Assembly: GCA_001184205.1 (NCBI GenBank)
Contig: LBMP01000003.1
Span: 124,001-188,000 of the forward strand
Reading direction: 5' to 3'
Length of the DNA stretch: 64,000 bases
Source of the DNA: Desulfocarbo indianensis
GTDB taxonomy: Bacteria; Desulfobacterota; Desulfarculia; Desulfarculales; Desulfarculaceae
The translations under genes were made by a program, and so were the position numbers. A model generated the notes under the pieces. It worked only from the letters and a program-made list of their open reading frames with translations, was not told the origin of the DNA and ran no database searches. Below, in pieces: positions 1-64,000 of this stretch (positions within the stretch are counted from its first letter, which is position 1; each line of letters opens with the position of its first letter).

Positions 1-582
1 GCTGGCCGGGTCCAGCACCGAGCCCAAGGAATTGACCGCCACCAGGGCGGCCACGGTGAGGCCCGACGCCAGCACCTCCGAGGCGGTGCCCAGGCCGCCC
101 TTGATGCCGCCGGCCAGGGCTCCGGTGCCGGCCCCGGCCGAGCCCAGGGCCGGCGCTCCCCGGCTGGCCGCCTCGCAGGCCAGGCGGCCCCAGGGCGGGC
201 CGATGGGCGGGATGTATTCCTCCACGCCCCGGCCCAGATCGAAAAGCGCCGCCGCCGGCACGATGGGCGCGACCTGGCCGTTTTCCAGGGGGAAGCCCCA
301 GCCCTTTTCCCTGAGCCAGGTAACCACGCCGTCCACCGTGGCCAGGCCGTAGACCGATCCGCCGGTCAGAACCACGGCCTGGGCCTTTTCCACCAGGTTG
401 GAGGGGTCCATGAGATCGGTTTCCCTGGTGCCCGGAGCCGAGCCCCGCACGTCCACCCCGGCCACCGCGCCTTCCGGGCATATGACCACGGTTACCCCGC
501 TGGCCGCCTGGGCGTCGCTGTAGTGGCCCACCAAGAGGCCCTGGACATCGGTTATGGCGTTCTTGGCTCCGGGCGAAGACAT
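1..582 (-). CDS. P1 family peptidase (DmpA/S58 type), 3' end outside window
   Basis: The first 194 codons of a peptidase related to DmpA L-aminopeptidase/D-amidase (family S58) are present; the rest lies beyond base 1. The protein starts MSSPGAKNAITDVQGLLVGH and continues with a glycine-rich segment (LTGGSVYGLATVDGV) and an alanine/glycine-rich stretch near residues 155-185, both usual for this family of self-cleaving N-terminal nucleophile hydrolases. The catalytic Ser would lie outside the window. The ATG at 582 has an AGGAG-like site just upstream. A 6-bp stem hairpin (614-630) lies between it and the upstream lipoprotein gene. The family assignment rests on remembered similarity. Substrate is unknown. 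Confidence 0.75.
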   Translation of the reverse strand, partial: MSSPGAKNAITDVQGLLVGHYSDAQAASGVTVVICPEGAVAGVDVRGSAPGTRETDLMDPSNLVEKAQAVVLTGGSVYGLATVDGVVTWLREKGWGFPLENGQVAPIVPAAALFDLGRGVEEYIPPIGPPWGRLACEAASRGAPALGSAGAGTGALAGGIKGGLGTASEVLASGLTVAALVAVNSLGSVLDPAS

Positions 583-666
583 GCTACTGGCTCCTGGTTG
601 AGGTGGCTTTAATGGCGGCTCTCAGCCGCCGGTCGCGGCGCTTTGGCGCGGAATGCTGAGGTGGTT

Positions 667-1170
667 CTAGGGCGCCTGCCAGATCAGCTTTCCTTTTTCA
701 TCGGTCATGATCAAGGACGAGGCCGAGCGCTTTTCCGGCCCCATGGCGCCCTTGATGGTCACGGCGCCCAAGGCGGCCCGCAGTTGCTGGCCCGCGTCGT
801 AAAGAACCGCCTGCGGGGCTCCCTTGGCGTCCAGGCCCAGCCAGAGCCTGGTTTCGCCGCCGGCATCGCTGAGCGCCAGGGCGGGCCGGCAATCCTTGCC
901 CAATAAAGTCAGGCCGATCTTTTCCTTGCCCTCCTGGTCGTACAAAAACAGGCCGGGGCACAAAGCGCCTTCCACCTGGCGGAAGCCCAGTTGGGCGCGC
1001 ACCCGGCCTTCGTCGTCCACCAGGTTGAGTTCCTTGATGGCGATGCTTTTCAAGGGCGGGTTGGCATTGGCGGCTTCCGCCCTGCCCTGCCGCCACGCCG
1101 CGGCCGCGCCCCCCAAGCATCCGGCCAACAGCACCGCCGCCACCAAAAACGCCAATTGTCTGCGAGGCAT
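667..1170 (-). CDS. Hypothetical lipoprotein
   Basis: A 167-residue protein with a short basic N-terminus, a hydrophobic stretch and a lipobox-like LLAGC (Cys about 18), so it is probably a lipoprotein or an N-terminally anchored exported protein. The body has repeated motifs of the type L.LSD..G..RL.LGLD, suggesting a beta-rich repeat fold. A GAGGAG ribosome site precedes the ATG. It is transcribed towards the P1 peptidase with an 84-bp gap, and divergently from the radical SAM gene. I do not recognise a family; the coding call rests on the good start site, codon-position GC and the export signal. Confidence 0.6.
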   Translation of the reverse strand: MPRRQLAFLVAAVLLAGCLGGAAAAWRQGRAEAANANPPLKSIAIKELNLVDDEGRVRAQLGFRQVEGALCPGLFLYDQEGKEKIGLTLLGKDCRPALALSDAGGETRLWLGLDAKGAPQAVLYDAGQQLRAALGAVTIKGAMGPEKRSASSLIMTDEKGKLIWQAP

Positions 1171-1249
1171 CAGCTCTTCTCCTCAAGATTGAATATGCGT
1201 TTGACGGCCGGCCCGCGCGCCGAGCCTTGGATCACGGCGTCCAAATGCA

Positions 1250-1279
1250 TTGACGCTAATCCGGTCCTCTTCGTAGAAT
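1250..1279 (+). promoter_or_regulatory. Predicted sigma70 promoter for radical SAM gene
   Basis: TTGACG at 1250-1255 and TAGAAT at 1274-1279, separated by 18 bp, give a leader of about 65 nt to the ATG at 1353. Confidence 0.5.
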
Positions 1280-1352
1280 GCTACTGCTTGCCTTAATCTC
1301 CTCCGCGGCGCGTTGCCTGGCAAGGGCGGGCCCGCGTTTAACTGGATTTTAA

Positions 1353-2609
1353 ATGCCCTCCCACCGCCTTGACAACCTGGCCGTCACCATTGAAAAGGAT
1401 GGCGCCAGCCGTTTCGCCAAGGCCAGCTATCCCATCCGCTTTGGCAAATATTCGGAAATCTCCACGCCGGATTACGAGTTCCAATTCAACCTGACCGGCG
1501 ACATCAAGTTCATCCGCGGCCTGCACGCCAAGTGGCGCCATCCCTCGGAGCTATTGAAACGCACCGACGGCAACGACTGGGTTTTCTATTCCCTGGGCAG
1601 CGTCGGCCAGAAGATCGTTACCTGGCTGGGCGAATATTACCTGCCCTGCCTGCCCTACCCCAGCAACTCCTTTTGGGAGCACAACCCCTTTACCGACCCC
1701 GATATAATGACGGCTTTCGGGGCCTGGTCGCAATTATACGCCAACCTGTGCGGCATGCGGCGCGACGGCCTGCCGGGCGAGGTGAAGGAGTTCCTGGATT
1801 TGGTCAGCCAAAACGATGAAACCGCCTTGCACGAAAAAGCCAAGCGGCTGCGCTCCATCATGGGCGGGCGGCCCTCCGTGCTTCCCCCGGATACCAGGCA
1901 CGTGGATTACGAGGTCATACCCCTCATGGTGGCCGATGGCTGCCTTTACCATTGCGATTTCTGCTGCGTGAAAAGCCCGCAACCCTTCACGCCCCGGACC
2001 AGGGATGATATTGCCGGTCAGCTCAGCCGGCTGAAAGACTTTTACGGGCGCAACTTGATCAATTACAAGGGCTTGTTTTTGGGCAACCACGACGCGCTGG
2101 CCGCGGGCCGCGACCTCCTGAGCATGGCGGCCGGCCAGGCCATCGAAGCGCTGCGGATGGACGCCCCCGAAATATTCCTGTTCGGCAGCGTTGATTCCCT
2201 CTTGCGGGCCGAGGGCGAACTGTTCGATTATCTCAGCCGGGTATCATCATTCAGTTATATTAATATAGGGCTGGAATCGGTCGACGCCGCCACCTTGGCC
2301 GCCATCAACAAGCCCTTGCGGGTCGCCAAGGTCAAAGAGGCCTTTCAAAAAATGCTCGAACTAAACCGGGCATATGACAACCTCGCGGTTACCGCCAATT
2401 TTCTTTTGGGAGAAGACCTTTCGCCGGGACACTATCAATCCCTGGCCGAACTTCTGGGCGGGGTCCCGGATCACTTGGCCGGCAAGGGCGCGGTTTATCT
2501 GTCTCCCATGATGGCCAGCCGCAACAGACTGGCCTTGTTGGATAATTTTTACGAAATCAAAAAAGCGAGCCGCCTGCCCGCCTATGTTTACTTGATCCAG
2601 CGGCTTTGA
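1353..2609 (+). CDS. Radical SAM protein
   Basis: A 418-residue protein with the radical SAM [4Fe-4S] motif C-x3-C-x2-C at Cys197, Cys201 and Cys204 (DGCLYHCDFCC), followed directly by a further Cys205. The barrel continues with a GSVDSLLR strand and an INIGLESVDAATLAAIN segment typical of B12-independent or Elp3/HemN-like radical SAM enzymes. The N-terminal 190 residues do not match a domain I recognise. No C-terminal SPASM cluster is visible. Position of the motif in mid-protein is unusual. The ribosome site is weak, so the start is uncertain. It stands alone downstream of its own promoter; substrate cannot be inferred. Confidence 0.75.
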   Translation: MPSHRLDNLAVTIEKDGASRFAKASYPIRFGKYSEISTPDYEFQFNLTGDIKFIRGLHAKWRHPSELLKRTDGNDWVFYSLGSVGQKIVTWLGEYYLPCLPYPSNSFWEHNPFTDPDIMTAFGAWSQLYANLCGMRRDGLPGEVKEFLDLVSQNDETALHEKAKRLRSIMGGRPSVLPPDTRHVDYEVIPLMVADGCLYHCDFCCVKSPQPFTPRTRDDIAGQLSRLKDFYGRNLINYKGLFLGNHDALAAGRDLLSMAAGQAIEALRMDAPEIFLFGSVDSLLRAEGELFDYLSRVSSFSYINIGLESVDAATLAAINKPLRVAKVKEAFQKMLELNRAYDNLAVTANFLLGEDLSPGHYQSLAELLGGVPDHLAGKGAVYLSPMMASRNRLALLDNFYEIKKASRLPAYVYLIQRL

Positions 2610-2641
2610 TAAGCATATGAAGATCGACAAGAAAAGAATGT

Positions 2642-2672
2642 TTGGCCTCTGCCGGCGTGTGGTGGCTATAAT
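2642..2672 (+). promoter_or_regulatory. Possible promoter for receiver-TPR gene
   Basis: A perfect TATAAT at 2667-2672 lies 39 bp before the GTG start at 2712. The best -35 candidate, TTGGCC at 2642-2647, is 19 bp away, so the pairing is weak. Confidence 0.35.
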
Positions 2673-2711
2673 TCAGGGGAACCGGTTGAGCCAAATCATT
2701 GGGGAGACGGC

Positions 2712-3731
2712 GTGACCAGCAACAGTCCCAGGGTGATAGTCGCGGAAAAAGACCTTTCCCTGCGCCGGCGCATGACCGAGCTTTTGGCCGACATGGGCAT
2801 CGTGCAGGTGCAGTCCACGCCCAGCGGCACCGCCGCCTGGACCCTGCTCAAACGCATCGGGGCCGAACTGGTGATCGCCGGCTGGAACCTGCAGGAGATC
2901 GGCGGCTTGAGCCTCCTGAAGATAATGAGGGCCGACGCGGATTTCGTGACCACGCCGTTTCTGCTGCTTTCCGAGGTGGTCACCCAGAACCAGGTGGTGG
3001 AGGCGGGGGAAGCGGGAGTCAGCGAGATACTCTGCCGCCCCATCACCCTGGAACGCTTGCGCGACCGGGTGAACCAGCTTCTATATCCCGCCGAGGACAC
3101 GACCAAACTGGAGGCGGAACGGGTTTACCAGCGCGGCATGGATTTGATGAAGCAGGAACGCTGGCAAGAGGCGGTGGCCGTGTTCCAGCACATCCTCACC
3201 CTATATGAGAGCCCGGAGGTCTATTACAACCTGGGTTACATCAACACCGTGCTGGAACGCTACGAGGAGGCCATAGCCTATTTCCGCAGGGCCACCGAGA
3301 TAGATCAAACCTTTGCCCAGGCTTATCAGCGCATGGGCGAGTGCTACATGGCGCTGGGCAAGCCGGACGAGGCCAGCAAGCTGATGGACCTGGCCGCCAA
3401 GGTGTATCTATCCAAGGAAAAGTATGACGAAAACCGGGGCGAGATCCTGCGGGAGGTCATGCGGGTCAATCCCAAGACGATAAATATCTTCAACACCTTG
3501 GGCATCATTTACCGCCGCCAGGGCCGCTATGAGGAGGCGGCCGACCAGTACCGCCGGGCGCTTAAGGTCAACCCGCGCGACGAGAACATCCACTATAACC
3601 TGGCGCGCACTCATTTCGAATTGGGCGAATTGCATGAGGCCCGCCAGTGCCTGACCATCGCCCTGGAACTATGCCCCACGTTTACCGAAGCGGCCAAGCT
3701 GCTAGCCCTGGTGGATGAAAAGCTGGCCTAG
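2712..3731 (+). CDS. Degenerate response-regulator receiver domain with TPR repeats
   Basis: A 339-residue protein starting at GTG 2712, just after a GGGGAG ribosome site. Residues 1-130 have the receiver fold, but the key residues are changed: the phosphoacceptor position reads VIAGWNLQEIGG, with Gly where Asp normally sits, and the conserved Lys of the KP motif is Arg (CRPIT). Residues 135-335 form at least five TPR units (for example YYNLGYINTVLERYEEAIAY, and later NIHYNLARTHFELGELHEAR). It probably acts as a protein-interaction scaffold rather than a phosphorylated switch. It precedes a histidine kinase by 126 bp and may share its pathway. Confidence 0.8.
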   Translation: MTSNSPRVIVAEKDLSLRRRMTELLADMGIVQVQSTPSGTAAWTLLKRIGAELVIAGWNLQEIGGLSLLKIMRADADFVTTPFLLLSEVVTQNQVVEAGEAGVSEILCRPITLERLRDRVNQLLYPAEDTTKLEAERVYQRGMDLMKQERWQEAVAVFQHILTLYESPEVYYNLGYINTVLERYEEAIAYFRRATEIDQTFAQAYQRMGECYMALGKPDEASKLMDLAAKVYLSKEKYDENRGEILREVMRVNPKTINIFNTLGIIYRRQGRYEEAADQYRRALKVNPRDENIHYNLARTHFELGELHEARQCLTIALELCPTFTEAAKLLALVDEKLA

Positions 3732-3857
3732 GCGTGACAAAGGCAGTCGCATGTCACGTCCCTCCGTCGGACTTCGCCGGGCCCGTATGCGCGGCAAGCA
3801 GAGCAAAAGCCACATTCTTGTCTCTTGGCATTGTTGTGATCGAGTAGTAAAAAACGG

Positions 3858-5192
3858 ATGGAATTGATCCGCGTTTATGCAGCTTGGAGATATATGCGGC
3901 GCGCCAAAGGGTCAAAGCTGAATCCTGATCGGATAATCGACTACGATGCGCTGTCAGAGCCCGGCTCCGCGCAGGAGCAAGACGGGGCCACGGCGGAGTT
4001 GCACTCCCTGCAAAAGGTTCTTCAACAAAGCCGCAACAAGCTCAAAGCCATCTTCGACACCATGGACGCCCCGGTTTTCTCCCTGACCGCCCAGGGCGTG
4101 GTGGAGTCCGTGAATTTCGCGGCGGCGCGGCTGGCCGGCAAGCACCCGCGGGAGTTGGTGGGCCTCAGGCATGACGCTTTTCTGGGGCTCATCTCCGGCA
4201 GCCTGCCCATTGGCGAGGCGTGCCAAAAAGACTTCGCACGCATGCGGGACCGGGCCAAGCCCTTGCGGCGGCTATACCAGGCCGACAGCGCGGGCGGTCC
4301 GCTTTTTTACGATGTTTCCCACACCCCGGTTTTCGGCGACGACGGCGGCCTCTGCCTGGTTATCGTGCAGGTCAACGACATCACCGAATTGAAGCGCATG
4401 GAACTGGCCGTGAGGCAGCACAGCCAATGCCTGGAACAAAACGTGGCCGAGCGCACCGCCGAGCTGACCAAGGCCAACCAGGAACTCAAGCGCCTGGACC
4501 AGCTGCGGCAGGATCTGACCAACATGGTGGTGCATGACATGAAAGGCCCCCTGGGCGGGCTCATGGGCAATCTGGAGCTTATCGCCTTCGGCCCTCTGGA
4601 CGTGGACCAGCGCGAGGCCCTGGACATGGCCTACTCGGACGGCGAGAACCTCCTGCGCATGATCATGAACCTCTTGGACATCTGCCGCCTGGAGGAAGAC
4701 AGGCTGGTTTTGAATCTCCGCGAAACGGCTGTCGGCGCGCTGGCCGAGAGGCTTAAGAGCAGCTTCGCCGCCCTGGCCGCGCTTAAGGGGGTTAGCATCG
4801 AGACAGAGGACCCGGGCGGCGTGCGCGTGATGGCCGACGGCGACCTGCTCTACCGGGTGGTGCAAAACCTTTTCACCAACGCCCTCAACCACACCGAAAA
4901 AGGCGTAATCATTTTGCGGGCGGCCAAGGAAAAGGACAGCGGCGATCAGCCGGGGGTCTTGATCTCGGTCAGCGACACCGGCTCCGGCATCCCGCGGGAA
5001 ATGCACGGCCGCATATTCCAAAAATTCATCCAGGCCGATAAAGTCAAGGGCCCGCGCAACAGCACCGGTTTGGGCCTCACCTTTTGCAAGCTTGCCGTGG
5101 AGGCCCACGGCGGACGCATCTGGTTTAAAAGCCAGGAAGGCCAAGGGACCACCTTTTTCCTTTGGCTGCCAGACGCTACGGACTCAAAATAG
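3858..5192 (+). CDS. PAS-domain sensor histidine kinase
   Basis: A 444-residue kinase without membrane segments. Residues about 50-180 form a PAS domain, followed by a coiled coil (about 180-215), a DHp domain with the phosphoacceptor His226 (VVHDMKGPLGG), and a C-terminal HATPase domain carrying the N box (VVQNLFTNALNHTEKG), G1 box (DTGSGIP) and G2 box (GLGLTF). The protein is probably cytoplasmic and senses a soluble signal through PAS. The last 19 codons recur as a mutated copy at 10359-10413. The start ATG at 3858 has a poor ribosome site; ATG at 3894 is an alternative. Confidence 0.88.
   Translation: MELIRVYAAWRYMRRAKGSKLNPDRIIDYDALSEPGSAQEQDGATAELHSLQKVLQQSRNKLKAIFDTMDAPVFSLTAQGVVESVNFAAARLAGKHPRELVGLRHDAFLGLISGSLPIGEACQKDFARMRDRAKPLRRLYQADSAGGPLFYDVSHTPVFGDDGGLCLVIVQVNDITELKRMELAVRQHSQCLEQNVAERTAELTKANQELKRLDQLRQDLTNMVVHDMKGPLGGLMGNLELIAFGPLDVDQREALDMAYSDGENLLRMIMNLLDICRLEEDRLVLNLRETAVGALAERLKSSFAALAALKGVSIETEDPGGVRVMADGDLLYRVVQNLFTNALNHTEKGVIILRAAKEKDSGDQPGVLISVSDTGSGIPREMHGRIFQKFIQADKVKGPRNSTGLGLTFCKLAVEAHGGRIWFKSQEGQGTTFFLWLPDATDSK
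5115..5170. repeat. Direct repeat copy 1: histidine kinase 3' end
   Basis: 56 bp inside the kinase gene that recur, with a few substitutions and one base deleted, at 10359-10413 in the same orientation. Both begin CGCATCTGGTTTAAAAGCC and end TTTGGCTGCC. Confidence 0.9.
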
Positions 5193-5687
5193 GGTTTCGA
5201 TTCTCTTCGCTCCCGCGTTGCTTGGCTCATCGCATTTTCCGGGACGATTAAGCCGCCTTATGCTCCAGCGGCATCCCCACCGCCGGCTCCTTCACCTTTG
5301 GTGATTATCCGGCTCGCTTGATCCTCAATCCATTATCGCAGCCGATGCATCATCCGCTAATCCCGTAGCTGTTCAAATGTATTGTTTTTATTGACCTGGC
5401 TTGGCTGGGTGCATATTATGTTCGCACTGATTCGGATTGCCTACCTGCTTACTCACTGGGGGGCATTTTACAGGCAACACGTGGGGAGCCATCATGGCCG
5501 CTCGGTCTTCCAGGTCGCTCCAAGGGCGGCTGAAAAGGAATGACCGCGGCGGTTGCCGTGAAAATGCATGAGAGAACGCGGGTGGCTCCTGGCCCAACGC
5601 TCCTAGCGGCCTGGGCATGGCCACCATCCTCTTGCCGGCTCGCCAACAAGCCAATGCATGTCAAATCATAACCTGGGGGGACCTACC
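5193..5687. other. Intergenic region before the envelope cassette
   Basis: 495 bp without a convincing gene. It holds the promoter at 5391-5419 and a long leader of about 260 nt. I saw no tRNA, no strong terminator for the kinase and no riboswitch I recognise. Confidence 0.6.
5391..5419 (+). promoter_or_regulatory. Predicted sigma70 promoter for the envelope cassette
   Basis: TTGACC (5391-5396) and TATTAT (5414-5419) with a 17-bp spacer. It lies in an otherwise gene-free stretch and points at the three-gene unit 5688-10281. Confidence 0.6.
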
Positions 5688-8306
5688 ATGCCTTTGCCCA
5701 AAGCCGGTTCTCGCTTTCTCGTCTTCTCCTGCTTGCTTCTGATCCTAATCTTGGGCTGCCTTTGGGTTCCCGCCGGACCAGCATTCGCCGCCGAACCCAG
5801 CCTGAGCGCGGATGACGCGCTCGAACGCATGGAAGAGCCGGCTGAGCAACTCAATGTTTATGAAAAACAGATTTTCGAGCTCGAGAGCCAAAGGGACAAG
5901 CTGAAGGAGGAGCTCAATAAGGCCGGCTCGGACCCTGCCGCTGCAAAGCGCATCCAAGAGCTCAAGGACCTGGAAGAAGAGCTGGCTCAGGTGCAGGATG
6001 ATATGGCGAACCATCGCCGGCAGCGCTATGCCGGCGGCCCACTCGATCTGGCAATTAAAATAATTTTTGATTACTACGTCCAGCTTCTCGCTTTGTCCAT
6101 GGTGTGCTTTTTCCTGATCGCCAGCTATCTGGTGTGGTTCAAGCGCGACATGGCTTTTATTCACGATTGGGCGGTTATGCGAACCGCCTTCTACCGGTTG
6201 GTGTTGCCAAAGCCGATCATCGCCAAGCCCGGCACGGGCGCATTCATGCGCTGGGCTTGCCTGATCATGGCCGCATTGTTCTTCATTCTTCTGGTGCTGT
6301 TCATCGTGGCCGGCGTGGCCAGCGCCCGAGAGCAAGCTTCGGACACCAGCTTGAACCTTTGGGCTCCCCAAAAACTATCTTTCGACGAGGCGCTAAAAAA
6401 CCTGAACCTGCTGGCGGAAAAAGACCAGCTCACCCGTTTCGCCTTTATCCTCGAGCATCCGGTCCGGCCCGATTTGCGCTTGACCTCCTACGTGAAATAC
6501 GAGCGCGCTCCCCAAAAGGGTTACGAGTTGAAAAAGGAACCGGGCATCCGGTTCCAGGAGCAATATCTGCCCGTCAATTCCTATGAGCACCTCTATCTGC
6601 TCGGCCGGGTCCTCTATGAAAAAGGCGACCTGGACAAATCCTTGCGCTATTTCGGATGGGCCAAGGACTTGTCCGAGCATCCCTTCCATAATCCGAATCA
6701 GGCTCAGCATTATTTATTGAACCAGCTCAAGATAGTCCTGTCCCAAAAGCGGGAGGCCGAATACCGTGAGCTGCTGAAAATCTTTTTGGAAAACGCCGAG
6801 CCCCAAATGCGCTACCAGTTGATCCGCTTCATCGCCTTCGAAGTGGACATGGACAATGGCCTGCGTCTTTTTGAACGCACCGCTCCGGACAAGCCCGGGG
6901 AGGCGGCTCTCCTGATCAAGGGAATCGCCAAGGACAAGGGAGCCGTAGCCGCGCTGCCATTCTGGGAGGCCTACAAAAAAGAAGTGCCCTCGGACCGCAT
7001 GCCGGTGACCCAAACCGTGGCGGCTTTGGTGGAGGCCCATAAGGCTTGCGACCCCGATGACAACAAAGATTTGGCTACGGAATATTTGGCCGGTCTCAAG
7101 CTGGCTTTGGAACAGACCCGCGAACTGGCCGGCAAGAACCATGGTTACCAATACCTCCTGAGCCTGGGCGACAATAAGTTCGTGGCCCAAAGGCTAGATG
7201 CCGATTTGACCGCCATTGGCCTAAGATCAGGCCTGACGTCCTATCTGGAGGCGGTGCGCCTGCTCCATCAGGCCGGCTCCGTCGCCGAAACCACCACCCA
7301 TTTGGAAAAAGCCTACGGCGAGTTATTCACCAAACGGAGCGACCTGCTCAAGATCATCGATTTCTGCCTGGATAACGACTTGCTGCTTCAAGCCTCCAAG
7401 GCCACGGACCAAATGCTTGAAGCGGAGCCCGGCCTGGGCCGCTTGCTCATGGTCGAAAAAATGGTAAAAAAACTGAATCTGAAGATGCCGGTCAGCTCAA
7501 GCGGCGTAACCGTGTTGGGATTTTCCGGCATGTTGAATTACCGTCTGAAAAACTACCAAACCGCCCGCCAGCATCTGGAAAAAGCCCTCAAGCCCGAGCT
7601 GGACATGTCTCTGCTCACCTATAAGGCCCAGCCCAGGTTCAACATGAATGAGCTCTACTCTTTGCTCAAGACCTATCTGGAGCTGAAGCAAATGGACTTG
7701 GTGGCGGTGGCGCTGCCGGCCTATGAGCGCTCCTTCAAGGAGATGTTGACCGAAAAGAATAAAGAGGCGCTGAAAAAGAAGATCGAAAACTTGAAAGAGG
7801 AAATCAAGCGCATAAAGGAAAGCCCGGCCTATGTGCTTTCTTCGGATGAGCGAACCGCGCAACGCAAGAAAAAACTGCGCGAGGAAATCGATGACGTGAA
7901 AAGCAGCATCCGCTGGTTCGAACGGGGCCCCAAGATACTGTCCTTTACCTTGCCGGCTTTTGTGATCCTCTGCCTGGTTTGGAGCCTTTTCTTCGCGTGG
8001 TACACCCTTTGCCGTGCCTCTTATTACGCCTTGCAGCGCCGAACCATGAAGTACACCGTGTTCACGGTGGTGCAAGCAGAAACGCTGGGCTACTTTTTGG
8101 TGATGACCCTGGTCTTCAGTAGTGTGGGTGGATTGATTCTTCTGATCTGCAATCTGCTCATGCGCGCCATGGGGGTGGGCGAACCGAAAGACGAAGCGGT
8201 CATGCCGCCCGCGGCCGACATTCCGCCCGTCATCGCCGACCCGGACGGTTTTCAGCCTCCCCCGCCGCCGGCCCAAGTAATGAAACCTGGAGAGCAAACA
8301 GCATGA
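5688..8306 (+). CDS. Exported TPR/coiled-coil membrane protein, function unknown
   Basis: An 872-residue protein. I take ATG 5688, not the in-frame ATG at 5658, because a GGGGGG ribosome site sits just before it and the signal peptide (LVFSCLLLILILGCLWVPAG, cleavage near AFAAEP) starts at once. A coiled coil (about 45-115) is followed by two membrane segments (about 135-160 and 195-220), a long helical region with TPR-like repeats (about 240-700), a second charged coiled coil (about 700-765), and two more membrane segments (about 775-800 and 825-850) with a proline-rich tail. It overlaps the next gene by 4 bp. No family is recognised; it looks like a large inner-membrane scaffold with a repeat domain outside. 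Confidence 0.8.
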   Translation: MPLPKAGSRFLVFSCLLLILILGCLWVPAGPAFAAEPSLSADDALERMEEPAEQLNVYEKQIFELESQRDKLKEELNKAGSDPAAAKRIQELKDLEEELAQVQDDMANHRRQRYAGGPLDLAIKIIFDYYVQLLALSMVCFFLIASYLVWFKRDMAFIHDWAVMRTAFYRLVLPKPIIAKPGTGAFMRWACLIMAALFFILLVLFIVAGVASAREQASDTSLNLWAPQKLSFDEALKNLNLLAEKDQLTRFAFILEHPVRPDLRLTSYVKYERAPQKGYELKKEPGIRFQEQYLPVNSYEHLYLLGRVLYEKGDLDKSLRYFGWAKDLSEHPFHNPNQAQHYLLNQLKIVLSQKREAEYRELLKIFLENAEPQMRYQLIRFIAFEVDMDNGLRLFERTAPDKPGEAALLIKGIAKDKGAVAALPFWEAYKKEVPSDRMPVTQTVAALVEAHKACDPDDNKDLATEYLAGLKLALEQTRELAGKNHGYQYLLSLGDNKFVAQRLDADLTAIGLRSGLTSYLEAVRLLHQAGSVAETTTHLEKAYGELFTKRSDLLKIIDFCLDNDLLLQASKATDQMLEAEPGLGRLLMVEKMVKKLNLKMPVSSSGVTVLGFSGMLNYRLKNYQTARQHLEKALKPELDMSLLTYKAQPRFNMNELYSLLKTYLELKQMDLVAVALPAYERSFKEMLTEKNKEALKKKIENLKEEIKRIKESPAYVLSSDERTAQRKKKLREEIDDVKSSIRWFERGPKILSFTLPAFVILCLVWSLFFAWYTLCRASYYALQRRTMKYTVFTVVQAETLGYFLVMTLVFSSVGGLILLICNLLMRAMGVGEPKDEAVMPPAADIPPVIADPDGFQPPPPPAQVMKPGEQTA

Positions 8307-9064
8307 AAAAATGCCGATCGATCGCGCACGCGCGCCTGGCCCCCCCTGTCTGCTTGAGCCTGATAAGCCTGGTCTGCCTGTTGGCGGGTTGGCAAGGCCA
8401 TGCTCTGGCTTGGGAGGTCGGCCAGGAGGTCATGGTCCCCTGCAAGTCCAATCCTTTTAATCCGAGCCAAAAGACCAAAGCCAAGGTCTATGCCGAAGCG
8501 TCCCTGTATGGCCAAGTCGTGACGGAGCTTTGCCAAGAACCGGTAAAGGTTTTATCCGTGGAAAAGGATTGGGCCAAGGTCGAGGCTATCGATCAGCGGT
8601 TCAAGGGCTACATGCACTTGCGCGATCTGCCGGAGAAAGAAGCGAGCCCGGCCCAGGCGGCCCCGGCTCAAGCCCAGCCGCCCGCCTCTCCGCCATCCGT
8701 GCCGCAGGGGGAGCGTACCGATACGGCCGAAACGGCCCGGCCCGGCGGGCAGCCAGCCCCGGCCCTCCAGCCGCAACCAGCGGAGACCAAGGAGGCGCAG
8801 CCGCCGTCAGGGGTCGCGAGTCCTCCATTGCTGAAAGAACCGCCCGCTGCCGAGGAGAGAACGCCGGAGAAAATTCTATTGGAGCCCGCCCCCCCCTCGG
8901 CGGCCCAACCGGCAGAAAAACAGCTGGCCCAGCCCGCGGTCAAGGCGAAACCCAAAAAGGCGCGCCAAAAAGGCAAGGACTGCGGCAAGCTGTTTATCAA
9001 GATGTCAAAAGGCGAGTTGTTGACTAAAAGCGAACAGGAATATCTGCGCGAGCAATGCAATTGA
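8303..9064 (+). CDS. Exported SH3-like domain protein
   Basis: A 253-residue protein with a signal peptide (residues 1-36, ending ALAWEVGQ). Residues 40-110 resemble a bacterial SH3 domain (KAKVYAEASLYGQVVTELCQ, then VLSVEKDWAKVEA), a fold often used to bind cell-wall or protein ligands. A long proline/alanine-rich linker (about 115-215) ends in a compact basic C-terminus with two Cys (DCGKLF and REQCN). It overlaps the upstream gene by 4 bp and is followed by the OmpA-like lipoprotein, so the three are probably co-expressed and work together at the envelope. Confidence 0.75.
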   Translation: MKKCRSIAHARLAPPVCLSLISLVCLLAGWQGHALAWEVGQEVMVPCKSNPFNPSQKTKAKVYAEASLYGQVVTELCQEPVKVLSVEKDWAKVEAIDQRFKGYMHLRDLPEKEASPAQAAPAQAQPPASPPSVPQGERTDTAETARPGGQPAPALQPQPAETKEAQPPSGVASPPLLKEPPAAEERTPEKILLEPAPPSAAQPAEKQLAQPAVKAKPKKARQKGKDCGKLFIKMSKGELLTKSEQEYLREQCN

Positions 9065-9087
9065 TGAAAAGCTCGAAGGGAAGGATC

Positions 9088-10281
9088 ATGAAGCCTGTCC
9101 GTGGTTTGTTGGCGTTGGCGCTAATGGGGTTTTGGTTGGCCGGTTGCTTGGGCGATCAGCCCAGGATGCATTCCATGGGTCAAATGTCCTGGCAGGAAGG
9201 CATCAAGGTCTTGGGCCAGCGCTTGAAGGAAGACCTCAACGAGCAGTACAAGATGCAGCTTTTGGTGGGCCGCACCGGCCTGGTCAAGGCGCCCAAGATC
9301 GTCTTCGATCCCTTCCTCTACGTGGAAGACGGCCAGCAGCCGGTGGTCAATCGCGAGATCGGACGCACGTTGGAGGGGTTGTTGGGGCCCGAGTTTCAGT
9401 TGATCCCGCTCAATAGACGCAATCTGGGCGAGGCCGAACTCGTGCTGACCGGTATTTTGAACCTGGCCCGCGGACAGGGCGGCAGCGGGGCCAACACCTA
9501 TATCCTGGAATGCGTGATGATCAACAAGGTGGACGGGGTGGTGAAGGCCAGAGTGCGAGTAGGCTTGGCGAACCTGCCTTTGGATACTTTTGCCCTGTAT
9601 AAAGACAGCCCCATCTTCCTCAAGGGCTGGCACACCCGCTTGGCCCTGACCGTGGCCCAGACCCCGCCCAATGCCAAGGCGGACCCAGCCTATCTGGAAG
9701 CCCTGCCCGCCAAGGCCGCTTTCCAAGAGGGCCTGGAGCTTTATCAAAGCAAGAACTACCTCGATGCGCTCAACGCTTTTCAGGATTCGCTCAGGGAGTC
9801 CAAACAGCCGCTCATGAGCGCCCTGGGCGGCGTGTTTCTTTGCACCCGCAAATTGGGCCAACCCAAGCAAGCCAATGCCGCCTTTACCCAACTGCTGGCC
9901 AAAGCCATAGAATACAGGCGGGTCATAGATTTCCGCCTGTTGTTCTCGGTCAACTCGCCGTATTTCATAGAGAGCCAGGAGCTTGTGGCTCAATATGCCT
10001 GGTGGCTTAAGGAATTGGCCCTCTATGCCAAAGACGCGGGCATCTGCCTAGAGATCGTGGGGCACAGCAGCCGCAGCGGGGATTCGGCTTACAATGACCG
10101 CCTCTCGGAGCAGCGGGCCAAAGTCGTGCAGGGCATCATGGCCGTCACCTATCCCGACATCATGAAAAAGAGCTCCGTGAAGGGCATGGGATTCAGGGAC
10201 AACATCGTGGGCACGGGAGCCGACGACGCCAGCGACGCCATAGACCGCCGGGTGGAATTCAAGATCAGGGAATGCAATTAG
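9088..10281 (+). CDS. OmpA-like lipoprotein with TPR segment
   Basis: A 397-residue protein. ATG 9088 is preferred over ATG 9055 and 9064 because GGGAAGG lies 6 bp upstream and the lipoprotein signal (LALALMGFWLAGC) follows directly. The first domain (about 40-190) resembles LpoB/CsgG-like lipoprotein folds in pattern (VNREIGRTLEGLLG, LVLTGILNLARGQ). TPR units occupy about 205-285, and the C-terminus is an OmpA/MotB peptidoglycan-binding-like domain (LEIVGHSSRSGDSAYNDRLS, AKVVQGI). It is probably an outer-membrane lipoprotein that bridges to peptidoglycan, the last member of the three-gene cassette. Confidence 0.8.
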   Translation: MKPVRGLLALALMGFWLAGCLGDQPRMHSMGQMSWQEGIKVLGQRLKEDLNEQYKMQLLVGRTGLVKAPKIVFDPFLYVEDGQQPVVNREIGRTLEGLLGPEFQLIPLNRRNLGEAELVLTGILNLARGQGGSGANTYILECVMINKVDGVVKARVRVGLANLPLDTFALYKDSPIFLKGWHTRLALTVAQTPPNAKADPAYLEALPAKAAFQEGLELYQSKNYLDALNAFQDSLRESKQPLMSALGGVFLCTRKLGQPKQANAAFTQLLAKAIEYRRVIDFRLLFSVNSPYFIESQELVAQYAWWLKELALYAKDAGICLEIVGHSSRSGDSAYNDRLSEQRAKVVQGIMAVTYPDIMKKSSVKGMGFRDNIVGTGADDASDAIDRRVEFKIRECN

Positions 10282-10358
10282 CTCTAGGTGGTTCGAGTAT
10301 CCCGGGAACGCAATGGCCGCTGGCCTTGGATGACTTGACACCGGGGGGGCGGAGGGGG

Positions 10359-10430
10359 CGCATCTGGTTTAAAAGCCAGGAAGGCCAGGGAACCACCTTT
10401 TCCTTTGGCTGCCGAACGCCGCGGACATGA
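10359..10430 (+). pseudogene. Remnant of histidine kinase 3' end
   Basis: Bases 10359-10413 match the kinase tail at 5115-5170 with a few substitutions and a one-base deletion in the T run, which shifts the frame (RIWFKSQEGQGTTF, then SFGC instead of FLWL). Only the last codons are present, so it codes for nothing useful. It marks either a duplication of the insertion target or the scar of a second kinase gene. Confidence 0.8.
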
Positions 10431-10473
10431 GTTAGCGGGGCGGTTTCCTTCTCGCAATTCCACACAGCTATCT

Positions 10474-12324
10474 TTAGACATGAGACTTTATCTCGGTTAA
10501 CCACGTGCGGACATCGCCGTTTGGATCAATCGAGTCAAGAAGATCAGGGGTCATAGCCAAGACAGCATCAAGGTTGAGCCATTTCTTTGCCCTGCTAATT
10601 TTCTTGCCTTGGTTTTTCTCTGTCAGTTCTTCCCAGGCTTTGGGGCTGCCTGAATTTTGATGAAGCGTTTTGGCGACCACAGTGGGGACATCATCAAAAT
10701 CACCGTATGTGAGAGCCAACTCAGGGCGCACAGCTTTTATAGCATCTGGGTGGATGTAGTTCTCAATCTCAAATTTTGTAGTGATGAAGGCTTTGCAGTT
10801 GTCTCTAGCGTTAATATCGTCAGCCATACTCTGATAATGAGCATCAACTGGAGGCTCAGTATCCCTGTCAAAAATGTGAACCTCAGGTCTGTTCAAATTT
10901 GCCAGCCGCGACACCCAGAGAGCTAAGTTTGACCCACCGCAGGGAACAAAAATGATTCTTCCATCGTCTTCCAAGGTTTCAAGGTCCGGCACGTCCTCAC
11001 CCGCCTGCTTCAGGACGTAGGAGATACCTTTAAGGAAGTTGATGTCATTACCGCCTTCAACCCCGATGAAGAGTTTGACATCATGGTCTGCAAGGATGCC
11101 CAATTCTTTAGCAAGTGTCTGGCAGGTTGATTCGTCACCGCATTGAATTTCACGACAGCCGTCTTCGCATACGCCGATGTATCTGATGCATTCAAATGGC
11201 ACCAACCTGGCCAGGGTCGGGGTATGCGTAGTCAGAAGAACCTGGCAATCCGGACTTTCTGAAAGGTCCATAAATGCGCGCATCAGCATCTTTTGGTTAT
11301 GTGGGTGCTGACTTGTCTCAGGTTCCTCGATTGCATAAATCACGCTGCTGAGTCCCTTTTCTTTTGCCATTTGCTCAGCCTTCGCTCTGAAGAAATTGAG
11401 CAGAATGAGTCGCCGGACTCCGCTTCCACGCTTATTGATCGGAACCTCATCATCGCCAGTCAGACTTACCTTGAAGACACTCGCCCAACTGGAGGTCTTA
11501 AACTTTGGGTTCAACTGGTTGGCAAGAGACGGGTGCATCTCTTTAAGCTTTTTTGTTGTAAGCTCAGCTATGGCGACAACGTTTTGTTCAACGCGCTTGG
11601 CAATTGCATCCAGCTCAGCCTCCTGAGCCTTTATTGCCTCTTTGATTGCGGCCTTCATAGGATCTTGGGCTTCATCGTCCTGGTCGGTACTTGCCCTGTC
11701 GGATTTAAACAACGCGTAGCAGGGAAGGCTTGTTTTGAGCTGAGCCCAAATCTTCTTGGCCTCATCTTTTTCCAATTCAATCAGAACCTCGCCAAGCTCT
11801 GATTCAGGATCAGAATCCCATAGCAGTTTGCGAATTTTCGAATTAACTCTTTTATCCGTATCGCTCAGGTCTATTCCCTTGTCGGCAGTTCGTTTCTTGA
11901 GGTCAGCATTTTTTAAATATAGGAGATCGCTCAACCCATCTTTGGTGGGGTGCATTGCCTTTGCATAAATGTTAGTAACTTTTGGTTTTTGAATCGATGC
12001 GTTATATTGTTTGATTATTTCAAGACGACCGCTAGAGTTGACTAGATATTCTTGTGATAGGTTAGTTGCGTAATCAGCGTCTAGAATCAACTTTTCAGGA
12101 AGGTCATCGAATTCACACGTTATCCTGACATCCTTAGCATCACCCCCAATGCTAGCGTCATCTGGGTCCATTTCAGCTTCTTTAAAAAATATGTTTAGTG
12201 CATCTAAAATAGATGATTTTCCTGAATCATTTCTGCCGGCAAAGATAGTCAAGTCCTGGATCTCAAACTCTGTATCATCTTTGTAGCAGCGGAAGTTACG
12301 GAGTTTTATCTTGACAATCCGCAT
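10474..12324 (-). CDS. OLD family ATP-dependent nuclease (AAA ATPase plus TOPRIM)
   Basis: A 616-residue protein. The N-terminal ABC-type ATPase has a Walker A (GRNDSGKSS) near residue 35 and a Walker B (YAIEEPETSQHPH); the C-terminal TOPRIM domain has the GVEGGND Glu and the IFDRDTEP Asp pair. OLD nucleases act in phage defence and abortive infection. No UvrD-like gajB partner is present, so it fits the stand-alone class. ATG 12324 is chosen because the protein then starts MRIVKIKLRNFRC, as in the family, and because the promoter at 12365-12393 excludes the upstream ATGs. The gene is visibly AT-richer than its neighbours and lies just past the 3' end of tRNA-Thr, both signs of horizontal gain. 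Confidence 0.88.
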   Translation of the reverse strand: MRIVKIKLRNFRCYKDDTEFEIQDLTIFAGRNDSGKSSILDALNIFFKEAEMDPDDASIGGDAKDVRITCEFDDLPEKLILDADYATNLSQEYLVNSSGRLEIIKQYNASIQKPKVTNIYAKAMHPTKDGLSDLLYLKNADLKKRTADKGIDLSDTDKRVNSKIRKLLWDSDPESELGEVLIELEKDEAKKIWAQLKTSLPCYALFKSDRASTDQDDEAQDPMKAAIKEAIKAQEAELDAIAKRVEQNVVAIAELTTKKLKEMHPSLANQLNPKFKTSSWASVFKVSLTGDDEVPINKRGSGVRRLILLNFFRAKAEQMAKEKGLSSVIYAIEEPETSQHPHNQKMLMRAFMDLSESPDCQVLLTTHTPTLARLVPFECIRYIGVCEDGCREIQCGDESTCQTLAKELGILADHDVKLFIGVEGGNDINFLKGISYVLKQAGEDVPDLETLEDDGRIIFVPCGGSNLALWVSRLANLNRPEVHIFDRDTEPPVDAHYQSMADDINARDNCKAFITTKFEIENYIHPDAIKAVRPELALTYGDFDDVPTVVAKTLHQNSGSPKAWEELTEKNQGKKISRAKKWLNLDAVLAMTPDLLDSIDPNGDVRTWLTEIKSHV

Positions 12325-12364
12325 AGCTAGCCTTGCCCCCCCATAAGATGGTTCATTTGGCTGC

Positions 12365-12393
12365 ATTAAAAACCATTCAAAAATACTCGTCAA
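12365..12393 (-). promoter_or_regulatory. Predicted promoter of the OLD nuclease gene
   Basis: On the minus strand TTGACG (12393-12388) and TTTAAT (12370-12365) with a 17-bp spacer, leaving a leader of about 35 nt to ATG 12324. Confidence 0.55.
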
Positions 12394-12488
12394 AATATAA
12401 CATGGAATTGTCAAATTGAATTTAGGAGATTTGTCCGGAAAAGGCGGTCGGGGGCAAATTCAGAAACGAGTCGCTTTCAAAGTCGGAA

Positions 12489-12517
12489 GGGGTTACACCT
12501 TTATGTGGTGCAACCCC
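12489..12517 (-). other. Hairpin downstream of tRNA-Thr
   Basis: An 11-bp stem with one mismatch (GGGGTTGCACC and GGTGTAACCCC on the minus strand) and a 7-nt loop. No T run follows, so it may be a processing or weak termination signal for the tRNA. Confidence 0.4.
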
Positions 12518-12527
12518 TTGATATCAA

Positions 12528-12602
12528 TGGAGCCGGCGGTAGGAATTGAACCAACGACCTGCTGATTACGAATCAGCTGCTCTACCCCTGAGCTACGCCG
12601 GC
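12528..12602 (-). tRNA. tRNA-Thr (CGT anticodon)
   Basis: 75 nt on the minus strand including an encoded CCA. The acceptor arm GCCGGCG pairs with CGCCGGC, the D arm has GCTC/GAGC, the anticodon arm is GCTGA-TTCGTAA-TCAGC, which places CGT at positions 34-36 (reading ACG, Thr), and the T arm carries GGTTCAATTCC. All four arms close. Confidence 0.95.
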
Positions 12603-12903
12603 TATGGAATGGAAATCACTTATACCGTGCCCCTTTGCCATGGTCAAGGCCTGCTGAAAAAACTGCCGCGCTCGACCACCGCCGCCGCCAAAGGTGCGCG
12701 CATTGGGCCTGGGGAATCCACGGCTTTCTGTGGATGACTCGGCAGGCCGCGGGGCCGACGGAAGCCTGCCATAAAAAACCAAGCCCGGCAGACGCAACGT
12801 TGTATTTCCCTGCGCCCGCCGGGCCTGGTTTACCGGGATAATTCAACCTCGGCCGGCTCGCATCGGTTGCCCGCCGGCCAGGAGCCCCGCGCCGGATTTA
12901 TTT
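12603..12903. other. Intergenic region between tRNA-Thr and mvhD-1
   Basis: About 300 bp without a gene. It contains the likely mvhD-1 terminator (12773-12824) and a GGCCGGC/GCCGGCC inverted repeat near 12850-12880. The promoter of tRNA-Thr must also lie here but no clear -35/-10 pair was found. Confidence 0.5.
12773..12824 (-). terminator. Probable terminator of hdrA-1/mvhD-1
   Basis: On the minus strand GCCCGGC (12824-12818) pairs with GCCGGGC (12789-12783), followed within four bases by a run of six T. The intervening loop is long, so strength is uncertain. Confidence 0.45.
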
Positions 12904-13671
12904 TCAGGCCAGGGCGTAGCTATTTTGGCCGGGGTCGTACCTCACCAGACCATAGCGCGACGAATCGATCATGTGCTTGGCCACCTCGGAGGGGCTCATG
13001 CTCAATTTCTCCGAAATCTCTCCGGTGGAGAGCGGCCCTACCCGCAAGAGGGAAGTGATTTCGCTGATGGCCAGTTTGTCCAGGATCAGTTCGTTGAACA
13101 GGCGGTCGAACTCCTCGCCGTTGTAAAAAGCCTCGTACTTTTCTTCTTTCTTGGTCGGGATTCTCAGCCGCTCCCTCTCCACCAGCCTGATGTAGGGGAC
13201 CAACTTGCTGACGGCGTCGAGCTTGAATTTCATTTCATCCAAGTCGATGCCCTCACCCTTGCCCAGCGGTCCCAGGCCCATTATCTCCGCGCCGTACTCG
13301 TTCATGATGTTGGCAAAGCGGATTCCCTCTCCGGCCGAGACCCACTCCAGGCGCAGTCTGTTGGGATTGATGCCGATGTGCGCCAGCAATTTCTTGGCGA
13401 TATGAACCATGCTGAGGGCGTCGTAATTGCCGTGGGTGATGTAATGGCAGTCGTCCAGGTGGCACCCGCCGATGAACATGCCGTCGGCGCCGTTGGCAAA
13501 GGCCTGCAACACGTTTTGCAGATCGACCCTGCCGGAACACATGATCCTGATCAGCCGGATGTAGGGCGGGTATTGAAAGCGCGACACACCGCAAAGGTCC
13601 GCGCCGCCATAGCAGCACCAGTTGCAAATCATACCGATTATTTTCGGCGTGAATTTTTTGTCATTGCTCAT
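12904..13671 (-). CDS. mvhD: MvhD-type hydrogenase iron-sulfur subunit with C-terminal helix domain (Cys version)
   Basis: A 255-residue protein. The first 140 residues are MvhD/FrhD-like, the small [2Fe-2S] subunit that hands electrons to HdrA: CNWCCYGGADLCG near the N-terminus and GGCHLDDCHYITHGN further on. At the position where the second MvhD of this window has a TGA codon, this one has Cys (GGCH). Residues about 150-255 extend beyond the family core and end in a winged-helix-like segment (ISEKLSMSPSEVAKHMIDSS). It lies 57 bp behind hdrA-1, so the two probably form an HdrA-MvhD electron-transfer module. No HdrB/C partner is adjacent. The start at ATG 13671 has a weak ribosome site. Confidence 0.9.
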   Translation of the reverse strand: MSNDKKFTPKIIGMICNWCCYGGADLCGVSRFQYPPYIRLIRIMCSGRVDLQNVLQAFANGADGMFIGGCHLDDCHYITHGNYDALSMVHIAKKLLAHIGINPNRLRLEWVSAGEGIRFANIMNEYGAEIMGLGPLGKGEGIDLDEMKFKLDAVSKLVPYIRLVERERLRIPTKKEEKYEAFYNGEEFDRLFNELILDKLAISEITSLLRVGPLSTGEISEKLSMSPSEVAKHMIDSSRYGLVRYDPGQNSYALA

Positions 13672-13728
13672 TTTTATCTGACCCCGTGGTTAATTGTTTT
13701 GGCAAACCCCATTGTCCCCAGGCGGCTA

Positions 13729-16700
13729 TTAATGGAGCGCGGCGTAGATTTGATTGGAGAGTTCCTCGTCCGTGTAGTGCTTGAGCTGAATGGCCGCCGT
13801 GGGGCACTTGGTGTTGCAAAGCCCGTCGCCCTTGCAGAGCACGGGATTGACCGAGGCTTTTCTTCCCTGGGGAGTTTCCACGAACTCGATGGCGCCGTAG
13901 GTGCAAACCGTGATGCAGGCGCCGCAGGAAATGCAGGCGTTATGGTCCACCTCGCACACGGAGCCCGAAGCCACCACGGTGTCATTGGCCAGAAGAGTGA
14001 GCACCCTGCCCGCCGCGCCGTAGGCCTGGCCGATGGTCTCGGAGATAAGCTTGGGATAATGGGCCATGCCGCACAGATAAACGCCTTCCGCGCCGAAATC
14101 CACCGGCCGCAATTTGACGTGCGCTTCCTGGAAAAAGCCGTCCGCCCCCAGATTGACCTTGAATTGCTGCGATATTTCCTTGCTGGCCGCGTTGGGGATT
14201 ATGGCGGCGGCCAAGGATACGATGTCAGCGTCGATCTCAAGCTTGTCGCCCAGGATATAGTCGTGGGCATCGACTTTCAGGACCGACTTGCCGCCTTCCT
14301 CGACGAGCTTGACCTCGGGCAATTGCTCGGGCTCGTAGCGGATGAATTTCACGTCCTTGCCGGAGGCCTCCCGGTAATAGTTCTCCTTGAAGCCATAGGT
14401 CCTCATGTCCCTGAACAGGACGTAGATGTCCATCTCGGGATTGATTTCCTTGAGTTGCAGCGCGTTCTTGATGGCCTGGTTGCAGCAAATCCGGCTGCAA
14501 TAATTCCTGTCCTCATTGCGGCAGCCCACGCATTGGATCATCACCAGATTCTTGGCGTTGGTCACCGTTTCATCGCCGGCGGCGATCTTCTCTTCCAGCT
14601 CCAGATGGGTGAGCACCCTTTCATCCTGGCCGTAGAGGTATTCGGTGGGCGTGTACAGATCCGCGCCCACCGCGATGATGGCCGCCCCGTGCTTTAGCTC
14701 CGAAAGCCCTCTTTCCGACTCCAGCCTGGTGGTGAAGTTGCCCACGTAACCGGCGACGTCCTTGATGACCGCCCGGTGATACACGTGCACCTGGGGATGC
14801 TTATAAACTTTATCGATGAGGTCTTGCAGATAAGCCTGGATATCCATACCCTCGATGGTGTGACGCAGCCGGCGGGCGATTCCGCCCAATACGGATTCCT
14901 TCTCCAGCAGATAGACCACGTGGCCCTGGTCGGCTATGCTGAGGGCGCTGGTCATGCCCGCGATGCCGCCGCCCACTACCAGGGCCCTCTTGTCCACCGG
15001 CAGGTCGATCTCCTGCAGCGGCTCCAGGAAGTGGCTGCGGGCCACCGACATGCGGATGATGTCCTTGGCCTTTTGGGTGGCCGCTTCCTGTTCCTTGGAG
15101 TGCACCCAAGAGCAGTGTTCGCGGATGTTGGCCATGTCGTAGTAGTATTGATTGATGCCGGCTTCGCGCAGGGTATCGCGGAACAGGGGCTCATGGGTTC
15201 GGGGGGTGCAGGCGGCTACGATAACCCTATTGAGCCCCCGTTCCTTGATATCCTTAGCCAGCATGGCGGCGGCTTCGGTGGAGCAGATGAAAAGGCTTTC
15301 CTCGGCGTGGGCCACGTTGGGCAGGGTCTTGGCGTATTCAACCGCGGAGGGAACGTTCACGATCCTGCCGATATTGGCGCCGCAATGGCAGACGTAAACC
15401 CCGATCTTGGGCTCTTCCTGGGAAACGTCCCTTTCCTGAGGATACACCCTTTCCTTGGACAATTTCCCCCGCCGGTGATCCAGCAATTGGCCGCATTGGG
15501 AGCCCGCCCCGCTGGCGGTGAAAACCGACTCGGGAATATCCATGGGCCCCTGAAAAGCGCCGCTCACGAAAATGCCGGGACGCGAAGATTCCATGGAGTT
15601 GAAAGGATTCACCTTGCAGAAACCATGCTCGTTCAGTTCTATGCCGAAGGTATCGGCCAAGGCTTGATGGTTGACCGGCGGGTTCAGGCCCACCGATAAA
15701 ACCACCATGTCGAATTCTTCTTCCTTCACGCCTTCATCTGGCGTGGAATAGCGAATGGTTACGTTTTTGGTGACCGGGTCTTCCCGCACTATGGAGGCGT
15801 AGCTTCTGAAAAAACGGATTCCGGGCAGTTGCTCGGCTCTTTGGAAGAACCGTTCGAAATCCTTGCCATAGGACCTGATGTCGTTGTGGAAGATGGTGCA
15901 GCCGGCGTCAGCGTCATGGTCCTTGGTGAGGATCACCTGCTTTTGGGTGTAGGTGCAGCACACGGCCGAGCAATAGCTGTTGTCGCCGGGGGTGACCCGC
16001 CGGGAGCCGATGCATTGAATCCAAGCCACGTTGTGGGGATGCTTCTTGTCCGACTGGCGCAGTATCTCGCCTTCATAGGGACCAGTGGCGCACAGAAGCC
16101 GCTCGTAATCCATGCTGGTCACCACGTTGCTGAACTCGCCGTAGCGATATTCGGTCCGGAATTTGGGATCAAAAGGCTCGAACCCCGGAGCCAGGATCAC
16201 CGCCCCCACCTTCACGTCCACCGTCTCGCCGGGCTGATCGAAATCTATGGCCCCGGTCTTACAGATTGACTGGCAAATGGCGCATTTCTTGTCCTTGAGG
16301 AAAAGGCAGCTCTCGTCTATATATGGCTTGAGGGGAATGGCCTGGGCGAAATAGATATGGATGGCCTTGTTCTGGGATATCTTCTGGTTGAACTGGTCGG
16401 GGTATTCCACCGGGCAGGACTCCACGCAAAGCGTGCAGCCGATGCATTTACTTTCGATGATATATCTGGGCTTCTTGTACAGCGTCACCGTGAAATCGCC
16501 GGCCTTGCCCTCCACCCGGTCCACTTCGGTATAGGTCAATATCTCGATATTGGGATGCCGGCTGCACTCCACGAACTTGGGCGATTCGATGCACATGGAG
16601 CAGTCGTTGGAGGGAAAGGTCTTGTCCAGCTGGGCCATGTGGCCGCCGATGGTGGGGGCCTTGTCCACCAGATATACCTTGAAGCCGGCGGTGCCCAGGT

Positions 16701-16806
16701 CCAGCGCGGCCTGAATGCCGCTGATCCCCCCTCCCACGATCATTACGTCCCCAAACTCGCCTTCTTGTAATTGTTTACAAAGTCGTTCTATTTTTTCGTC
16801 CATCAT
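13729..16806 (-). CDS. hdrA: HdrA-like FAD/iron-sulfur protein (Cys version)
   Basis: A 1025-residue protein of the long HdrA form in sulfate reducers. ATG 16806 is chosen because AAGGA lies 7 bp upstream and MMDEKIERL leads straight into the domain; the frame stays open further upstream but that part has no family character. In order: Rossmann FAD motif VGGGISG (about 22-28), NDCSMCIESPKF, two ferredoxin-like clusters (CIGCTLCVESCP, CAICQSICK), the HdrA segment WIQCIGSR with CCTYTQK, then a second half with [20 protein letters not shown] and another FAD motif VVGGGIAGM, and a C-terminal ferredoxin. In that last domain one cluster reads CKGDGLCNTKCP, with Asp where the second Cys is expected. 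It probably bifurcates or confurcates electrons together with MvhD. Confidence 0.92.
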   Translation of the reverse strand: MMDEKIERLCKQLQEGEFGDVMIVGGGISGIQAALDLGTAGFKVYLVDKAPTIGGHMAQLDKTFPSNDCSMCIESPKFVECSRHPNIEILTYTEVDRVEGKAGDFTVTLYKKPRYIIESKCIGCTLCVESCPVEYPDQFNQKISQNKAIHIYFAQAIPLKPYIDESCLFLKDKKCAICQSICKTGAIDFDQPGETVDVKVGAVILAPGFEPFDPKFRTEYRYGEFSNVVTSMDYERLLCATGPYEGEILRQSDKKHPHNVAWIQCIGSRRVTPGDNSYCSAVCCTYTQKQVILTKDHDADAGCTIFHNDIRSYGKDFERFFQRAEQLPGIRFFRSYASIVREDPVTKNVTIRYSTPDEGVKEEEFDMVVLSVGLNPPVNHQALADTFGIELNEHGFCKVNPFNSMESSRPGIFVSGAFQGPMDIPESVFTASGAGSQCGQLLDHRRGKLSKERVYPQERDVSQEEPKIGVYVCHCGANIGRIVNVPSAVEYAKTLPNVAHAEESLFICSTEAAAMLAKDIKERGLNRVIVAACTPRTHEPLFRDTLREAGINQYYYDMANIREHCSWVHSKEQEAATQKAKDIIRMSVARSHFLEPLQEIDLPVDKRALVVGGGIAGMTSALSIADQGHVVYLLEKESVLGGIARRLRHTIEGMDIQAYLQDLIDKVYKHPQVHVYHRAVIKDVAGYVGNFTTRLESERGLSELKHGAAIIAVGADLYTPTEYLYGQDERVLTHLELEEKIAAGDETVTNAKNLVMIQCVGCRNEDRNYCSRICCNQAIKNALQLKEINPEMDIYVLFRDMRTYGFKENYYREASGKDVKFIRYEPEQLPEVKLVEEGGKSVLKVDAHDYILGDKLEIDADIVSLAAAIIPNAASKEISQQFKVNLGADGFFQEAHVKLRPVDFGAEGVYLCGMAHYPKLISETIGQAYGAAGRVLTLLANDTVVASGSVCEVDHNACISCGACITVCTYGAIEFVETPQGRKASVNPVLCKGDGLCNTKCPTAAIQLKHYTDEELSNQIYAALH

Positions 16807-17384
16807 TGGTTTTCCTTTTTTACAACCGCTGGGGATTGTGATGAGCGCTTTAAGCCCGGCATTGACCAAGCCTGCCGTTTTCTTCCGGACCAGGGCTTCA
16901 GCGCCGCGGGAACGCGAACCTGGGGTTGCTGACCGGCCGTACCTCCAGTCAGAGCGTCTGCGGCCCCTAAGAACCGCCGCTCGGTGCCGGCCATGTCTTG
17001 GTTTTCCAAATGGAGAGGCATTGTTTCCTCCCGTTATTGACCTGCGCTTGGGCGTCACGGCCCAAAAGCGATATCAACCCGGGAGGTTGGGGGATTTGGC
17101 AAGGCTGTTGGCGAAGGCTTGCATAAACTTGGGAGGCAGCTCCGGCGTTCCCTTTCTACCGTGCCCGGGTAGCATCAGCCATGGGACACTCAGGTGAAGC
17201 CGAAGTTGGGACGCATTGGTCAATTACCTCACTAAAGCTATAATATAGCTATTAAAGCTCAAGGCGGCCAACCAGTCAAATAGATAATAACGATGTCAGG
17301 TTCGTCTGATAATCCGTAAGGGGCATAGCAAGCGCCCCTATGGGGTGTGGGCTTGGCGCGAGGCCGCCGGCGTGGCAAAAGACC
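16807..17384. other. Long region upstream of hdrA-1
   Basis: Nearly 600 bp without a convincing gene. A perfect palindrome with 7-bp arms (AGCTATA-A-TATAGCT, 17236-17250) lies in an AT-rich patch that also offers a weak minus-strand promoter (TTGGCC, 18 bp, TATATT). If used, this gives hdrA-1 a leader of more than 400 nt. I could not match the leader to a known riboswitch. Confidence 0.4.
17236..17250. promoter_or_regulatory. Palindrome upstream of hdrA-1, possible operator
   Basis: AGCTATA, one central A, TATAGCT. It overlaps the only AT-rich promoter-like stretch upstream of hdrA-1. Confidence 0.35.
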
Positions 17385-17423
17385 AAAAAAGCGGCGTCCC
17401 CGGCCAAGGGCCCAGGACGCCGC
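17385..17423 (-). terminator. Rho-independent terminator of metK-ahcY
   Basis: On the minus strand a perfect 9-bp stem GCGGCGTCC/GGACGCCGC is followed at once by six T. It sits 26 bp behind the ahcY stop codon. Confidence 0.9.
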
Positions 17424-17449
17424 GACTAGGGCTGAATACTTGTTAAAGC

Positions 17450-18709
<1,260 letters not shown>

Positions 18710-18751
18710 TTACTCGCTTTTTAAATGATTAACGCCCCGCGCGGCTTTCGC

Positions 18752-19921
18752 TTACAGGCCCAGTTCGCTCTTCAGCTTATCGGCCATGTCCGTCACTTCC
18801 CAGGTGAAGCCTTCCTCTTCCCGTCCGAAATGGCCGTAAGCCGCGGTCTTTTTGTACACGGGCCGCTTGAGGTCCAGTTTGGCGATCATGGCCGAGGGCC
18901 GGAAATCGAAAAGCTTGGCCACGGCCTGGGTGATCTTGGAAGTGGGCGCCTTGGCGGTGCCGTAGGTGTAGACCAGAATGGACACCGGCTGGGGCACGCC
19001 GATGGCGTAGGCCACCTGCACCTCGGCCTTGGAAGCCGCGCCGGCGGCCACGATGTTCTTGGCCACGTAGCGGGCGAAATAGGAGCCCGAGCGGTCCACC
19101 TTGGAGGGGTCCTTGCCGCTGAAGCAGCCGCCGCCGTGGGAGCCCTGGCCGCCGTAGGTGTCCACGATGATCTTGCGTCCGGTGAGCCCGCAATCGCCGT
19201 GGGGGCCGCCCACCACGAAGCGCCCCGTGGTGTTGATGAAATACTTGGTGTCGCCGTCCAGCATGTTCTTGGGGATGGTCTTTTTGACGACCTCCTCCAT
19301 GATGCCTTCCTTGATGGCGTCGTATTTAACGTCCGGCGTGTGCTGGGCGGCGATGACGATGGCCTCCACCCGCTTGGGCGTGTTCTCCTCGTATTCGATG
19401 GTCACCTGGGTCTTGCCGTCCGGCCGCAGAAAGGAAAGGCCGCCGTCCTTGCGCACCCTTGCCAAGCGGCGGGCCAGCTTGTGCGCGTAGGAGATGGGCA
19501 TGGGCATGAGCTCCGGCGTTTCATCGCAGGCATAGCCGAACATGATGCCCTGGTCGCCGGCGCCCTGCTCGCCGAACAGGGAGGTGTCGGCGGTGACGCC
19601 CTGGGAGATGTCGGGAGATTGCTTGTCGATGCTGGTCATCACCGCGCAGGTTTCCCAGTCGAATCCCATGGAGGAGTTGGTGTAGCCTATGCGGCGGATG
19701 GTGGTGCGCACTATGTCGGGAATGTCCACCCAGGTCTGGGTGGTGATTTCACCGGCCACCATGCACATGCCGGTGGTTACCAAGGTTTCGCAGGCCACGC
19801 GGCTTTCAGAATCGTCTTTAAGCATCGCGTCCAGGATGGCGTCGGAAATCTGGTCGGCGACCTTGTCGGGGTGTCCCTCGGTCACCGATTCGCTGGTAAA
19901 CAAATAATTGGTATTGCTCAT
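18752..19921 (-). CDS. metK: S-adenosylmethionine synthase
   Basis: A 389-residue enzyme that makes SAM from methionine and ATP. Signature segments are [16 protein letters not shown] near the N-terminus, [12 protein letters not shown] around residue 120 and the glycine-rich [17 protein letters not shown] loop near residue 265, all in the usual places for a full-length bacterial MetK. The start ATG 19921 follows AGGGAGA. It is the first gene of the metK-ahcY unit and is read from the promoter at 19959-19987. Confidence 0.98.
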
Positions 19922-19958
19922 TCTTTAATCTCCCTTTGGGTGCTGGCTCAGGCAACAA

Positions 19959-19987
19959 ATTAAACCACCCGCTCCGGTGTGTGTCAA
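19959..19987 (-). promoter_or_regulatory. Sigma70 promoter of metK
   Basis: On the minus strand TTGACA (19987-19982), 17-bp spacer, TTTAAT (19964-19959). The spacer lies within the inverted repeat at 19966-20000. Confidence 0.7.
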
Positions 19988-20000
19988 CCGGAAGCGGGTG
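19966..20000 (-). other. Inverted repeat overlapping the metK promoter
   Basis: CACCCGCT-CCGG and CCGG-A-AGCGGGTG pair with one bulged base around a 10-nt loop. It can be the panC-panD terminator (tail GTTTAATTTG is T-poor) or an operator, as it covers the promoter spacer and -35 box. Confidence 0.45.
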
Positions 20001-20045
20001 CGGGAGTAGGCTGGCGAGCGCGCCGCTTGGCTTATGGGAAAGCGG

Positions 20046-20435
20046 CTAATTGGCCAGGTGCAGGGCTGCCTGCGGCTCGTCCAACAAAGTTTTAACCCGG
20101 TTTTTTTCATCAACCAATACCACCACCGGATGATGCTTGGCGACTTCCTCTTGGCTGAGCCAGGCCGAGGTGACGATTATCAATAGGTCGCCTCTCTGGC
20201 CCTTGCGCGCGGCGGCCCCGTTCAGACAGAGCACTCCGCTGCCCGGCTCGCCGGGAATGACGTAGGTCTCGAAACGTTCGCCGTTGTTCACGTTGTACAC
20301 CTTGACCATTTCATAGGGCACCATGGCCGCGGCGTCCAACAGGTTTTGATCCACGGTCAGGCTGCCTTCGTAATCCAGACAGGCCTCGGTTACGGTGGCG
20401 CGGTGAATCTTGGATTTCATCATATGGCGATGCAT
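20046..20435 (-). CDS. panD: Aspartate 1-decarboxylase
   Basis: A 129-residue proenzyme that makes beta-alanine for pantothenate. It is cleaved between Gly and Ser in the motif YEGSLTVD to form the pyruvoyl group; the GS pair is present about 24 residues from the start. ATG 20435 ([16 protein letters not shown]) is chosen over the upstream ATG at 20462 because AGGAAA precedes it and the protein then aligns with the family start. It follows panC by 27 bp, so beta-alanine is produced by the same unit that uses it. Confidence 0.96.
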
Positions 20436-20462
20436 GGCTGTTTCCTTTCCGCCTCCCGGCAA

Positions 20463-21317
20463 TCAGTCCAGGGGCGCATTATCGATCAAACGGGTGCCGC
20501 CCACCCAAACAGCCATGGCCATGCGGGCCGGGCGGTCCAAAACCTCAAGCGGCGTCAAGTCGTCCGCCGCCACGATTTCCAGATATTCCAGGCGGGCGCT
20601 GGCCACGGCCTTTATCTCGGCCTCGGCCGCGATTTTAAGCCGGGAGGCTTTTTTTTTCCCGCCCCGGGCCATTTCCCTGGCCTGGTTCAGGCCCCGCCAC
20701 AGGCACAGGGCCTCTTCGCGCTCCTGGGGGGAAAGCCGCACGTTGCGGCTGGATAAAGCCAGGCCGTCCTTTTCCCGCACGGTGGGCCGGCCCATCACCT
20801 CCACCCCCAAATCCAGATCGCGCACCATGCGCTTGATCACGGCGAGCTGCTGATAGTCCTTTTCCCCGAACGCGGCCAGGTGGGGCTGCACCGCGTTGAA
20901 GAGCTTCAGCACCACCGTGGTGACCCCGTCGAAGTGGCCCGGCCGGTGGGCCCCGCAAAGTCCCTGGGTCATGGGGCCCAGGCTCACCTTGGTCTGGAAG
21001 CCTTGCGGATACATGAGGTCGGCCGTGGGGTAATACACCACGTCCACCCCATGAGCGGCGCACATATCCAGATCGGCCTGCCAGGTGCGCGGGTAGCCGT
21101 CAAGGTCGTCGGCGCGGTCGAACTGCAAGGGGTTCACGAAGATGGAGACCACCAGGGCGTCGCAGGCACTGCGGGCGTAATCCACCAGGGACATGTGGCC
21201 GGCGTGCAGCGCCCCCATGGTGGGCACGAATCCCACCCGCTTGCCTTCCCGGCGCGCATTCTCGCTATAAGCGCGCATTTCCGCCGGGGTCTTGATTATG
21301 GTTGGTTGTGGGCTCAA
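20463..21317 (-). CDS. panC: Pantoate--beta-alanine ligase
   Basis: A 284-residue ligase that joins pantoate and beta-alanine using ATP. It shows the HIGH-like PTMGALHAGH motif, CGAHRPGHFDGVTTVV and the KMSKS-like region LSSRNVRLSPQE. Translation appears to begin at TTG 21317, which has GGGAG four bases upstream and gives the family N-terminus TIIKTPAEMRAY; the first in-frame ATG would cut into the first strand. It is the promoter-proximal gene of panC-panD. Confidence 0.96.
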   Translation of the reverse strand: MSPQPTIIKTPAEMRAYSENARREGKRVGFVPTMGALHAGHMSLVDYARSACDALVVSIFVNPLQFDRADDLDGYPRTWQADLDMCAAHGVDVVYYPTADLMYPQGFQTKVSLGPMTQGLCGAHRPGHFDGVTTVVLKLFNAVQPHLAAFGEKDYQQLAVIKRMVRDLDLGVEVMGRPTVREKDGLALSSRNVRLSPQEREEALCLWRGLNQAREMARGGKKKASRLKIAAEAEIKAVASARLEYLEIVAADDLTPLEVLDRPARMAMAVWVGGTRLIDNAPLD

Positions 21318-21561
21318 GTGCTCCCGTCCCGGTCACCGGCTTTTGGCCAGTCAATCCAAGCGGTTGACTTTATGGATAGCCTTTGATTTCGCCTCGGCCC
21401 CATCCCTTGCCTGCCCGGAGCGCCCTGCCCTCAAGCGGTGGGGAATCAACGCGGCCCGGCGTCATCATCGCCTAACAAAAAACATCTACAACATATTTAT
21501 GCATATGTCCAGCAAATGCTGCGCCTTATTTCAAGACCTTTTATAAAATATAAAACAGGCC

Positions 21562-22410
21562 TCAAGGCTTGTCAAAAATAGCCTTGGCCACCCGCGCGAA
21601 CTCGGCGACGGACAGGGTTTCCGCCCGGCGAGTGGGCTCCACCTCCGCGGCGGCCAAACCGGCCTCCACCCTGGCGCGGGCCCATTGCAGGCCGCCGGCC
21701 AGGCTGTTGGCCAGGGTCTTGCGGCGCTGGCTGAAGGCCGCCTTGACCACCCGGCTGAACCAGGCGGCCTCCCGTGAGCCGGCCTCGCCCAAAAGCGGCT
21801 GGGGCAAGGGCGAAAGATGCAGCACCTGGCTGGCCACCTTGGGCCGGGGGAAGAACTGGTCCGGCCCCACCTTCATGCCCGGCTCCACCAGGCACCAGGC
21901 CTGGGCCAGCACCGAGAGGCGTCCGTAGTCGCGGCTGCCCGGTGCGGCCATGATCCTCACGCCCACTTCCTTTTGCACCATGAGCGTGGCCCGCCGCCAA
22001 GCACCCCTGGCCTGGATCAAACGGAACAAGAGCGGCGAACTGATGTTGTAAGGCAGGTTGCCCAGGACGCATAGCGGCCCGCCGGCCTCCTCGGCCAGGG
22101 CTTCCCAATCCAGGGACAGGGCGTCCGCGTGGATAAGCTCCACGTTGGCCACGCCCTCCCCGGCCAGGATGCCCTGCAGGGCCGCGTGCACCCCCCGGTC
22201 CAGTTCCAGCGCGATCACCCTGCCCGCCTGCCGCGCCGCCGCCAGGGTGAGCGCCCCCAGGCCGGCGCCGATCTCCACCACCGTCTCGCCCGGCTTTATG
22301 CCGGCCGAGCGGGCGATGGCCTCGGCCGTGGCGGGCTGGATCAGAAAGTTCTGGCCCCGCTCCTTGGAGGCCGCCAGGCCGTGGGCTTTCAGCAGATCGC
22401 GGGGATGCAT
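21562..22410 (-). CDS. rsmA: 16S rRNA dimethyladenosine transferase
   Basis: A 282-residue enzyme that dimethylates two adjacent adenosines in the 3'-terminal helix of 16S rRNA. Motifs: GQNFLIQP near the N-terminus, SAM-binding EIGAGLGALTL, and catalytic NLPYNISSPLLF. It lies 54 bp behind tsaD at the end of the long housekeeping run. Length and motif spacing are normal. Confidence 0.96.
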   Translation of the reverse strand: MHPRDLLKAHGLAASKERGQNFLIQPATAEAIARSAGIKPGETVVEIGAGLGALTLAAARQAGRVIALELDRGVHAALQGILAGEGVANVELIHADALSLDWEALAEEAGGPLCVLGNLPYNISSPLLFRLIQARGAWRRATLMVQKEVGVRIMAAPGSRDYGRLSVLAQAWCLVEPGMKVGPDQFFPRPKVASQVLHLSPLPQPLLGEAGSREAAWFSRVVKAAFSQRRKTLANSLAGGLQWARARVEAGLAAAEVEPTRRAETLSVAEFARVAKAIFDKP

Positions 22411-22464
22411 GGCCTTGCTCGTTTGCTTGCTTGGGGGGGTGAAGATGCGGTTAGGGTCCTGGGC

Positions 22465-23562
22465 TCAGCCCCGCGCCGCCGGGCCGGGCTCCACGGGCAG
22501 CATGCCGCCCAGGGGAAGCCGGCTGATGGCGTCGGCCTCCAAGGGCAGGCGCTCGCCCCACCGCAGATGCAGGCAGCCGGCCGCGGCGATCATGGCCGCG
22601 TTGTCCGTGCATAAATCCAAGGGCGGCAGGGTGAGCCGCAGGCCGTTTTCCCGGGCGGCCTGGCTCATGGCCTGGCGCAGCCTTTGGTTGGCGGCCACGC
22701 CGCCGGCCAGGGCCAGCCGGCCCACGCCGTGCTCCTGGGCGGCGGCCAGGGTCTTTTTGACCAGCACCTCCACCACCGCCTCCTGGAATGAAGCGCACAG
22801 GTCTTCCATGCGGTAGGGCTCGCCCTGGTGATCGCGCCGGAAATAAACCACCGCCGTTTTCAGGCCGGAGAAGGAGAAGTCCAGGGTGCCGTCGTGCAGG
22901 CGGGGGCGGGGCAAGGCGATGGCCTGGGGATCGCCGGACTTGGCCAGGCGATCGATCACCACCCCGCCGGGATAGCCCAGGCCATAGAGCTTGGCCACCT
23001 TGTCGAAAGCCTCGCCGGCCGCGTCGTCCACGGTCTGGCCCAGTTCGCGCTGCCTGCCCGGCTCCTCCACCAGAAATATGCTGGTGTGGCCGCCGGAAAC
23101 CAAAAGCGCCACCAAGGGATAATCCGGCGGCTCCTCACACAAATCCAGGGCGGCCAAATGACCCTCCAGATGGCTCACCCCCACGATGGGCAGGCCCCGC
23201 GACCAGGCCAGGGCCTTGGCCAGGGAGAGCCCCACCAGAAGCGCGCCGATGAGCCCCGGCCCCTGGGTCACGGCCAGGCCGCTCAGGTCGCCCAGGCCCA
23301 CCCCGGCCTCGGCCAGGGCGGCGCGCACCACCGGGGCCAGGTTCTCCAGATGGCGGCGGGAAGCCAATTCCGGCACCACCCCGCCGAAGGGCGCGTGGTC
23401 CTTCACCTGGCTGGCCACCACCGAGCTGAGCACCCGGCGGCCGCCGGCCACCACCGAGGCGGCGCTTTCGTCGCAGGAGGTCTCTAGGCCCAGGACCAGG
23501 CGGCCCGGGTCCTGGGCGTCGGAATCGGCCGGGCCGGGCCCCGAGGGCTCACATTTCGCCAC
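22465..23562 (-). CDS. tsaD: tRNA N6-adenosine threonylcarbamoyltransferase
   Basis: A 365-residue ASKHA-fold protein that transfers threonylcarbamoyl to A37 of ANN-decoding tRNAs. The metal-binding HLEGH motif, the N-terminal [14 protein letters not shown] and [11 protein letters not shown] are present. It overlaps fbp by 14 bp. The partner tsaE lies further upstream in the same run of genes, so two t6A enzymes are probably co-transcribed; tsaB and tsaC are not in this window. Confidence 0.96.
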
Positions 23563-24562
23563 GATAGAATTTCTCCGCCAGCTCCACCTCGTGCTTGCTG
23601 CCGATGATCAAGGGCACCCGCTGGTGCAGGTGCTCCGGCTCCAGCTCCATGACGCGGCGGTTGCCGGTGCTGGAAGCGCCGCCGGCCTGCTCGCACACGA
23701 AGGAAAGGGGATTGGCCTCGTACAAGAGGCGCAGCTTGCCGTGGGGCTTCTTGGGGTCCTTGGTGTCGGCCGGATAGAGAAACACGCCGCCGTAGAGCAG
23801 GGTGCGGTGGAAATCCGAAACCAGGGAGCCGATGTAGCGCAGGGAATAGACCGGCTTGTCCTCGCTGGGCTTGCGCAGGAAATCGATATACTGCTTGGTG
23901 GGCTCGTGCCAGTAGTCCCAGTAGCCCGCGTTGACGCTGAATATCTTGCCGCGCTCCGGAATCTTGATGTTGGGATGGCTTAAAAGGAACTCGCCCACCG
24001 AGGGGTCCAGGGTGAAGCCGGAGACGCCGTTGCCCGTGGTGTAGACCATCATGGTGGAGGAGCCGTAGAGGAAATAGCCGGCCGCCACCTGGCTGTAGCC
24101 GGGCTGCAAAAGGTCGCTCATCTGGTAATCCACCCCGCCGGACTGCTTGCGCAGAATGCTGAAGATGGTGCCGATGGACACGTTGGCGTCTATGTTGGAG
24201 GAGCCGTCCAGGGGGTCGAAGAGCAGCACGTATTCGCCCTTTTCCACGCCGTCGGGCATCTCGATGGGGTCGGCGTCCTCCTCCGAACCCATCACGCAGA
24301 TGTAGCGGCTCTGGGCCATGCGGCGACAGATCACGTCGTGGGCGAACTCGTCCAGCTTGCGGACCCGCTCTCCCTGCACGTTGCGCTCGCCGGTGAAACC
24401 CAGAATCTCCACCAGGCCGGCCTTGGTGACCTCGCGGTTGATGATCTTGGCCGAGAGAATCAGTTCGTTCAGCATGCGGGTGAAGGCGCCGGTGGCCCCT
24501 TTTTGCTTTTCCTGCTGGCTTAAAAGGTGCTGGGTGACCGTTACTCCTAATGGACTGGACAT
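23549..24562 (-). CDS. fbp: Class I fructose-1,6-bisphosphatase
   Basis: A 337-residue gluconeogenic enzyme that removes the 1-phosphate of fructose 1,6-bisphosphate. The metal site [14 protein letters not shown] and the ENQRR-like [12 protein letters not shown] region are present; length is normal for the class I family. It overlaps tsaD by 14 bp and is preceded by a 190-bp gap with a GC-rich hairpin (GGCCGG/CCGGCC) but no T run. Confidence 0.95.
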
Positions 24563-24752
24563 GAAACCCTCCTAAAGCGAATGCCGGCTGGCAAATGCGC
24601 CGCGCCCGCGGTGAGGCGCGCCCCGGGATAAGGGTGTCGGCGTGTAATTAAATATGGACCGGGGCCGGATAAGGCCGGCCTAATTTTTAGGTTACAGAAT
24701 AGCACCAGCTCCCCGGCTTGGGCAAGCTCGCGGCCCCGGTCCCTATTGGCTC

Positions 24753-26333
<1,581 letters not shown>

Positions 26334-26453
26334 CTCCCTACACTCCCTTTGCCGGACCGGCCGGCCATTTTAGGCTGGACCGGTCCCGTCCTCTGATGAT
26401 CATCTGATATGCCGCTGGGATTTAGCCAGCTCTTGGAGTGTGGCCTTTTTAGG

Positions 26454-27698
26454 CTAGATATCCTCGGCCGCCGGCTCCAGGCCCTCGGCCAGGCCGAAGG
26501 CCTTGTGCAGCGCCCGCACCGCCAATTCGGTGTATTTCTCGTCTATGACGCAGGATACCTTTATCTCGCTGGTGTTGATGGTCTGGATATTGATTCCCTC
26601 GTCCGCCAGAGCACCGAACATCTTGGAGGCCACACCGGCATGGTTGCGCATGCCGATGCCGATAATTGATACTTTGGCGATGTTGGGATCGCCGAGGACC
26701 TCCTTGGCCCCGATCTCCGAGCACACCGTGGAAAGCAGCCCCATGGCCTTCTTGTAGTCGGTCTTGGGCACGGTGAAGGTGAGATCGGTGGTGCCGTCCA
26801 CGCTGGTGTTCTGGATGATTACGTCAACCACGATGCCTGCGTTGGAAATGGGAGTGAAGACCTTGCGGGCCACGCCCGGCTGATCGGGCACGCCCTTTAT
26901 GGTGATGCGGGCCTCGTTCTTGTTGTAGGCCACGCCGCTGATGATGAGTTGTTCCTTGATCTGTTCCTCGGGGACCACCATGGTTCCCTCCCTGTCGGTG
27001 AAGGTGGAGCGGACGTGAATCCTCACGCCGAACTTGGCGGCGAACTCCACGGAGCGTATGTCCAACACCTTGGCCCCCAGGGAGGCCATCTCCAGCATCT
27101 CCTCGTAGGAGATGCGCTCCAGTTTGCGGGCCTCGGGCACGATGTTGGGGTCGGTGGTGAACACGCCCTCCACGTCGGTGTAAATCTCGCACACGTCGGC
27201 TTTCAAGGCCGCGGCCATGGCCACCGCCGTGGTGTCGGAGCCGCCCCGGCCCAGGGTGGTCAGATCGCCGGTGTCCTCGTCCACTCCCTGGAAACCGGCC
27301 ACCACCACCACCTTACCCTGGTCCAGAAGCTCGTGCACCCGGAGCGCGTCCACCAGTTCGATGCGCGCCTTGCCGTAGCGGTGGTTGGTCAACAGGCCCG
27401 CCTGAAAACCCAAGAGCGAGTGGGCGTCCAGCCCGACGGCGTGGGAGGCTATGCAAAAAAGCGCCACGGACTGTTGCTCGCCGGTGGCCAGGAGCACGTC
27501 CAGCTCGCGCTCGTCCGGGTCGGGGTGCACCTCCTGGGCCAGCCTGAGGAGCCGGTCGGTCTCGCCGGCCATGGCCGAAAGCACCACCACCACCTGGTTG
27601 CCCGCCTCGGCCAGGGTCTTGACCTTCTGCGCCACCCGGCGGATGCGGTTGAGACCTCCCACCGAGGTGCCGCCGTATTTCTGCACGATGAGCGCCAT
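26454..27698 (-). CDS. lysC: Aspartate kinase
   Basis: A 414-residue kinase that phosphorylates aspartate, the entry to lysine, threonine and methionine synthesis. The N-terminal catalytic domain starts MALIVQKYGGTSVGG and contains FQGVDEDTGDLTTLGRGGSD; two ACT domains follow (about 270-340 and 350-405: ITIKGVPDQPGVARKVF, VSIIGIGMRNHAGVASKMF), which suggest feedback control by an amino acid end product. It follows tsaE by 8 bp. Confidence 0.96.
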   Translation of the reverse strand: MALIVQKYGGTSVGGLNRIRRVAQKVKTLAEAGNQVVVVLSAMAGETDRLLRLAQEVHPDPDERELDVLLATGEQQSVALFCIASHAVGLDAHSLLGFQAGLLTNHRYGKARIELVDALRVHELLDQGKVVVVAGFQGVDEDTGDLTTLGRGGSDTTAVAMAAALKADVCEIYTDVEGVFTTDPNIVPEARKLERISYEEMLEMASLGAKVLDIRSVEFAAKFGVRIHVRSTFTDREGTMVVPEEQIKEQLIISGVAYNKNEARITIKGVPDQPGVARKVFTPISNAGIVVDVIIQNTSVDGTTDLTFTVPKTDYKKAMGLLSTVCSEIGAKEVLGDPNIAKVSIIGIGMRNHAGVASKMFGALADEGINIQTINTSEIKVSCVIDEKYTELAVRALHKAFGLAEGLEPAAEDI

Positions 27699-27706
27699 GT
27701 CAGGAA

Positions 27707-28243
27707 CTATATCCCCGCCCCTTTAAAAACCCGCGCCGCCTCATCTAGCAAAGCCGCCGGCCCGGCCAGGCGCGCCCTACGCGCCCCTGCCTGGGCCAGC
27801 GCCAGCTCTATGAGCAGGCTGTCCGGCGGCCAGACCTCCGGCAGCCGCTCGGCCCATTCCACGGCCAGCACGCCGTCGGCCGCCTCGTCCAGAAGCTCCA
27901 GGTCCAGGGCCTCGCCCTGCTCCAGCCGGTACAGATCGGCGTGATAAAACCGCACCCGGCCCGGATACACGTTGACCAGGGTGAAGCTGGGCGAGGACAC
28001 GTTGTATTCCTCCCCCACCCCCAAGCCCCTGGCCAGGCCCTTGGCCAATACCGTCTTGCCCGCGCCCAGGTCTCCGGTAAGTAGCACCACCTGGCCGGCG
28101 GCAAGCATTTTACCCACGGTTTCGCCCAGGAACAACGTTGCCCGCTCGTCGGCGAGCAACAGCTCGGTTTCGGCCCGCTCCAAGCCAGGATTTACCATCG
28201 CCGGAGTTTCCGCGCAAGCATCGCGCTGATTATTCTGGCTCAT
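27707..28243 (-). CDS. tsaE: tRNA threonylcarbamoyladenosine biosynthesis ATPase
   Basis: A 178-residue P-loop protein needed for t6A synthesis with TsaB and TsaD. The Walker A motif is LLTGDLGAGKTVLAKGLARG; FTLVNVYPG and the HADLYRLEQ segment follow as in the family. About 20 residues precede the usual start, so a later initiation codon is possible. It overlaps nnr by 14 bp. Confidence 0.94.
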   Translation of the reverse strand: MSQNNQRDACAETPAMVNPGLERAETELLLADERATLFLGETVGKMLAAGQVVLLTGDLGAGKTVLAKGLARGLGVGEEYNVSSPSFTLVNVYPGRVRFYHADLYRLEQGEALDLELLDEAADGVLAVEWAERLPEVWPPDSLLIELALAQAGARRARLAGPAALLDEAARVFKGAGI

Positions 28244-29810
28244 TTTCGTCCAAGTCCAGGCCCTCCCCCTCCAGGGCGGCGAAAGCCTCCGGCAGGTAGT
28301 CGGCCAGCTCCTCGGCGGCCAGGCCCCGCTGGCCGTAATCCGCTTGGGCCAGGTCGGCGGCTCCGCCGTGAACGAAAACCCCGGCGCAGGCCGCGGCCAA
28401 GGCGTCGCAGCCCTGGGCCAGGAGACCGCCGATGAGCCCGGCCAGCACGTCGCCGCTGCCGCCGGAAGCCAAAAGTTGGTTGCCGGCGGGGTTGATCCAA
28501 ATCTGGCCGGTGGGCTGGGCGATGACGCTGCGCGCGCCCTTCAATACCACCACCGCGCCGCTTAAGTCGGCCAGGCGCCGCGCGGCCGAGGCGCGGTCCG
28601 CCTGCACCTCGTCCGCGGAGCAGTTCAAAAGCCGCGCCGCCTCGCCGGGGTGCGGCGTGAGGACCACGATCTGGCCGCCGAACCTGAAACCCTCCAGATG
28701 GCCGGCCAGGGCGTTGAGCCCGTCGGCGTCCACCACCAGAGGGCACTTGACTTGGCTGGCCAACTCCCTGGCCAACTGGGCGCTTTCCTCCTGCTGGCCC
28801 AGGCCGGGGCCCAGCACCACGGCCTGGCGCTGGTCCGCCATATCCAATAGAACCGGCAGGGCGGCTCCGGCCAGGGCGCCCTCGCTGGTTTCGGGCAGGG
28901 GCTGGCTCATGGCCGCGGTGAGCTTTATTTCCGCCACCTGGTTCAGCCCCTGGGGCAGGGCCACGGTGACCAGGCCGGCCCCGGCCCGCTGCCCGCCCAG
29001 GGCGGCCAGGCAGGGCGCGCCGGATTTGCCCAGGCTGCCGCCCACCACCAGGAGATGGCCGAAGGAGCCCTTGTGGCCGTCGGCCGGGCGGTAATTCAGC
29101 ATGGCCGCGGCCAGGTCCGGCTCCAAGAGATAGGCCATCACGCCCAGGCTCTCCACCACCTTGGGCGGGATGGAGATGTCCACGCAGGTCAGCTCGCCCA
29201 CGTATTCCCCGGCCTCCAGGGCCAAGCCCTGCTTGACCAGGCCGAAGGTGGCGGTCCAGTCCGCCTCCACCGCCGTCCCCAGGGGGCGGCCCGTGTCCGC
29301 GCAGAGCCCGCTGGGGATATCCACCGCCAGCACCGGCCGGCCCAGGCTGTTCAAGAGCTGGATGGCCGCGGCGTAGCGCCCCCTGACCGGCGAGTTCAGG
29401 CCCGTGCCCAATAGCGCGTCTATATAAAGCTCGTGGCCCGCCATGGCCGCCTCGTATTTGGCCAGGGCCTTGTCGTCCGCCACCTCCACGATCTCCACGC
29501 CGCTACGCTGAGCCACGGCCAGGTTGGTGGCCGCGTCGCCGGATATATCGTCTTTCTTGGCGAAAAGATAGGCGGTGCAGCGGGCGCCTTGGTTGGCCAG
29601 GATGCGGGCGATGGCCAGGCCGTCGCCGCCGTTGTTGCCCCGGCCGCAAAAGGCGGCCACGTCCAAAAGGGCCAAGTCGTCCACCGCTTCCAGGATCACC
29701 CGCGCCGCTCCCTGGGCCGCGTTTTCCATGAGCGCTATGCCGGGGAGCCCCACTTCCTCGATGGTCTGCCGGTCGGCTTCCCTCATCTGTTCGGCGGTCA
29801 CCAACAGCAT
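28230..29810 (-). CDS. nnr: Bifunctional NAD(P)H-hydrate epimerase/dehydratase
   Basis: A 526-residue repair enzyme. The N-terminal YjeF domain (about 1-215) epimerises damaged NAD(P)H hydrates (GRGNNGGDGLAIAR); the C-terminal ribokinase-like domain (about 230-510) dehydrates the S-form with ADP (VLTPHPGEAARLL, NPAGNQLLASGGSGDVLAGL). Both active-site regions look intact. It sits between acpS (15 bp gap) and tsaE (overlap), an arrangement frequent in Deltaproteobacteria. Confidence 0.95.
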   Translation of the reverse strand: MLLVTAEQMREADRQTIEEVGLPGIALMENAAQGAARVILEAVDDLALLDVAAFCGRGNNGGDGLAIARILANQGARCTAYLFAKKDDISGDAATNLAVAQRSGVEIVEVADDKALAKYEAAMAGHELYIDALLGTGLNSPVRGRYAAAIQLLNSLGRPVLAVDIPSGLCADTGRPLGTAVEADWTATFGLVKQGLALEAGEYVGELTCVDISIPPKVVESLGVMAYLLEPDLAAAMLNYRPADGHKGSFGHLLVVGGSLGKSGAPCLAALGGQRAGAGLVTVALPQGLNQVAEIKLTAAMSQPLPETSEGALAGAALPVLLDMADQRQAVVLGPGLGQQEESAQLARELASQVKCPLVVDADGLNALAGHLEGFRFGGQIVVLTPHPGEAARLLNCSADEVQADRASAARRLADLSGAVVVLKGARSVIAQPTGQIWINPAGNQLLASGGSGDVLAGLIGGLLAQGCDALAAACAGVFVHGGAADLAQADYGQRGLAAEELADYLPEAFAALEGEGLDLDENEPE

Positions 29811-29825
29811 GCAATCACCCCTTCC

Positions 29826-30200
29826 TCACTTTTCCAAAACCACCACCGCCGCCGCCAGGCCGGCGTCATCGGACAGGCTCAAGTGCCAGGCGCTCGCCCC
29901 ATTGTCTAAAAGCCAGCGGCGCGCCCGGCCGTGCAGCACAAGATAAGGCTTGCCCCGCTCGTCGTGGGCCACCTCGATCTCCCGCCAGCCCAGGCCCCGC
30001 ATGCCCAGGCCGGCGGCCTTGGCAAAGGCTTCCTTGGCCGCGAAACGCATGGCCAAAGCCTGGGCGGGTTGGGGCCGGGCCAGGGCTTCGGCGGCCTCGG
30101 CCTCGGTGAAGCAGCGCTTCACGAAACGCTCCCCGTGCCGCCGCCAAACCCGCTCCAGCCGGCTCACCTGCACGATATCCAGCCCCACCCCCAGAATCAT
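29826..30200 (-). CDS. acpS: Holo-[acyl-carrier-protein] synthase
   Basis: A 124-residue 4'-phosphopantetheinyl transferase that activates acyl carrier protein. MILGVGLDIVQVSRLE gives the metal-binding Asp, and RFAAKEAFAKA gives the second conserved motif. In related genomes pdxJ often directly precedes acpS; here a glycosyltransferase gene lies between them in the opposite direction. Confidence 0.95.
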   Translation of the reverse strand: MILGVGLDIVQVSRLERVWRRHGERFVKRCFTEAEAAEALARPQPAQALAMRFAAKEAFAKAAGLGMRGLGWREIEVAHDERGKPYLVLHGRARRWLLDNGASAWHLSLSDDAGLAAAVVVLEK

Positions 30201-30696
30201 GAAACGTCCCCAGCCCGGCCCGGGGGCCGCCCGCGCCGCGGGCTTTCCAGGCCTTCGCTTGCTATCCGTTTGAATATCAATATATTATATCCTTAAACCT
30301 TTGCCGGAATATCTGGGATTATATACCACGGCGCGGCGAAAGAGGAAAAGCGGCGCTCTGTTGCGAAAAATATTAACTGGTTGGGCTGAATTGACCGGCC
30401 CCGGCTTTTGGTGTAATATAATTGATTATATGCAATAATTAATACAAGTTGAACAAGCTGTCTTGCCCGCGGCCTCTTGGGGAACCGTTTATTTTTTCGG
30501 CAGGCCGCCGGAACTTGGTGCTTGTTTTTCTAAAAATGATATACTGCACCCTAGAATGCGGCGGCCGGGTAAAGGCTCCCACCGTAACCAGCCGCAAATA
30601 AAGATTAAACGCTACCGGTAGACGCCGTCCCAAGCGTTCATGTTCTATTTTATACAGTTTAGCCAGTTGTCCCGTTACGATGGGGGAGTTGGTAGT
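30201..30696. other. AT-rich divergent intergenic region
   Basis: 496 bp separating acpS (leftwards) from the glycosyltransferase (rightwards). It is strikingly AT-rich for this genome, with a palindrome ATATAAT-TG-ATTATAT (30415-30430) and several TATAAT-like boxes. A weak plus-strand promoter TTGGTG/TATACT with a 19-bp spacer lies at 30515-30545. No gene was seen. Confidence 0.5.
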
Positions 30697-32487
30697 ATGC
30701 TTCAAGGCCAATCCGCTGGTGCATCTAGACGCGGCAAAATCAGATTCAAACGCGTATTGGAGGCCATTTTAATCCTGGCCTGCGCCTCGGCCCTTGCCCT
30801 GGTGCTCTTCAAGGGCTGGGACCATGCGGCGGCCACCTTTGACCGCCTGTGGGTGCGGTCCTGGGCCCAGCCGCTTCTGGTGTTGGCCCAGATACTCATG
30901 GTGGTCAACCTGGCCGCCATGGTATGGCGCATCTATCTGATGTGCACCTATCGCCCCATGCCCGGCTGCCGGGACGAAGACCTGCCCGTGGTAACCGTGG
31001 TGGTGCCGGCCTACAATGAAGGCCGCCAGGTGGCCGAAACCCTGCGCAGCGTTTTGGCCAGCGACTACCCGCCTGAAAAATTCCAGATCATCGCGGTGGA
31101 CGACGGCAGCCAGGACGACACCTGGCAATGGATGCAACGCGCCCACGCCGAGGCACCCGACCGCATAACCCTGATTCAACAGCCCCGGAACATGGGCAAG
31201 CGCCGCGCGCTTTACGACGGCTTCAAGCGCGGCAGCGGCCAGGTGTTCGTCACCATCGACAGCGACTCCCTGGTGCTGGCCGACACCATCCGCAATCTGG
31301 TGACCCCCATAGCCCGCGACGCCAAAGTGGGCGGCGTGGCCGGCAACGTGCGGGTGCTCAACCGCAGGCAGGGCCTGATCCCCCGCATGATGGAGGTTTC
31401 CTTCACCTTCAGCTTCGATTTCATCCGGGCCAGTCAGAGCCGGGTCAACACCGTCATCTGCACGCCGGGCGCCCTGAGCGCTTACAAGAGAGACGCGGTG
31501 ATGCCGGTGCTGGACGGCTGGCTGACGCAGACTTTCCTGGGCAAGCCCGCCAACATCGGCGAGGACCGCGCCATGACCAACCTGATTCTGGAAAGCGGCT
31601 ATCATGTCCTTTTCCAGCGGAACGCCATGGTCTATACCGAGGTGCCCACCAGATACCGCAACCTGTGCAAGATGTTCCTGCGCTGGGCCCGCAGCAACGT
31701 GCGGGAAAGCCTGGCCATGACCCGCTTCATCTTCCGCGATTTCCGCACCACCCCCAAAAGCGGCGCGCGGGTCAATCTGATGTTGGAAGTGATCAACCTC
31801 ACCCTCATGCAGCTTCTGAAGCTGGTGGGCCTGCTCTGGCTGACCACCCTGCCCCTGGGCATAAGCCTCAATCTGCTGTTCGGAGCCCTCATGGGCGGCG
31901 GCATCCTGGCGTTGTTCTATGCCATAAGGCATCGCAGCCTGGCCTCCGTTTGGGGCCTGCCCTATGGGGTTTATAACCTTTTGAGCCTTTCCTGGATTTC
32001 CACCTACGCCCTGTGCACGCCCCACAATTCCGGCTGGCTGACCAGGCAGCAAACCAGCGGCGCGGTCCGGACCCGGCCGCCCGCCTGGGGTTGGCGCCTG
32101 GCCGCGACCAGGGCCGGAGCCATGGCCAGCGCCCTGGTGGTGGGCTCCAGCCTGGCCTGGGCCCTCACCAATCCCATGACGCAGCCTCTCGCCAAAGAGA
32201 TCGCCCAGCCGGCGGGCCCGGTGACCGCCACGGTGCGCCATCAAGGCATGCCGGTGTGGACGGTGCGGGCCACGGCCATGGAAGAAGTCCCCCTGGGACT
32301 GGGCCCCATCACGCTCAGCGGGGTGGACATGGTGCTTTATTCCGAAGGCCGCGTGGTCAGCCGGGTGCGGGCCGACCAGGCCGTTCTGAACCTGGAAGAC
32401 AGCAAGTCGTTCACCTTCAAGGGCCGGGTCCGCATGAATCCCACCCACAGGGCCAAGCAATCGGAATTGTCGAGCTTGAGTTCCTGA
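30697..32487 (+). CDS. Family 2 glycosyltransferase with LptC-like C-terminal domain
   Basis: A 596-residue membrane protein. ATG 30697 is preferred because GGGGGAG lies upstream; ATG 30640 has none. Two N-terminal membrane segments are followed by a processive GT2 domain: VVVPAYNEGRQVA, VDDGSQDDTW, the DSDS metal site, IGEDRAMTN and the FLRWARS acceptor motif, as in hyaluronan/chitin synthase-like enzymes. Further membrane segments follow (about 365-420), then one at about 470-490 and an exported C-terminal piece (about 495-596) with LSGVDMVLYSEGRVVSRVRA and FTFKGRVRMN, which resembles LptC-type periplasmic domains. The fusion suggests polysaccharide or lipid-linked sugar export across the inner membrane. 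The LptC likeness is my inference. Confidence 0.8.
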   Translation: MLQGQSAGASRRGKIRFKRVLEAILILACASALALVLFKGWDHAAATFDRLWVRSWAQPLLVLAQILMVVNLAAMVWRIYLMCTYRPMPGCRDEDLPVVTVVVPAYNEGRQVAETLRSVLASDYPPEKFQIIAVDDGSQDDTWQWMQRAHAEAPDRITLIQQPRNMGKRRALYDGFKRGSGQVFVTIDSDSLVLADTIRNLVTPIARDAKVGGVAGNVRVLNRRQGLIPRMMEVSFTFSFDFIRASQSRVNTVICTPGALSAYKRDAVMPVLDGWLTQTFLGKPANIGEDRAMTNLILESGYHVLFQRNAMVYTEVPTRYRNLCKMFLRWARSNVRESLAMTRFIFRDFRTTPKSGARVNLMLEVINLTLMQLLKLVGLLWLTTLPLGISLNLLFGALMGGGILALFYAIRHRSLASVWGLPYGVYNLLSLSWISTYALCTPHNSGWLTRQQTSGAVRTRPPAWGWRLAATRAGAMASALVVGSSLAWALTNPMTQPLAKEIAQPAGPVTATVRHQGMPVWTVRATAMEEVPLGLGPITLSGVDMVLYSEGRVVSRVRADQAVLNLEDSKSFTFKGRVRMNPTHRAKQSELSSLSS

Positions 32488-32502
32488 CGGCCCTCCCCGG
32501 CC

Positions 32503-32536
32503 AAAGGCGAGCCGGGCTGAAAAGGCGAGCCGGGCT
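32503..32536 (+). repeat. Short tandem repeat
   Basis: AAAGGCGAGCCGGGCT occurs twice, at 32503-32518 and 32521-32536, directly behind the glycosyltransferase stop codon. Confidence 0.8.
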
Positions 32537-32567
32537 TCAAAAGCAGGCCGGGGTGGAAAAAATCAAA

Positions 32568-32591
32568 GGGCTTGGCCGGGTGGCCAAGCCC
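32568..32591. terminator. Bidirectional terminator between glycosyltransferase and pdxJ
   Basis: Perfect 10-bp stem GGGCTTGGCC/GGCCAAGCCC with loop GGGT. The plus strand continues TCTTCATTT and the minus strand TTTGATTTTTT, so it can serve both convergent genes. Confidence 0.8.
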
Positions 32592-32616
32592 TCTTCATTT
32601 AGAACCTGGCTGACCT

Positions 32617-33375
32617 CTAAAGCCTGCGCTTGGGCGGCTCCGGCGGCCGGGGCGGCGCGCTCTGGCGCACCAGGTTCAGCATCTCCGCCACGGCCTGCTC
32701 GAATCCCACGAAAACGGCCCGCGCCACGATGGAATGCCCTATGGAATATTCCTCGATCTCGGGCATATTCAACAAGGGAGGCGTGTTGCGCAAATTCAGG
32801 CCGTGGCCGGCGGCCACCCGTATCTTGAGCTTGGCGGCCAAGCGAGCCGCGTCTTCTATGGCGTCCAGGTTGCGGCGCAGGTCTTTTTCGCTTTTGGCGT
32901 TGGCATAAGCGCCGGTGTGAAGCTCCACCACCTGAGCCCCGGCCATGTGCGCGGCCTTCACCTGCTCGGCCTCGGGATCGATGAACAGGCTCACCGGTAT
33001 GTTGGCCTCGTTCAGTTGGGCCACGGTGTCCTTTATGTGCTCCAGGTTGGTCTTGACGTCCAGGCCGCCCTCGGTGGTCAACTCCTGCCTGCGCTCGGGA
33101 ACCAGGGTACAGATATCGGGCCCCACCATGGAGGCGATGCCTATCATCTCCTCGGTGGAAGCCATTTCCATGTTGAGTCTGCCCTTGATGACCTGTCTCA
33201 GCACCTTGAGATCGCGGTCCTGAATATGGCGGCGGTCTTCCCTTAAGTGCACTATGATGCCGTCGGCTCCGGCCTTTTCGGCCAACACCGCGGCCCATAC
33301 CGGATCCGGCTCGTCAATTCCCCGCGCCTGGCGCAGGGTGGCCACATGGTCCACATTCACCGATAACCTGGCCAC
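32617..33375 (-). CDS. pdxJ: Pyridoxine 5'-phosphate synthase
   Basis: A 252-residue TIM-barrel enzyme that closes the pyridoxine ring in the DXP-dependent vitamin B6 route. LSVNVDHVATLRQARG and IIVHLREDRRHIQDRD are family signatures. The start is GTG 33375, with GGGGAGG upstream, and shares one base with the ybeY stop codon. A proline-rich tail (about 240-252) is longer than usual. Confidence 0.97.
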   Translation of the reverse strand: MARLSVNVDHVATLRQARGIDEPDPVWAAVLAEKAGADGIIVHLREDRRHIQDRDLKVLRQVIKGRLNMEMASTEEMIGIASMVGPDICTLVPERRQELTTEGGLDVKTNLEHIKDTVAQLNEANIPVSLFIDPEAEQVKAAHMAGAQVVELHTGAYANAKSEKDLRRNLDAIEDAARLAAKLKIRVAAGHGLNLRNTPPLLNMPEIEEYSIGHSIVARAVFVGFEQAVAEMLNLVRQSAPPRPPEPPKRRL

Positions 33376-33833
33376 TATGAATCCTCCCCGCGAGGTCCGG
33401 CCGAAGCGGCCAGGAGCTTTTCGGTAAGCTCCTCCATGGCCTGGGCCTCTTCTTCGTTGTTTACATGGTCGTGACCTAGAAGATGCAGCAAGCCGTGAAT
33501 CAGAAGCCGCATCAGATGCTCCTCCGGGTCCAAGCCGTTCTCCTCGGCTTCGCGGCGGGCGGTATCCACGCTCACCACCACGTCGCCCAAAAGGCCTGGC
33601 GTAAGCCCGGCCAGCGCCCCTTCCTGCTGGGGAAAGGCGATGACGTTGGTGGGCCCCGGTCGGTTCAAGTATCGCCGGTTCAGCTCGGCTATGTCGGCAT
33701 CGGTGGTTAGCACCACCGAGAGTTCAGCTTCCGGAGGACATGCCAAGTCTCTTAAGATCAGCTTGAGGCGATTCCGGAGCTGGTTCAGCTTGCCCTTCTT
33801 GAGTCCGCTGAGATTTTGTATCTGAATCTCCAT
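33375..33833 (-). CDS. ybeY: Endoribonuclease YbeY
   Basis: A 152-residue metalloprotein involved in 16S rRNA maturation and ribosome quality control. The zinc site HGLLHLLGHDH is intact, and NVIAFPQ precedes it. ATG 33833 (MEIQIQNLSG) fits the family start. With this start, the gene overlaps the 3' end of the HD-domain gene by 110 bp on the same strand in another frame, which is unusually long. Confidence 0.94.
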   Translation of the reverse strand: MEIQIQNLSGLKKGKLNQLRNRLKLILRDLACPPEAELSVVLTTDADIAELNRRYLNRPGPTNVIAFPQQEGALAGLTPGLLGDVVVSVDTARREAEENGLDPEEHLMRLLIHGLLHLLGHDHVNNEEEAQAMEELTEKLLAASAGPRGEDS

Positions 33834-35385
33834 GCTTCTTTTTCCCTTTGTCGGCGGACTCAGGGTATTCCACCCGATGGTGGAAGATGCCATTGAGTAT
33901 GTTATTGAAGCTCTTGGCGATCTTGTGCAGGTCCTTCAGGGTCAGCTCGCATTCGTCCAACTGGCCCTCGGCGAAAACCTTGTTGATCTGGCTCTGCACC
34001 AGCCCCTGGATGCGCGAGGGCGTGGGGTTTTCCAGGCTGCGGGCGGCGGCCTCCACCGTGTCGGCCAGCATCACCAGGCCCGCTTCGCGGGTCTGGGGCC
34101 GGGGGCCGGGATAGCGGAAATTCTCCTGGGCCGGCTCGCTTTGGCCCGAGGCCCGCCGGCTCTCCACCGCCTTGTTGTAGAAAAAGGGTATGAGCCTGCT
34201 GCCGTGATGCTGGGCCATGATGTCGATTATGGGCTGGCCCAGGCGGTGCCGCTTGGCGATTTCCACGCCTTCCTTGACATGGCTGATCAGGATCAAGGCG
34301 CTCATGGAAGGGGCCAGCTTCTCGTGGCGATTGGGCCCCAGCCGCTGGTTTTCGATGAAATAGGCGGGTTTTTTGATCTTGCCTATGTCGTGATACAGGG
34401 CGGCCACCCGGGCCAATAGGTGATTGGCCCCGATCTCCCGGGCCGCCGCCTCCACCAGGCTGCCCACCACCAGGCTGTGGTGATAGGTGCCCGGCGCCCT
34501 CAGCATGAGCTCCTGCAAGGCGGGATGATCCAGGCTGGCCAGTTCCATGAGGCGCGCGTCGGTGTTGTAGCCGAAGGCCATCTCCACCAGGGGGGCGGCG
34601 CCGGCGGTGAGCATGCCGGCCAAGGTGCCGCCCACCCCCACCGCGGCCAGGGCCAGCGCGAAGTCCAGGCTGAAAAGCCAGCCGCGCAAGAGGGCCAAGC
34701 CCAAAAGCGCCAAAGCCCCAGCGGCGGAAGCCAAGATGCCGGCGCGGATGAGGTTCAAGCGGGTGCGTCCGCCCTGGGCGCAATGGGCCGCCATGACCCC
34801 GGTCACCAGATAGAAACAAAACACGCCCAAGGGCTGGGACCACATGAAGCTGGTCAACACCCCCAGGCACAAGGCCATGAGCATGCCCGCCGGAGCGCCC
34901 AGAAACAAGGCCACCAGGAGCGGGCCCGCCGCCAAGGGGGCCCCAAAGGCCAAGGCCAGGGGATTCACCCCGGGCCAATCCTCCACCAGGGCTCCTGCGA
35001 AAAGCTGATATCCCCTGGCCAGGGCCAGCATGACGACCAGCACCAGGGAGAGGAACGCCACCTCCTTCAAGCCCACCCTGCGGCCGAAGGGGGCCGCGCT
35101 GCTCAGCCAGGCACGGTGCAGGACCAAGATCAAAACCCCGGCCAATATCGTCATCCCCACCACCAAGGGCAGGGAATCCATGCGCCAGGAATGGGGTATC
35201 ACGGTCAAGGCTATGAACAAGGCCAGAAACGCCAGCCCGGCCGACTCCGGCTTCAGGCGTCCCCTGGTAACGGCGTTGAACTTGTCGCGGATTAATCTTA
35301 GCTTGGCGAGCCAAGGCAGGCGTTTGGCCGCCTGATTGGCCTGGCCGGTGGCCGTGCGCAGGATTCTGGGGCCTTCCGGGGGCAT
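33724..35385 (-). CDS. Membrane HD-domain phosphohydrolase (7TM-HD type)
   Basis: A 553-residue protein with about seven membrane segments (residues 50-255) and a C-terminal cytoplasmic HD domain containing HDIGKIKKPAYFIENQ and MAQHHGSRLIPFF. The family (PgpH/YqfF) hydrolyses cyclic di-AMP in Firmicutes. The usual large extracellular N-terminal 7TMR-HDED domain is missing, which explains the short length. It lies between phoH (1 bp gap) and ybeY, the classical phoH-HD-ybeY order. Its last 36 codons overlap ybeY, so the C-terminal tail is probably dispensable. Confidence 0.9.
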   Translation of the reverse strand: MPPEGPRILRTATGQANQAAKRLPWLAKLRLIRDKFNAVTRGRLKPESAGLAFLALFIALTVIPHSWRMDSLPLVVGMTILAGVLILVLHRAWLSSAAPFGRRVGLKEVAFLSLVLVVMLALARGYQLFAGALVEDWPGVNPLALAFGAPLAAGPLLVALFLGAPAGMLMALCLGVLTSFMWSQPLGVFCFYLVTGVMAAHCAQGGRTRLNLIRAGILASAAGALALLGLALLRGWLFSLDFALALAAVGVGGTLAGMLTAGAAPLVEMAFGYNTDARLMELASLDHPALQELMLRAPGTYHHSLVVGSLVEAAAREIGANHLLARVAALYHDIGKIKKPAYFIENQRLGPNRHEKLAPSMSALILISHVKEGVEIAKRHRLGQPIIDIMAQHHGSRLIPFFYNKAVESRRASGQSEPAQENFRYPGPRPQTREAGLVMLADTVEAAARSLENPTPSRIQGLVQSQINKVFAEGQLDECELTLKDLHKIAKSFNNILNGIFHHRVEYPESADKGKKKHGDSDTKSQRTQEGQAEPAPESPQADLKRLGMSSGS

Positions 35386-35386
35386 G

Positions 35387-36346
35387 TCAGGCTCCTTCCT
35401 TATCGTAGGCGCGGATGATATCGCGCACCAAACGGTGCCGCACCACGTCGGTCTCGTTGAATTGTAAAAAGGCGATGCCAGGGATGCCGGCCAGGATGCG
35501 GCGGGCTTCGATAAGCCCCGAAGCCGTTCCGTTGGGCAAGTCCACCTGGGTCACGTCGCCGGTCACCACTGCCTGGGAATCATAGCCCAGGCGGGTGAGG
35601 AACATCTTCATCTGCTCATTGGTGGAGTTCTGCGCTTCGTCCAGTATAACAAACGAGTTGTTCAAGGTGCGCCCCCGCATGAAAGCCAAGGGCGCCACCT
35701 CTATGACCCCCTTGCCCATGAGCCGCTGGGTCTTTTCGAAATCCATCATGTCGTGCAGGGCGTCGTACAGGGGCCGCAGATAGGGGTTCACCTTTTCCGC
35801 CAGGTCTCCGGGCAGGAAACCCAGCTTTTCACCCGCCTCCACCGCCGGGCGGGCCAGCACGATGCGGTCCGCCTTGCCCTTGATGAGAGCGTCCACGGCC
35901 ATGGCCATGGCCAGATAGGTTTTGCCGGTGCCGGCCGGTCCGATGCCGAAAACTATGTCGTTTTGGCGGATGGCCTCCATGTAGGCCTTTTGGGTAAGGG
36001 TCTTGGGGCTGATGACCCGCTTCTTGCCCTTCAGATAAATCTGGTCCAGGAAAACGTCACGCAGGGACGCCTCCGCGTCGGCGGCCAGGATGCGGATGGC
36101 GAACTCCACGTCCATCTCGTAAACCGGAAACCCCTGGCGGATGAGCTCGTAGAGCTGGGAAAGAACCTGGCCGGCCAGTTCGGTTTCTTCCGGGGTGCCG
36201 GAGAGCATGATATCGCCGCCCCGGCTGCGCGCCTTGGCTCCGGTGCCTTGCGAAACCATCTTGAGGTGGGCGTCGGAGGAACCCAAAAGGGAGCGCAAGG
36301 CTTCCGGGTCATCGAAGCTCAGGCGCTTTTCCGCCACCGCGGTCAT
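35387..36346 (-). CDS. phoH: PhoH-like ATPase
   Basis: A 319-residue P-loop ATPase, often co-encoded with YbeY and linked to RNA metabolism. Walker A is FGIGPAGTGKTYLAMAMA and Walker B lies in NNSFVILDEAQNST. An N-terminal KH-like segment (about 10-85) is present. ATG 36346 is chosen; it starts 3 bp behind the stop of yjbQ-1. The open frame upstream lacks family character. Confidence 0.95.
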   Translation of the reverse strand: MTAVAEKRLSFDDPEALRSLLGSSDAHLKMVSQGTGAKARSRGGDIMLSGTPEETELAGQVLSQLYELIRQGFPVYEMDVEFAIRILAADAEASLRDVFLDQIYLKGKKRVISPKTLTQKAYMEAIRQNDIVFGIGPAGTGKTYLAMAMAVDALIKGKADRIVLARPAVEAGEKLGFLPGDLAEKVNPYLRPLYDALHDMMDFEKTQRLMGKGVIEVAPLAFMRGRTLNNSFVILDEAQNSTNEQMKMFLTRLGYDSQAVVTGDVTQVDLPNGTASGLIEARRILAGIPGIAFLQFNETDVVRHRLVRDIIRAYDKEGA

Positions 36347-36348
36347 GA

Positions 36349-36774
36349 TCAGGCGGCCTCGCCCATGACTTGCAGCAGCACCCGGCGGCGGCGGGGCTTG
36401 TTGTCGAAATCCAGCACGATGATCTGCTGCCAGGTGCCCAAGGCGGGGCTTCCCTCCACCACCGGCACGGTAAGGGACGGCCCCATGAGAGCCGCCCGCA
36501 GATGGGAGTGCCCATTGCCGTCGCGCCAAGCCAGGTCATGGGCGTACTCGGCTCCCTCGGGGGCCAGCTTGTCCAACAGCACCTTCAAATCGGCCAAAGC
36601 GCCCGGCTCGTATTCGATGGTGGTTACCGCGCCGGTGGAGCCCGGCACATGCACCGTGAGCAGGCCGGAGCGCACCCCGCTGTCGCGAACGGCTTGCGCC
36701 GCTTGCCTGGTCACGTCGTGGATATCCGTGCCTGAACCGCCAGGCAATTCCAGCGTAGTCAGATGGCAAGTCAT
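36349..36774 (-). CDS. yjbQ: YjbQ/UPF0047 family protein, copy 1
   Basis: A 141-residue protein of the small UPF0047 family, members of which have weak thiamine-phosphate synthase activity. The signature runs GLLTVHVPGSTGAVTTIEYE, then HDLAWRDGNGHSHLRAALMG and GTWQQIIVLDFDNKPRRRRV. The start ATG 36774 (MTCHLTTLELPG) was taken from the family N-terminus. A diverged second copy lies at 52704-53099; the two are not recent duplicates. It heads the phoH-HD-ybeY-pdxJ unit. Confidence 0.9.
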   Translation of the reverse strand: MTCHLTTLELPGGSGTDIHDVTRQAAQAVRDSGVRSGLLTVHVPGSTGAVTTIEYEPGALADLKVLLDKLAPEGAEYAHDLAWRDGNGHSHLRAALMGPSLTVPVVEGSPALGTWQQIIVLDFDNKPRRRRVLLQVMGEAA

Positions 36775-36844
36775 GGTTCCATCTTTACCATAGGCCCCAG
36801 GGGCGGGCAAGGGAAACCTGTCTCCGGGTTGGCCCATAGTCATA

Positions 36845-36905
36845 GTTTTAACTAACCGTTTTAACTAATTTTTTATCTAGGCCTTCGCGCTAGGCGAACT
36901 TGACA
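36845..36905. promoter_or_regulatory. Divergent regulatory region of yjbQ-1 and cvpA
   Basis: GTTTTAACTAA occurs twice as a direct repeat (36845-36855 and 36858-36868), and TTGACA at 36900-36905 points towards cvpA, though the matching -10 (TAGAGC) is poor. Confidence 0.35.
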
Positions 36906-36936
36906 GGGCCTCGCCGGCGTGTTAGAGCAATAAACC

Positions 36937-37497
36937 ATGGAAACGGGTCCCAATATCCTTGATTTGAGCCTCATGGCGCTATTGGCTTTTTTCCTGGTCA
37001 GGGCGCTGATGCGGGGGTTCGTGCGCGAGGTCATGGGCCTGGCCGGGGTGATCACTGCGGTGGTGGTCAGCGCCATGGCTTACGAGCCTTTGGGTCATTT
37101 CCTGGCCGAGCTGGCCGATTCCAAAAGCGTCTGGTGGGACGTGGCGGCCTTCGGCATCATCCTGGCCATCATTTTCATCTTTTTCACCTACCTGGGCCTG
37201 GCGCTTTCCCGCCTGGTGAATTCGGGGCCTTTTTCCAGTCTGGACCGCCTGGCCGGCGCCGCGGTGGGACTCATCAAGGGCGTCCTGGTTTGCTACATAC
37301 TTTTGCACATTGTGGTGCTCATCATCCCCTTCAAGCTGCCCCGCGTGCTCGAGGGCTCCTTCATGACGCCCTATGTGCTGCGCGCCGGCGAGTTCGTGGT
37401 CAGCCTGGTGCCCGAAGACCTGACCAGCGACCTGCACAAGCGCATCGAGCGCCTTAAAAAACCCATTTCTTCCGACAGCAAAAGCCGCGATTCATGA
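36937..37497 (+). CDS. cvpA: CvpA family membrane protein
   Basis: A 186-residue inner-membrane protein with four predicted hydrophobic segments (about 10-30, 35-55, 65-90 and 105-130). ALMRGFVREVMGLAG is the family signature; CvpA proteins are linked to colicin V export and envelope homeostasis, but their molecular role is unsettled. It overlaps mazG by the ATGA tetranucleotide (37494-37497), so the two are translationally coupled. Confidence 0.88.
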   Translation: METGPNILDLSLMALLAFFLVRALMRGFVREVMGLAGVITAVVVSAMAYEPLGHFLAELADSKSVWWDVAAFGIILAIIFIFFTYLGLALSRLVNSGPFSSLDRLAGAAVGLIKGVLVCYILLHIVVLIIPFKLPRVLEGSFMTPYVLRAGEFVVSLVPEDLTSDLHKRIERLKKPISSDSKSRDS

Positions 37498-38315
37498 GCC
37501 CCCTGGATGACGACCATGCGGCTGGCCAGGCCCTGGCCCAGCTCTGCCAACTGATACGCCGCTTGCGCGCGCCGGACGGCTGTCCCTGGGACCGCGAGCA
37601 AACCTCCCGCAGCGTGGCCCCCTATCTGCTGGAAGAGGCTTACGAGGCCGTGGAGGCCGTGGAATCAGGCCAGCCCGCCGAAGCCCTGGGGGAGTTGGGC
37701 GACCTGCTGTTTCAGGTGGTTTTCATGGTCAACCTCTTTGCCGAGGCCGGCCATTTCGACCTGGCCCAGGTGATCCAGGCGGTAACCAGCAAAATGACCC
37801 GCCGCCATCCCCATGTCTTCGGCGAGACCAAGGTCAACAACAGCCAGGAGGTGAAGGGCCTGTGGGGCCGCATAAAGGCCGACGAACGCAAGGGCCGCCA
37901 GGAGGGGCTCCTGGACAGCGTGCCCCTGGCCTCCCCTTCCCTCATCCGCGCCCAGCGCCTGGGCCAACGGGCCGCCCGGGTGGACTTTGACTGGCCCGAC
38001 GGGCAGGCGGTCTGGCATAAGATCCAGGAAGAGAGCCGGGAGCTCCAGGCGGCCGTGGGCAAGCCCGGCCAGGAACACGAATTGGGCGATCTGCTGTTCT
38101 CCCTGGCCCAATGGGCCCGCCACGCGGGTCTGGGGGCCGAACAGGCCCTGCGCGGCGCCAACGACCGCTTCGTCCGCCGCTTCCAAACCATGGAGCGCCT
38201 GGCCGGGCAAAAGGGATTGAGCCTGGATCAGATGAGCCTGGCGGAGATGGACGCTTTGTGGGAGCAAGCCAAGGCGGCCGCAAGGGACGGCCAGGACGGC
38301 GCCTTAGAGGGTTGA
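37494..38315 (+). CDS. mazG: Nucleoside triphosphate pyrophosphohydrolase
   Basis: A 273-residue, two-domain MazG that hydrolyses NTPs to NMP and pyrophosphate and cleans the nucleotide pool. The first domain carries LRAPDGCPWDREQTSRS and EEAYEAVEAVE...ELGDLLFQVV; the second carries EESRELQAAVG and ELGDLLFSLAQWARH. Length is typical of the E. coli-type tandem protein. It overlaps cvpA by 4 bp. Confidence 0.96.
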   Translation: MSPLDDDHAAGQALAQLCQLIRRLRAPDGCPWDREQTSRSVAPYLLEEAYEAVEAVESGQPAEALGELGDLLFQVVFMVNLFAEAGHFDLAQVIQAVTSKMTRRHPHVFGETKVNNSQEVKGLWGRIKADERKGRQEGLLDSVPLASPSLIRAQRLGQRAARVDFDWPDGQAVWHKIQEESRELQAAVGKPGQEHELGDLLFSLAQWARHAGLGAEQALRGANDRFVRRFQTMERLAGQKGLSLDQMSLAEMDALWEQAKAAARDGQDGALEG

Positions 38316-38373
38316 TTCCCCATAAGCTAGTAGCTTTCCGGACTTTTTAGCAAGCGCTCAATCGGGAAAAACC

Positions 38374-38403
38374 TTGACAACCACCATATTGCGGCGATAT
38401 AAG
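38374..38403 (+). promoter_or_regulatory. Sigma70 promoter of cytochrome c3
   Basis: Consensus TTGACA at 38374-38379 and TATAAG at 38398-38403 with an 18-bp spacer. A GGGGAGG ribosome site precedes the ATG at 38471. Confidence 0.75.
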
Positions 38404-38470
38404 ATGGTGACGAGATAGTGAAGCTTTTCTCTTGTTTTTTTGGGGTTAACCAGGGGAGGTAGATAGAACC

Positions 38471-38881
38471 ATGAAGAAGGGTGTTATTGCGATCGCGATC
38501 ATGGTCGCCTTTGCCGTGGCCATGATGATGGGTTCGGGCGCCATTGCCCAGACCACCAAGTCCGGTGACGTCAAGGACGTCATAGAGATCAAGGATCCCC
38601 TTTTCGGCAAGCACACCAAATCGGCCGTGACCTTCTCCCACAAGAAGCACTCGGTCGACTACAAGCTCAAGTGCGATACCTGTCACCACGTGTACAAGGA
38701 CGGCAAGAACGTGTGGAAGGAAGGCGACAAGGTCGAGATGTGCTCCGCCTGTCACAAGTCGCCCAAGAAGAACGAAGGCAAGGTCCTCAGCCTTTACAAC
38801 GCCTTCCACAAGAACTGCAAGGACTGTCACAAGGAAATGAAAAAGGGCCCCACCAAGTGCAACGAGTGTCATCCCAAGTAA
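38471..38881 (+). CDS. Tetraheme cytochrome c3
   Basis: A 136-residue periplasmic class III cytochrome. A signal peptide (residues 1-26, ending GAIAQ) is followed by four heme-binding CxxCH motifs: CDTCH, CSACH, CKDCH and CNECH, with extra His residues (FSHKKHSVD, NAFHKNC) that supply the bis-His ligands. Cytochrome c3 is the main periplasmic electron pool of sulfate reducers and links hydrogenases and formate dehydrogenases to membrane complexes. It has its own strong promoter and terminator, as expected for an abundant protein. Confidence 0.97.
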   Translation: MKKGVIAIAIMVAFAVAMMMGSGAIAQTTKSGDVKDVIEIKDPLFGKHTKSAVTFSHKKHSVDYKLKCDTCHHVYKDGKNVWKEGDKVEMCSACHKSPKKNEGKVLSLYNAFHKNCKDCHKEMKKGPTKCNECHPK

Positions 38882-38906
38882 GCAGGGCCTGAAAGCAAGA
38901 GAATCG

Positions 38907-38936
38907 GCCGGCCCCTTCAGGGGGCCGGCTTTTTTC
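38907..38936 (+). terminator. Rho-independent terminator of cytochrome c3
   Basis: GCCGGCCCC pairs with GGGGCCGGC around a short loop and is followed by six T. Confidence 0.92.
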
Positions 38937-39039
38937 ATGCAAAAAGCCGGCGACCGTCGCCCCCCAGCGCTTCCTTGCGCCCCGCCCTTTGCCGGCGGCG
39001 ATAGGCCTTCGGAGCTTGAGCCCCCAGGGCCGGATTCCT

Positions 39040-39085
39040 AAAAAAAGACTTCGCCGCCGAGTCGAGGAACTCGTCGGCGGCGAAG
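39040..39085 (-). terminator. Rho-independent terminator of the ferredoxin gene
   Basis: On the minus strand a 12-bp stem CTTCGCCGCCGA/TCGGCGGCGAAG is followed by TCTTTTTTT. Confidence 0.92.
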
Positions 39086-39112
39086 TTTGTGACTTGGAGA
39101 TTGCAGCCGGTC

Positions 39113-39298
39113 TTAGACCTCGGTCACCGTGATGGCGTCGTTCTCGCAAACCTCGATGCAGCTCTCGCAACCGAGACACTCTTCGGCGTTCACCGGAACC
39201 GCCTTGCCGTCCTGCATCTCATAGACGTCCACCGGGCAGACCTCCACGCATTCCTCGTCGCCCACGCACTTGTCTGCATCAACCGTAACCATGAACAT
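39113..39298 (-). CDS. Ferredoxin with Asp-substituted first cluster
   Basis: A 61-residue soluble ferredoxin. The second site is a normal C-x2-C-x2-C-x3-C (CLGCESCIEVC). The first site reads CVGDEECVEVCP, with Asp in place of the second Cys, the pattern known from Desulfovibrio africanus ferredoxin III and Pyrococcus ferredoxin; such clusters convert between [3Fe-4S] and [4Fe-4S] forms. It has an ideal AAGGAGG ribosome site and its own terminator. It is a likely low-potential electron carrier for the Flx-Hdr complexes of this window. Confidence 0.95.
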   Translation of the reverse strand: MFMVTVDADKCVGDEECVEVCPVDVYEMQDGKAVPVNAEECLGCESCIEVCENDAITVTEV

Positions 39299-39353
39299 AA
39301 CGTTTCCTCCTTACGTTTTCTGCCAGAAAAGGGACAAGCCCTACATGGCTGGT

Positions 39354-40994
39354 TCAACCCAAATCTTTCGCCGCCTTGGCTCCCAAGGCGAAATATGTGT
39401 TTGCCTGGCCCACCTCAATGACAGACCACTCACGGCCCATATCGCCCAGCAGACGCACCTTGTCAAGTGTTTCCTGCACATTCATTCGATTTATTGTTTC
39501 CACCGCCACTTGCAGGCACCATTGGGCCCCGGCGCCGTTGCCTCGTTCATGGAGAACTTTTGCCAATATTACATAGGTTTGGGCCCTCGCGGCCGGCTGG
39601 GAAACCTCCCCGGCCAAGCGTACGGCGGTTTCCGCGTCCAGGGCGGCCCAGGCCCTGATCAAGGCCCGCCGGGGCAAGAGGCCGCCCATGCGCGCCGACT
39701 GGCTCAGCGCCTGTTGGTACAGCTCACGGGCCAGGGCCGGTTCAGCGGGCGTGGCGATATCCGCCAACCTGGCCAGGACGCCCAAGCGCACGTAATTATC
39801 GCCTATGGCTTGGGCCTGCTGGGCGGCCCGGCGCACGTTTTTGCCCGCCTGGGCCAGCACCATAGCAGCCTCGGCCTCGCCGCGCAAGAGGTACTGGGAG
39901 GCCGGCACCTGCTCCAGAATGACCCTGGCGGCCTGGGGATCGGACTGGGCCAGATCGGCCGCCAAAAGGCCCAGGGCCCGGTTGCGTTCATAGGTCAGGG
40001 GCACCTCGGCGGCCTCGCGGATGGCCGCGTCCATCACCTGGCGTCCCAGCCTGGGGTCTGAGGCCAACAACGATCTGGCCACTATCCTGAGCGCCTTGAA
40101 ACGCGCGCCCTGGCCGGGCTGCACCCGCCGGGCCAGGTCAAAGCCGGCCCTGGGGTCCAGGTTGGCCAGGGCCGCCGCCACCTCGCCCTGCAAAAGCGCG
40201 GCGCGCTTGGGCGGCGCGGCGTGACCCGCCAGGTCAAAGGCCTTGGCGAACAGCAGAACGCCGTCTTGAGGGTTCCAGGAAAAAGCCAAGCCCGCGGTAT
40301 GGGCCAGGCAAAGGGCTGCCTGCCCCGCGTCCTCCACCCGGCCGGCGGCCTCCACCGCCTTGGTCAAATCCGCGGGTTGCCGGGTGAGCTCGGCCAGGGC
40401 CCGCCAGGCCCGCGCCCGAAGCAGGGCATCGCCGATTTCCCGGGCGATCTCCCTGGCCCGGCCCGCCTGCCTGCGTCCCATCACCTCGACCAGCTCGGCC
40501 AGATCGCGGTCGCGTCCCGCCGGGTCGGGATTGGCCCTGGCCCTTTGCAGGCCCAATTCCAGGGCGCGCGCGGCCAGATCCAAATCCACCACCAAGGCGC
40601 AACGGGCCACCAGGGCCAAAGGCCAGGCCGCCCTGACCAGTTGCTCGGCCCGCCGGGCGTTGGCCAGGTATTCCTCGCTTCCCTTTTCCTGGCCGAGCTT
40701 TTTCATCTGCTCGGCCAGCCGCCTGGCCTGGGGACCTGCCAAACCTTGGGCCACCTCCAGGGCCTGGACCAGGAAACTCCGGGCCATTTCGGGATAGGCG
40801 GGCGCGGCCTTGGAAGCCAGGCCGCACAGGGACGCCACCTGTTGCTGGCGGGAGCGCAGGGAAACCCAAAGGGCATCGGCCCGTTCGCGGCCCATATCCA
40901 GCTTGGTCCGGGGGACGCCGGCGGGCGGAGGTTCGCTTTCGCAGCCCATGAGCAGCGCCAGGCAAAGCATAAGCGGCCAGGCCCAACGGATCAT
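39354..40994 (-). CDS. Lipoprotein with helical repeats, last gene of the cytochrome operon
   Basis: A 546-residue protein with a lipoprotein signal (PLMLCLALLMGCESEPPP, lipid Cys about 18). The rest is alanine-rich and helical, with repeating 35-40-residue units of the TPR/Sel1 kind (ADIATPAEPALARELYQQAL and similar). It is therefore probably a periplasm-facing assembly or interaction partner. It overlaps the monoheme cytochrome gene by 4 bp, tying it to the seven-gene redox operon 39354-45376. No named family is recognised. Confidence 0.75.
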   Translation of the reverse strand: MIRWAWPLMLCLALLMGCESEPPPAGVPRTKLDMGRERADALWVSLRSRQQQVASLCGLASKAAPAYPEMARSFLVQALEVAQGLAGPQARRLAEQMKKLGQEKGSEEYLANARRAEQLVRAAWPLALVARCALVVDLDLAARALELGLQRARANPDPAGRDRDLAELVEVMGRRQAGRAREIAREIGDALLRARAWRALAELTRQPADLTKAVEAAGRVEDAGQAALCLAHTAGLAFSWNPQDGVLLFAKAFDLAGHAAPPKRAALLQGEVAAALANLDPRAGFDLARRVQPGQGARFKALRIVARSLLASDPRLGRQVMDAAIREAAEVPLTYERNRALGLLAADLAQSDPQAARVILEQVPASQYLLRGEAEAAMVLAQAGKNVRRAAQQAQAIGDNYVRLGVLARLADIATPAEPALARELYQQALSQSARMGGLLPRRALIRAWAALDAETAVRLAGEVSQPAARAQTYVILAKVLHERGNGAGAQWCLQVAVETINRMNVQETLDKVRLLGDMGREWSVIEVGQANTYFALGAKAAKDLG

Positions 40995-41632
40995 GACGGT
41001 TCCTCGTGGCCGGCTTCCGGGTCAGGGTCGTCCCGGTGTAGCTGCCCCGGCAGCCGCCCTTCCCTGACCAGGCGCAGGGGCAAGGGCTCGGGCGGCGGAA
41101 CCAGCCTGCGCCGCCAGCCGATGAGCCCCGCCAAAACCAGAGCCAAGCCCACCACCAGGGCCACGCCCAGCAGTTTCAAATGGGTTCTGGCCTGGCTCAG
41201 GTTCCAGAGCGGCCGGCCCACCTCTCGGTTCAGTTCCGCGCGCAAGCCCGCGAACAGGGCGGAGGTCCCGCTGATGGATTCGGCCGGCCGGCGAAGCAGG
41301 GTGTGGTGTTTGTCGCTGAGGCGATGCAGCTCCAAGGCCAGCTCCACGGTGCGGGTACCCCGCGACTCCAGTTCCGCCAGGGCTTCGGACAGAGCCGCCA
41401 GGCGGCTGGCGGTGAGGTATATCTCCTGCCGGATTCTTTTCACCCCTGGGCAGAGGGAAAGCGTCTCCCCTTCCATGGGGCCCACCGCGGCCAGGGAGCC
41501 CAGCGCGGGCTGGCCGCCGCCCGCGTAGCCGCCATGGCAGGCCAGGCAGGCGTCGGGCTCGCTTGCCGGCAGCGGGTTTGCCGACAGCAGCATCGCCGCC
41601 AGGAGGGCGGCGGCCAGGAATTCAGTCTTCAC
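40991..41632 (-). CDS. Membrane-anchored monoheme cytochrome c
   Basis: A 213-residue protein. Translation starts at GTG 41632, which has GGAGG six bases upstream; the open frame reaches further but that part lies inside the preceding gene. A signal peptide (about 1-22) is followed by a single CxxCH (CLACHGGYAGG near residue 30), a mostly helical middle part that keeps several His residues, and a C-terminal membrane anchor (LLGVALVVGLALVLAGLIGW) with a basic tail. It probably takes electrons from the split cytochrome b encoded just upstream. It overlaps its neighbours by 4 bp on both sides. Confidence 0.8.
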   Translation of the reverse strand: MKTEFLAAALLAAMLLSANPLPASEPDACLACHGGYAGGGQPALGSLAAVGPMEGETLSLCPGVKRIRQEIYLTASRLAALSEALAELESRGTRTVELALELHRLSDKHHTLLRRPAESISGTSALFAGLRAELNREVGRPLWNLSQARTHLKLLGVALVVGLALVLAGLIGWRRRLVPPPEPLPLRLVREGRLPGQLHRDDPDPEAGHEEPS

Positions 41633-42030
41633 CAAAGCCTCCAAAAAGCCAGGAACGCTGTCACGAGCAGGCAGGCCAATACCAAGCGCGAATAAACATA
41701 GCGGCCCCAGAAATAGGCTCTCTCGCCCTTGTCCCAAAACGGCAGCGTGAGCAGCCCCGCCCCAAAGACGGCGACAAGGGCTATGGCCAGACCGGCGGGG
41801 AAAAGCCGGGCCAGGCCCGCCGCCGGCCACAAGTACCAGGGAGGATAATATGACGAGGCCAGCAAAGGCTCGTGAGGCGGCCTGTCCAGGGGCATGAACA
41901 GCTCCGGCCCGAAAAAGGCCAGGCCCACCAAAACGATCAAGGCCGCCACCCCGCTCAGCGCGCGGCTGACCAGGGCATGGGGCCACAAGGGCTCCAGGCG
42001 GTTATGCTCCTGGGGGTCGTAAATATGCAT
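41629..42030 (-). CDS. Cytochrome b C-terminal-like subunit (subunit IV-like)
   Basis: A 133-residue membrane protein with about three hydrophobic segments. HEPLLASSYYPPWYLWPA resembles the region before and around the PEWY quinol-site motif of bc-type cytochrome b C-terminal domains (subunit IV of b6f); here the motif reads PPWY. It follows the cytochrome b6-like gene by 7 bp, so the pair corresponds to a split cytochrome b. No Rieske protein gene is nearby. Confidence 0.72.
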   Translation of the reverse strand: MHIYDPQEHNRLEPLWPHALVSRALSGVAALIVLVGLAFFGPELFMPLDRPPHEPLLASSYYPPWYLWPAAGLARLFPAGLAIALVAVFGAGLLTLPFWDKGERAYFWGRYVYSRLVLACLLVTAFLAFWRLW

Positions 42031-42037
42031 GCTTCTC

Positions 42038-42709
42038 CTATAGGGGACCCGCCACGCCGTTGCGGCGGATCATGGCCCAATGCGCCCGCAGAAAAACCAG
42101 CATAAGCGCCGGGGCGGCCAGGTGCAGGGCGAAAAAGCGGCTGAGGGTGGCCTCTCCCACCTCGGCCCCTCCCCGCAGCCAGAGGAGAATATCCCCGCCC
42201 ACCAGGGGCAGGCCCCGCCAGACGCCGGTGAGCTGGCGGGCCAGTTCCACACCCGCCTGATTCCAGGCCAACACCTGTCCTGAGGCGGCCGAGGCCAGGG
42301 CGCAAAAAAGCAGCAACACGCCGCTCAGCCAATGCAGCTCGCGGAAAGCCTTATAGGCGCTGGTCCACAGCACCCGCAGCATGTGCAGCAGCGCGAACAG
42401 CACCAGCAGATTGCCGCCCACCGCGTGCAAACGCCGCAGAGCCCAGCCGCCCGGCGCCTGGTTGTCCAAATACATCAAGCCCTGCCAGGCCCCCTCGGCG
42501 CTGGGCTGATAAAAAACAAGAAGGAGCAGCCCACTGAGCGCCTGCAGGGCGAACATCAGAAAGGCCAGCCCGCCGAAGCATTTGTAAAAGTATTCCTGCC
42601 AGGCGGCGATGGCCGGCACCTCGCGCCGCCAGAGGGGCGGGCGCAGGCCCTCCCTGGCCACCAGCCAGTCCCCCAGGCCGCGCAGCAGTTTTTTAAGCCG
42701 GTCGATCAT
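42038..42709 (-). CDS. Cytochrome b6-like diheme cytochrome b
   Basis: A 223-residue membrane protein with four helices. ATG 42709 is preceded by GGAGACGGG; the frame upstream belongs to the neighbouring gene. The heme ligands are visible as two His in LHAVGGNLLVLFALLHMLRV (helix 2) and two in LHLAAPALMLVFLRAHW (helix 4), as in the N-terminal half of bc1/b6f cytochrome b. It probably carries two b hemes across the membrane and oxidises or reduces menaquinone. It overlaps the diheme cytochrome c gene by 4 bp. Confidence 0.88.
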   Translation of the reverse strand: MIDRLKKLLRGLGDWLVAREGLRPPLWRREVPAIAAWQEYFYKCFGGLAFLMFALQALSGLLLLVFYQPSAEGAWQGLMYLDNQAPGGWALRRLHAVGGNLLVLFALLHMLRVLWTSAYKAFRELHWLSGVLLLFCALASAASGQVLAWNQAGVELARQLTGVWRGLPLVGGDILLWLRGGAEVGEATLSRFFALHLAAPALMLVFLRAHWAMIRRNGVAGPL

Positions 42710-43038
42710 TTCCCGTCTCCAGGCAGTGCCCTGGCTCCCGCATGGGCATGGCACTGGTCGCACCAATTGGCGGTGTGGCAGAACAGGCACTCGCCAAGCT
42801 CGAAGCCGGCCAGGGGCGCTTGACCATCGCGGGCCACCATGGCTCCATGCCGCGCCCGCCATTGGCTTAGGGGCGCATGATAGGCCGGCGGCTCCAACCC
42901 TATGGCGTCGTGCCGCAGGCCTCTTACCGCTTCCGGCGAATTGGCGGCGTCTCCCCGCCCCGAACCGTCGCAGGCAAAGGCCCAGGCCAGCGCGCAGATC
43001 GTCAGAACCAGGGCCGCGGGTTTCAACCGGCCTCGCAT
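42706..43038 (-). CDS. Small diheme cytochrome c
   Basis: A 110-residue exported protein with an N-terminal signal (VLTICALAWAFACDGSG, possibly lipidated at Cys23) and two closely spaced heme motifs near the C-terminus: CLFCH and CDQCH, separated by only four residues. The preceding part has His residues that could act as distal ligands. It overlaps the DsrK-like gene by 16 bp and the cytochrome b gene by 4 bp. The short two-heme module recalls the small cytochromes of Dsr/Tmc-type complexes, though no family is certain. Confidence 0.8.
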   Translation of the reverse strand: MRGRLKPAALVLTICALAWAFACDGSGRGDAANSPEAVRGLRHDAIGLEPPAYHAPLSQWRARHGAMVARDGQAPLAGFELGECLFCHTANWCDQCHAHAGARALPGDGK

Positions 43039-44501
43039 GCTTCTTCCGCCTTGTTGCCCAGCGCGGCGGGGTACAGGGCGTTGCCCAGAAGCTCCGCCAC
43101 GCTGCCCACGCTCATGCCCAGTCCGAAATGCCGCACTCCCCGGGTCAGGGCGTCCCGGCAGCCGTCGCAGGCGGTGGCCACCCAGTTGCAGGCGTGCGCC
43201 CGGCGCACGTGGTCCAGGGCCTGGGCCCTGGGCAAAAACCCCGCCAGGGCCAACTCCGGATTGGCCAGGCTCAGCCCGCCCCCGCCGCCGCAGCACAGGG
43301 TGTTGAGGCCCACGGTGTGGGCCGGCATCTCCCGCCAAATACAAACCGCGTTCAAAAGCTGGCGCGGCTGACTTATCATTCCGCAAGAACGGGCGACTTG
43401 GCAAGGATCATGGTAGGTCACCACCCGGCCGGTGTTGGCCTCGGGGCGGAAACGCCCCTGGAACGCCCCGCGCTGGTAAAGATGGTGGGCCCATTCGATG
43501 ATATTGAGCGGAGCCTTGCGCTCCAGATAATCCTCGCCGGACCAGGACGGTTTCAGGCTGGCGGCGAAACGGGCGGCCACCCGCCAACCCATGCCGCTCT
43601 CCCCCCACACCACCATCTTGGGCCTCAGCTCCCTGGCCGCCTCCAGCAGGCGGAAGTGGGCCAGGCGCATATTGCGGTAGTTCAGCCAGGCGCCGGGATT
43701 GGCGGCGTCGCTGACATAGGTGCTCACGGTCCATTTGATCCCCGCCGCGTAAAAAAGCTTGGCGTAGGCCTTGTAGGTGGCGCGGTGCCGCACCATGTCC
43801 CCCGCCGGCGGCAGAAAGAGCACGTCGGCCCCGTATTCATCCACCGGGCAGGGTATGGGCTGGCCGGTCTCGCGCTCCAGTTCCTGCTCCAGCCGCAAGT
43901 GGCGCTGCACCCAGGAGGCGTGCATGACGCCTTCCCGGTTGCCGGTGCGGTAGACCTCGGCGGCTCCGCCCGAGCCGGCCTGGCCGCAAAGCCCGATCTC
44001 GGCCATGATCTCGCGGCAGGCAAAGGTGATCTCCGAGGTGTCCAACCCCAGGGGGCAATACAGGGCGCACCGGCGGCAAAGGCTGCACTGGTGGAAATAA
44101 ACCCACCATTTCTGGATAAGGGACCAGGGTAATTCCGCGGCCGGACGGCGCGGCCCGCCGGGGGCCAGAAAACGCCGGTAAACCTCGCGGGCCAGGCCGG
44201 CCCGGGCGGCGGGCATGTTCAGGGGATCGGCGGTGCCCTGGTAATAGGGGCAGGCCGCGGCGCAGGCCCCGCAGCGCACGCAGGATTCCAGATGGTGGCG
44301 GAACCCGCGATAGCGCTCCAGCGCCCGCCTGAAGGTCGCCAACAGGGTTTCCTGCCAATCGGGCAGCAAAGAAGCTGGCAGGCCGCACAGGCGCTGGTCC
44401 GCTTCCCGGCCTTGCATCGCGGCCATTTCATAAGCCGCCCCCGGCGCTGGCCGGGGCGAGGCCTCGGGCCGGGGCCGCAATGCCTTTAACAAACCCCTCA
44501 C
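43023..44501 (-). CDS. DsrK/HmcF/TmcB-like iron-sulfur protein (HdrD family)
   Basis: A 492-residue cytoplasmic subunit. Two [4Fe-4S] ferredoxin sites come first (CVRCGACAAACPYYQG near residue 75; CSLCRRCALYCPLG near residue 140). The second CCG domain is complete (HDPCQVARSCG, TLCCGGGGGL, CDGCRDAL), as needed for the noncubane disulfide-reducing cluster of HdrB/D and DsrK. The usual ECGH of the first half is replaced by GESGMGWR, so one Cys is lost. In known complexes such a subunit reacts with a thiol/disulfide partner (DsrC for DsrK). It overlaps the NarI-like gene by 4 bp. Confidence 0.92.
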   Translation of the reverse strand: MRGLLKALRPRPEASPRPAPGAAYEMAAMQGREADQRLCGLPASLLPDWQETLLATFRRALERYRGFRHHLESCVRCGACAAACPYYQGTADPLNMPAARAGLAREVYRRFLAPGGPRRPAAELPWSLIQKWWVYFHQCSLCRRCALYCPLGLDTSEITFACREIMAEIGLCGQAGSGGAAEVYRTGNREGVMHASWVQRHLRLEQELERETGQPIPCPVDEYGADVLFLPPAGDMVRHRATYKAYAKLFYAAGIKWTVSTYVSDAANPGAWLNYRNMRLAHFRLLEAARELRPKMVVWGESGMGWRVAARFAASLKPSWSGEDYLERKAPLNIIEWAHHLYQRGAFQGRFRPEANTGRVVTYHDPCQVARSCGMISQPRQLLNAVCIWREMPAHTVGLNTLCCGGGGGLSLANPELALAGFLPRAQALDHVRRAHACNWVATACDGCRDALTRGVRHFGLGMSVGSVAELLGNALYPAALGNKAEEACEAG

Positions 44502-45376
44502 GGCCGCTCCCTGTCGGCCAGGCGCTGGCCGGCGCTAAGCACCTGGCTGGTGCCGTGAGCCGCCCAATGATCCTTCAAGCGGCGATGATAGTCTTCCAGG
44601 GTAAGGGGCGGCGGCTCGCCGGGCAGCACTGCTTCCCGGCTGGGCGCGTCGCCCAGATAATGCGCTTCCCAGGGGTTTTCATGGGGCTCCAGGCGCGAGG
44701 CCGGCCTTTCCCAGATTAGGGGGTTGTAGAACAGCTCGGGGCCGTGCATGAGCTTGGAGAAAGGAAACGCCGCCAGGAAAACCAGGGCCAGCGCCAGATG
44801 CAGGCAGACCAGCGCGCCGGGCCAGGGACCAATCGGCCTCCAGGGCATCGCCAGGCCCAGGGCCAGGGCCTTGATCGCCCTGGGATCGGGCGGCGACCAA
44901 TGGGCCAGGGCCAGCCCGCTCAGGGCCAGGGCCATCAGAAGCGCCGGGAACGCGTAATCCACCGCCCGGGAAAGGTGCCACAGGCGCGGATCGGCCAGAC
45001 GGCGCATCAGGAGAATGACGAGCCCCGCCACCAGAAAATAGCCCGCGGCCCGGCTCAGGGGAGTGAGGAAATAGAGCCAGGGGGGAACCGTGCTAAAAAA
45101 GAAGCGTAGATGCCCCAGAAGGGCCAGGAACAAGCCCAAATGCAGAGCCATGGCCCCCAGGGCCAGGAGCGGCGAGCGCCGCCACAGGGAGGCCAGGAGA
45201 GCCGCCAGCGCGCCGTGGCGCCCGGCGCCGCCGGCCGGGCCGGGAAAGCCCAGCCCCACCCGCAGGGGAACCGGGGTCCGCGCCAAGCCCCGCAGGCGGT
45301 AGGCCAGACCCAAAGCGAAAATGATCAGCGCGGCATAAGGCAACAGGCGGAAGGCGGCTATGTACAGAACCCCCAT
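44498..45376 (-). CDS. NarI/DsrM-like cytochrome b membrane subunit
   Basis: A 292-residue protein with about five membrane helices and a cytoplasmic tail (about 220-292). His residues in ALHLGLFLALLGHLRFF, DPRLWHLSRAVDY and CLHLALALVFL, and the family marker FPFSKLMHGPELFYNP, place it with NarI, DsrM, HmcE and TmcC, which carry two b hemes and exchange electrons with menaquinone. It is the first gene of the seven-gene redox operon and directly precedes its usual partner, the DsrK-like protein. Confidence 0.9.
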   Translation of the reverse strand: MGVLYIAAFRLLPYAALIIFALGLAYRLRGLARTPVPLRVGLGFPGPAGGAGRHGALAALLASLWRRSPLLALGAMALHLGLFLALLGHLRFFFSTVPPWLYFLTPLSRAAGYFLVAGLVILLMRRLADPRLWHLSRAVDYAFPALLMALALSGLALAHWSPPDPRAIKALALGLAMPWRPIGPWPGALVCLHLALALVFLAAFPFSKLMHGPELFYNPLIWERPASRLEPHENPWEAHYLGDAPSREAVLPGEPPPLTLEDYHRRLKDHWAAHGTSQVLSAGQRLADRERP

Positions 45377-45478
45377 AGGCGCATCAACCCTTGGGCGGAT
45401 GGGGGCCGGCCGGCCCCTGCCCTGGCCAGCCTTTAAATACGCGAGCGTGCGATCTGGCGGTCAGTTGAACACGCGGCC

Positions 45479-45500
45479 GGGCATCCGGGGCGGGATGCCC
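45479..45500 (-). other. Hairpin behind the dsr-locus TPR gene
   Basis: Perfect 8-bp stem GGGCATCC/GGATGCCC just after the stop codon, without a T run. It may be a Rho-assisted or processing signal separating the dsr unit from the cytochrome operon. Confidence 0.4.
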
Positions 45501-45501
45501 G

Positions 45502-46149
45502 TTAAGCGCTCATGCCCAGCTTGGCCAGCAGCTCCTCGTGCACGGGATAGCCGTTTTTGACAGCCAATTCGGCATGTTGTCTGGCCTGGTCGGCCTGGTT
45601 GCATTCCCAGTAGGCCACGGCCAGGTTATTGTGGGCGATCGCGAAATCATCCCTGATTTCCAGGGCCTTGAGGCTTGCCTCTATCGATTCTTGCAAACGG
45701 TCGGTTTGCAGGAGAAGCGATCCCAGATTGGCCCAGGCGTCGGGCATCTCCTGCCCCTCGCTCAAAGCCAGGCGGAGCTGTTTCTCGGCTTCCTCCAGGT
45801 GGCCCAATTGCATATAGGCCACCGCCAGGTTGGCGCGCACCATGGGATGATCATGCACGCTGAGCGCGGTGGTGAACGCCCGCAGGGCTTCGTCGCCCTG
45901 GCCGAGCGAAAGATGGATGCCGCCCAGATTAAGCAGGCTTTCCAAATGCTTGGGAGCTTGGGCCAACACCTGCCTGAAGGCCTGCACCGCCTCGTCCACG
46001 CGGCCGGCGTGCATCAGGGCCACGCCCAGGTTATAGCGCATGTGCCAGGCGTCGGGCTGGGCTTCCAGGTATTGGCTGAGGCGGTCGACCAGGCCCTCCC
46101 GGAGAAGATCGTCTTCCGGGATGCCGCTTGGTGTATCTATCTTGCTCAT
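45502..46149 (-). CDS. TPR-repeat protein at the dsr locus
   Basis: A 215-residue soluble protein built of five or six TPR units (residues about 35-205; for example WHMRYNLGVALMHAGRVDEA and MVRANLAVAYMQLGHLEEAE). No signal peptide or membrane segment. It is the last gene behind dsrD. Its ATG and ribosome-binding region lie in the first of two 75-bp tandem copies (46136-46305), so its expression signal has been duplicated. Likely a protein-interaction adaptor; no specific function is known to me. Confidence 0.85.
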   Translation of the reverse strand: MSKIDTPSGIPEDDLLREGLVDRLSQYLEAQPDAWHMRYNLGVALMHAGRVDEAVQAFRQVLAQAPKHLESLLNLGGIHLSLGQGDEALRAFTTALSVHDHPMVRANLAVAYMQLGHLEEAEKQLRLALSEGQEMPDAWANLGSLLLQTDRLQESIEASLKALEIRDDFAIAHNNLAVAYWECNQADQARQHAELAVKNGYPVHEELLAKLGMSA

Positions 46150-46305
46150 AACTACGAGGCCTTTGGCGTCTGGACTGAATCACGCCCCCTTGACGCAAAG
46201 GCCCCGCCACCCTCTAGATAGCTTTTTGTCTCTATCTTGCTCATATCACGAGGCCTTTGGCGTTTCGACCTAATCACGCCCCCTTGACACAAAGGCCCCG
46301 CCGCC
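46136..46305. repeat. 75-bp tandem duplication spanning a start codon
   Basis: Copies at 46136-46210 and 46231-46305, over 85% identical by eye. Each contains the first codons of the TPR gene (minus strand ATGAGCAAGATAGA), GAGGCCTTTGGCGT and the segment CACGCCCCCTTGAC. Only the left copy is connected to the full gene. Confidence 0.9.
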
Positions 46306-46385
46306 TTCTTGATGGAGCGGACCTTGGGCTTGGTCCTGGGCGGGGGGCCTGGCGGAGAATGCGCGCCGGCAAAGGGCTCCGCTTA

Positions 46386-46625
46386 TTATTCCTCGCCTTC
46401 GGCGTGCTTGCCGCCGGGCAGCGCGAAGTAAGTGGTGGAACCACTGGACCAATAGGCAATGGTTTTTTCCATTATCATCTCGGAGGTGGCCTTCTTGAGG
46501 ACCTTCTTGTCCACGCTCTCGTCGATCTTCTGGATCTCCTTGAGCAGGTCCTTCATCATCATGCGCTTTTGCTTTTTTTCGAGCACCTGGAGGGTGAGTT
46601 CTTTTGCTCTATCTAAATCGCCCAT
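46386..46625 (-). CDS. dsrD: Dissimilatory sulfite reductase accessory protein DsrD
   Basis: A 79-residue winged-helix protein found only with dsrAB of sulfate/sulfite reducers; it stimulates sulfite reduction by DsrAB. The hallmark YWSSGSTTYFALPG is present near the C-terminus. AAGGAGG precedes the ATG. In most genomes dsrD follows dsrB directly; here the dsrN-type gene lies between them. Presence of dsrD supports a reductive, not oxidative, Dsr pathway. Confidence 0.97.
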   Translation of the reverse strand: MGDLDRAKELTLQVLEKKQKRMMMKDLLKEIQKIDESVDKKVLKKATSEMIMEKTIAYWSSGSTTYFALPGGKHAEGEE

Positions 46626-46697
46626 TCGAATAACCTCCTTGATTTGAAGATATTTTCACAATACAGCAACATATCGCCACCGGCCTTCTGTGTCAAG

Positions 46698-48086
46698 CTA
46701 CTTTATACCCGGACGGGCGGCCTTCAGCATGCCCGGAGCCCATTGCGAGGCCCCCAGGCAGTGCACATGGTGATACGTTCCCAATACTTGATGCATTAAA
46801 AGCCCACCCCACGAACCCAGGATTCCCTTGCCCCGCTGCACCTGGTAGGCGAACGAGGGCTGGAAACCCGGCTCCAGAGCGGGCTGGGAATAGTGGAATT
46901 CGTGCGCTTTGAACTCATATCCCATGGGTAAAAACGGGTTACGGCCCACCACCTTGCAGAAGGTGTAGCCATGGCCCTGCGGTTTTTTCTGCATGGCGAA
47001 ATCAACCGGGAAAATCCCGGCCATGGGGTGTTTTTCACCATCTGCGATGATGCTCTGGCCCAGGTACATCAGGCCGCCGCATTCGGCGTAGATGGGCAAG
47101 CCCTCCTTGGCGGCTTTTTGCACCTCCCGGCGAAAATCAACATTGCCGGCCAGGCGGGCCGCGTGGGTTTCGGGAAATCCTCCTCCCAGGTAGAGGGCGT
47201 CCAAGGCCGGCAGGCCGGCATCCTCCAGCGCCGAACAATACACCAGCTTGGCCCCGTGGTTGGCCAGGGCTTCCAGGTTTTCCGGGTAGTAGAAACCAAA
47301 GGCCGCGTCGCGCACCACCCCTATTACCGGTGCTTTTGCCGATGGCGTTTCCGAGGGAAACAATCCCTCGGGCGGGCGGCTTTCCCGCCAGTCCGGCGCG
47401 GAGCCCATCAGGTCCCACAAGGCGTCCACGTCCACGTGGGCGGCCACGCTGCGCGCGGCCAGGTGCAGGGCCTCGGCCACCGCCTGGTGCTCCTGGGGGG
47501 GCACCAGACCCATGTGGCGCTCGGGCAGGTTGAGGGACAGGCGCGGGACCGCTCCCAACACCGGGAGTCCCGTGTAGTCCTTGATGGCCTGGCGGATGAC
47601 CTTTTCCTGGCGGGCGTTGGCCACGGGGTTCAGCACCACGCCGGCCAGATTAAGCTCCGGGTCGAAATCCCGGCAGCCCAGGACCACCGCCGCCACGCTG
47701 CGCGAGGTCATGGAGCAATCCACGGCCACCACCACCGGGGCTTGCAGCCATTTGGCCAGTTCGGCCGTGGAATAGCTGCCCGCCGCGTCCATGCCGTCGA
47801 AAAGGCCCCGGTTGCCCTCCACCACCGCGGCGGCATAAGCCCGGCTGTGGTAGCCGAAGGAACGGATCACCTGCTCGCGGCCCATGAGATAGGGGTCCAG
47901 GTTGTGGCAGGCCGCGCCCGCGGCCTCGGCGTGCCAAAAGGGGTCGATGTAATCGGGCCCCTTTTTAAAGGGCGCCACCGATATCCCCCGGTCGCTGAGG
48001 GCTTGGATCAGCCCCAGGCTGAGGGTGGTCTTGCCCGAGCCGCCCCGCAAGGCGGCCATCACCAGTCTAGGCAGGACCCGGTTCAT
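46698..48086 (-). CDS. dsrN: DsrN/CbiA-type amidase (siroheme amidation)
   Basis: A 462-residue protein of the cobyrinate a,c-diamide synthase family: P-loop RGGSGKTTLSLGLI at the N-terminus and a class I glutamine amidotransferase domain with the nucleophile in IYAECGGLMYLGQ. In dsr operons the homologue DsrN amidates siroheme to siroamide, the DsrAB cofactor; the position between dsrB and dsrD supports that role over cobalamin synthesis. A strong hairpin (48115-48150) separates it from dsrB. The ribosome site is weak. Confidence 0.9.
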   Translation of the reverse strand: MNRVLPRLVMAALRGGSGKTTLSLGLIQALSDRGISVAPFKKGPDYIDPFWHAEAAGAACHNLDPYLMGREQVIRSFGYHSRAYAAAVVEGNRGLFDGMDAAGSYSTAELAKWLQAPVVVAVDCSMTSRSVAAVVLGCRDFDPELNLAGVVLNPVANARQEKVIRQAIKDYTGLPVLGAVPRLSLNLPERHMGLVPPQEHQAVAEALHLAARSVAAHVDVDALWDLMGSAPDWRESRPPEGLFPSETPSAKAPVIGVVRDAAFGFYYPENLEALANHGAKLVYCSALEDAGLPALDALYLGGGFPETHAARLAGNVDFRREVQKAAKEGLPIYAECGGLMYLGQSIIADGEKHPMAGIFPVDFAMQKKPQGHGYTFCKVVGRNPFLPMGYEFKAHEFHYSQPALEPGFQPSFAYQVQRGKGILGSWGGLLMHQVLGTYHHVHCLGASQWAPGMLKAARPGIK

Positions 48087-48114
48087 GGCGCTTTATCCGC
48101 TCCAGAAGCAAAGA

Positions 48115-48150
48115 CGCTACCCGGGACTTGATGATAAGTCCCGGGTAGCG
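48115..48150 (-). other. Strong hairpin between dsrB and dsrN
   Basis: A perfect 15-bp stem (CGCTACCCGGGACTT with its complement) and a 6-nt loop, 33 bp behind the dsrB stop. On the minus strand it is followed by TCTTTGCTT, not a full T run, so it may act as a partial terminator or protect the dsrAB message from 3' decay. Confidence 0.8.
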
Positions 48151-48182
48151 GCGTATTCAGATACTAACGACCCAGAGCAGTT

Positions 48183-49271
48183 CTACTTGGTGAACTTGAA
48201 CTGGGTGCTGTTCCGCCAGGTGGTCATGGCCAGGCGGTAGTCGTCGATGTGGTGGTGGCTGAATTCGATGCCGGTCTTCTCGAAGAAGCGCTCCCAGCCG
48301 ATGCGCTCGGCCCACTCGCCGATACGCTCGTACTTGTTGGCGTCCTTGGCATAGACCTCAACGATGTTCCGGATGGCCTTCACGGTGGAGGGCCAACGCG
48401 GGGGCTCGTTGGGGATGAAGGGAATAGCCAACTTGGAGAACTTGGGCATGGACCGGGTGTTGGAAACCTTGCCGCCCACCCACAGCGCGATACCGTCGCC
48501 GTCGGCGTCGGCCAGCGGCATGGCGGGGCACATGGTGTAGCAGTTGCCGCAGAACATGCAGCGGTCGGCGTTCACCGCCACGCTCTTGAAGTCATCCACC
48601 TTGGACGGCTTGATGGCCGCGGTGGGGCAAGCAGCGATGGTGGTGGGGATTTCGCACATCTTGTCCAAGTGGGAGTGCTCGATGACCGGGGGTTTGCGGT
48701 GCACGCCCAGGATGGAGATGTCCGAGCAGTGCACGGCGCCGCACATGTTCAGGCAGCAGGCCAGGGAGATGCGCACCTGGGCCGGCAGCTTGTGGGAGCC
48801 GAAGTACTCGAACAGATCGTCCATCACCGACTTCACGATGCCGGAGGCGTCGATGGCCGGAGTGTGGCAGTGCACCCAGCCCTGGGTGTGCACGATGTTG
48901 GTGACGCCGGCGCCGGTGCCGCCGATGGGCAGCACGCCGGTGTCGCTCAGAGCCTTCTTCAGGGGCTCGACCTTGGACTGGTCATCCACCATGAACTCGA
49001 TGTTGTTGCGGGTGGTGAAACGGAAGAAGCCACCGCAATGCTCATCGGCGATCTTGCAGATCCTCTCCAGGTGGACGAGGGTCATCAAGCGGGTGCCGCC
49101 ACAGCGAACCGTGAAGACCTTGGCGCCGCTCTCGGAGACGTGGACCATGACGCCCGGCTCCAAGAGGTCATGATGGGCCCATTTGCCGTAGTTGTCCTTG
49201 ATGATCTGGGGCCACATTTCATCATACTTGGGCGGCCCAATATCGGTGATACGTTCAGCCATATCAGCCAT
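48183..49271 (-). CDS. dsrB: Dissimilatory sulfite reductase subunit beta
   Basis: A 362-residue subunit. The siroheme/[4Fe-4S] ligand region ([13 protein letters not shown]) and the ferredoxin domain ([15 protein letters not shown]) are intact, and [14 protein letters not shown] is the usual DsrB segment. The a2b2 enzyme reduces sulfite, passing sulfur to DsrC. GGAGG lies 9 bp before ATG 49271; an ATG three codons later is an alternative. It follows dsrA by 27 bp. Confidence 0.98.
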
Positions 49272-49298
49272 GTATTATATCCTCCTTATAAGATCGCC

Positions 49299-50570
49299 CT
49301 AGCGAGCGTGACGCTTGCGGTAGTCCTCGATCTGGCGCTCGAAGCCGCCCGGCACCTCGTCTTCTTTGTAGAAGATGTAGGGGTTGGAACGAGGCTCCTT
49401 GATCATCTGCGGAATGGGATCCAGCTCGCAGGCCTTGATGAAGGCGGACAGGCCCAGGCGCTGGATCAACTCACCGATGCGCTCACGGTTCTTGCCGTTC
49501 TCATCCCACCAATCCCACATCTTCTCGACGAACTCCTTGAACTCGTCGTAAGGCTCTTCCATCTTGATGAAGGGGATGATCACCGAACCCATCTGGGCGC
49601 CCTCGAGAATGGGGGCCTTGGCGCCGATGAGGATGGTGGCGCCGGTGTCGGTGCCGGGGCGCAGAGCCTGGGGCATCATGTTGATGCAGTGCATGCAGCG
49701 GGTGCACTCAGCGTCGTTGATCTTGAGGGTCTTGCCGTCAAAGGCCATGCACTGGGTGGGGCACAGGTCGCAGACGTCCTTTTGGATGTCCAGCTTGGTC
49801 CCCTGGCCGTGGGCGCCGCCGTTGGCCGACAGCTCGCCGCCGGCATAGGCCGCCACCGCCTTCTGGTCGATGCGGATGTTGTCGCGCCAGGTGCCGATGA
49901 TGGAGCAGTCGGAGCGGGCGATGGAAGCCACGCAGTCATTAGGACAGCCGGAAACCTTGAACTTGAACTTGTAGGGCCAGGCCGGACGGTGCAGTTCGTC
50001 CTGGAACTCCTGAGTCAGGTTGTAGCAGATATCCTGGGTGTCGATGCAGCCCCACTCGCAACGGGCCTTGCCCACGCAGCAGGAGGGGGTGCGCAGAGCC
50101 GATCCGGAGCCGCCCAAGTCCCAGCCCTTGCGGGTGAGCTCGGCGAAGATGGGCTCCAGTTGCTCGGTGAAGGCGCCCAACAGGATGATGTCGCCGGTGG
50201 AGCCGTGCATGTTCAGCATGCCGCTGCCCCGGCGGTCCCAAATGTCCATGATCTCGCGCAGGCGCTCGGTCTTGTAGAATTTGGACGCGGGCTGGTTGAC
50301 GCGCAGGGTGTGGAAGTGCTCCACGCCGGGGAACTTATCGGGCACGTCGGAATAACGGCCGATAACGCCGCCGCCGTAGCCCAGCACGCCCACGATGCCG
50401 CCGTGCTTCCAATGGCCCTCCTTGTCATTGTAGGAGAGCTCGAGCTGGCCCAAAAGGTCTGCGCAAGCGTCTTTACCGGCTTCGGCCTGGGCCTTGATGT
50501 CGGTAACGAAGCTCGGCCAAGGCCCCTTTTCCAGCTCATCCAGCATCGGAGTTTGATGCTTTATAGCCAT
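49299..50570 (-). CDS. dsrA: Dissimilatory sulfite reductase subunit alpha
   Basis: A 423-residue subunit. Siroheme/[4Fe-4S] motifs appear in TPSCCVGKARCEWGCIDTQ and VSGCPNDCVASIARSD, followed by the inserted ferredoxin domain (CDLCPTQC, CTRCMHC). The SGMLNMHGSTGDI region near the active site is conserved. It is the first gene of dsrA-dsrB-dsrN-dsrD, read from the consensus promoter at 50810-50838 through a leader of about 230 nt. GGAGG lies 9 bp before the ATG. Confidence 0.98.
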   Translation of the reverse strand: MAIKHQTPMLDELEKGPWPSFVTDIKAQAEAGKDACADLLGQLELSYNDKEGHWKHGGIVGVLGYGGGVIGRYSDVPDKFPGVEHFHTLRVNQPASKFYKTERLREIMDIWDRRGSGMLNMHGSTGDIILLGAFTEQLEPIFAELTRKGWDLGGSGSALRTPSCCVGKARCEWGCIDTQDICYNLTQEFQDELHRPAWPYKFKFKVSGCPNDCVASIARSDCSIIGTWRDNIRIDQKAVAAYAGGELSANGGAHGQGTKLDIQKDVCDLCPTQCMAFDGKTLKINDAECTRCMHCINMMPQALRPGTDTGATILIGAKAPILEGAQMGSVIIPFIKMEEPYDEFKEFVEKMWDWWDENGKNRERIGELIQRLGLSAFIKACELDPIPQMIKEPRSNPYIFYKEDEVPGGFERQIEDYRKRHAR

Positions 50571-50950
50571 TCGTTGGTACCTCCGTCTGAGTTTCTGATA
50601 GGGGAACTCACCTTATCTTAGAAACGGTCCCCAGACCCTCCAGTTTTCTAGCTAAAGGCAGGTCCGAGATTTTGTCCTCGGCCTAAAAAGCCGGAACCAC
50701 CCCAGCCCTTTCCGGTGGGCGCGGGCCCTCAAATTTGGCCGGAAGTGGGCTAACTGACCGTTATTCCTACTTGGAACTCCAGAAAGTCCCTAACTTCACA
50801 ATGGTCGAGATTATAGGAACCCCTAGGAGTCCTGTCAACCAAAAAAACCAAGCAAGCCGCTTGCCAGCGCCGGCGCACCGGCCTAAAATTTGCCACGCCC
50901 AAAGGCGCTTAGGCAGACCGGCCGCCAACCAGGAACCGCATGGGAGCACC
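50571..50950. other. Divergent region between dsrA and the small Cys-tail gene
   Basis: 380 bp without a convincing gene. It contains the dsrA promoter (50810-50838) and a long GC-rich leader with inverted repeats near 50685-50750. An in-frame ATG at 50735 would extend the rightward gene, but has no ribosome site. Confidence 0.6.
50810..50838 (-). promoter_or_regulatory. Consensus sigma70 promoter of dsrAB
   Basis: On the minus strand a perfect TTGACA (50838-50833), a 17-bp spacer and a perfect TATAAT (50815-50810). Confidence 0.9.
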
Positions 50951-51220
50951 ATGATAAGTCCCGACCATCCCGACATCCCCCGGCGCTACGAAGCCCTGTA
51001 TCAACGCGTGCGCGCCCAGGGCGTGGAGCAATGGCTCAAGGAGAACCTGGAGGGCCCCAGTCTAGAGGGGCTTATCTATCTGTGCAAGTTCGCCTTTTTC
51101 ACCGCTCTAATCACCAAGGCCGAGATCGGCTCCATCCTGGAGCTTGACGCCGGTGAGCGCCGCCAACTGGTCAAGAGCTGGTACGACGATCACCGGGAAA
51201 AGGGCTGCGGCACCTGTTAG
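50951..51220 (+). CDS. Small protein with C-terminal CGTC motif
   Basis: An 89-residue protein starting at ATG 50951, five bases behind GGGAG. It is predicted helical and soluble, with the core EGLIYLCKFAFFTALITKAE, and ends in HREKGCGTC, a CxxC pair at the very C-terminus. It is divergent from dsrA and convergent with the SYLF gene. A mobile C-terminal Cys pair is reminiscent of the swinging Cys arm of DsrC, but the rest of the sequence is unlike DsrC. Function unknown; a thiol carrier or metal-binding role is only a guess. Confidence 0.7.
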   Translation: MISPDHPDIPRRYEALYQRVRAQGVEQWLKENLEGPSLEGLIYLCKFAFFTALITKAEIGSILELDAGERRQLVKSWYDDHREKGCGTC

Positions 51221-51239
51221 GGCGGGCGGCTGCGGCGCT

Positions 51240-51950
51240 TTATTTGGGCGGCATGTGATCGAAACGGGTCAGGGCCTGGCTGAGCCTCTGGGCCTCGGGC
51301 GGCAGGGGAACCTTGCCGCCGCTCAGTATCTCCCAGGTGGAATACTTGTGCCCGTAATAGGCCTGGTTGGCCTCGGCGTCGGTTTCCAGGCCCGAGCCCT
51401 CCAGGCTGGCCCCGGCGAAAGCCCCCTTGGAACGCGAATAAGAATAAATATCAGCTTTCAGGCTGGCCGCGCTCAGGCCGGCCTCGGTGGCGCGCCCCCA
51501 GGGTCCGGCCACCACCGAGGCGTCCACGCCGAACTTGACCTGGTTGTTGATGATGCCGTCCAGGCCCCTCTGGTTGACCACCACCATGAAAAGATCCATG
51601 GCCTGGGCGCCGATCTGGAAACCCACCGAAGCCGCGCCGGTGCGTATGAAGGAGGGCGGCCCCCAGGAACCGTCCGCCAGGCGGGCCACCACCACGCCGT
51701 GGCCGTATTTGCCGCCCACCACGAAACCGGCCTTGACCATGTTGGGAATGATGACCACCGCCTTGGAGCGCCGCAGCAGCCAACGGGGAGCGTCGGCATC
51801 GGGCGAACCCATGAACTCCTGCACCAAAATGGCGGCCTTTTCTATCTCCAAACGGGCCTCGTTCTGGTCCATGGCCAGGGCAGGCCCCGCCAGCATGGCC
51901 AGCATGATCCAAGCGGCGAACAGCATTGGCAAACGAACCCCAAGTTTCAT
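51240..51950 (-). CDS. SYLF/Ysc84 domain lipid-binding protein
   Basis: A 236-residue exported protein with a signal peptide (cleavage near PALAMDQ). The SYLF domain runs from about 45 to 215: SKAVVIIPNMVKAGFVVGGK, then GPPSFIRTGAASVGFQIGAQ and VVNQRGLDGIINNQVKFG. Homologues bind phosphoinositides or other lipids in eukaryotes; in bacteria they are exported proteins of unknown role. It is followed by an AT-short gap to the TPR gene. Confidence 0.9.
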   Translation of the reverse strand: MKLGVRLPMLFAAWIMLAMLAGPALAMDQNEARLEIEKAAILVQEFMGSPDADAPRWLLRRSKAVVIIPNMVKAGFVVGGKYGHGVVVARLADGSWGPPSFIRTGAASVGFQIGAQAMDLFMVVVNQRGLDGIINNQVKFGVDASVVAGPWGRATEAGLSAASLKADIYSYSRSKGAFAGASLEGSGLETDAEANQAYYGHKYSTWEILSGGKVPLPPEAQRLSQALTRFDHMPPK

Positions 51951-51981
51951 AAAGCCTCTCCGTATGAATGGTTTTGAATGA

Positions 51982-52692
51982 TCAATCAGCCAAACTCTCC
52001 ATCACGTCCTCCACCTGGGAGGCGCGCTGCAATTGGCCCAAGCTCTTGTACACGTCCCGCGCCTGCGCAAAGGCGGCCAGAGCGTCGTCCTTGCGCGCCA
52101 AGGCCGAAAGCATGGTCCCCACCCCCACCGCGGCCAGGGCCGTGCGCTGGTGATCGCCCAGCTCTATGGTCAGGCGGCCCAGTGCGCGGTAGGCGCCCAA
52201 GGCCTCTTCCTGGCGGTTCATGCCGCGGTAGATGCCGGCCAGGTATTGCCAGAACAACACCTGCGCCACCTTGTCGCCCGCGTTCTCGGCTATGACCAGC
52301 GCCTTTTCCAAACACTGGGCCGCCTCTTCCTGGCGGCCCGCGGTCAGGAATATCTGGCTGCCGGTCTCCAGCGCCTTGACCTGGCCGGCCAGGTCCTGGT
52401 CCCGCTCAAAAAAGGCCAGGGCTCCCTTGGCCAGTTCCTCGGCCTGGGCCAGTTGGCCGCGCGCCAAGGCCACCTGGGCCAGGGCCACGTCCGAATGGGC
52501 CGCCCCGCTCAGGTGCTCCAGCTTGCCGCACATGTAGCGCGCCTCGTCCAGGGCCTCGAAGGCCTCGTCATAGCGCTCGCGCTCCAGCCAGGCCAGCCCC
52601 ACCCTGAAAAGGGCGTTGGTCACGGCCTCGTCTACATCATCATGCCGCGCATCTTCCAGTTTGGCCAGAGCGTCTTCCAAATCTATTTTCAA
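51982..52692 (-). CDS. TPR-repeat protein
   Basis: A 236-residue cytoplasmic protein of about five TPR units (for example ALFRVGLAWLERERYDEAFE and DDALAAFAQARDVYKSLGQL). Initiation is probably at TTG 52692, which has GGGAGAA six bases upstream and lies 11 bp behind the yjbQ-2 stop codon; the longer open frame upstream is inside that gene. It probably forms a two-gene unit with yjbQ-2. No catalytic domain is visible. Confidence 0.8.
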   Translation of the reverse strand: MKIDLEDALAKLEDARHDDVDEAVTNALFRVGLAWLERERYDEAFEALDEARYMCGKLEHLSGAAHSDVALAQVALARGQLAQAEELAKGALAFFERDQDLAGQVKALETGSQIFLTAGRQEEAAQCLEKALVIAENAGDKVAQVLFWQYLAGIYRGMNRQEEALGAYRALGRLTIELGDHQRTALAAVGVGTMLSALARKDDALAAFAQARDVYKSLGQLQRASQVEDVMESLAD

Positions 52693-52703
52693 TTGACTTC
52701 TCC

Positions 52704-53099
52704 CTAAACCCCGCGCACGTCGATCAGCGCCTTGCGGGTGCGGGGCCCGTCGAACTCCATGAAAAAAACTCCCTGCCAGGTGCCCAGGCTCAGGCGTCCC
52801 TGCCTGACCGGCAGGCGCACGCCGCCGCCCACCAGCACGCTTTTCACGTGGGCGGCGGCGTTGCCCTCGGCATGCCGGTAGCCGTCCCGCCAAGGTACCA
52901 GTTTGTCCAGGGTGGTCAATATGTCTTGCATCACGTCCGGGTCCGCGGCCTCGTTCACCGCCACCGCCGCCGTGGTGTGGGGGATGAACACCTCGCACCA
53001 GCCCTCGGCCACGCCAGAAGCTGCCACCGCCTCCCGCACCTCATGGGTGATATCCTTGGCCTGGGCGTGGGCGCTGGTCTTGATTTCGATAAGCGGCAT
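52704..53099 (-). CDS. yjbQ: YjbQ/UPF0047 family protein, copy 2
   Basis: A 131-residue protein of the same family as 36349-36774: VFIPHTTAAVAVNEAADPDV, WRDGYRHAEGNAAAHVKSVL and LGTWQGVFFMEFDGPRTRK. It keeps the conserved His/Asp/Glu pocket better than copy 1 (HAEGNAAAH against HSHLRAAL). The two copies are diverged throughout, so they probably differ in substrate or partner. Confidence 0.92.
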   Translation of the reverse strand: MPLIEIKTSAHAQAKDITHEVREAVAASGVAEGWCEVFIPHTTAAVAVNEAADPDVMQDILTTLDKLVPWRDGYRHAEGNAAAHVKSVLVGGGVRLPVRQGRLSLGTWQGVFFMEFDGPRTRKALIDVRGV

Positions 53100-53192
53100 G
53101 GCGTCCTTCCTTTAAATGCCTTAAATTGACAAGGCAATAATCAGGCGTCAAACTTGTTTAACAGTCAATAATTCATGCCAGGAGCCGTCTCC

Positions 53193-53855
53193 ATGAAGCT
53201 CGCCGATGATCTCTACGCATACCCCTGGTCCCAGACCACGGTCAACAATTGTAACACCTATCTTCTGGGCGGCGGCAGCCCGGTCATGTTCGACCCCGGC
53301 CACGCCCAGCTATACGGCAACGTGGAACTGGGCCTCAGCTCCGACGGCATCAAGGAAGCGCCCGCCCTGGTGGTGCTCACCCATTGCCACCCGGATCACG
53401 TGGAGGCGGCGCTAAGCCTGCAAAAGCTGGGTTGCCGCCTGGCCATGCACCCCGCGGAGGTGGAATACATGCAGGGCGAGGGGCGCGCCCTGGCCGCGGC
53501 CATGGGCCTCAATCTGGGCGAGATCACCATCGACGTGTTTTTGGAGGAAGGCGAGCTTCAGGTGGGCGAGCACGCCATGCAGGTGATTCACACCCCCGGC
53601 CATTCACCCGGCCACATCTGTCTTTATCTGCCCCGCCACAAGGCGCTGGTGGCGGGCGATTTGGTCTTCGCCCAGGGCGTGGGCCGGGTGGACTTCCCCG
53701 GCGGCGACGGCCAGGCCCTGAAGGAATCCATCAACCGGGTGGCCGCCCTGGATCTGGAGATGGTGCTGCCCGGCCACGGCCCCATCATCAAGGGCGCGGA
53801 CATGGTGCGCCGCAATTTCGAGATCATAACCCAGGTCTATTTCGGCATGCTGTAG
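53193..53855 (+). CDS. MBL-fold metallo-hydrolase
   Basis: A 220-residue metallo-beta-lactamase-fold protein. ATG 53193 is chosen for the AGGAG eight bases upstream. The metal-binding motif THCHPDHVEA, the HTPGHSPGHICLYL histidine, the GDLVF Asp and the GHGPII His are all in place, so the dinuclear site is complete. It may be a hydroxyacylglutathione hydrolase/glyoxalase II-like thioesterase; no extra domain (rubredoxin, flavodoxin) is present. Divergent from yjbQ-2. Confidence 0.88.
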   Translation: MKLADDLYAYPWSQTTVNNCNTYLLGGGSPVMFDPGHAQLYGNVELGLSSDGIKEAPALVVLTHCHPDHVEAALSLQKLGCRLAMHPAEVEYMQGEGRALAAAMGLNLGEITIDVFLEEGELQVGEHAMQVIHTPGHSPGHICLYLPRHKALVAGDLVFAQGVGRVDFPGGDGQALKESINRVAALDLEMVLPGHGPIIKGADMVRRNFEIITQVYFGML

Positions 53856-53891
53856 GCAGGGCACGGCCCTCCCCCGCCGCGGCAAGGCGCC

Positions 53892-54440
53892 TCAGGCCAG
53901 ATTCAGCACTTCGGCGGTATCGCGCAGCGCCGCCTGGTAGAGCTTTCTGCCTTCGGCCAGGGCGTCGTCGCGCCTTTCCGCGAAGCCGGGATGCGCCAGG
54001 GGATTGGGGCGCACCGCCGAGCCGCCGATGCCGGCCCGGGCCAGGTCATTCTTCATTTCGGCGGCCAGGTTGTCGGCCAGTTGGTTTTCCGCCTCCGCCA
54101 TGGCCCCCAGGGCCTTGCTCAGGCGCTTGATGGCCTGCGGCGCGCCGCTGTCGTGTTCGGTCAGCGCCGCCAGTCCCGCCAGGGCGCGGGAAGGCGTCTG
54201 GGAAAGCCCTTCCAAAAGGATCCGGCCCGCGGCTTGGCGGGCGGCGGCTTTGCCCCCGCCGCTCAGGGAGCCCATCTCCGCGGCCATGGCCGCCGGATCG
54301 AGCTGGCCGATGAGAAGCTTGCGCGCAGCCACCTGGCCGCGCTTGGCGCCCTCTTCCCTGGCTATCTCCTCGCTGCCGCCGCCTCCCAGGGCCGCGGCCC
54401 TTTCCAGGGCTATCTCCAGGCTGGATTTGATCTCCGGCAC
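53892..54440 (-). CDS. Alanine-rich helical protein, unknown
   Basis: A 182-residue protein, very rich in Ala, Leu and Glu, predicted nearly all helical, without signal peptide or membrane segment. It has no Cys and no motif I recognise. It lies 55 bp behind the DsrE-like pair on the same strand and may be the last gene of that unit, or separate. Real coding sequence is supported by consistent codon-position GC and by the absence of a better frame. Confidence 0.6.
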   Translation of the reverse strand: MPEIKSSLEIALERAAALGGGGSEEIAREEGAKRGQVAARKLLIGQLDPAAMAAEMGSLSGGGKAAARQAAGRILLEGLSQTPSRALAGLAALTEHDSGAPQAIKRLSKALGAMAEAENQLADNLAAEMKNDLARAGIGGSAVRPNPLAHPGFAERRDDALAEGRKLYQAALRDTAEVLNLA

Positions 54441-54495
54441 GACTTCCCCAATCCTAAAGCTATAGATTATATAATCCTATAACATCCTGATATTA

Positions 54496-54807
54496 CTAGA
54501 ACGGTATCAGCAGGTCGCAGTCCCGCATCTTGGGCGCCATGTCTTGCAGGGACAACAAGGCCAAATTCTCATACTTGTCAGCGTCGGCCTGCACCGTGGT
54601 GTAGAATTCGGCTTCCATCTCCTCCACGAACATCTCCAGGTGCTCCACGAATTCATCCTCGCTCATTTCAGGCGGAAGCTGAACCGGAGCGTCCACCATG
54701 AAAAGATAGCACCAGAAGTTTTCCGTCAACAGCCCGAAAAGGGAACGCATGCCTTCCCAGGAATCATTGGCGTCGTTGATGATTATACCAACTTTCTTGA
54801 CCTTCAT
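54496..54807 (-). CDS. DsrE-like small protein A
   Basis: A 103-residue protein with the alpha/beta start KVKKVGIIINDANDSWEGM and the C-terminal strand MRDCDLLIPF, matching in pattern the neighbouring DsrE-like protein. ATG 54807 is chosen because GGAG lies seven bases upstream. The conserved Cys positions of sulfur-carrying DsrE proteins are only partly kept (one Cys in the first helix region, one near the end). It follows DsrE-like protein B by 41 bp in the hdrCB unit. Confidence 0.65.
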   Translation of the reverse strand: MKVKKVGIIINDANDSWEGMRSLFGLLTENFWCYLFMVDAPVQLPPEMSEDEFVEHLEMFVEEMEAEFYTTVQADADKYENLALLSLQDMAPKMRDCDLLIPF

Positions 54808-54848
54808 CGCCTGGCTCCAATACAAAAATAATCAACAGTGCGTGGCAA

Positions 54849-55160
54849 CTAGAGAACGATATAGCGATCGCAATCCTCGATCAGCATGGCGTTCCGCATT
54901 TGGGTGCCGAAGTCTTCATCCGCCACCCCGGGAACCGGTTTCTTGAGCCCCCTTTTTTCAAAACCGATGTTGCACAGGCGAATGTGGCAATATTTCTCCA
55001 GCTCGCCGAAATCCTGGCGCTGCGTCAGCAGCACGCCCTCATTGGAGAGAAACACCTCCACCTCTTTGCCAGCCTTGACGGCGGCCCGGCATATGCCTAT
55101 CAGATGATCGAAATGTTCATCCGAGCTTACGAAAACTCCCAATTTACCGGCCATTATCAT
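54849..55160 (-). CDS. DsrE-like small protein B
   Basis: A 103-residue DsrE/DsrF-like protein: GKLGVFVSSDEHFDHLIGIC, then VEVFLSNEGVLL, LCNIGFEKRGL and the closing IEDCDRYIVL. DsrE-family proteins form small oligomers that carry or sense sulfur on Cys residues; several Cys are present here. ATG 55160 follows GGAGCGGG; ATG 55154 is equally possible. It lies 161 bp behind the hdrCB gene, beyond a terminator-like hairpin, so co-transcription would depend on read-through. Confidence 0.75.
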   Translation of the reverse strand: MIMAGKLGVFVSSDEHFDHLIGICRAAVKAGKEVEVFLSNEGVLLTQRQDFGELEKYCHIRLCNIGFEKRGLKKPVPGVADEDFGTQMRNAMLIEDCDRYIVL

Positions 55161-55263
55161 CCCGCTCCAATTCAGCATGCCCTTCGGCGGTAATTGACAC
55201 GTTCTTTTTTGCACAATTGCTAATATAGCACCAATACACCTGCATGCAAGCGGTGTTTTGGCC

Positions 55264-55297
55264 AGAAAAAGGCCCGCCTGCGAGCAGACGGGCCTTG
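55264..55297 (-). terminator. Terminator behind the hdrCB-like gene
   Basis: On the minus strand AAGGCCCG-TCTG and CAGG-CGGGCCTT form a stem around CTCG, followed by five T in a row. Confidence 0.85.
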
Positions 55298-55321
55298 AAA
55301 CGCCGATTTATGGCCTAAGGG

Positions 55322-56638
55322 CTAGTATTCGATCTCCGGCATCCAGTCGACGAGGAGGTCCGCCAGGTCCTCTCCCAAATACTCGCGCTCGTTGCGGCCC
55401 AGCACGCCCAGGGACAAGCAGATCAGGGTCCACAAATGCACCACCGGGAAATTAGCTCCGAAGTGTTCGGAGAGGTCGTGAATCTGGGAGTGGCAGTTGT
55501 GGCAAGGGGCGATGCAGTAGTCCGCGCCGGTTTCGATTATCTGATCGTATTTCTTCTTGCCGTAGGCGCGGCGCTCATCCGCGTAGCCGGATTGCAGATA
55601 GCCGCCGCCGCCGCCGCAGCAATAGTTGTTGGACCTGTTGGGATACATGTCGACGAAGTTCTCTTCGCCGACCACCTTTTTGACCACGAAGCGCAAGTCT
55701 TCGGCCACGGGGTCGCCGAAGCTCTTGCGGACCAGCTGGCAGGGATCTTGTACGGTGAATTTGACGCCAAGCTCTTTGTTCCAATCGGAGTTGACCGGCA
55801 AACGGCCTTCCCTGATCCACCTGGCGTAGCAACGGATGATGCTCTCGATTTCGAACTTGTGCTCGATGTTGTACTTTTGCAGTCCGGACCGGACCGCGAA
55901 CAGCTCGTGGCCTCACTCCGTGTTTAGCCAGTATTGGCACCCCAGATCATCCACGGCCTTGGCCTTGGTCCTCACGATGTGCTCCCAGGACTCGTCATCG
56001 GCCAGGAACATGCAGTAGTTCTCCGCGGCCCAGCCTTTGGTGCCGTAGGTCCAATCCGCGCCCACGATGTGCAGTATCTTCCAGAGCGGCACCATCTCGT
56101 CGGGCTCGGTCATGGGCTCGCGGGAGTTCTGGTTCAGGAAATATTTGGCGCCCTCTTTGTTGATGGGGGCTTGCAGATTCTCGAAGCCGGGCTGGGTCTC
56201 GCGGACCTCCTCCAGCACGTCCTCCACCACGAACTTGAAGTCTTCCTCGCTGGCGCCCATGGCGCTGCAGGTGTCGCTCTTGAGCGCCATATTGCAAGAG
56301 CCCAGGATGCCCTTGGGCCTTTGATCGCGGGGGGTGAGCTGGCGCGCCAGGAACACCATGCGGGGAATGTCCACCTGCATGGGGCAGGCATGGATGCAGC
56401 GCTGGCACATGCTGCACATCCACACCCAGGGGGTGGTGGCGATTTCCTCGTCCAAGCCCAGGGCCACCATGCGCACGAACTTGCGCGGGTCCATATCGTG
56501 CAAGCCCGAGGCCGGGCAGCCGCCGCTACAAGTTCCGCAGGTGAAACAGTTTTCCAGATTGCCCCCGGGAAGAAGTTCTTTGACCTTCTTCCTGAATTCG
56601 CTCTGGGTTATTTTTAAGGTTAAGGCTTCGTCCGCCAT
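55322..56638 (-). CDS. Fused HdrC-HdrB-like protein with predicted selenocysteine
   Basis: A 438-residue protein read through an in-frame TGA at 55915-55913 (residue 242). HdrC-like part: two [4Fe-4S] sites, CFTCGTCSGGCP (Cys31-41) and CSMCQRCIHACP (Cys75-85). HdrB/D-like part: LNTE-Sec-GHELFAVRSG, where the family has ECGH, then a full CCG motif (QDPCQLV, YCCGGGGGY, CHNCHSQ). Without read-through, both halves would be truncated, yet both are well conserved. A SECIS-like hairpin follows (55879-55897). ATG 56638 has GGAGG eight bases upstream. It probably supplies the disulfide-reducing end of the Flx-HdrA complex encoded just upstream, in its own transcription unit. Confidence 0.9.
55879..55915 (-). 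promoter_or_regulatory. UGA codon and SECIS-like hairpin in hdrCB
   Basis: TGA (55915-55913); 15 nt later a 7-bp stem GCGGTCC/GGACTGC (one G-U pair) closes a 5-nt loop GGTCC. The GGU loop start and spacing match bacterial SelB-binding SECIS elements such as E. coli fdhF. Confidence 0.85.
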
Positions 56639-56691
56639 GGGATATTCCTCCGGCATGGTTAAAAGGCATGCTTCAATGACATAGCCATCAA

Positions 56692-56720
56692 AATATATAA
56701 TATCACTGCTTGAGGCACAA
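56692..56720 (-). promoter_or_regulatory. Predicted promoter of hdrCB
   Basis: On the minus strand TTGTGC (56720-56715), 17-bp spacer, TATATT (56697-56692). Confidence 0.5.
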
Positions 56721-56740
56721 GTGGCTTTTTGCACTAACGG

Positions 56741-56763
56741 CCTATTTGTCTATACCAAATAGG
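56741..56763. promoter_or_regulatory. Inverted repeat upstream of the hdrCB promoter
   Basis: CCTATTTG, 7 nt, CAAATAGG: perfect 8-bp arms, 20 bp upstream of the -35 box. The half-site TATTTG recurs at 63550-63566 before hdrA-2. The plus strand also shows seven T behind it, but there is no rightward gene to terminate. Confidence 0.5.
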
Positions 56764-56910
56764 TTTTTTTCAAGGCTCCGTCAATAGCCTGTGACGCGTC
56801 TCTCCCCCGCCGCTTTTACCCTAGCGTTTCAAGCGCAGATTAGCGGCCGCGGGATGAGATTACGGAAAACCAACCAACAGGGTTCAGGCAGCGGGCATGC
56901 TGCCAGCTTA

Positions 56911-56967
56911 TAAAAGAGCGGCGTGGGCCTGGCCGGGCTGGTCCCGTCCAGCGAATCCCACGCCGCT
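56911..56967 (-). terminator. Terminator of the hdrA-flxDCBA unit
   Basis: On the minus strand AGCGGCGTGGG and CCCACGCCGCT form an 11-bp stem with a 29-nt loop arm, followed by CTTTTAT. Confidence 0.75.
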
Positions 56968-57022
56968 TTAAACGCCGATCACTATTGTCCAGGCGGGGCC
57001 CAAAGCCCCCCACCGCCAACCG

Positions 57023-57862
57023 CTAGTATTCAGCCGGCAGCTTGTCCAATTGGGCCTTGGTGAACACCGGGCCGTCCTTGCACACGTATTCCGGCCCCAC
57101 GTTGCAGCGGCCGCAGATGCCGATGCCGCACTTCATGCGGTTCTCCAGGCTCATCACGATCTGCTCCGGCTGCCAGCCCAGCTTGTCGAACACCGGCTGG
57201 GTGAAGCGGATCATGACCGGCGGCCCGCAGATCAGGGCCACCGCGTTGTCCGGCTTGGGCGCCACCTGCTCGCAGATGGTGGGCACGAACCCCACCAGGC
57301 CGTCCCAGCCGGGGGCCTCGCGGTCGATGGTTATGTGGCAGTCGATGTCGTCGCGCTTCTGCCACTCGCGCCACTGGTCCTCATACAGCAGGAGGCCCGG
57401 GGTGCGCGCGCCGTAGATGAAATCGATCTTGCCGTATTTGGCGCGGTTGTCCGGATGCAGCATCCAGGTGACCGTGGAGCGCAGGGTGGTGACCGCGAAA
57501 CCGCCGGCCACGATGACCACGTTCTTGCCCTCCATCTCCTTGAGCGGATAGGAGTTGCCCAAGGGGCCGCGCACGCCCATGACGTCGCCTTCGGCCATGT
57601 TGTGCAGCTTCTTGGTGACGTGGCCCACCTTGTTCACGGTAAAGAGCAAGGTGTCGCCCTCGGTGGGGCTGGAGGCGATGCCGATGGGAATCTCGCCAAA
57701 GCCGCTCACCGAAAGCTCGGCGAACTGCCCCGGCGTATAATCGAAAGCCTTGGCGTCTGCCGGGTTCAAGAAGTCCAGCCAGAACGACTTGAGCTGCTTG
57801 TCCTCGGTCTCCACCAACGCCTTGGTGATTTTCACCGGATAAGGGACGTAGGGGTTTTTCAT
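57023..57862 (-). CDS. flxA: FlxA-like FAD/NAD(P)H-binding oxidoreductase subunit
   Basis: A 279-residue protein of the ferredoxin-NAD(P) reductase type, like HydG/AsrB/PyrK. FAD domain: YTPGQFAELSVSG and PIGIASSP; nucleotide domain: VVIVAGGFAVTTLRST and DFIYGARTPGLLLY; the C-terminal [2Fe-2S] site is CGIGICGRCNVGPEYVC. It is expected to oxidise NADH or NADPH and feed electrons to FlxBC and HdrA. ATG 57862 has an AGAGGTG site. It is the last gene of hdrA-flxDCBA before the terminator. Confidence 0.92.
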   Translation of the reverse strand: MKNPYVPYPVKITKALVETEDKQLKSFWLDFLNPADAKAFDYTPGQFAELSVSGFGEIPIGIASSPTEGDTLLFTVNKVGHVTKKLHNMAEGDVMGVRGPLGNSYPLKEMEGKNVVIVAGGFAVTTLRSTVTWMLHPDNRAKYGKIDFIYGARTPGLLLYEDQWREWQKRDDIDCHITIDREAPGWDGLVGFVPTICEQVAPKPDNAVALICGPPVMIRFTQPVFDKLGWQPEQIVMSLENRMKCGIGICGRCNVGPEYVCKDGPVFTKAQLDKLPAEY

Positions 57863-57981
57863 GTTTTCACCTCTTTCGGCGGGGGAAGTCAGCCTTGCTT
57901 TTCTCCCCCGTACCCCCTTTTAGATTTGCCGGGTGGGGCGCCGGGCGCTTCAGGCGAGCCCCGGCTTCAAACTCCCCGCCC

Positions 57982-59010
57982 TCAAGCGTTCATGCTGTTG
58001 ACAACCTCGCGCACGTCGATATTGACCGGGCAAAGCTGCACGCAGCGTCCGCAGCCCACGCAGCCGATCTCGCCGCCGCGCTTGAGCGGAATATATTTGA
58101 ACTTGTGCATGAAGCGCTGGCGCACCCGCTCCTTTTTGCCGTGGCGGGGGTTGTGGCCGGTGCCGTGCACCGTGAACAGCCAGCTCATGCAGTAATCCCA
58201 GTTGCGCACCCTCCGGCCGGCCTCGCCCTGGACTTCGTCCTGGATGTCGAAGCAATGGCAGGTGGGGCAGCAGAAGGTGCAGGTGCCGCAGTTCAGGCAG
58301 GACTCATGCACCCGGTCCCACATGGGCAGGTTGAAGAGATCCAGCACCTCGGCGCCGCTGATCTTGTCCGTGCCCACGCCCTGGGTTATGGAATCCTCGG
58401 CCGCTTTTTTCAGTTCCGCGGCCTTGGCCGCGTCATCCGCCGCCGCCTCGGGCAGGGCGCTCAGGGCCTTGGCGCCCTTGTCGCTGATGGGCCGGGCCAG
58501 AAGCTTGTCGCCCAAATCCACCAGGAGCACGTCCAGGCCGGCCTCGTTGTGGGGGCCGCAGCCCACCGTGGTACAGAAGCAGGTGGGACAGGGATCGTTG
58601 CAGGCCAGGCCGATGAGCAGGGTCTTTTCGCGCTTGTCGCGCCAGTAGACGTCGTTGGTCATCTCGTCCTGGCAGAAGATCATGTCCAGCACGCCGAAGG
58701 CCTTGGCGTCGCAGGGCCGGATGTTGAGGAGCGCGCGCTCCTTTGCCAGCTCCGGCTCGGCCTGCATGATCATGCCGTCCTCGGCCTTGGGGTCGTTCTT
58801 GAAGTGCATCATGCACTCGGTCTGGGGGAAGAAAAAGTCCTTGGGCGACATCTCGGTGTTGGAAAACTCCCAAACAATGTCATCGGCCTTTTCCAGGGGA
58901 GCCCAGACCAGCCTATCGTTGTCAAGCTTGGGGGCGAAGACGTCCTTGTCTTTCTGCAAGGCCGCTATGAACTCCGCCAGCTTGTCTTTGGCCAGTATCT
59001 TGTCAGCCAT
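57982..59010 (-). CDS. flxB: FlxB-like iron-sulfur subunit (AsrA/HydB type)
   Basis: A 342-residue protein. The N-terminal part (VWAPLEKADDIVWEF, then SPKDFFFPQTE) is that of anaerobic sulfite reductase A/sulfhydrogenase beta subunits; the CNDPCPTCFCTT and CLNCGTCTFCCPTCHC segments and a second ferredoxin site CVGCGRCVQLCPVN carry iron-sulfur clusters. ATG 59010 (MADKILAKDKL) has GAGG upstream; the open frame before it lacks family character. It relays electrons between FlxA and FlxC/D. Confidence 0.92.
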   Translation of the reverse strand: MADKILAKDKLAEFIAALQKDKDVFAPKLDNDRLVWAPLEKADDIVWEFSNTEMSPKDFFFPQTECMMHFKNDPKAEDGMIMQAEPELAKERALLNIRPCDAKAFGVLDMIFCQDEMTNDVYWRDKREKTLLIGLACNDPCPTCFCTTVGCGPHNEAGLDVLLVDLGDKLLARPISDKGAKALSALPEAAADDAAKAAELKKAAEDSITQGVGTDKISGAEVLDLFNLPMWDRVHESCLNCGTCTFCCPTCHCFDIQDEVQGEAGRRVRNWDYCMSWLFTVHGTGHNPRHGKKERVRQRFMHKFKYIPLKRGGEIGCVGCGRCVQLCPVNIDVREVVNSMNA

Positions 59011-59059
59011 GGTAGCTATCCTCGGATATGGTTTGCGCTCATGTCCGCCGCGGGCCTTT

Positions 59060-60031
59060 TTATTTGATGAACTCCTGAGGGTCATCCGGCCGGTAGACGC
59101 TCATGGGCGGCTTGCTTTCCAGGTCCATGCCGGCCTGATAGCCGTACATTTCACGGATGTCCTTCTCGATCTTGCTGGTGAGCCGGCGCACCTTGATGCC
59201 CATGGGACAAGCGCTTTCGCAGGCCCCGCAATCGGTGCAGCGGCCCGCGCAGTGGAAGGCCCGCAAGACGTGATAGGTCAGCACGTCGGATTCGTCCTGT
59301 GTCTTGCCGCACCACTGGGGCTGGGCCTCGTCCACGAAACAGACGTGGCAATAGCACAGGGGACAGGCGTCGCGGCAGGCGTAGCAGCGGATGCAGGTCT
59401 GGTAGTTCTCGGCGAACTCCGCCCAGCGATCATCGGCCTGAAGCTTTTCCCAGGGCGCGGACACCTTGTCGATGTTGCCGCCGTGGGTGGGCTCGGTTTC
59501 CGCGCCGATCAGCTCATCCACGATCACCGGGTTGCGCTGCACGCAGGTGTAACAGTTGTCGCGCATGACCTTCTTGCGGGGCACGCGCTCCTCGAAACCC
59601 TTGCCTTTGACGATTAAATCCTCGCCGTCCTCGCTGACCTCGGTGATGACCTTCTCGGCCCCCACCTCGGCCTGGACCTTGCGGCGGTCCAACATGCCCG
59701 GGCTGGGCACGCCGATGACGAACACCTGCTCGCGCGATATTTGGTTTTCTTTGATCAGACCCACGATGTTCCTGCTCACGCAACCCTGGGCCACCACGGC
59801 CACCTTGCCGGCCTCGCCCAAATCGCGGCGGACCAGGAAATTAGCCAGGTTGTTGCAGCAGAAACTGGTCCAGGTAAGCCGTTCGGCCTCCTCGGGGGTG
59901 TAGGCGAAGAAAGGGCGTTCGCGCATGGGCACGGTGCCCTTCTCGAAGCCGATCACGCAGCTAACCTTACCCTCCGACAAGAGCTTCTTGGCGACCTCCT
60001 GAATCTTTTGGGCCACCTCTTGGTTTTCCAT
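59060..60031 (-). CDS. flxC: FlxC-like iron-sulfur subunit
   Basis: A 323-residue protein. The N-terminal part (about 1-150) has CCNNLANFLVRRD, VVAQGCVSRNIVGL and a glycine-rich end, similar to the N-terminal domain of F420-reducing hydrogenase beta-like proteins. The C-terminal part has CIRCYACRDACPLCYCHVC and CTDCGACESACPMG, two [4Fe-4S] sites. Its start codon overlaps the flxD stop by one base, so translation is coupled. The match to FlxC rests on gene order and remembered sequence pattern. Confidence 0.85.
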   Translation of the reverse strand: MENQEVAQKIQEVAKKLLSEGKVSCVIGFEKGTVPMRERPFFAYTPEEAERLTWTSFCCNNLANFLVRRDLGEAGKVAVVAQGCVSRNIVGLIKENQISREQVFVIGVPSPGMLDRRKVQAEVGAEKVITEVSEDGEDLIVKGKGFEERVPRKKVMRDNCYTCVQRNPVIVDELIGAETEPTHGGNIDKVSAPWEKLQADDRWAEFAENYQTCIRCYACRDACPLCYCHVCFVDEAQPQWCGKTQDESDVLTYHVLRAFHCAGRCTDCGACESACPMGIKVRRLTSKIEKDIREMYGYQAGMDLESKPPMSVYRPDDPQEFIK

Positions 60032-60471
60032 CAGGCCACCTTCCGGATGTCTTTGATCATGTGCTGCGCCGGACCCAGGGCCCTCACCGCCTCGCAGACT
60101 TGAGTGGCGGTCTTTTGGAATTTTTCGGCCTCGGCCGAGGAAATCCAGCTGAAATGCAGCCGATCAGGTTCTATGCCAACATACTCCAGGATATTCTTCA
60201 TGACGGCGAACCGCCGCCGAGCGAACATGTTGCCAGCGATGTAGTGGCAGTCGCCCGGGTGTCACCCACTCACCCACACGCCGTCCACTCCTTTGCGGAA
60301 GGCCTGCAGGATGAATTTGGGGCTCATGCGGCCGGTGCAAGGGATTCTTATGGTCTGCACCAGGGGCGGATACTGAAGGCGGCTGACGCCGGCCAGATCC
60401 GCCGCGCCGTAGGAGCACCAGTTGCACAGAAACGCGGCGATCCTCGGCTGGAAGTTGCTAGTGTCGCTCAT
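60031..60471 (-). CDS. flxD: FlxD (MvhD-type) subunit with predicted selenocysteine
   Basis: A 146-residue MvhD-family protein read through an in-frame TGA at 60264-60262 (residue 70). It starts with CNWCSYGAADLAG and continues VWVSG-Sec-HPGDCHYIAGN; the paralogue at 12904-13671 has GGCHLDDCHYITHGN, so Sec stands exactly at a conserved Cys. The downstream half is conserved (FAVMKNILEYVGIEPDRLHF), which argues against a broken gene. MvhD passes electrons to HdrA; selenocysteine is known at the same kind of site in VhuD of methanogens. It lies between hdrA-2 and flxC. Confidence 0.9.
60231..60264 (-). promoter_or_regulatory. UGA codon and SECIS-like hairpin in flxD
   Basis: TGA (60264-60262); 12 nt later TGCCA (60249-60245) pairs with TGGCA (60235-60231) around a 9-nt loop. 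The stem is shorter and the loop lacks the GGU start, so this is the weakest of the three elements. Confidence 0.6.
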
Positions 60472-60510
60472 GGTTATAACCCTGTTCTCTATCCTTATGG
60501 TTATAGGCCC

Positions 60511-63500
60511 CTATAAAAGGGCCTCGATCTGCGCCATAACGTCCTGGGTGGTGAAGCCCTTCAGGTTGGGCGCGCCCGAGCGGCAGGAAGCCACGCAGGT
60601 TCCGCATCCCTTGCAAAGGGCCTCGTTGACCACCGCCAGGCCTTTTTCATCCTCGCTGATGGCCTGGTAGGGGCACACCGTCCAGCACACGCCGCAGCCC
60701 ACGCACTTGCTCTGGTCTATCACGGCCACGGTGCCGGAAAGGTACATCTCCTTGCGGCTCAGCACGGTCACCGCGCGGCTAACCGCGGCTTGCGCCTGGG
60801 CCACCGCCTCCTCGATGGGCTTGGGATAATGGGCCAGGCCGCACATGAACACGCCGTCGGTGGCGAAATCCACCGGGCGCAATTTCTGGTGGGCCTCCAG
60901 GAACCAGCCGTCCTCGTCCAGGGGCACCTTGAACATCTGGGCCAGATCCTCGGCCCGGTGGCTCACGATGGCGCTGGCCAGGCCCACCACGTCCGCCTCG
61001 ATGACGATATCCCGGCCCAGCACGTGGTCGGTGGCGGTGACTATAAGCTTGTCGCCCTCCGCCGCCACCCTGGGCTTGTTCTCCACGTCGTAACGCATGA
61101 ACAAAACGCCCTTGGAGCGGGCTTCCTTGTAGAGCAGCTCACGCTCGCCAAAGGTGCGCATGTCGCGGTAGAGGATCACCACCTGGGCGTCCGGGTTGTG
61201 GTCCTTGATATGGATGGCGCTTTCCACCGAGTGGGTGCAGCACACCTTGGAGCAATAGGGCCGCTCGGGCTCGCGGCTGCCCACGCACTGGATGAACACG
61301 GCGTTCTTGATCCGGGCCGGGTCCAGCTCGCCGTTCATGAAGGCCGCATCCATCTCCAGGTGGGTCATCACCTTGGGATGCTGGCCATAGGCGTATTCCG
61401 CGGGCTTGTACTCGCTGGCCCCGATGGCGATGATGGTCACCCCGTGCTCGATGGTTTTTTCCGCCCCGTCGGCGGCCAGGGTGGTCTTGAAATTGCCCAC
61501 GAAGCCGTCCACGTCCTTGATGGCGGCGCCCAGGTGAATCTGCAACCCGTCCTGGGCCTCCAGCTTGGCCGTGAGGTCCTTTAGGTAGGAAGCCACGTCC
61601 TCGCCCTGGGCGGTGCTGCGGATCAGGCGGGCGTTGCCGCCCAGTTGGGTGTCGCGCTCCAGCAGATGGGTCTCGAAGCCCTGCTGGGCCAGGTTCAGGG
61701 CCGCGTTCATGCCGGCGATGCCGCCGCCGATGACCAGGGCCGCGGGATTCACCGAAAGCCGCACCTCCTGCAGGGGCTGCAAAAGGGCCGCCTTGGCAAT
61801 GGCCATGCGCACCAGGTCCTTGGCCTTTTCCGTGGCCTTTTCCGGCTCGCCGGCGTGCACCCAGGAATCCTGGTTGCGGATGTTGGCCATGTCGAAGAGG
61901 TACTTGTTCAGGCCGGCCGCCTGCAGGGTCTCCTGGAACAGGGGCTCGTGGGTGCGCGGGGTGCAGGCCGCCACCACCACCCGGTTGAGGTTCTGCTCCT
62001 TGATGACCTCGGCCATCTTGTCCTGGGTGTCCTGGGAGCAGGTGAACAGGTTATTGGTCACAAAGGAGACATAGGGCAGCGAGCGGGCGTATTCGGCCAC
62101 CGCCTCCACGTCCACCACGCCGGCGATGTTGATGCCGCAGGAGCAGACGAAGACGCCGATGCGCGGCGTGTCGCCGGCCACGTCCAGGGCCTTGGGCACT
62201 TCCTTGTGTTTCACCAGGCTGCCCCGGGCGGCGCTAAGCTTGCCCGCCGCCGCGCAGGCCGCGGCCGAGGCTTCCATCACCGAGTAGGGGATGTCCTTGG
62301 GCCCGTTGAGGGCGCCGCAAACGTAGATGCCCGGCCGGCTGGTGGCCACCGGAGAGAAGGAGTCGCTGGCCGTGAACGCGCTGGAGGTAAGCTCGATGTC
62401 CAGCTTCTTGGCCAGCTCGATGGTTTCCGGAGCCACTTCCAGGCCATGGCTAAGGACCACCATGTCGTACTCGTCGATCTTGATCTCGCCCTTTTCCGTG
62501 GCGTATTCGATGCGCAGGCCCTTGTCGGGCTTTTCGGCGATGGTGTGCACCCGGGAGCGGATGAACTCCACGCCCTGCTTCTTGGCCTTTTCGTAGTAGC
62601 GCTCGAAGTCCTTGCCGGTGGTGCGCATATCCATGAAGAATATGGAAACGTCCAAGCCGCCGTGGGCGTGCTCCATGGCGATGGTGGCTTCCTTCAGGGC
62701 GTACATGCAGCACACGCTGGAACAGTAGGGGTGGTCGCAGGTGTTCATGTCGCGCGAGCCCACGCACTGCAGGAAGGCGATGCGCTTGGGAGCGGCCTCG
62801 TCGCCGGGCCGCACCAAATGGCCCATCCAGGGTCCGCTGGCGGCTAAAATGCGCTCGAACTCCAAGGCGGTGACCACGTTGGGGAAGCGCGCGTATTCGT
62901 AGGCGCTGTAGCCGGTGGGGTCAAAGGCCTTGAAACCGGCCGAGACGATCACCGAACCCACCTGCATTTCGCGCTCGACCTCCTTCTGCTCGAAATCCAC
63001 CGCGCCGGTGGGGCAGAACTTTTCGCAGGCCTTGCACTTGCCTTTTTGCAGGTAGATGCAGTTGGGCTCGTCTATGGCGTATTTCAATGGCACTGCCTGG
63101 GCGTATTGCACGTAAGCCGCCTTACGCTTGTCCAATTTCTCGTTGTATTCGTTGGGGACCTTCTTGGGGCACTTTTCCGCGCAAGCGCCGCAAGCGATAC
63201 ATTTGGCCATGTCGATGTAACGCGGATGCGAAACGACCTTGACCTTGAAATCCCCTTCCTCACCCTGGATATCCACCACTTCCGACTTGGTCAGAAGCTC
63301 GATGTTTATATGCCGGCCGACCTCGACCAGTTTGGGCGAGATGATTCACATCGCGCAGTCATTGGTGGGGAAGGTCTTGTCCAACTGGGACATGACGCCA
63401 CCAATGGCCGGGCTCTTTTCCACTAGATAGACATAGTACCCGGAGTCGGCCAGGTCCAAAGCGGCTTGCATGCCCGCTATGCCGCCTCCGACCACCATCA

Positions 63501-63531
63501 CCGCGCCGGTAACCTTGTTGCTTGCAGTCAT
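60511..63531 (-). CDS. hdrA: HdrA-like FAD/iron-sulfur protein with predicted selenocysteine
   Basis: A 1006-residue protein read through an in-frame TGA at 63348-63346 (residue 62). The context is TFPTNDCAM[11 protein letters not shown]; hdrA-1 has TFPSNDCSMCIESPKFVE, so Sec replaces a Cys of the HdrA signature. FAD motifs are VGGGIAGM (about 15) and VIGGGIAGM (about 590); ferredoxin sites are [21 protein letters not shown] and, at the C-terminus, [12 protein letters not shown] with [11 protein letters not shown]. The start at ATG 63531 follows GAGGAG. Downstream flxD-flxC-flxB-flxA make this the flavin core of an Flx-Hdr electron-bifurcating complex. Sec in HdrA is known in methanogens and some Deltaproteobacteria. 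Confidence 0.95.
63313..63348 (-). promoter_or_regulatory. UGA codon and SECIS-like hairpin in hdrA-2
   Basis: TGA (63348-63346); 15 nt later CTGGTC (63330-63325) pairs with GGCCGG (63318-63313) around the 6-nt loop GAGGTC. Loop sequence and distance match the E. coli fdhF element (AGGUCU). Confidence 0.85.
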
Positions 63532-63549
63532 GGCGCTCCTCGCGCAAGT

Positions 63550-63566
63550 TATTTGTTTAACAAATA
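63550..63566. promoter_or_regulatory. Palindrome in the hdrA-2 leader, possible operator
   Basis: TATTTGTT, one T, AACAAATA: perfect 8-bp arms, between the promoter at 63615-63641 and the start codon, a position suited to a repressor. Half-sites resemble those at 56741-56763. Confidence 0.5.
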
Positions 63567-63614
63567 CAACAGGACGCTTTCCGCATCCGTTGTCCGGTTT
63601 ACAGGTCCCTACCT

Positions 63615-63641
63615 TGTATACTCACATAAATACGATGTCAA
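63615..63641 (-). promoter_or_regulatory. Predicted promoter of hdrA-flxDCBA
   Basis: On the minus strand a consensus TTGACA (63641-63636) and TATACA (63620-63615). The spacer is only 15 bp, which suggests a weak or activated promoter. Confidence 0.45.
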
Positions 63642-63712
63642 GCGGGCTATGGCCGCGGCCCAAGCCCCATGAGGCCAATGGCCAACCAGGGCCATGGCCT
63701 TGGTTCCATTAA

Positions 63713-64000
<288 letters not shown>

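Follow-up and report, generated by a model that had tools for sequence, protein, structure and literature searches.

The block of seven genes that lies within the dsr cluster of Desulfocarbo indianensis is real and conserved, and its predicted products mark it as a variant of the DsrMK type, being neither a Rieske-cytochrome b complex nor DsrMKJOP proper. Our best explanation, which we consider to have an even chance of being right, is that the seven genes specify a second, alternative quinone-linked thiol/disulfide membrane complex of the DsrMKJ type in which the DsrOP half is exchangeable. Its genes and their order, their conservation, the cofactor residues, the recurrence of the core and, in Chloroflexota, its position next to dsrC are direct observations; we infer its assembly, its substrate and the direction of electron flow. 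DsrMKJOP is the presumed electron donor for sulfite reduction, and it is the standard answer to the still debated question of how menaquinol is coupled to DsrC reduction in sulfate reducers. The variants described here suggest that the electron supply to sulfite reduction is more modular than known so far.

Locus and gene order

The window is the whole stretch of 64,000 nucleotides that was analyzed. The block occupies positions 39354-45376 of its minus strand, and all seven open reading frames are present as described in the initial annotation. The order of the cluster is dsrA-dsrB-cobB-dsrD-TPR-(seven genes)-ferredoxin, with the following features.

46386..50570, minus strand: dsrA, dsrB, cobB (dsrN) and dsrD, the dsr cluster around the block; dsrA model above cut-off
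45502..46149, minus strand: TPR protein, upstream edge of the block; found in all 12 family genomes searched
45376-44498, minus strand: M', 292 aa; DsrM/NarI-like membrane cytochrome b; PF02665 E 7.9e-10
44501-43023, minus strand: K', GTG start, 492 aa; 4-bp overlap with M'; DsrK-like Fe-S protein
43038-42706, minus strand: J', 110 aa; 16-bp overlap with K'; two CxxCH; apparently DsrJ-like in motif
42709-42038, minus strand: D (b6-like), 223 aa; 4-bp overlap with J'; PF00033 E 1.7e-37
42030-41629, minus strand: E (subunit-IV-like), 133 aa; 7-bp gap after b6; TIGR01156 E 1e-5
41632-40991, minus strand: F, GTG start, 213 aa; 4-bp overlap with IV; one CxxCH; monoheme cytochrome c
40994-39354, minus strand: G, 546 aa; 4-bp overlap with F; TPR-like repeat lipoprotein
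39113..39298, minus strand: small 2x[4Fe-4S] ferredoxin downstream of the block; 90-95% identity and same place in relatives

The junctions within the block are four 4-bp overlaps, one 16-bp overlap and one 7-bp gap, just as first reported. The absence of a Rieske gene from the operon is likewise borne out; the genome has one Rieske gene beside another b6 and one elsewhere, neither in the block operon. A separate Rieske and b6 pair about 300 kb off (L027, G000:C222:474812-475689) is similar to the family's remaining b6 genes. The seven-gene operon also contains neither DsrO nor DsrP, both of which are found at the canonical locus L026 of the same genome, and no large multiheme cytochrome. Because L026 holds a complete DsrMKJOP, the block is additional in this genome and the basic role does not depend on it, which counts against our best explanation.

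Two further features of the surroundings are recorded here. Just 5' of the TPR gene, the window contains two 66-nt direct repeats (46154-46313), 88% identical and 94 nt apart, and the second copy also duplicates the beginning of that gene. On the plus strand, at 38471-38881, there is a gene for a TmcA-like tetraheme cytochrome c3 (98 of 114 bits), which adjoins the ferredoxin gene in relatives whether the block is present or not.

The DsrMK-like module

The proposal that M' is a NarI/DsrM-like cytochrome b holds: its best match is the DsrM model, although at 94.9 bits it stays below the cut-off of 300, whereas the genome's own canonical DsrM reaches 520 bits. In the alignment, His79, His89, His193 and His211 are common to M', the own DsrM and three orthologues, and M' likely has two b hemes and a quinone site.

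K' had been called DsrK/HmcF-like, of which only the first half stands. It scores 335 bits against the DsrK model (cut-off 400; own canonical DsrK 725 bits), but 104 bits against HmcF and 126 bits against TmcB, whose cut-offs are 750 and 735; by these scores, K' is nearest to DsrK and not to HmcF. Neither M' nor K' thus reaches the cut-off of its curated model, DsrM or DsrK, which is a point against our explanation. K' has the family domains Fer4_8 and CCG, with two 4Fe-4S motifs and one CCG motif, and shares twelve Cys with canonical DsrK. In addition, C448 completes a CxxC motif, the canonical DsrK sequence being CxxD there, and the ligands of the first CCG cluster are missing in comparison with the EtfD/HdrD type. 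In fold, the model of K' (pLDDT 86) is similar to HdrB, with a Z of about 19, and to EtfD, with a Z of 23.6. EtfD is also the best PDB sequence match of the K' profile, while a PDB sequence search with the K' sequence alone gave no match. The proximity to DsrK, combined with an HdrB/EtfD-like fold, speaks for a DsrMKJ-type complex.

The rank of EtfD in both comparisons also favors a different reading, in which M'K' is EtfD/EMO-like and passes electrons from a cytoplasmic donor (ETF or ferredoxin) to menaquinone or periplasmic cytochromes, DsrC being no partner in the window's family. We consider this rather unlikely. Although a ferredoxin gene lies 3' of the block, it is also there where the block is missing; the sequence scores side with DsrK, no etf genes were seen in the neighborhoods read, and the block sits in the dsr cluster.

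The cytochromes and the lipoprotein

J', F and G match no Pfam family above the cut-off. The description of J' as a diheme cytochrome c agrees with its two CxxCH motifs and can be refined, as the protein looks DsrJ-like in its motifs. Compared by eye, its C-terminal pattern is that of DsrJ (H...W..xH, CxxCH, CxxCH, Y.G), but J' has neither the third heme motif nor the N-terminal Cys of DsrJ; its N terminus is lipoprotein-like or an anchor. The match to the DsrJ profile (E 0.037) is not significant alone.

A split bc-type cytochrome b had also been proposed, and the evidence is strong for the b6 part and weak for the subunit IV part. D has four His (95, 109, 196, 210) in two helices, and when it is aligned with 1q90 chain B, its Cys44 takes the place of the Cys that carries heme ci in b6f. 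The four His and the Cys are kept in both genera, which is a point for our explanation, and D can convincingly be called a relative of cytochrome b6. E, with three predicted helices, matches TIGR01156 below the cut-off (E 1e-5) and Pfam with E 0.62, and may, on this weak indication, be a relative of subunit IV. The PEWY motif is replaced in E, by PPWY in the window and by PAWY in G013. Since other bc complexes show systematic variants of PEWY (PMC9162462), its loss alone is a weak argument. Nevertheless, the missing Rieske protein and the replaced Glu together make a classical Q cycle in the block unlikely.

As originally described, F is an anchored monoheme cytochrome c, with its membrane anchor at the C terminus, and G is a repeat lipoprotein, with an all-helical, TPR-like model (pLDDT 86) and a lipoprotein-type N terminus.

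Relatives within the family

Comparison of gene neighborhoods, as the initial annotation had suggested, shows that the operon is conserved. G013, a genome of another genus, joins both cytochrome b modules: it has all seven genes in the same order, with identities of 46% for K', 47% for b6, 35% for IV and 40% for G, and J' is split by a frame shift. No Rieske protein was found anywhere in this genome, which is 99% complete. G011, of a third genus, has five of the seven genes in the same order, b6 and IV being the ones missing. The second cytochrome b, taken at first as a part of the block, is therefore kept in G013 but better regarded as an optional module. In G002, the block is truncated within K' by a contig end. 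In G016, contigs end at the TPR gene and at the gene for G, which fits a block situated between the two.

In six relatives (G001, G003, G004, G007, G008 and G019), the block is absent as a unit. The ferredoxin gene then directly follows the TPR gene, only about 200-290 bp away. The block is thus there or missing as one unit between these two genes, and wherever a genome of the family carries it, it sits inside the dsr cluster; both observations count in favor of our best explanation. As a separate observation, a bc-type cytochrome b of 469 aa is found between sdhB-like and sdhA/frdA-like genes at L014 (G003:C1:2422625-2426185) and L023; the stretch read there contains no Rieske gene.

The G011 operon might also be taken to mean that the block comprises two co-transcribed units with only the operon in common: a complex of M'K'J'FG, and b6/IV acting on its own as a quinone:cytochrome oxidoreductase. 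The presence of other modules at the same slot in distant lineages (see below) points in the same direction. This is nonetheless improbable: b6/IV lies between J' and F inside the core operon in two genera, with 4-bp overlaps, and G013 has no Rieske partner at all for a separate bc complex.

The patchy presence and the frame shift in J' of G013, along with the long branches of K' in the tree and the loss of Cys302 described below, would fit a decaying or non-functional duplicate of DsrMKJOP. We consider such decay very improbable. Every frame in the window is open and the overlaps are intact, the different genera retain the Cys of the clusters, the His of the b hemes and the c-heme motifs, and an error of assembly may account for the frame shift.

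The core in distant lineages

In the search of the phylum, K' relatives from one further family, the Desulfobacterota MAG family f24, scored 504-521 bits, compared with at most 394 for canonical DsrK. They occur in six of eight f24 genomes, and one further copy is cut by a contig end (G254). On long contigs, the f24 operon reads fumarase alpha, beta, M', K', J', Rieske, cytochrome b/IV-c fusion, SdhA, SdhC, SdhB, F-G fusion; that is, the cytochrome b has b and IV fused together with a cytochrome c domain. The core here adjoins fumarase and succinate dehydrogenase genes rather than dsr genes, which counts against our explanation and in favor of the EtfD/EMO-like reading.

A scan of named genomes with the f24 K' was the source of the Chloroflexota loci, while the same scan with the window's own b6 gave no match. 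The core is found in dsrAB-bearing Chloroflexota (L093-L095, L097, L098, L125). In the best-read loci, L094 and L098, the order is dsrA, dsrB, dsrC, M', K', J', Rieske, molybdopterin oxidoreductase, FeS, NrfD, fused F-G, where the molybdopterin oxidoreductase is of the QrcB/PhsA type (QrcB model 320 bits, cut-off 440). The core follows dsrC (PF04358 E 1.5e-38) directly, and no canonical DsrM was seen in four Chloroflexota genomes, which are draft assemblies of unstated completeness. These two facts together are the strongest functional hint for our best explanation, although an indirect one; without the M'K'J' core, the dsrAB-bearing Chloroflexota in which canonical DsrM was not seen would seem devoid of a DsrC reductase. 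Also seen were two contigs of Verrucomicrobia/Opitutaceae MAGs (L096, L099) with dsrAB, DsrMK and ferredoxin, the other subunits missing; their DsrA is only about 33% identical to that of the window.

M', K', a two-heme J', F and G occur together in the window, G013, G011, f24 and Chloroflexota operons. F and G of the window's family match those of the distant lineages as profiles (probabilities 99.1 and 98.7), and in f24 and Chloroflexota the two are fused into one protein. Given these matches and the differing modules, the slot between J' and F is exchangeable within a core that is otherwise constant. The recurrence of the core, including the F-G fusion, also supports our explanation.

The trees are less decisive. 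Canonical DsrK forms a fully supported clade with the window's K' outside, and canonical together with oxidative-type DsrK separates, with support of 95/89, from the K' of the window, Verrucomicrobia, f24 and Chloroflexota. A joint clade of window, f24 and Chloroflexota K' is not rejected (p 0.40), and grouping of the window K' with canonical DsrK is borderline (p 0.063). The K' tree gives no proof of a single origin of the hybrids, a point against our explanation, nor does the b6 tree resolve whether the b6 of the window and the cytochrome b of f24 share an ancestor.

Cys, Sec and Ser at one position

Canonical and Chloroflexota K sequences have the motif GECG wherever it was read. The four K' proteins of the window's family all have Ser (Ser302) in place of the Cys of canonical DsrK, and in f24 K' from at least six genomes of three genera its codon is an in-frame TGA:

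L077-L082 and L092 (f24), e.g. L079:8085-8087: in-frame TGA at GE[C]GH of DsrK-like proteins

The f24 frame runs 170 residues past the TGA, with a C-terminal part that is 86-91% identical. Seven of the eight f24 genomes have a tRNA-Sec above the gathering score, G117 having only 46.9 bits. The f24 K' is apparently a selenocysteine form of a DsrK-like protein. Note that the fold of the 42 bases 3' of the TGA was no better than that of shuffles, so that we claim no SECIS element.

Ser302 aligns with Cys581 of EtfD, two residues ahead of His583, which ligates the noncubane cluster of EtfD (PMC13083937). From this alignment, the Ser302 site probably adjoins a noncubane-type cluster in K', and the series of Cys, Sec and Ser at one DsrK position hints at a chemically important residue near it. 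The Ser in all four family proteins takes away the DsrK thiol, which argues against our best explanation. This Ser, the location of the f24 core among sdh and fumarase genes and the similarity of the K' fold to EtfD are the strongest warnings, and they keep the EtfD-like alternative alive.

Proposed mechanism and significance

In a DsrMKJ-type complex of this kind, M', K', J' and the F/G pair would form the fixed core. K' would provide an Fe-S chain in the cytoplasm that terminates at a noncubane-type cluster, J' a periplasmic two-heme cytochrome, and F/G an anchored cytochrome and a TPR-like scaffold. The Rieske-less b6/IV pair would stand in for the DsrO/DsrP part, which other modules would replace in other lineages. 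Menaquinol would be oxidized at M', and electrons would pass via K' to a cytoplasmic disulfide or trisulfide, probably of the DsrC type, while b6/IV would mediate electron exchange of the J' and F c hemes with the menaquinone pool. It is plausible that the seven products form one physical complex. By analogy with the proposal for DsrMKJOP, where quinone cycles between DsrMK and DsrJOP with two sites, in DsrM and DsrP (PMC8076601), the two quinone sites may form a charge loop.

The same proposal bears on the novelty of a layout with two cytochromes b. The conserved operon stands, but two quinone sites are not new, and the novelty is which quinone module is used. No earlier description of the operon was found in the open-access literature; one may exist in subscription papers or preprints. 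The same literature yielded no paper on DsrK with selenocysteine or on DsrK with a noncubane cluster and DsrC, and only incidental mentions of DsrMK with Rieske.

We are equally inclined to accept and to doubt a broader conclusion, namely that there is a hitherto undescribed, cross-phylum DsrMKJ-based family that combines a fixed M'K'J'FG core with a quinone module of variable type (b6/IV; Rieske-cytochrome b/c plus succinate dehydrogenase; or Rieske plus Qrc-like molybdopterin/NrfD), which would serve as DsrC reductase in Chloroflexota without canonical DsrM and would carry a selenocysteine DsrK thiol in one Desulfobacterota lineage. Variants in which the second quinone module is swapped show which parts are core and make the quinone loop testable by comparison.

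Comparison with known systems

Hmc and Tmc resemble the block in that a NarI-type cytochrome b is paired with an Fe-S protein of the HmcF/TmcB type, but they have a large multiheme cytochrome that the block lacks; an Hmc/Tmc origin is ruled out because K' scores 104-126 bits where the cut-offs are 735-750. The likeness to Qrc is confined to the Chloroflexota core, where a QrcB-like molybdopterin subunit, FeS and NrfD come after J'; the window's operon has no Qrc part. EtfD/EMO and HdrDE share with the block a NarI-type cytochrome b and an HdrD-type CCG protein, K' being similar in fold to EtfD and HdrB; however, M' and K' are two genes rather than one, and the block has extra c cytochromes and b6/IV.

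What the block has in common with bc1/b6f complexes is a b6-like protein that carries four His and a Cys of the ci type and, as in b6f, is separate from an IV-like protein; the block has no recognizable cytochrome f or c1. The missing Rieske protein and PEWY rule out a bc or b6f complex.

DsrMKJOP itself is also ruled out, since several of its defining features fail (the DsrM/DsrK cut-offs, a triheme DsrJ, DsrO/DsrP). The block differs from it in having a two-heme J' without the N-terminal Cys, in the addition of b6/IV, F and G, and in a K' that has Ser302 and lies outside the canonical DsrK clade. Nevertheless, DsrMKJOP is matched by DsrM-, DsrK- and DsrJ-like subunits in the same order within the dsr cluster, by likely two quinone modules, and by the four b-heme His of M' and the twelve shared Fe-S Cys of K'.
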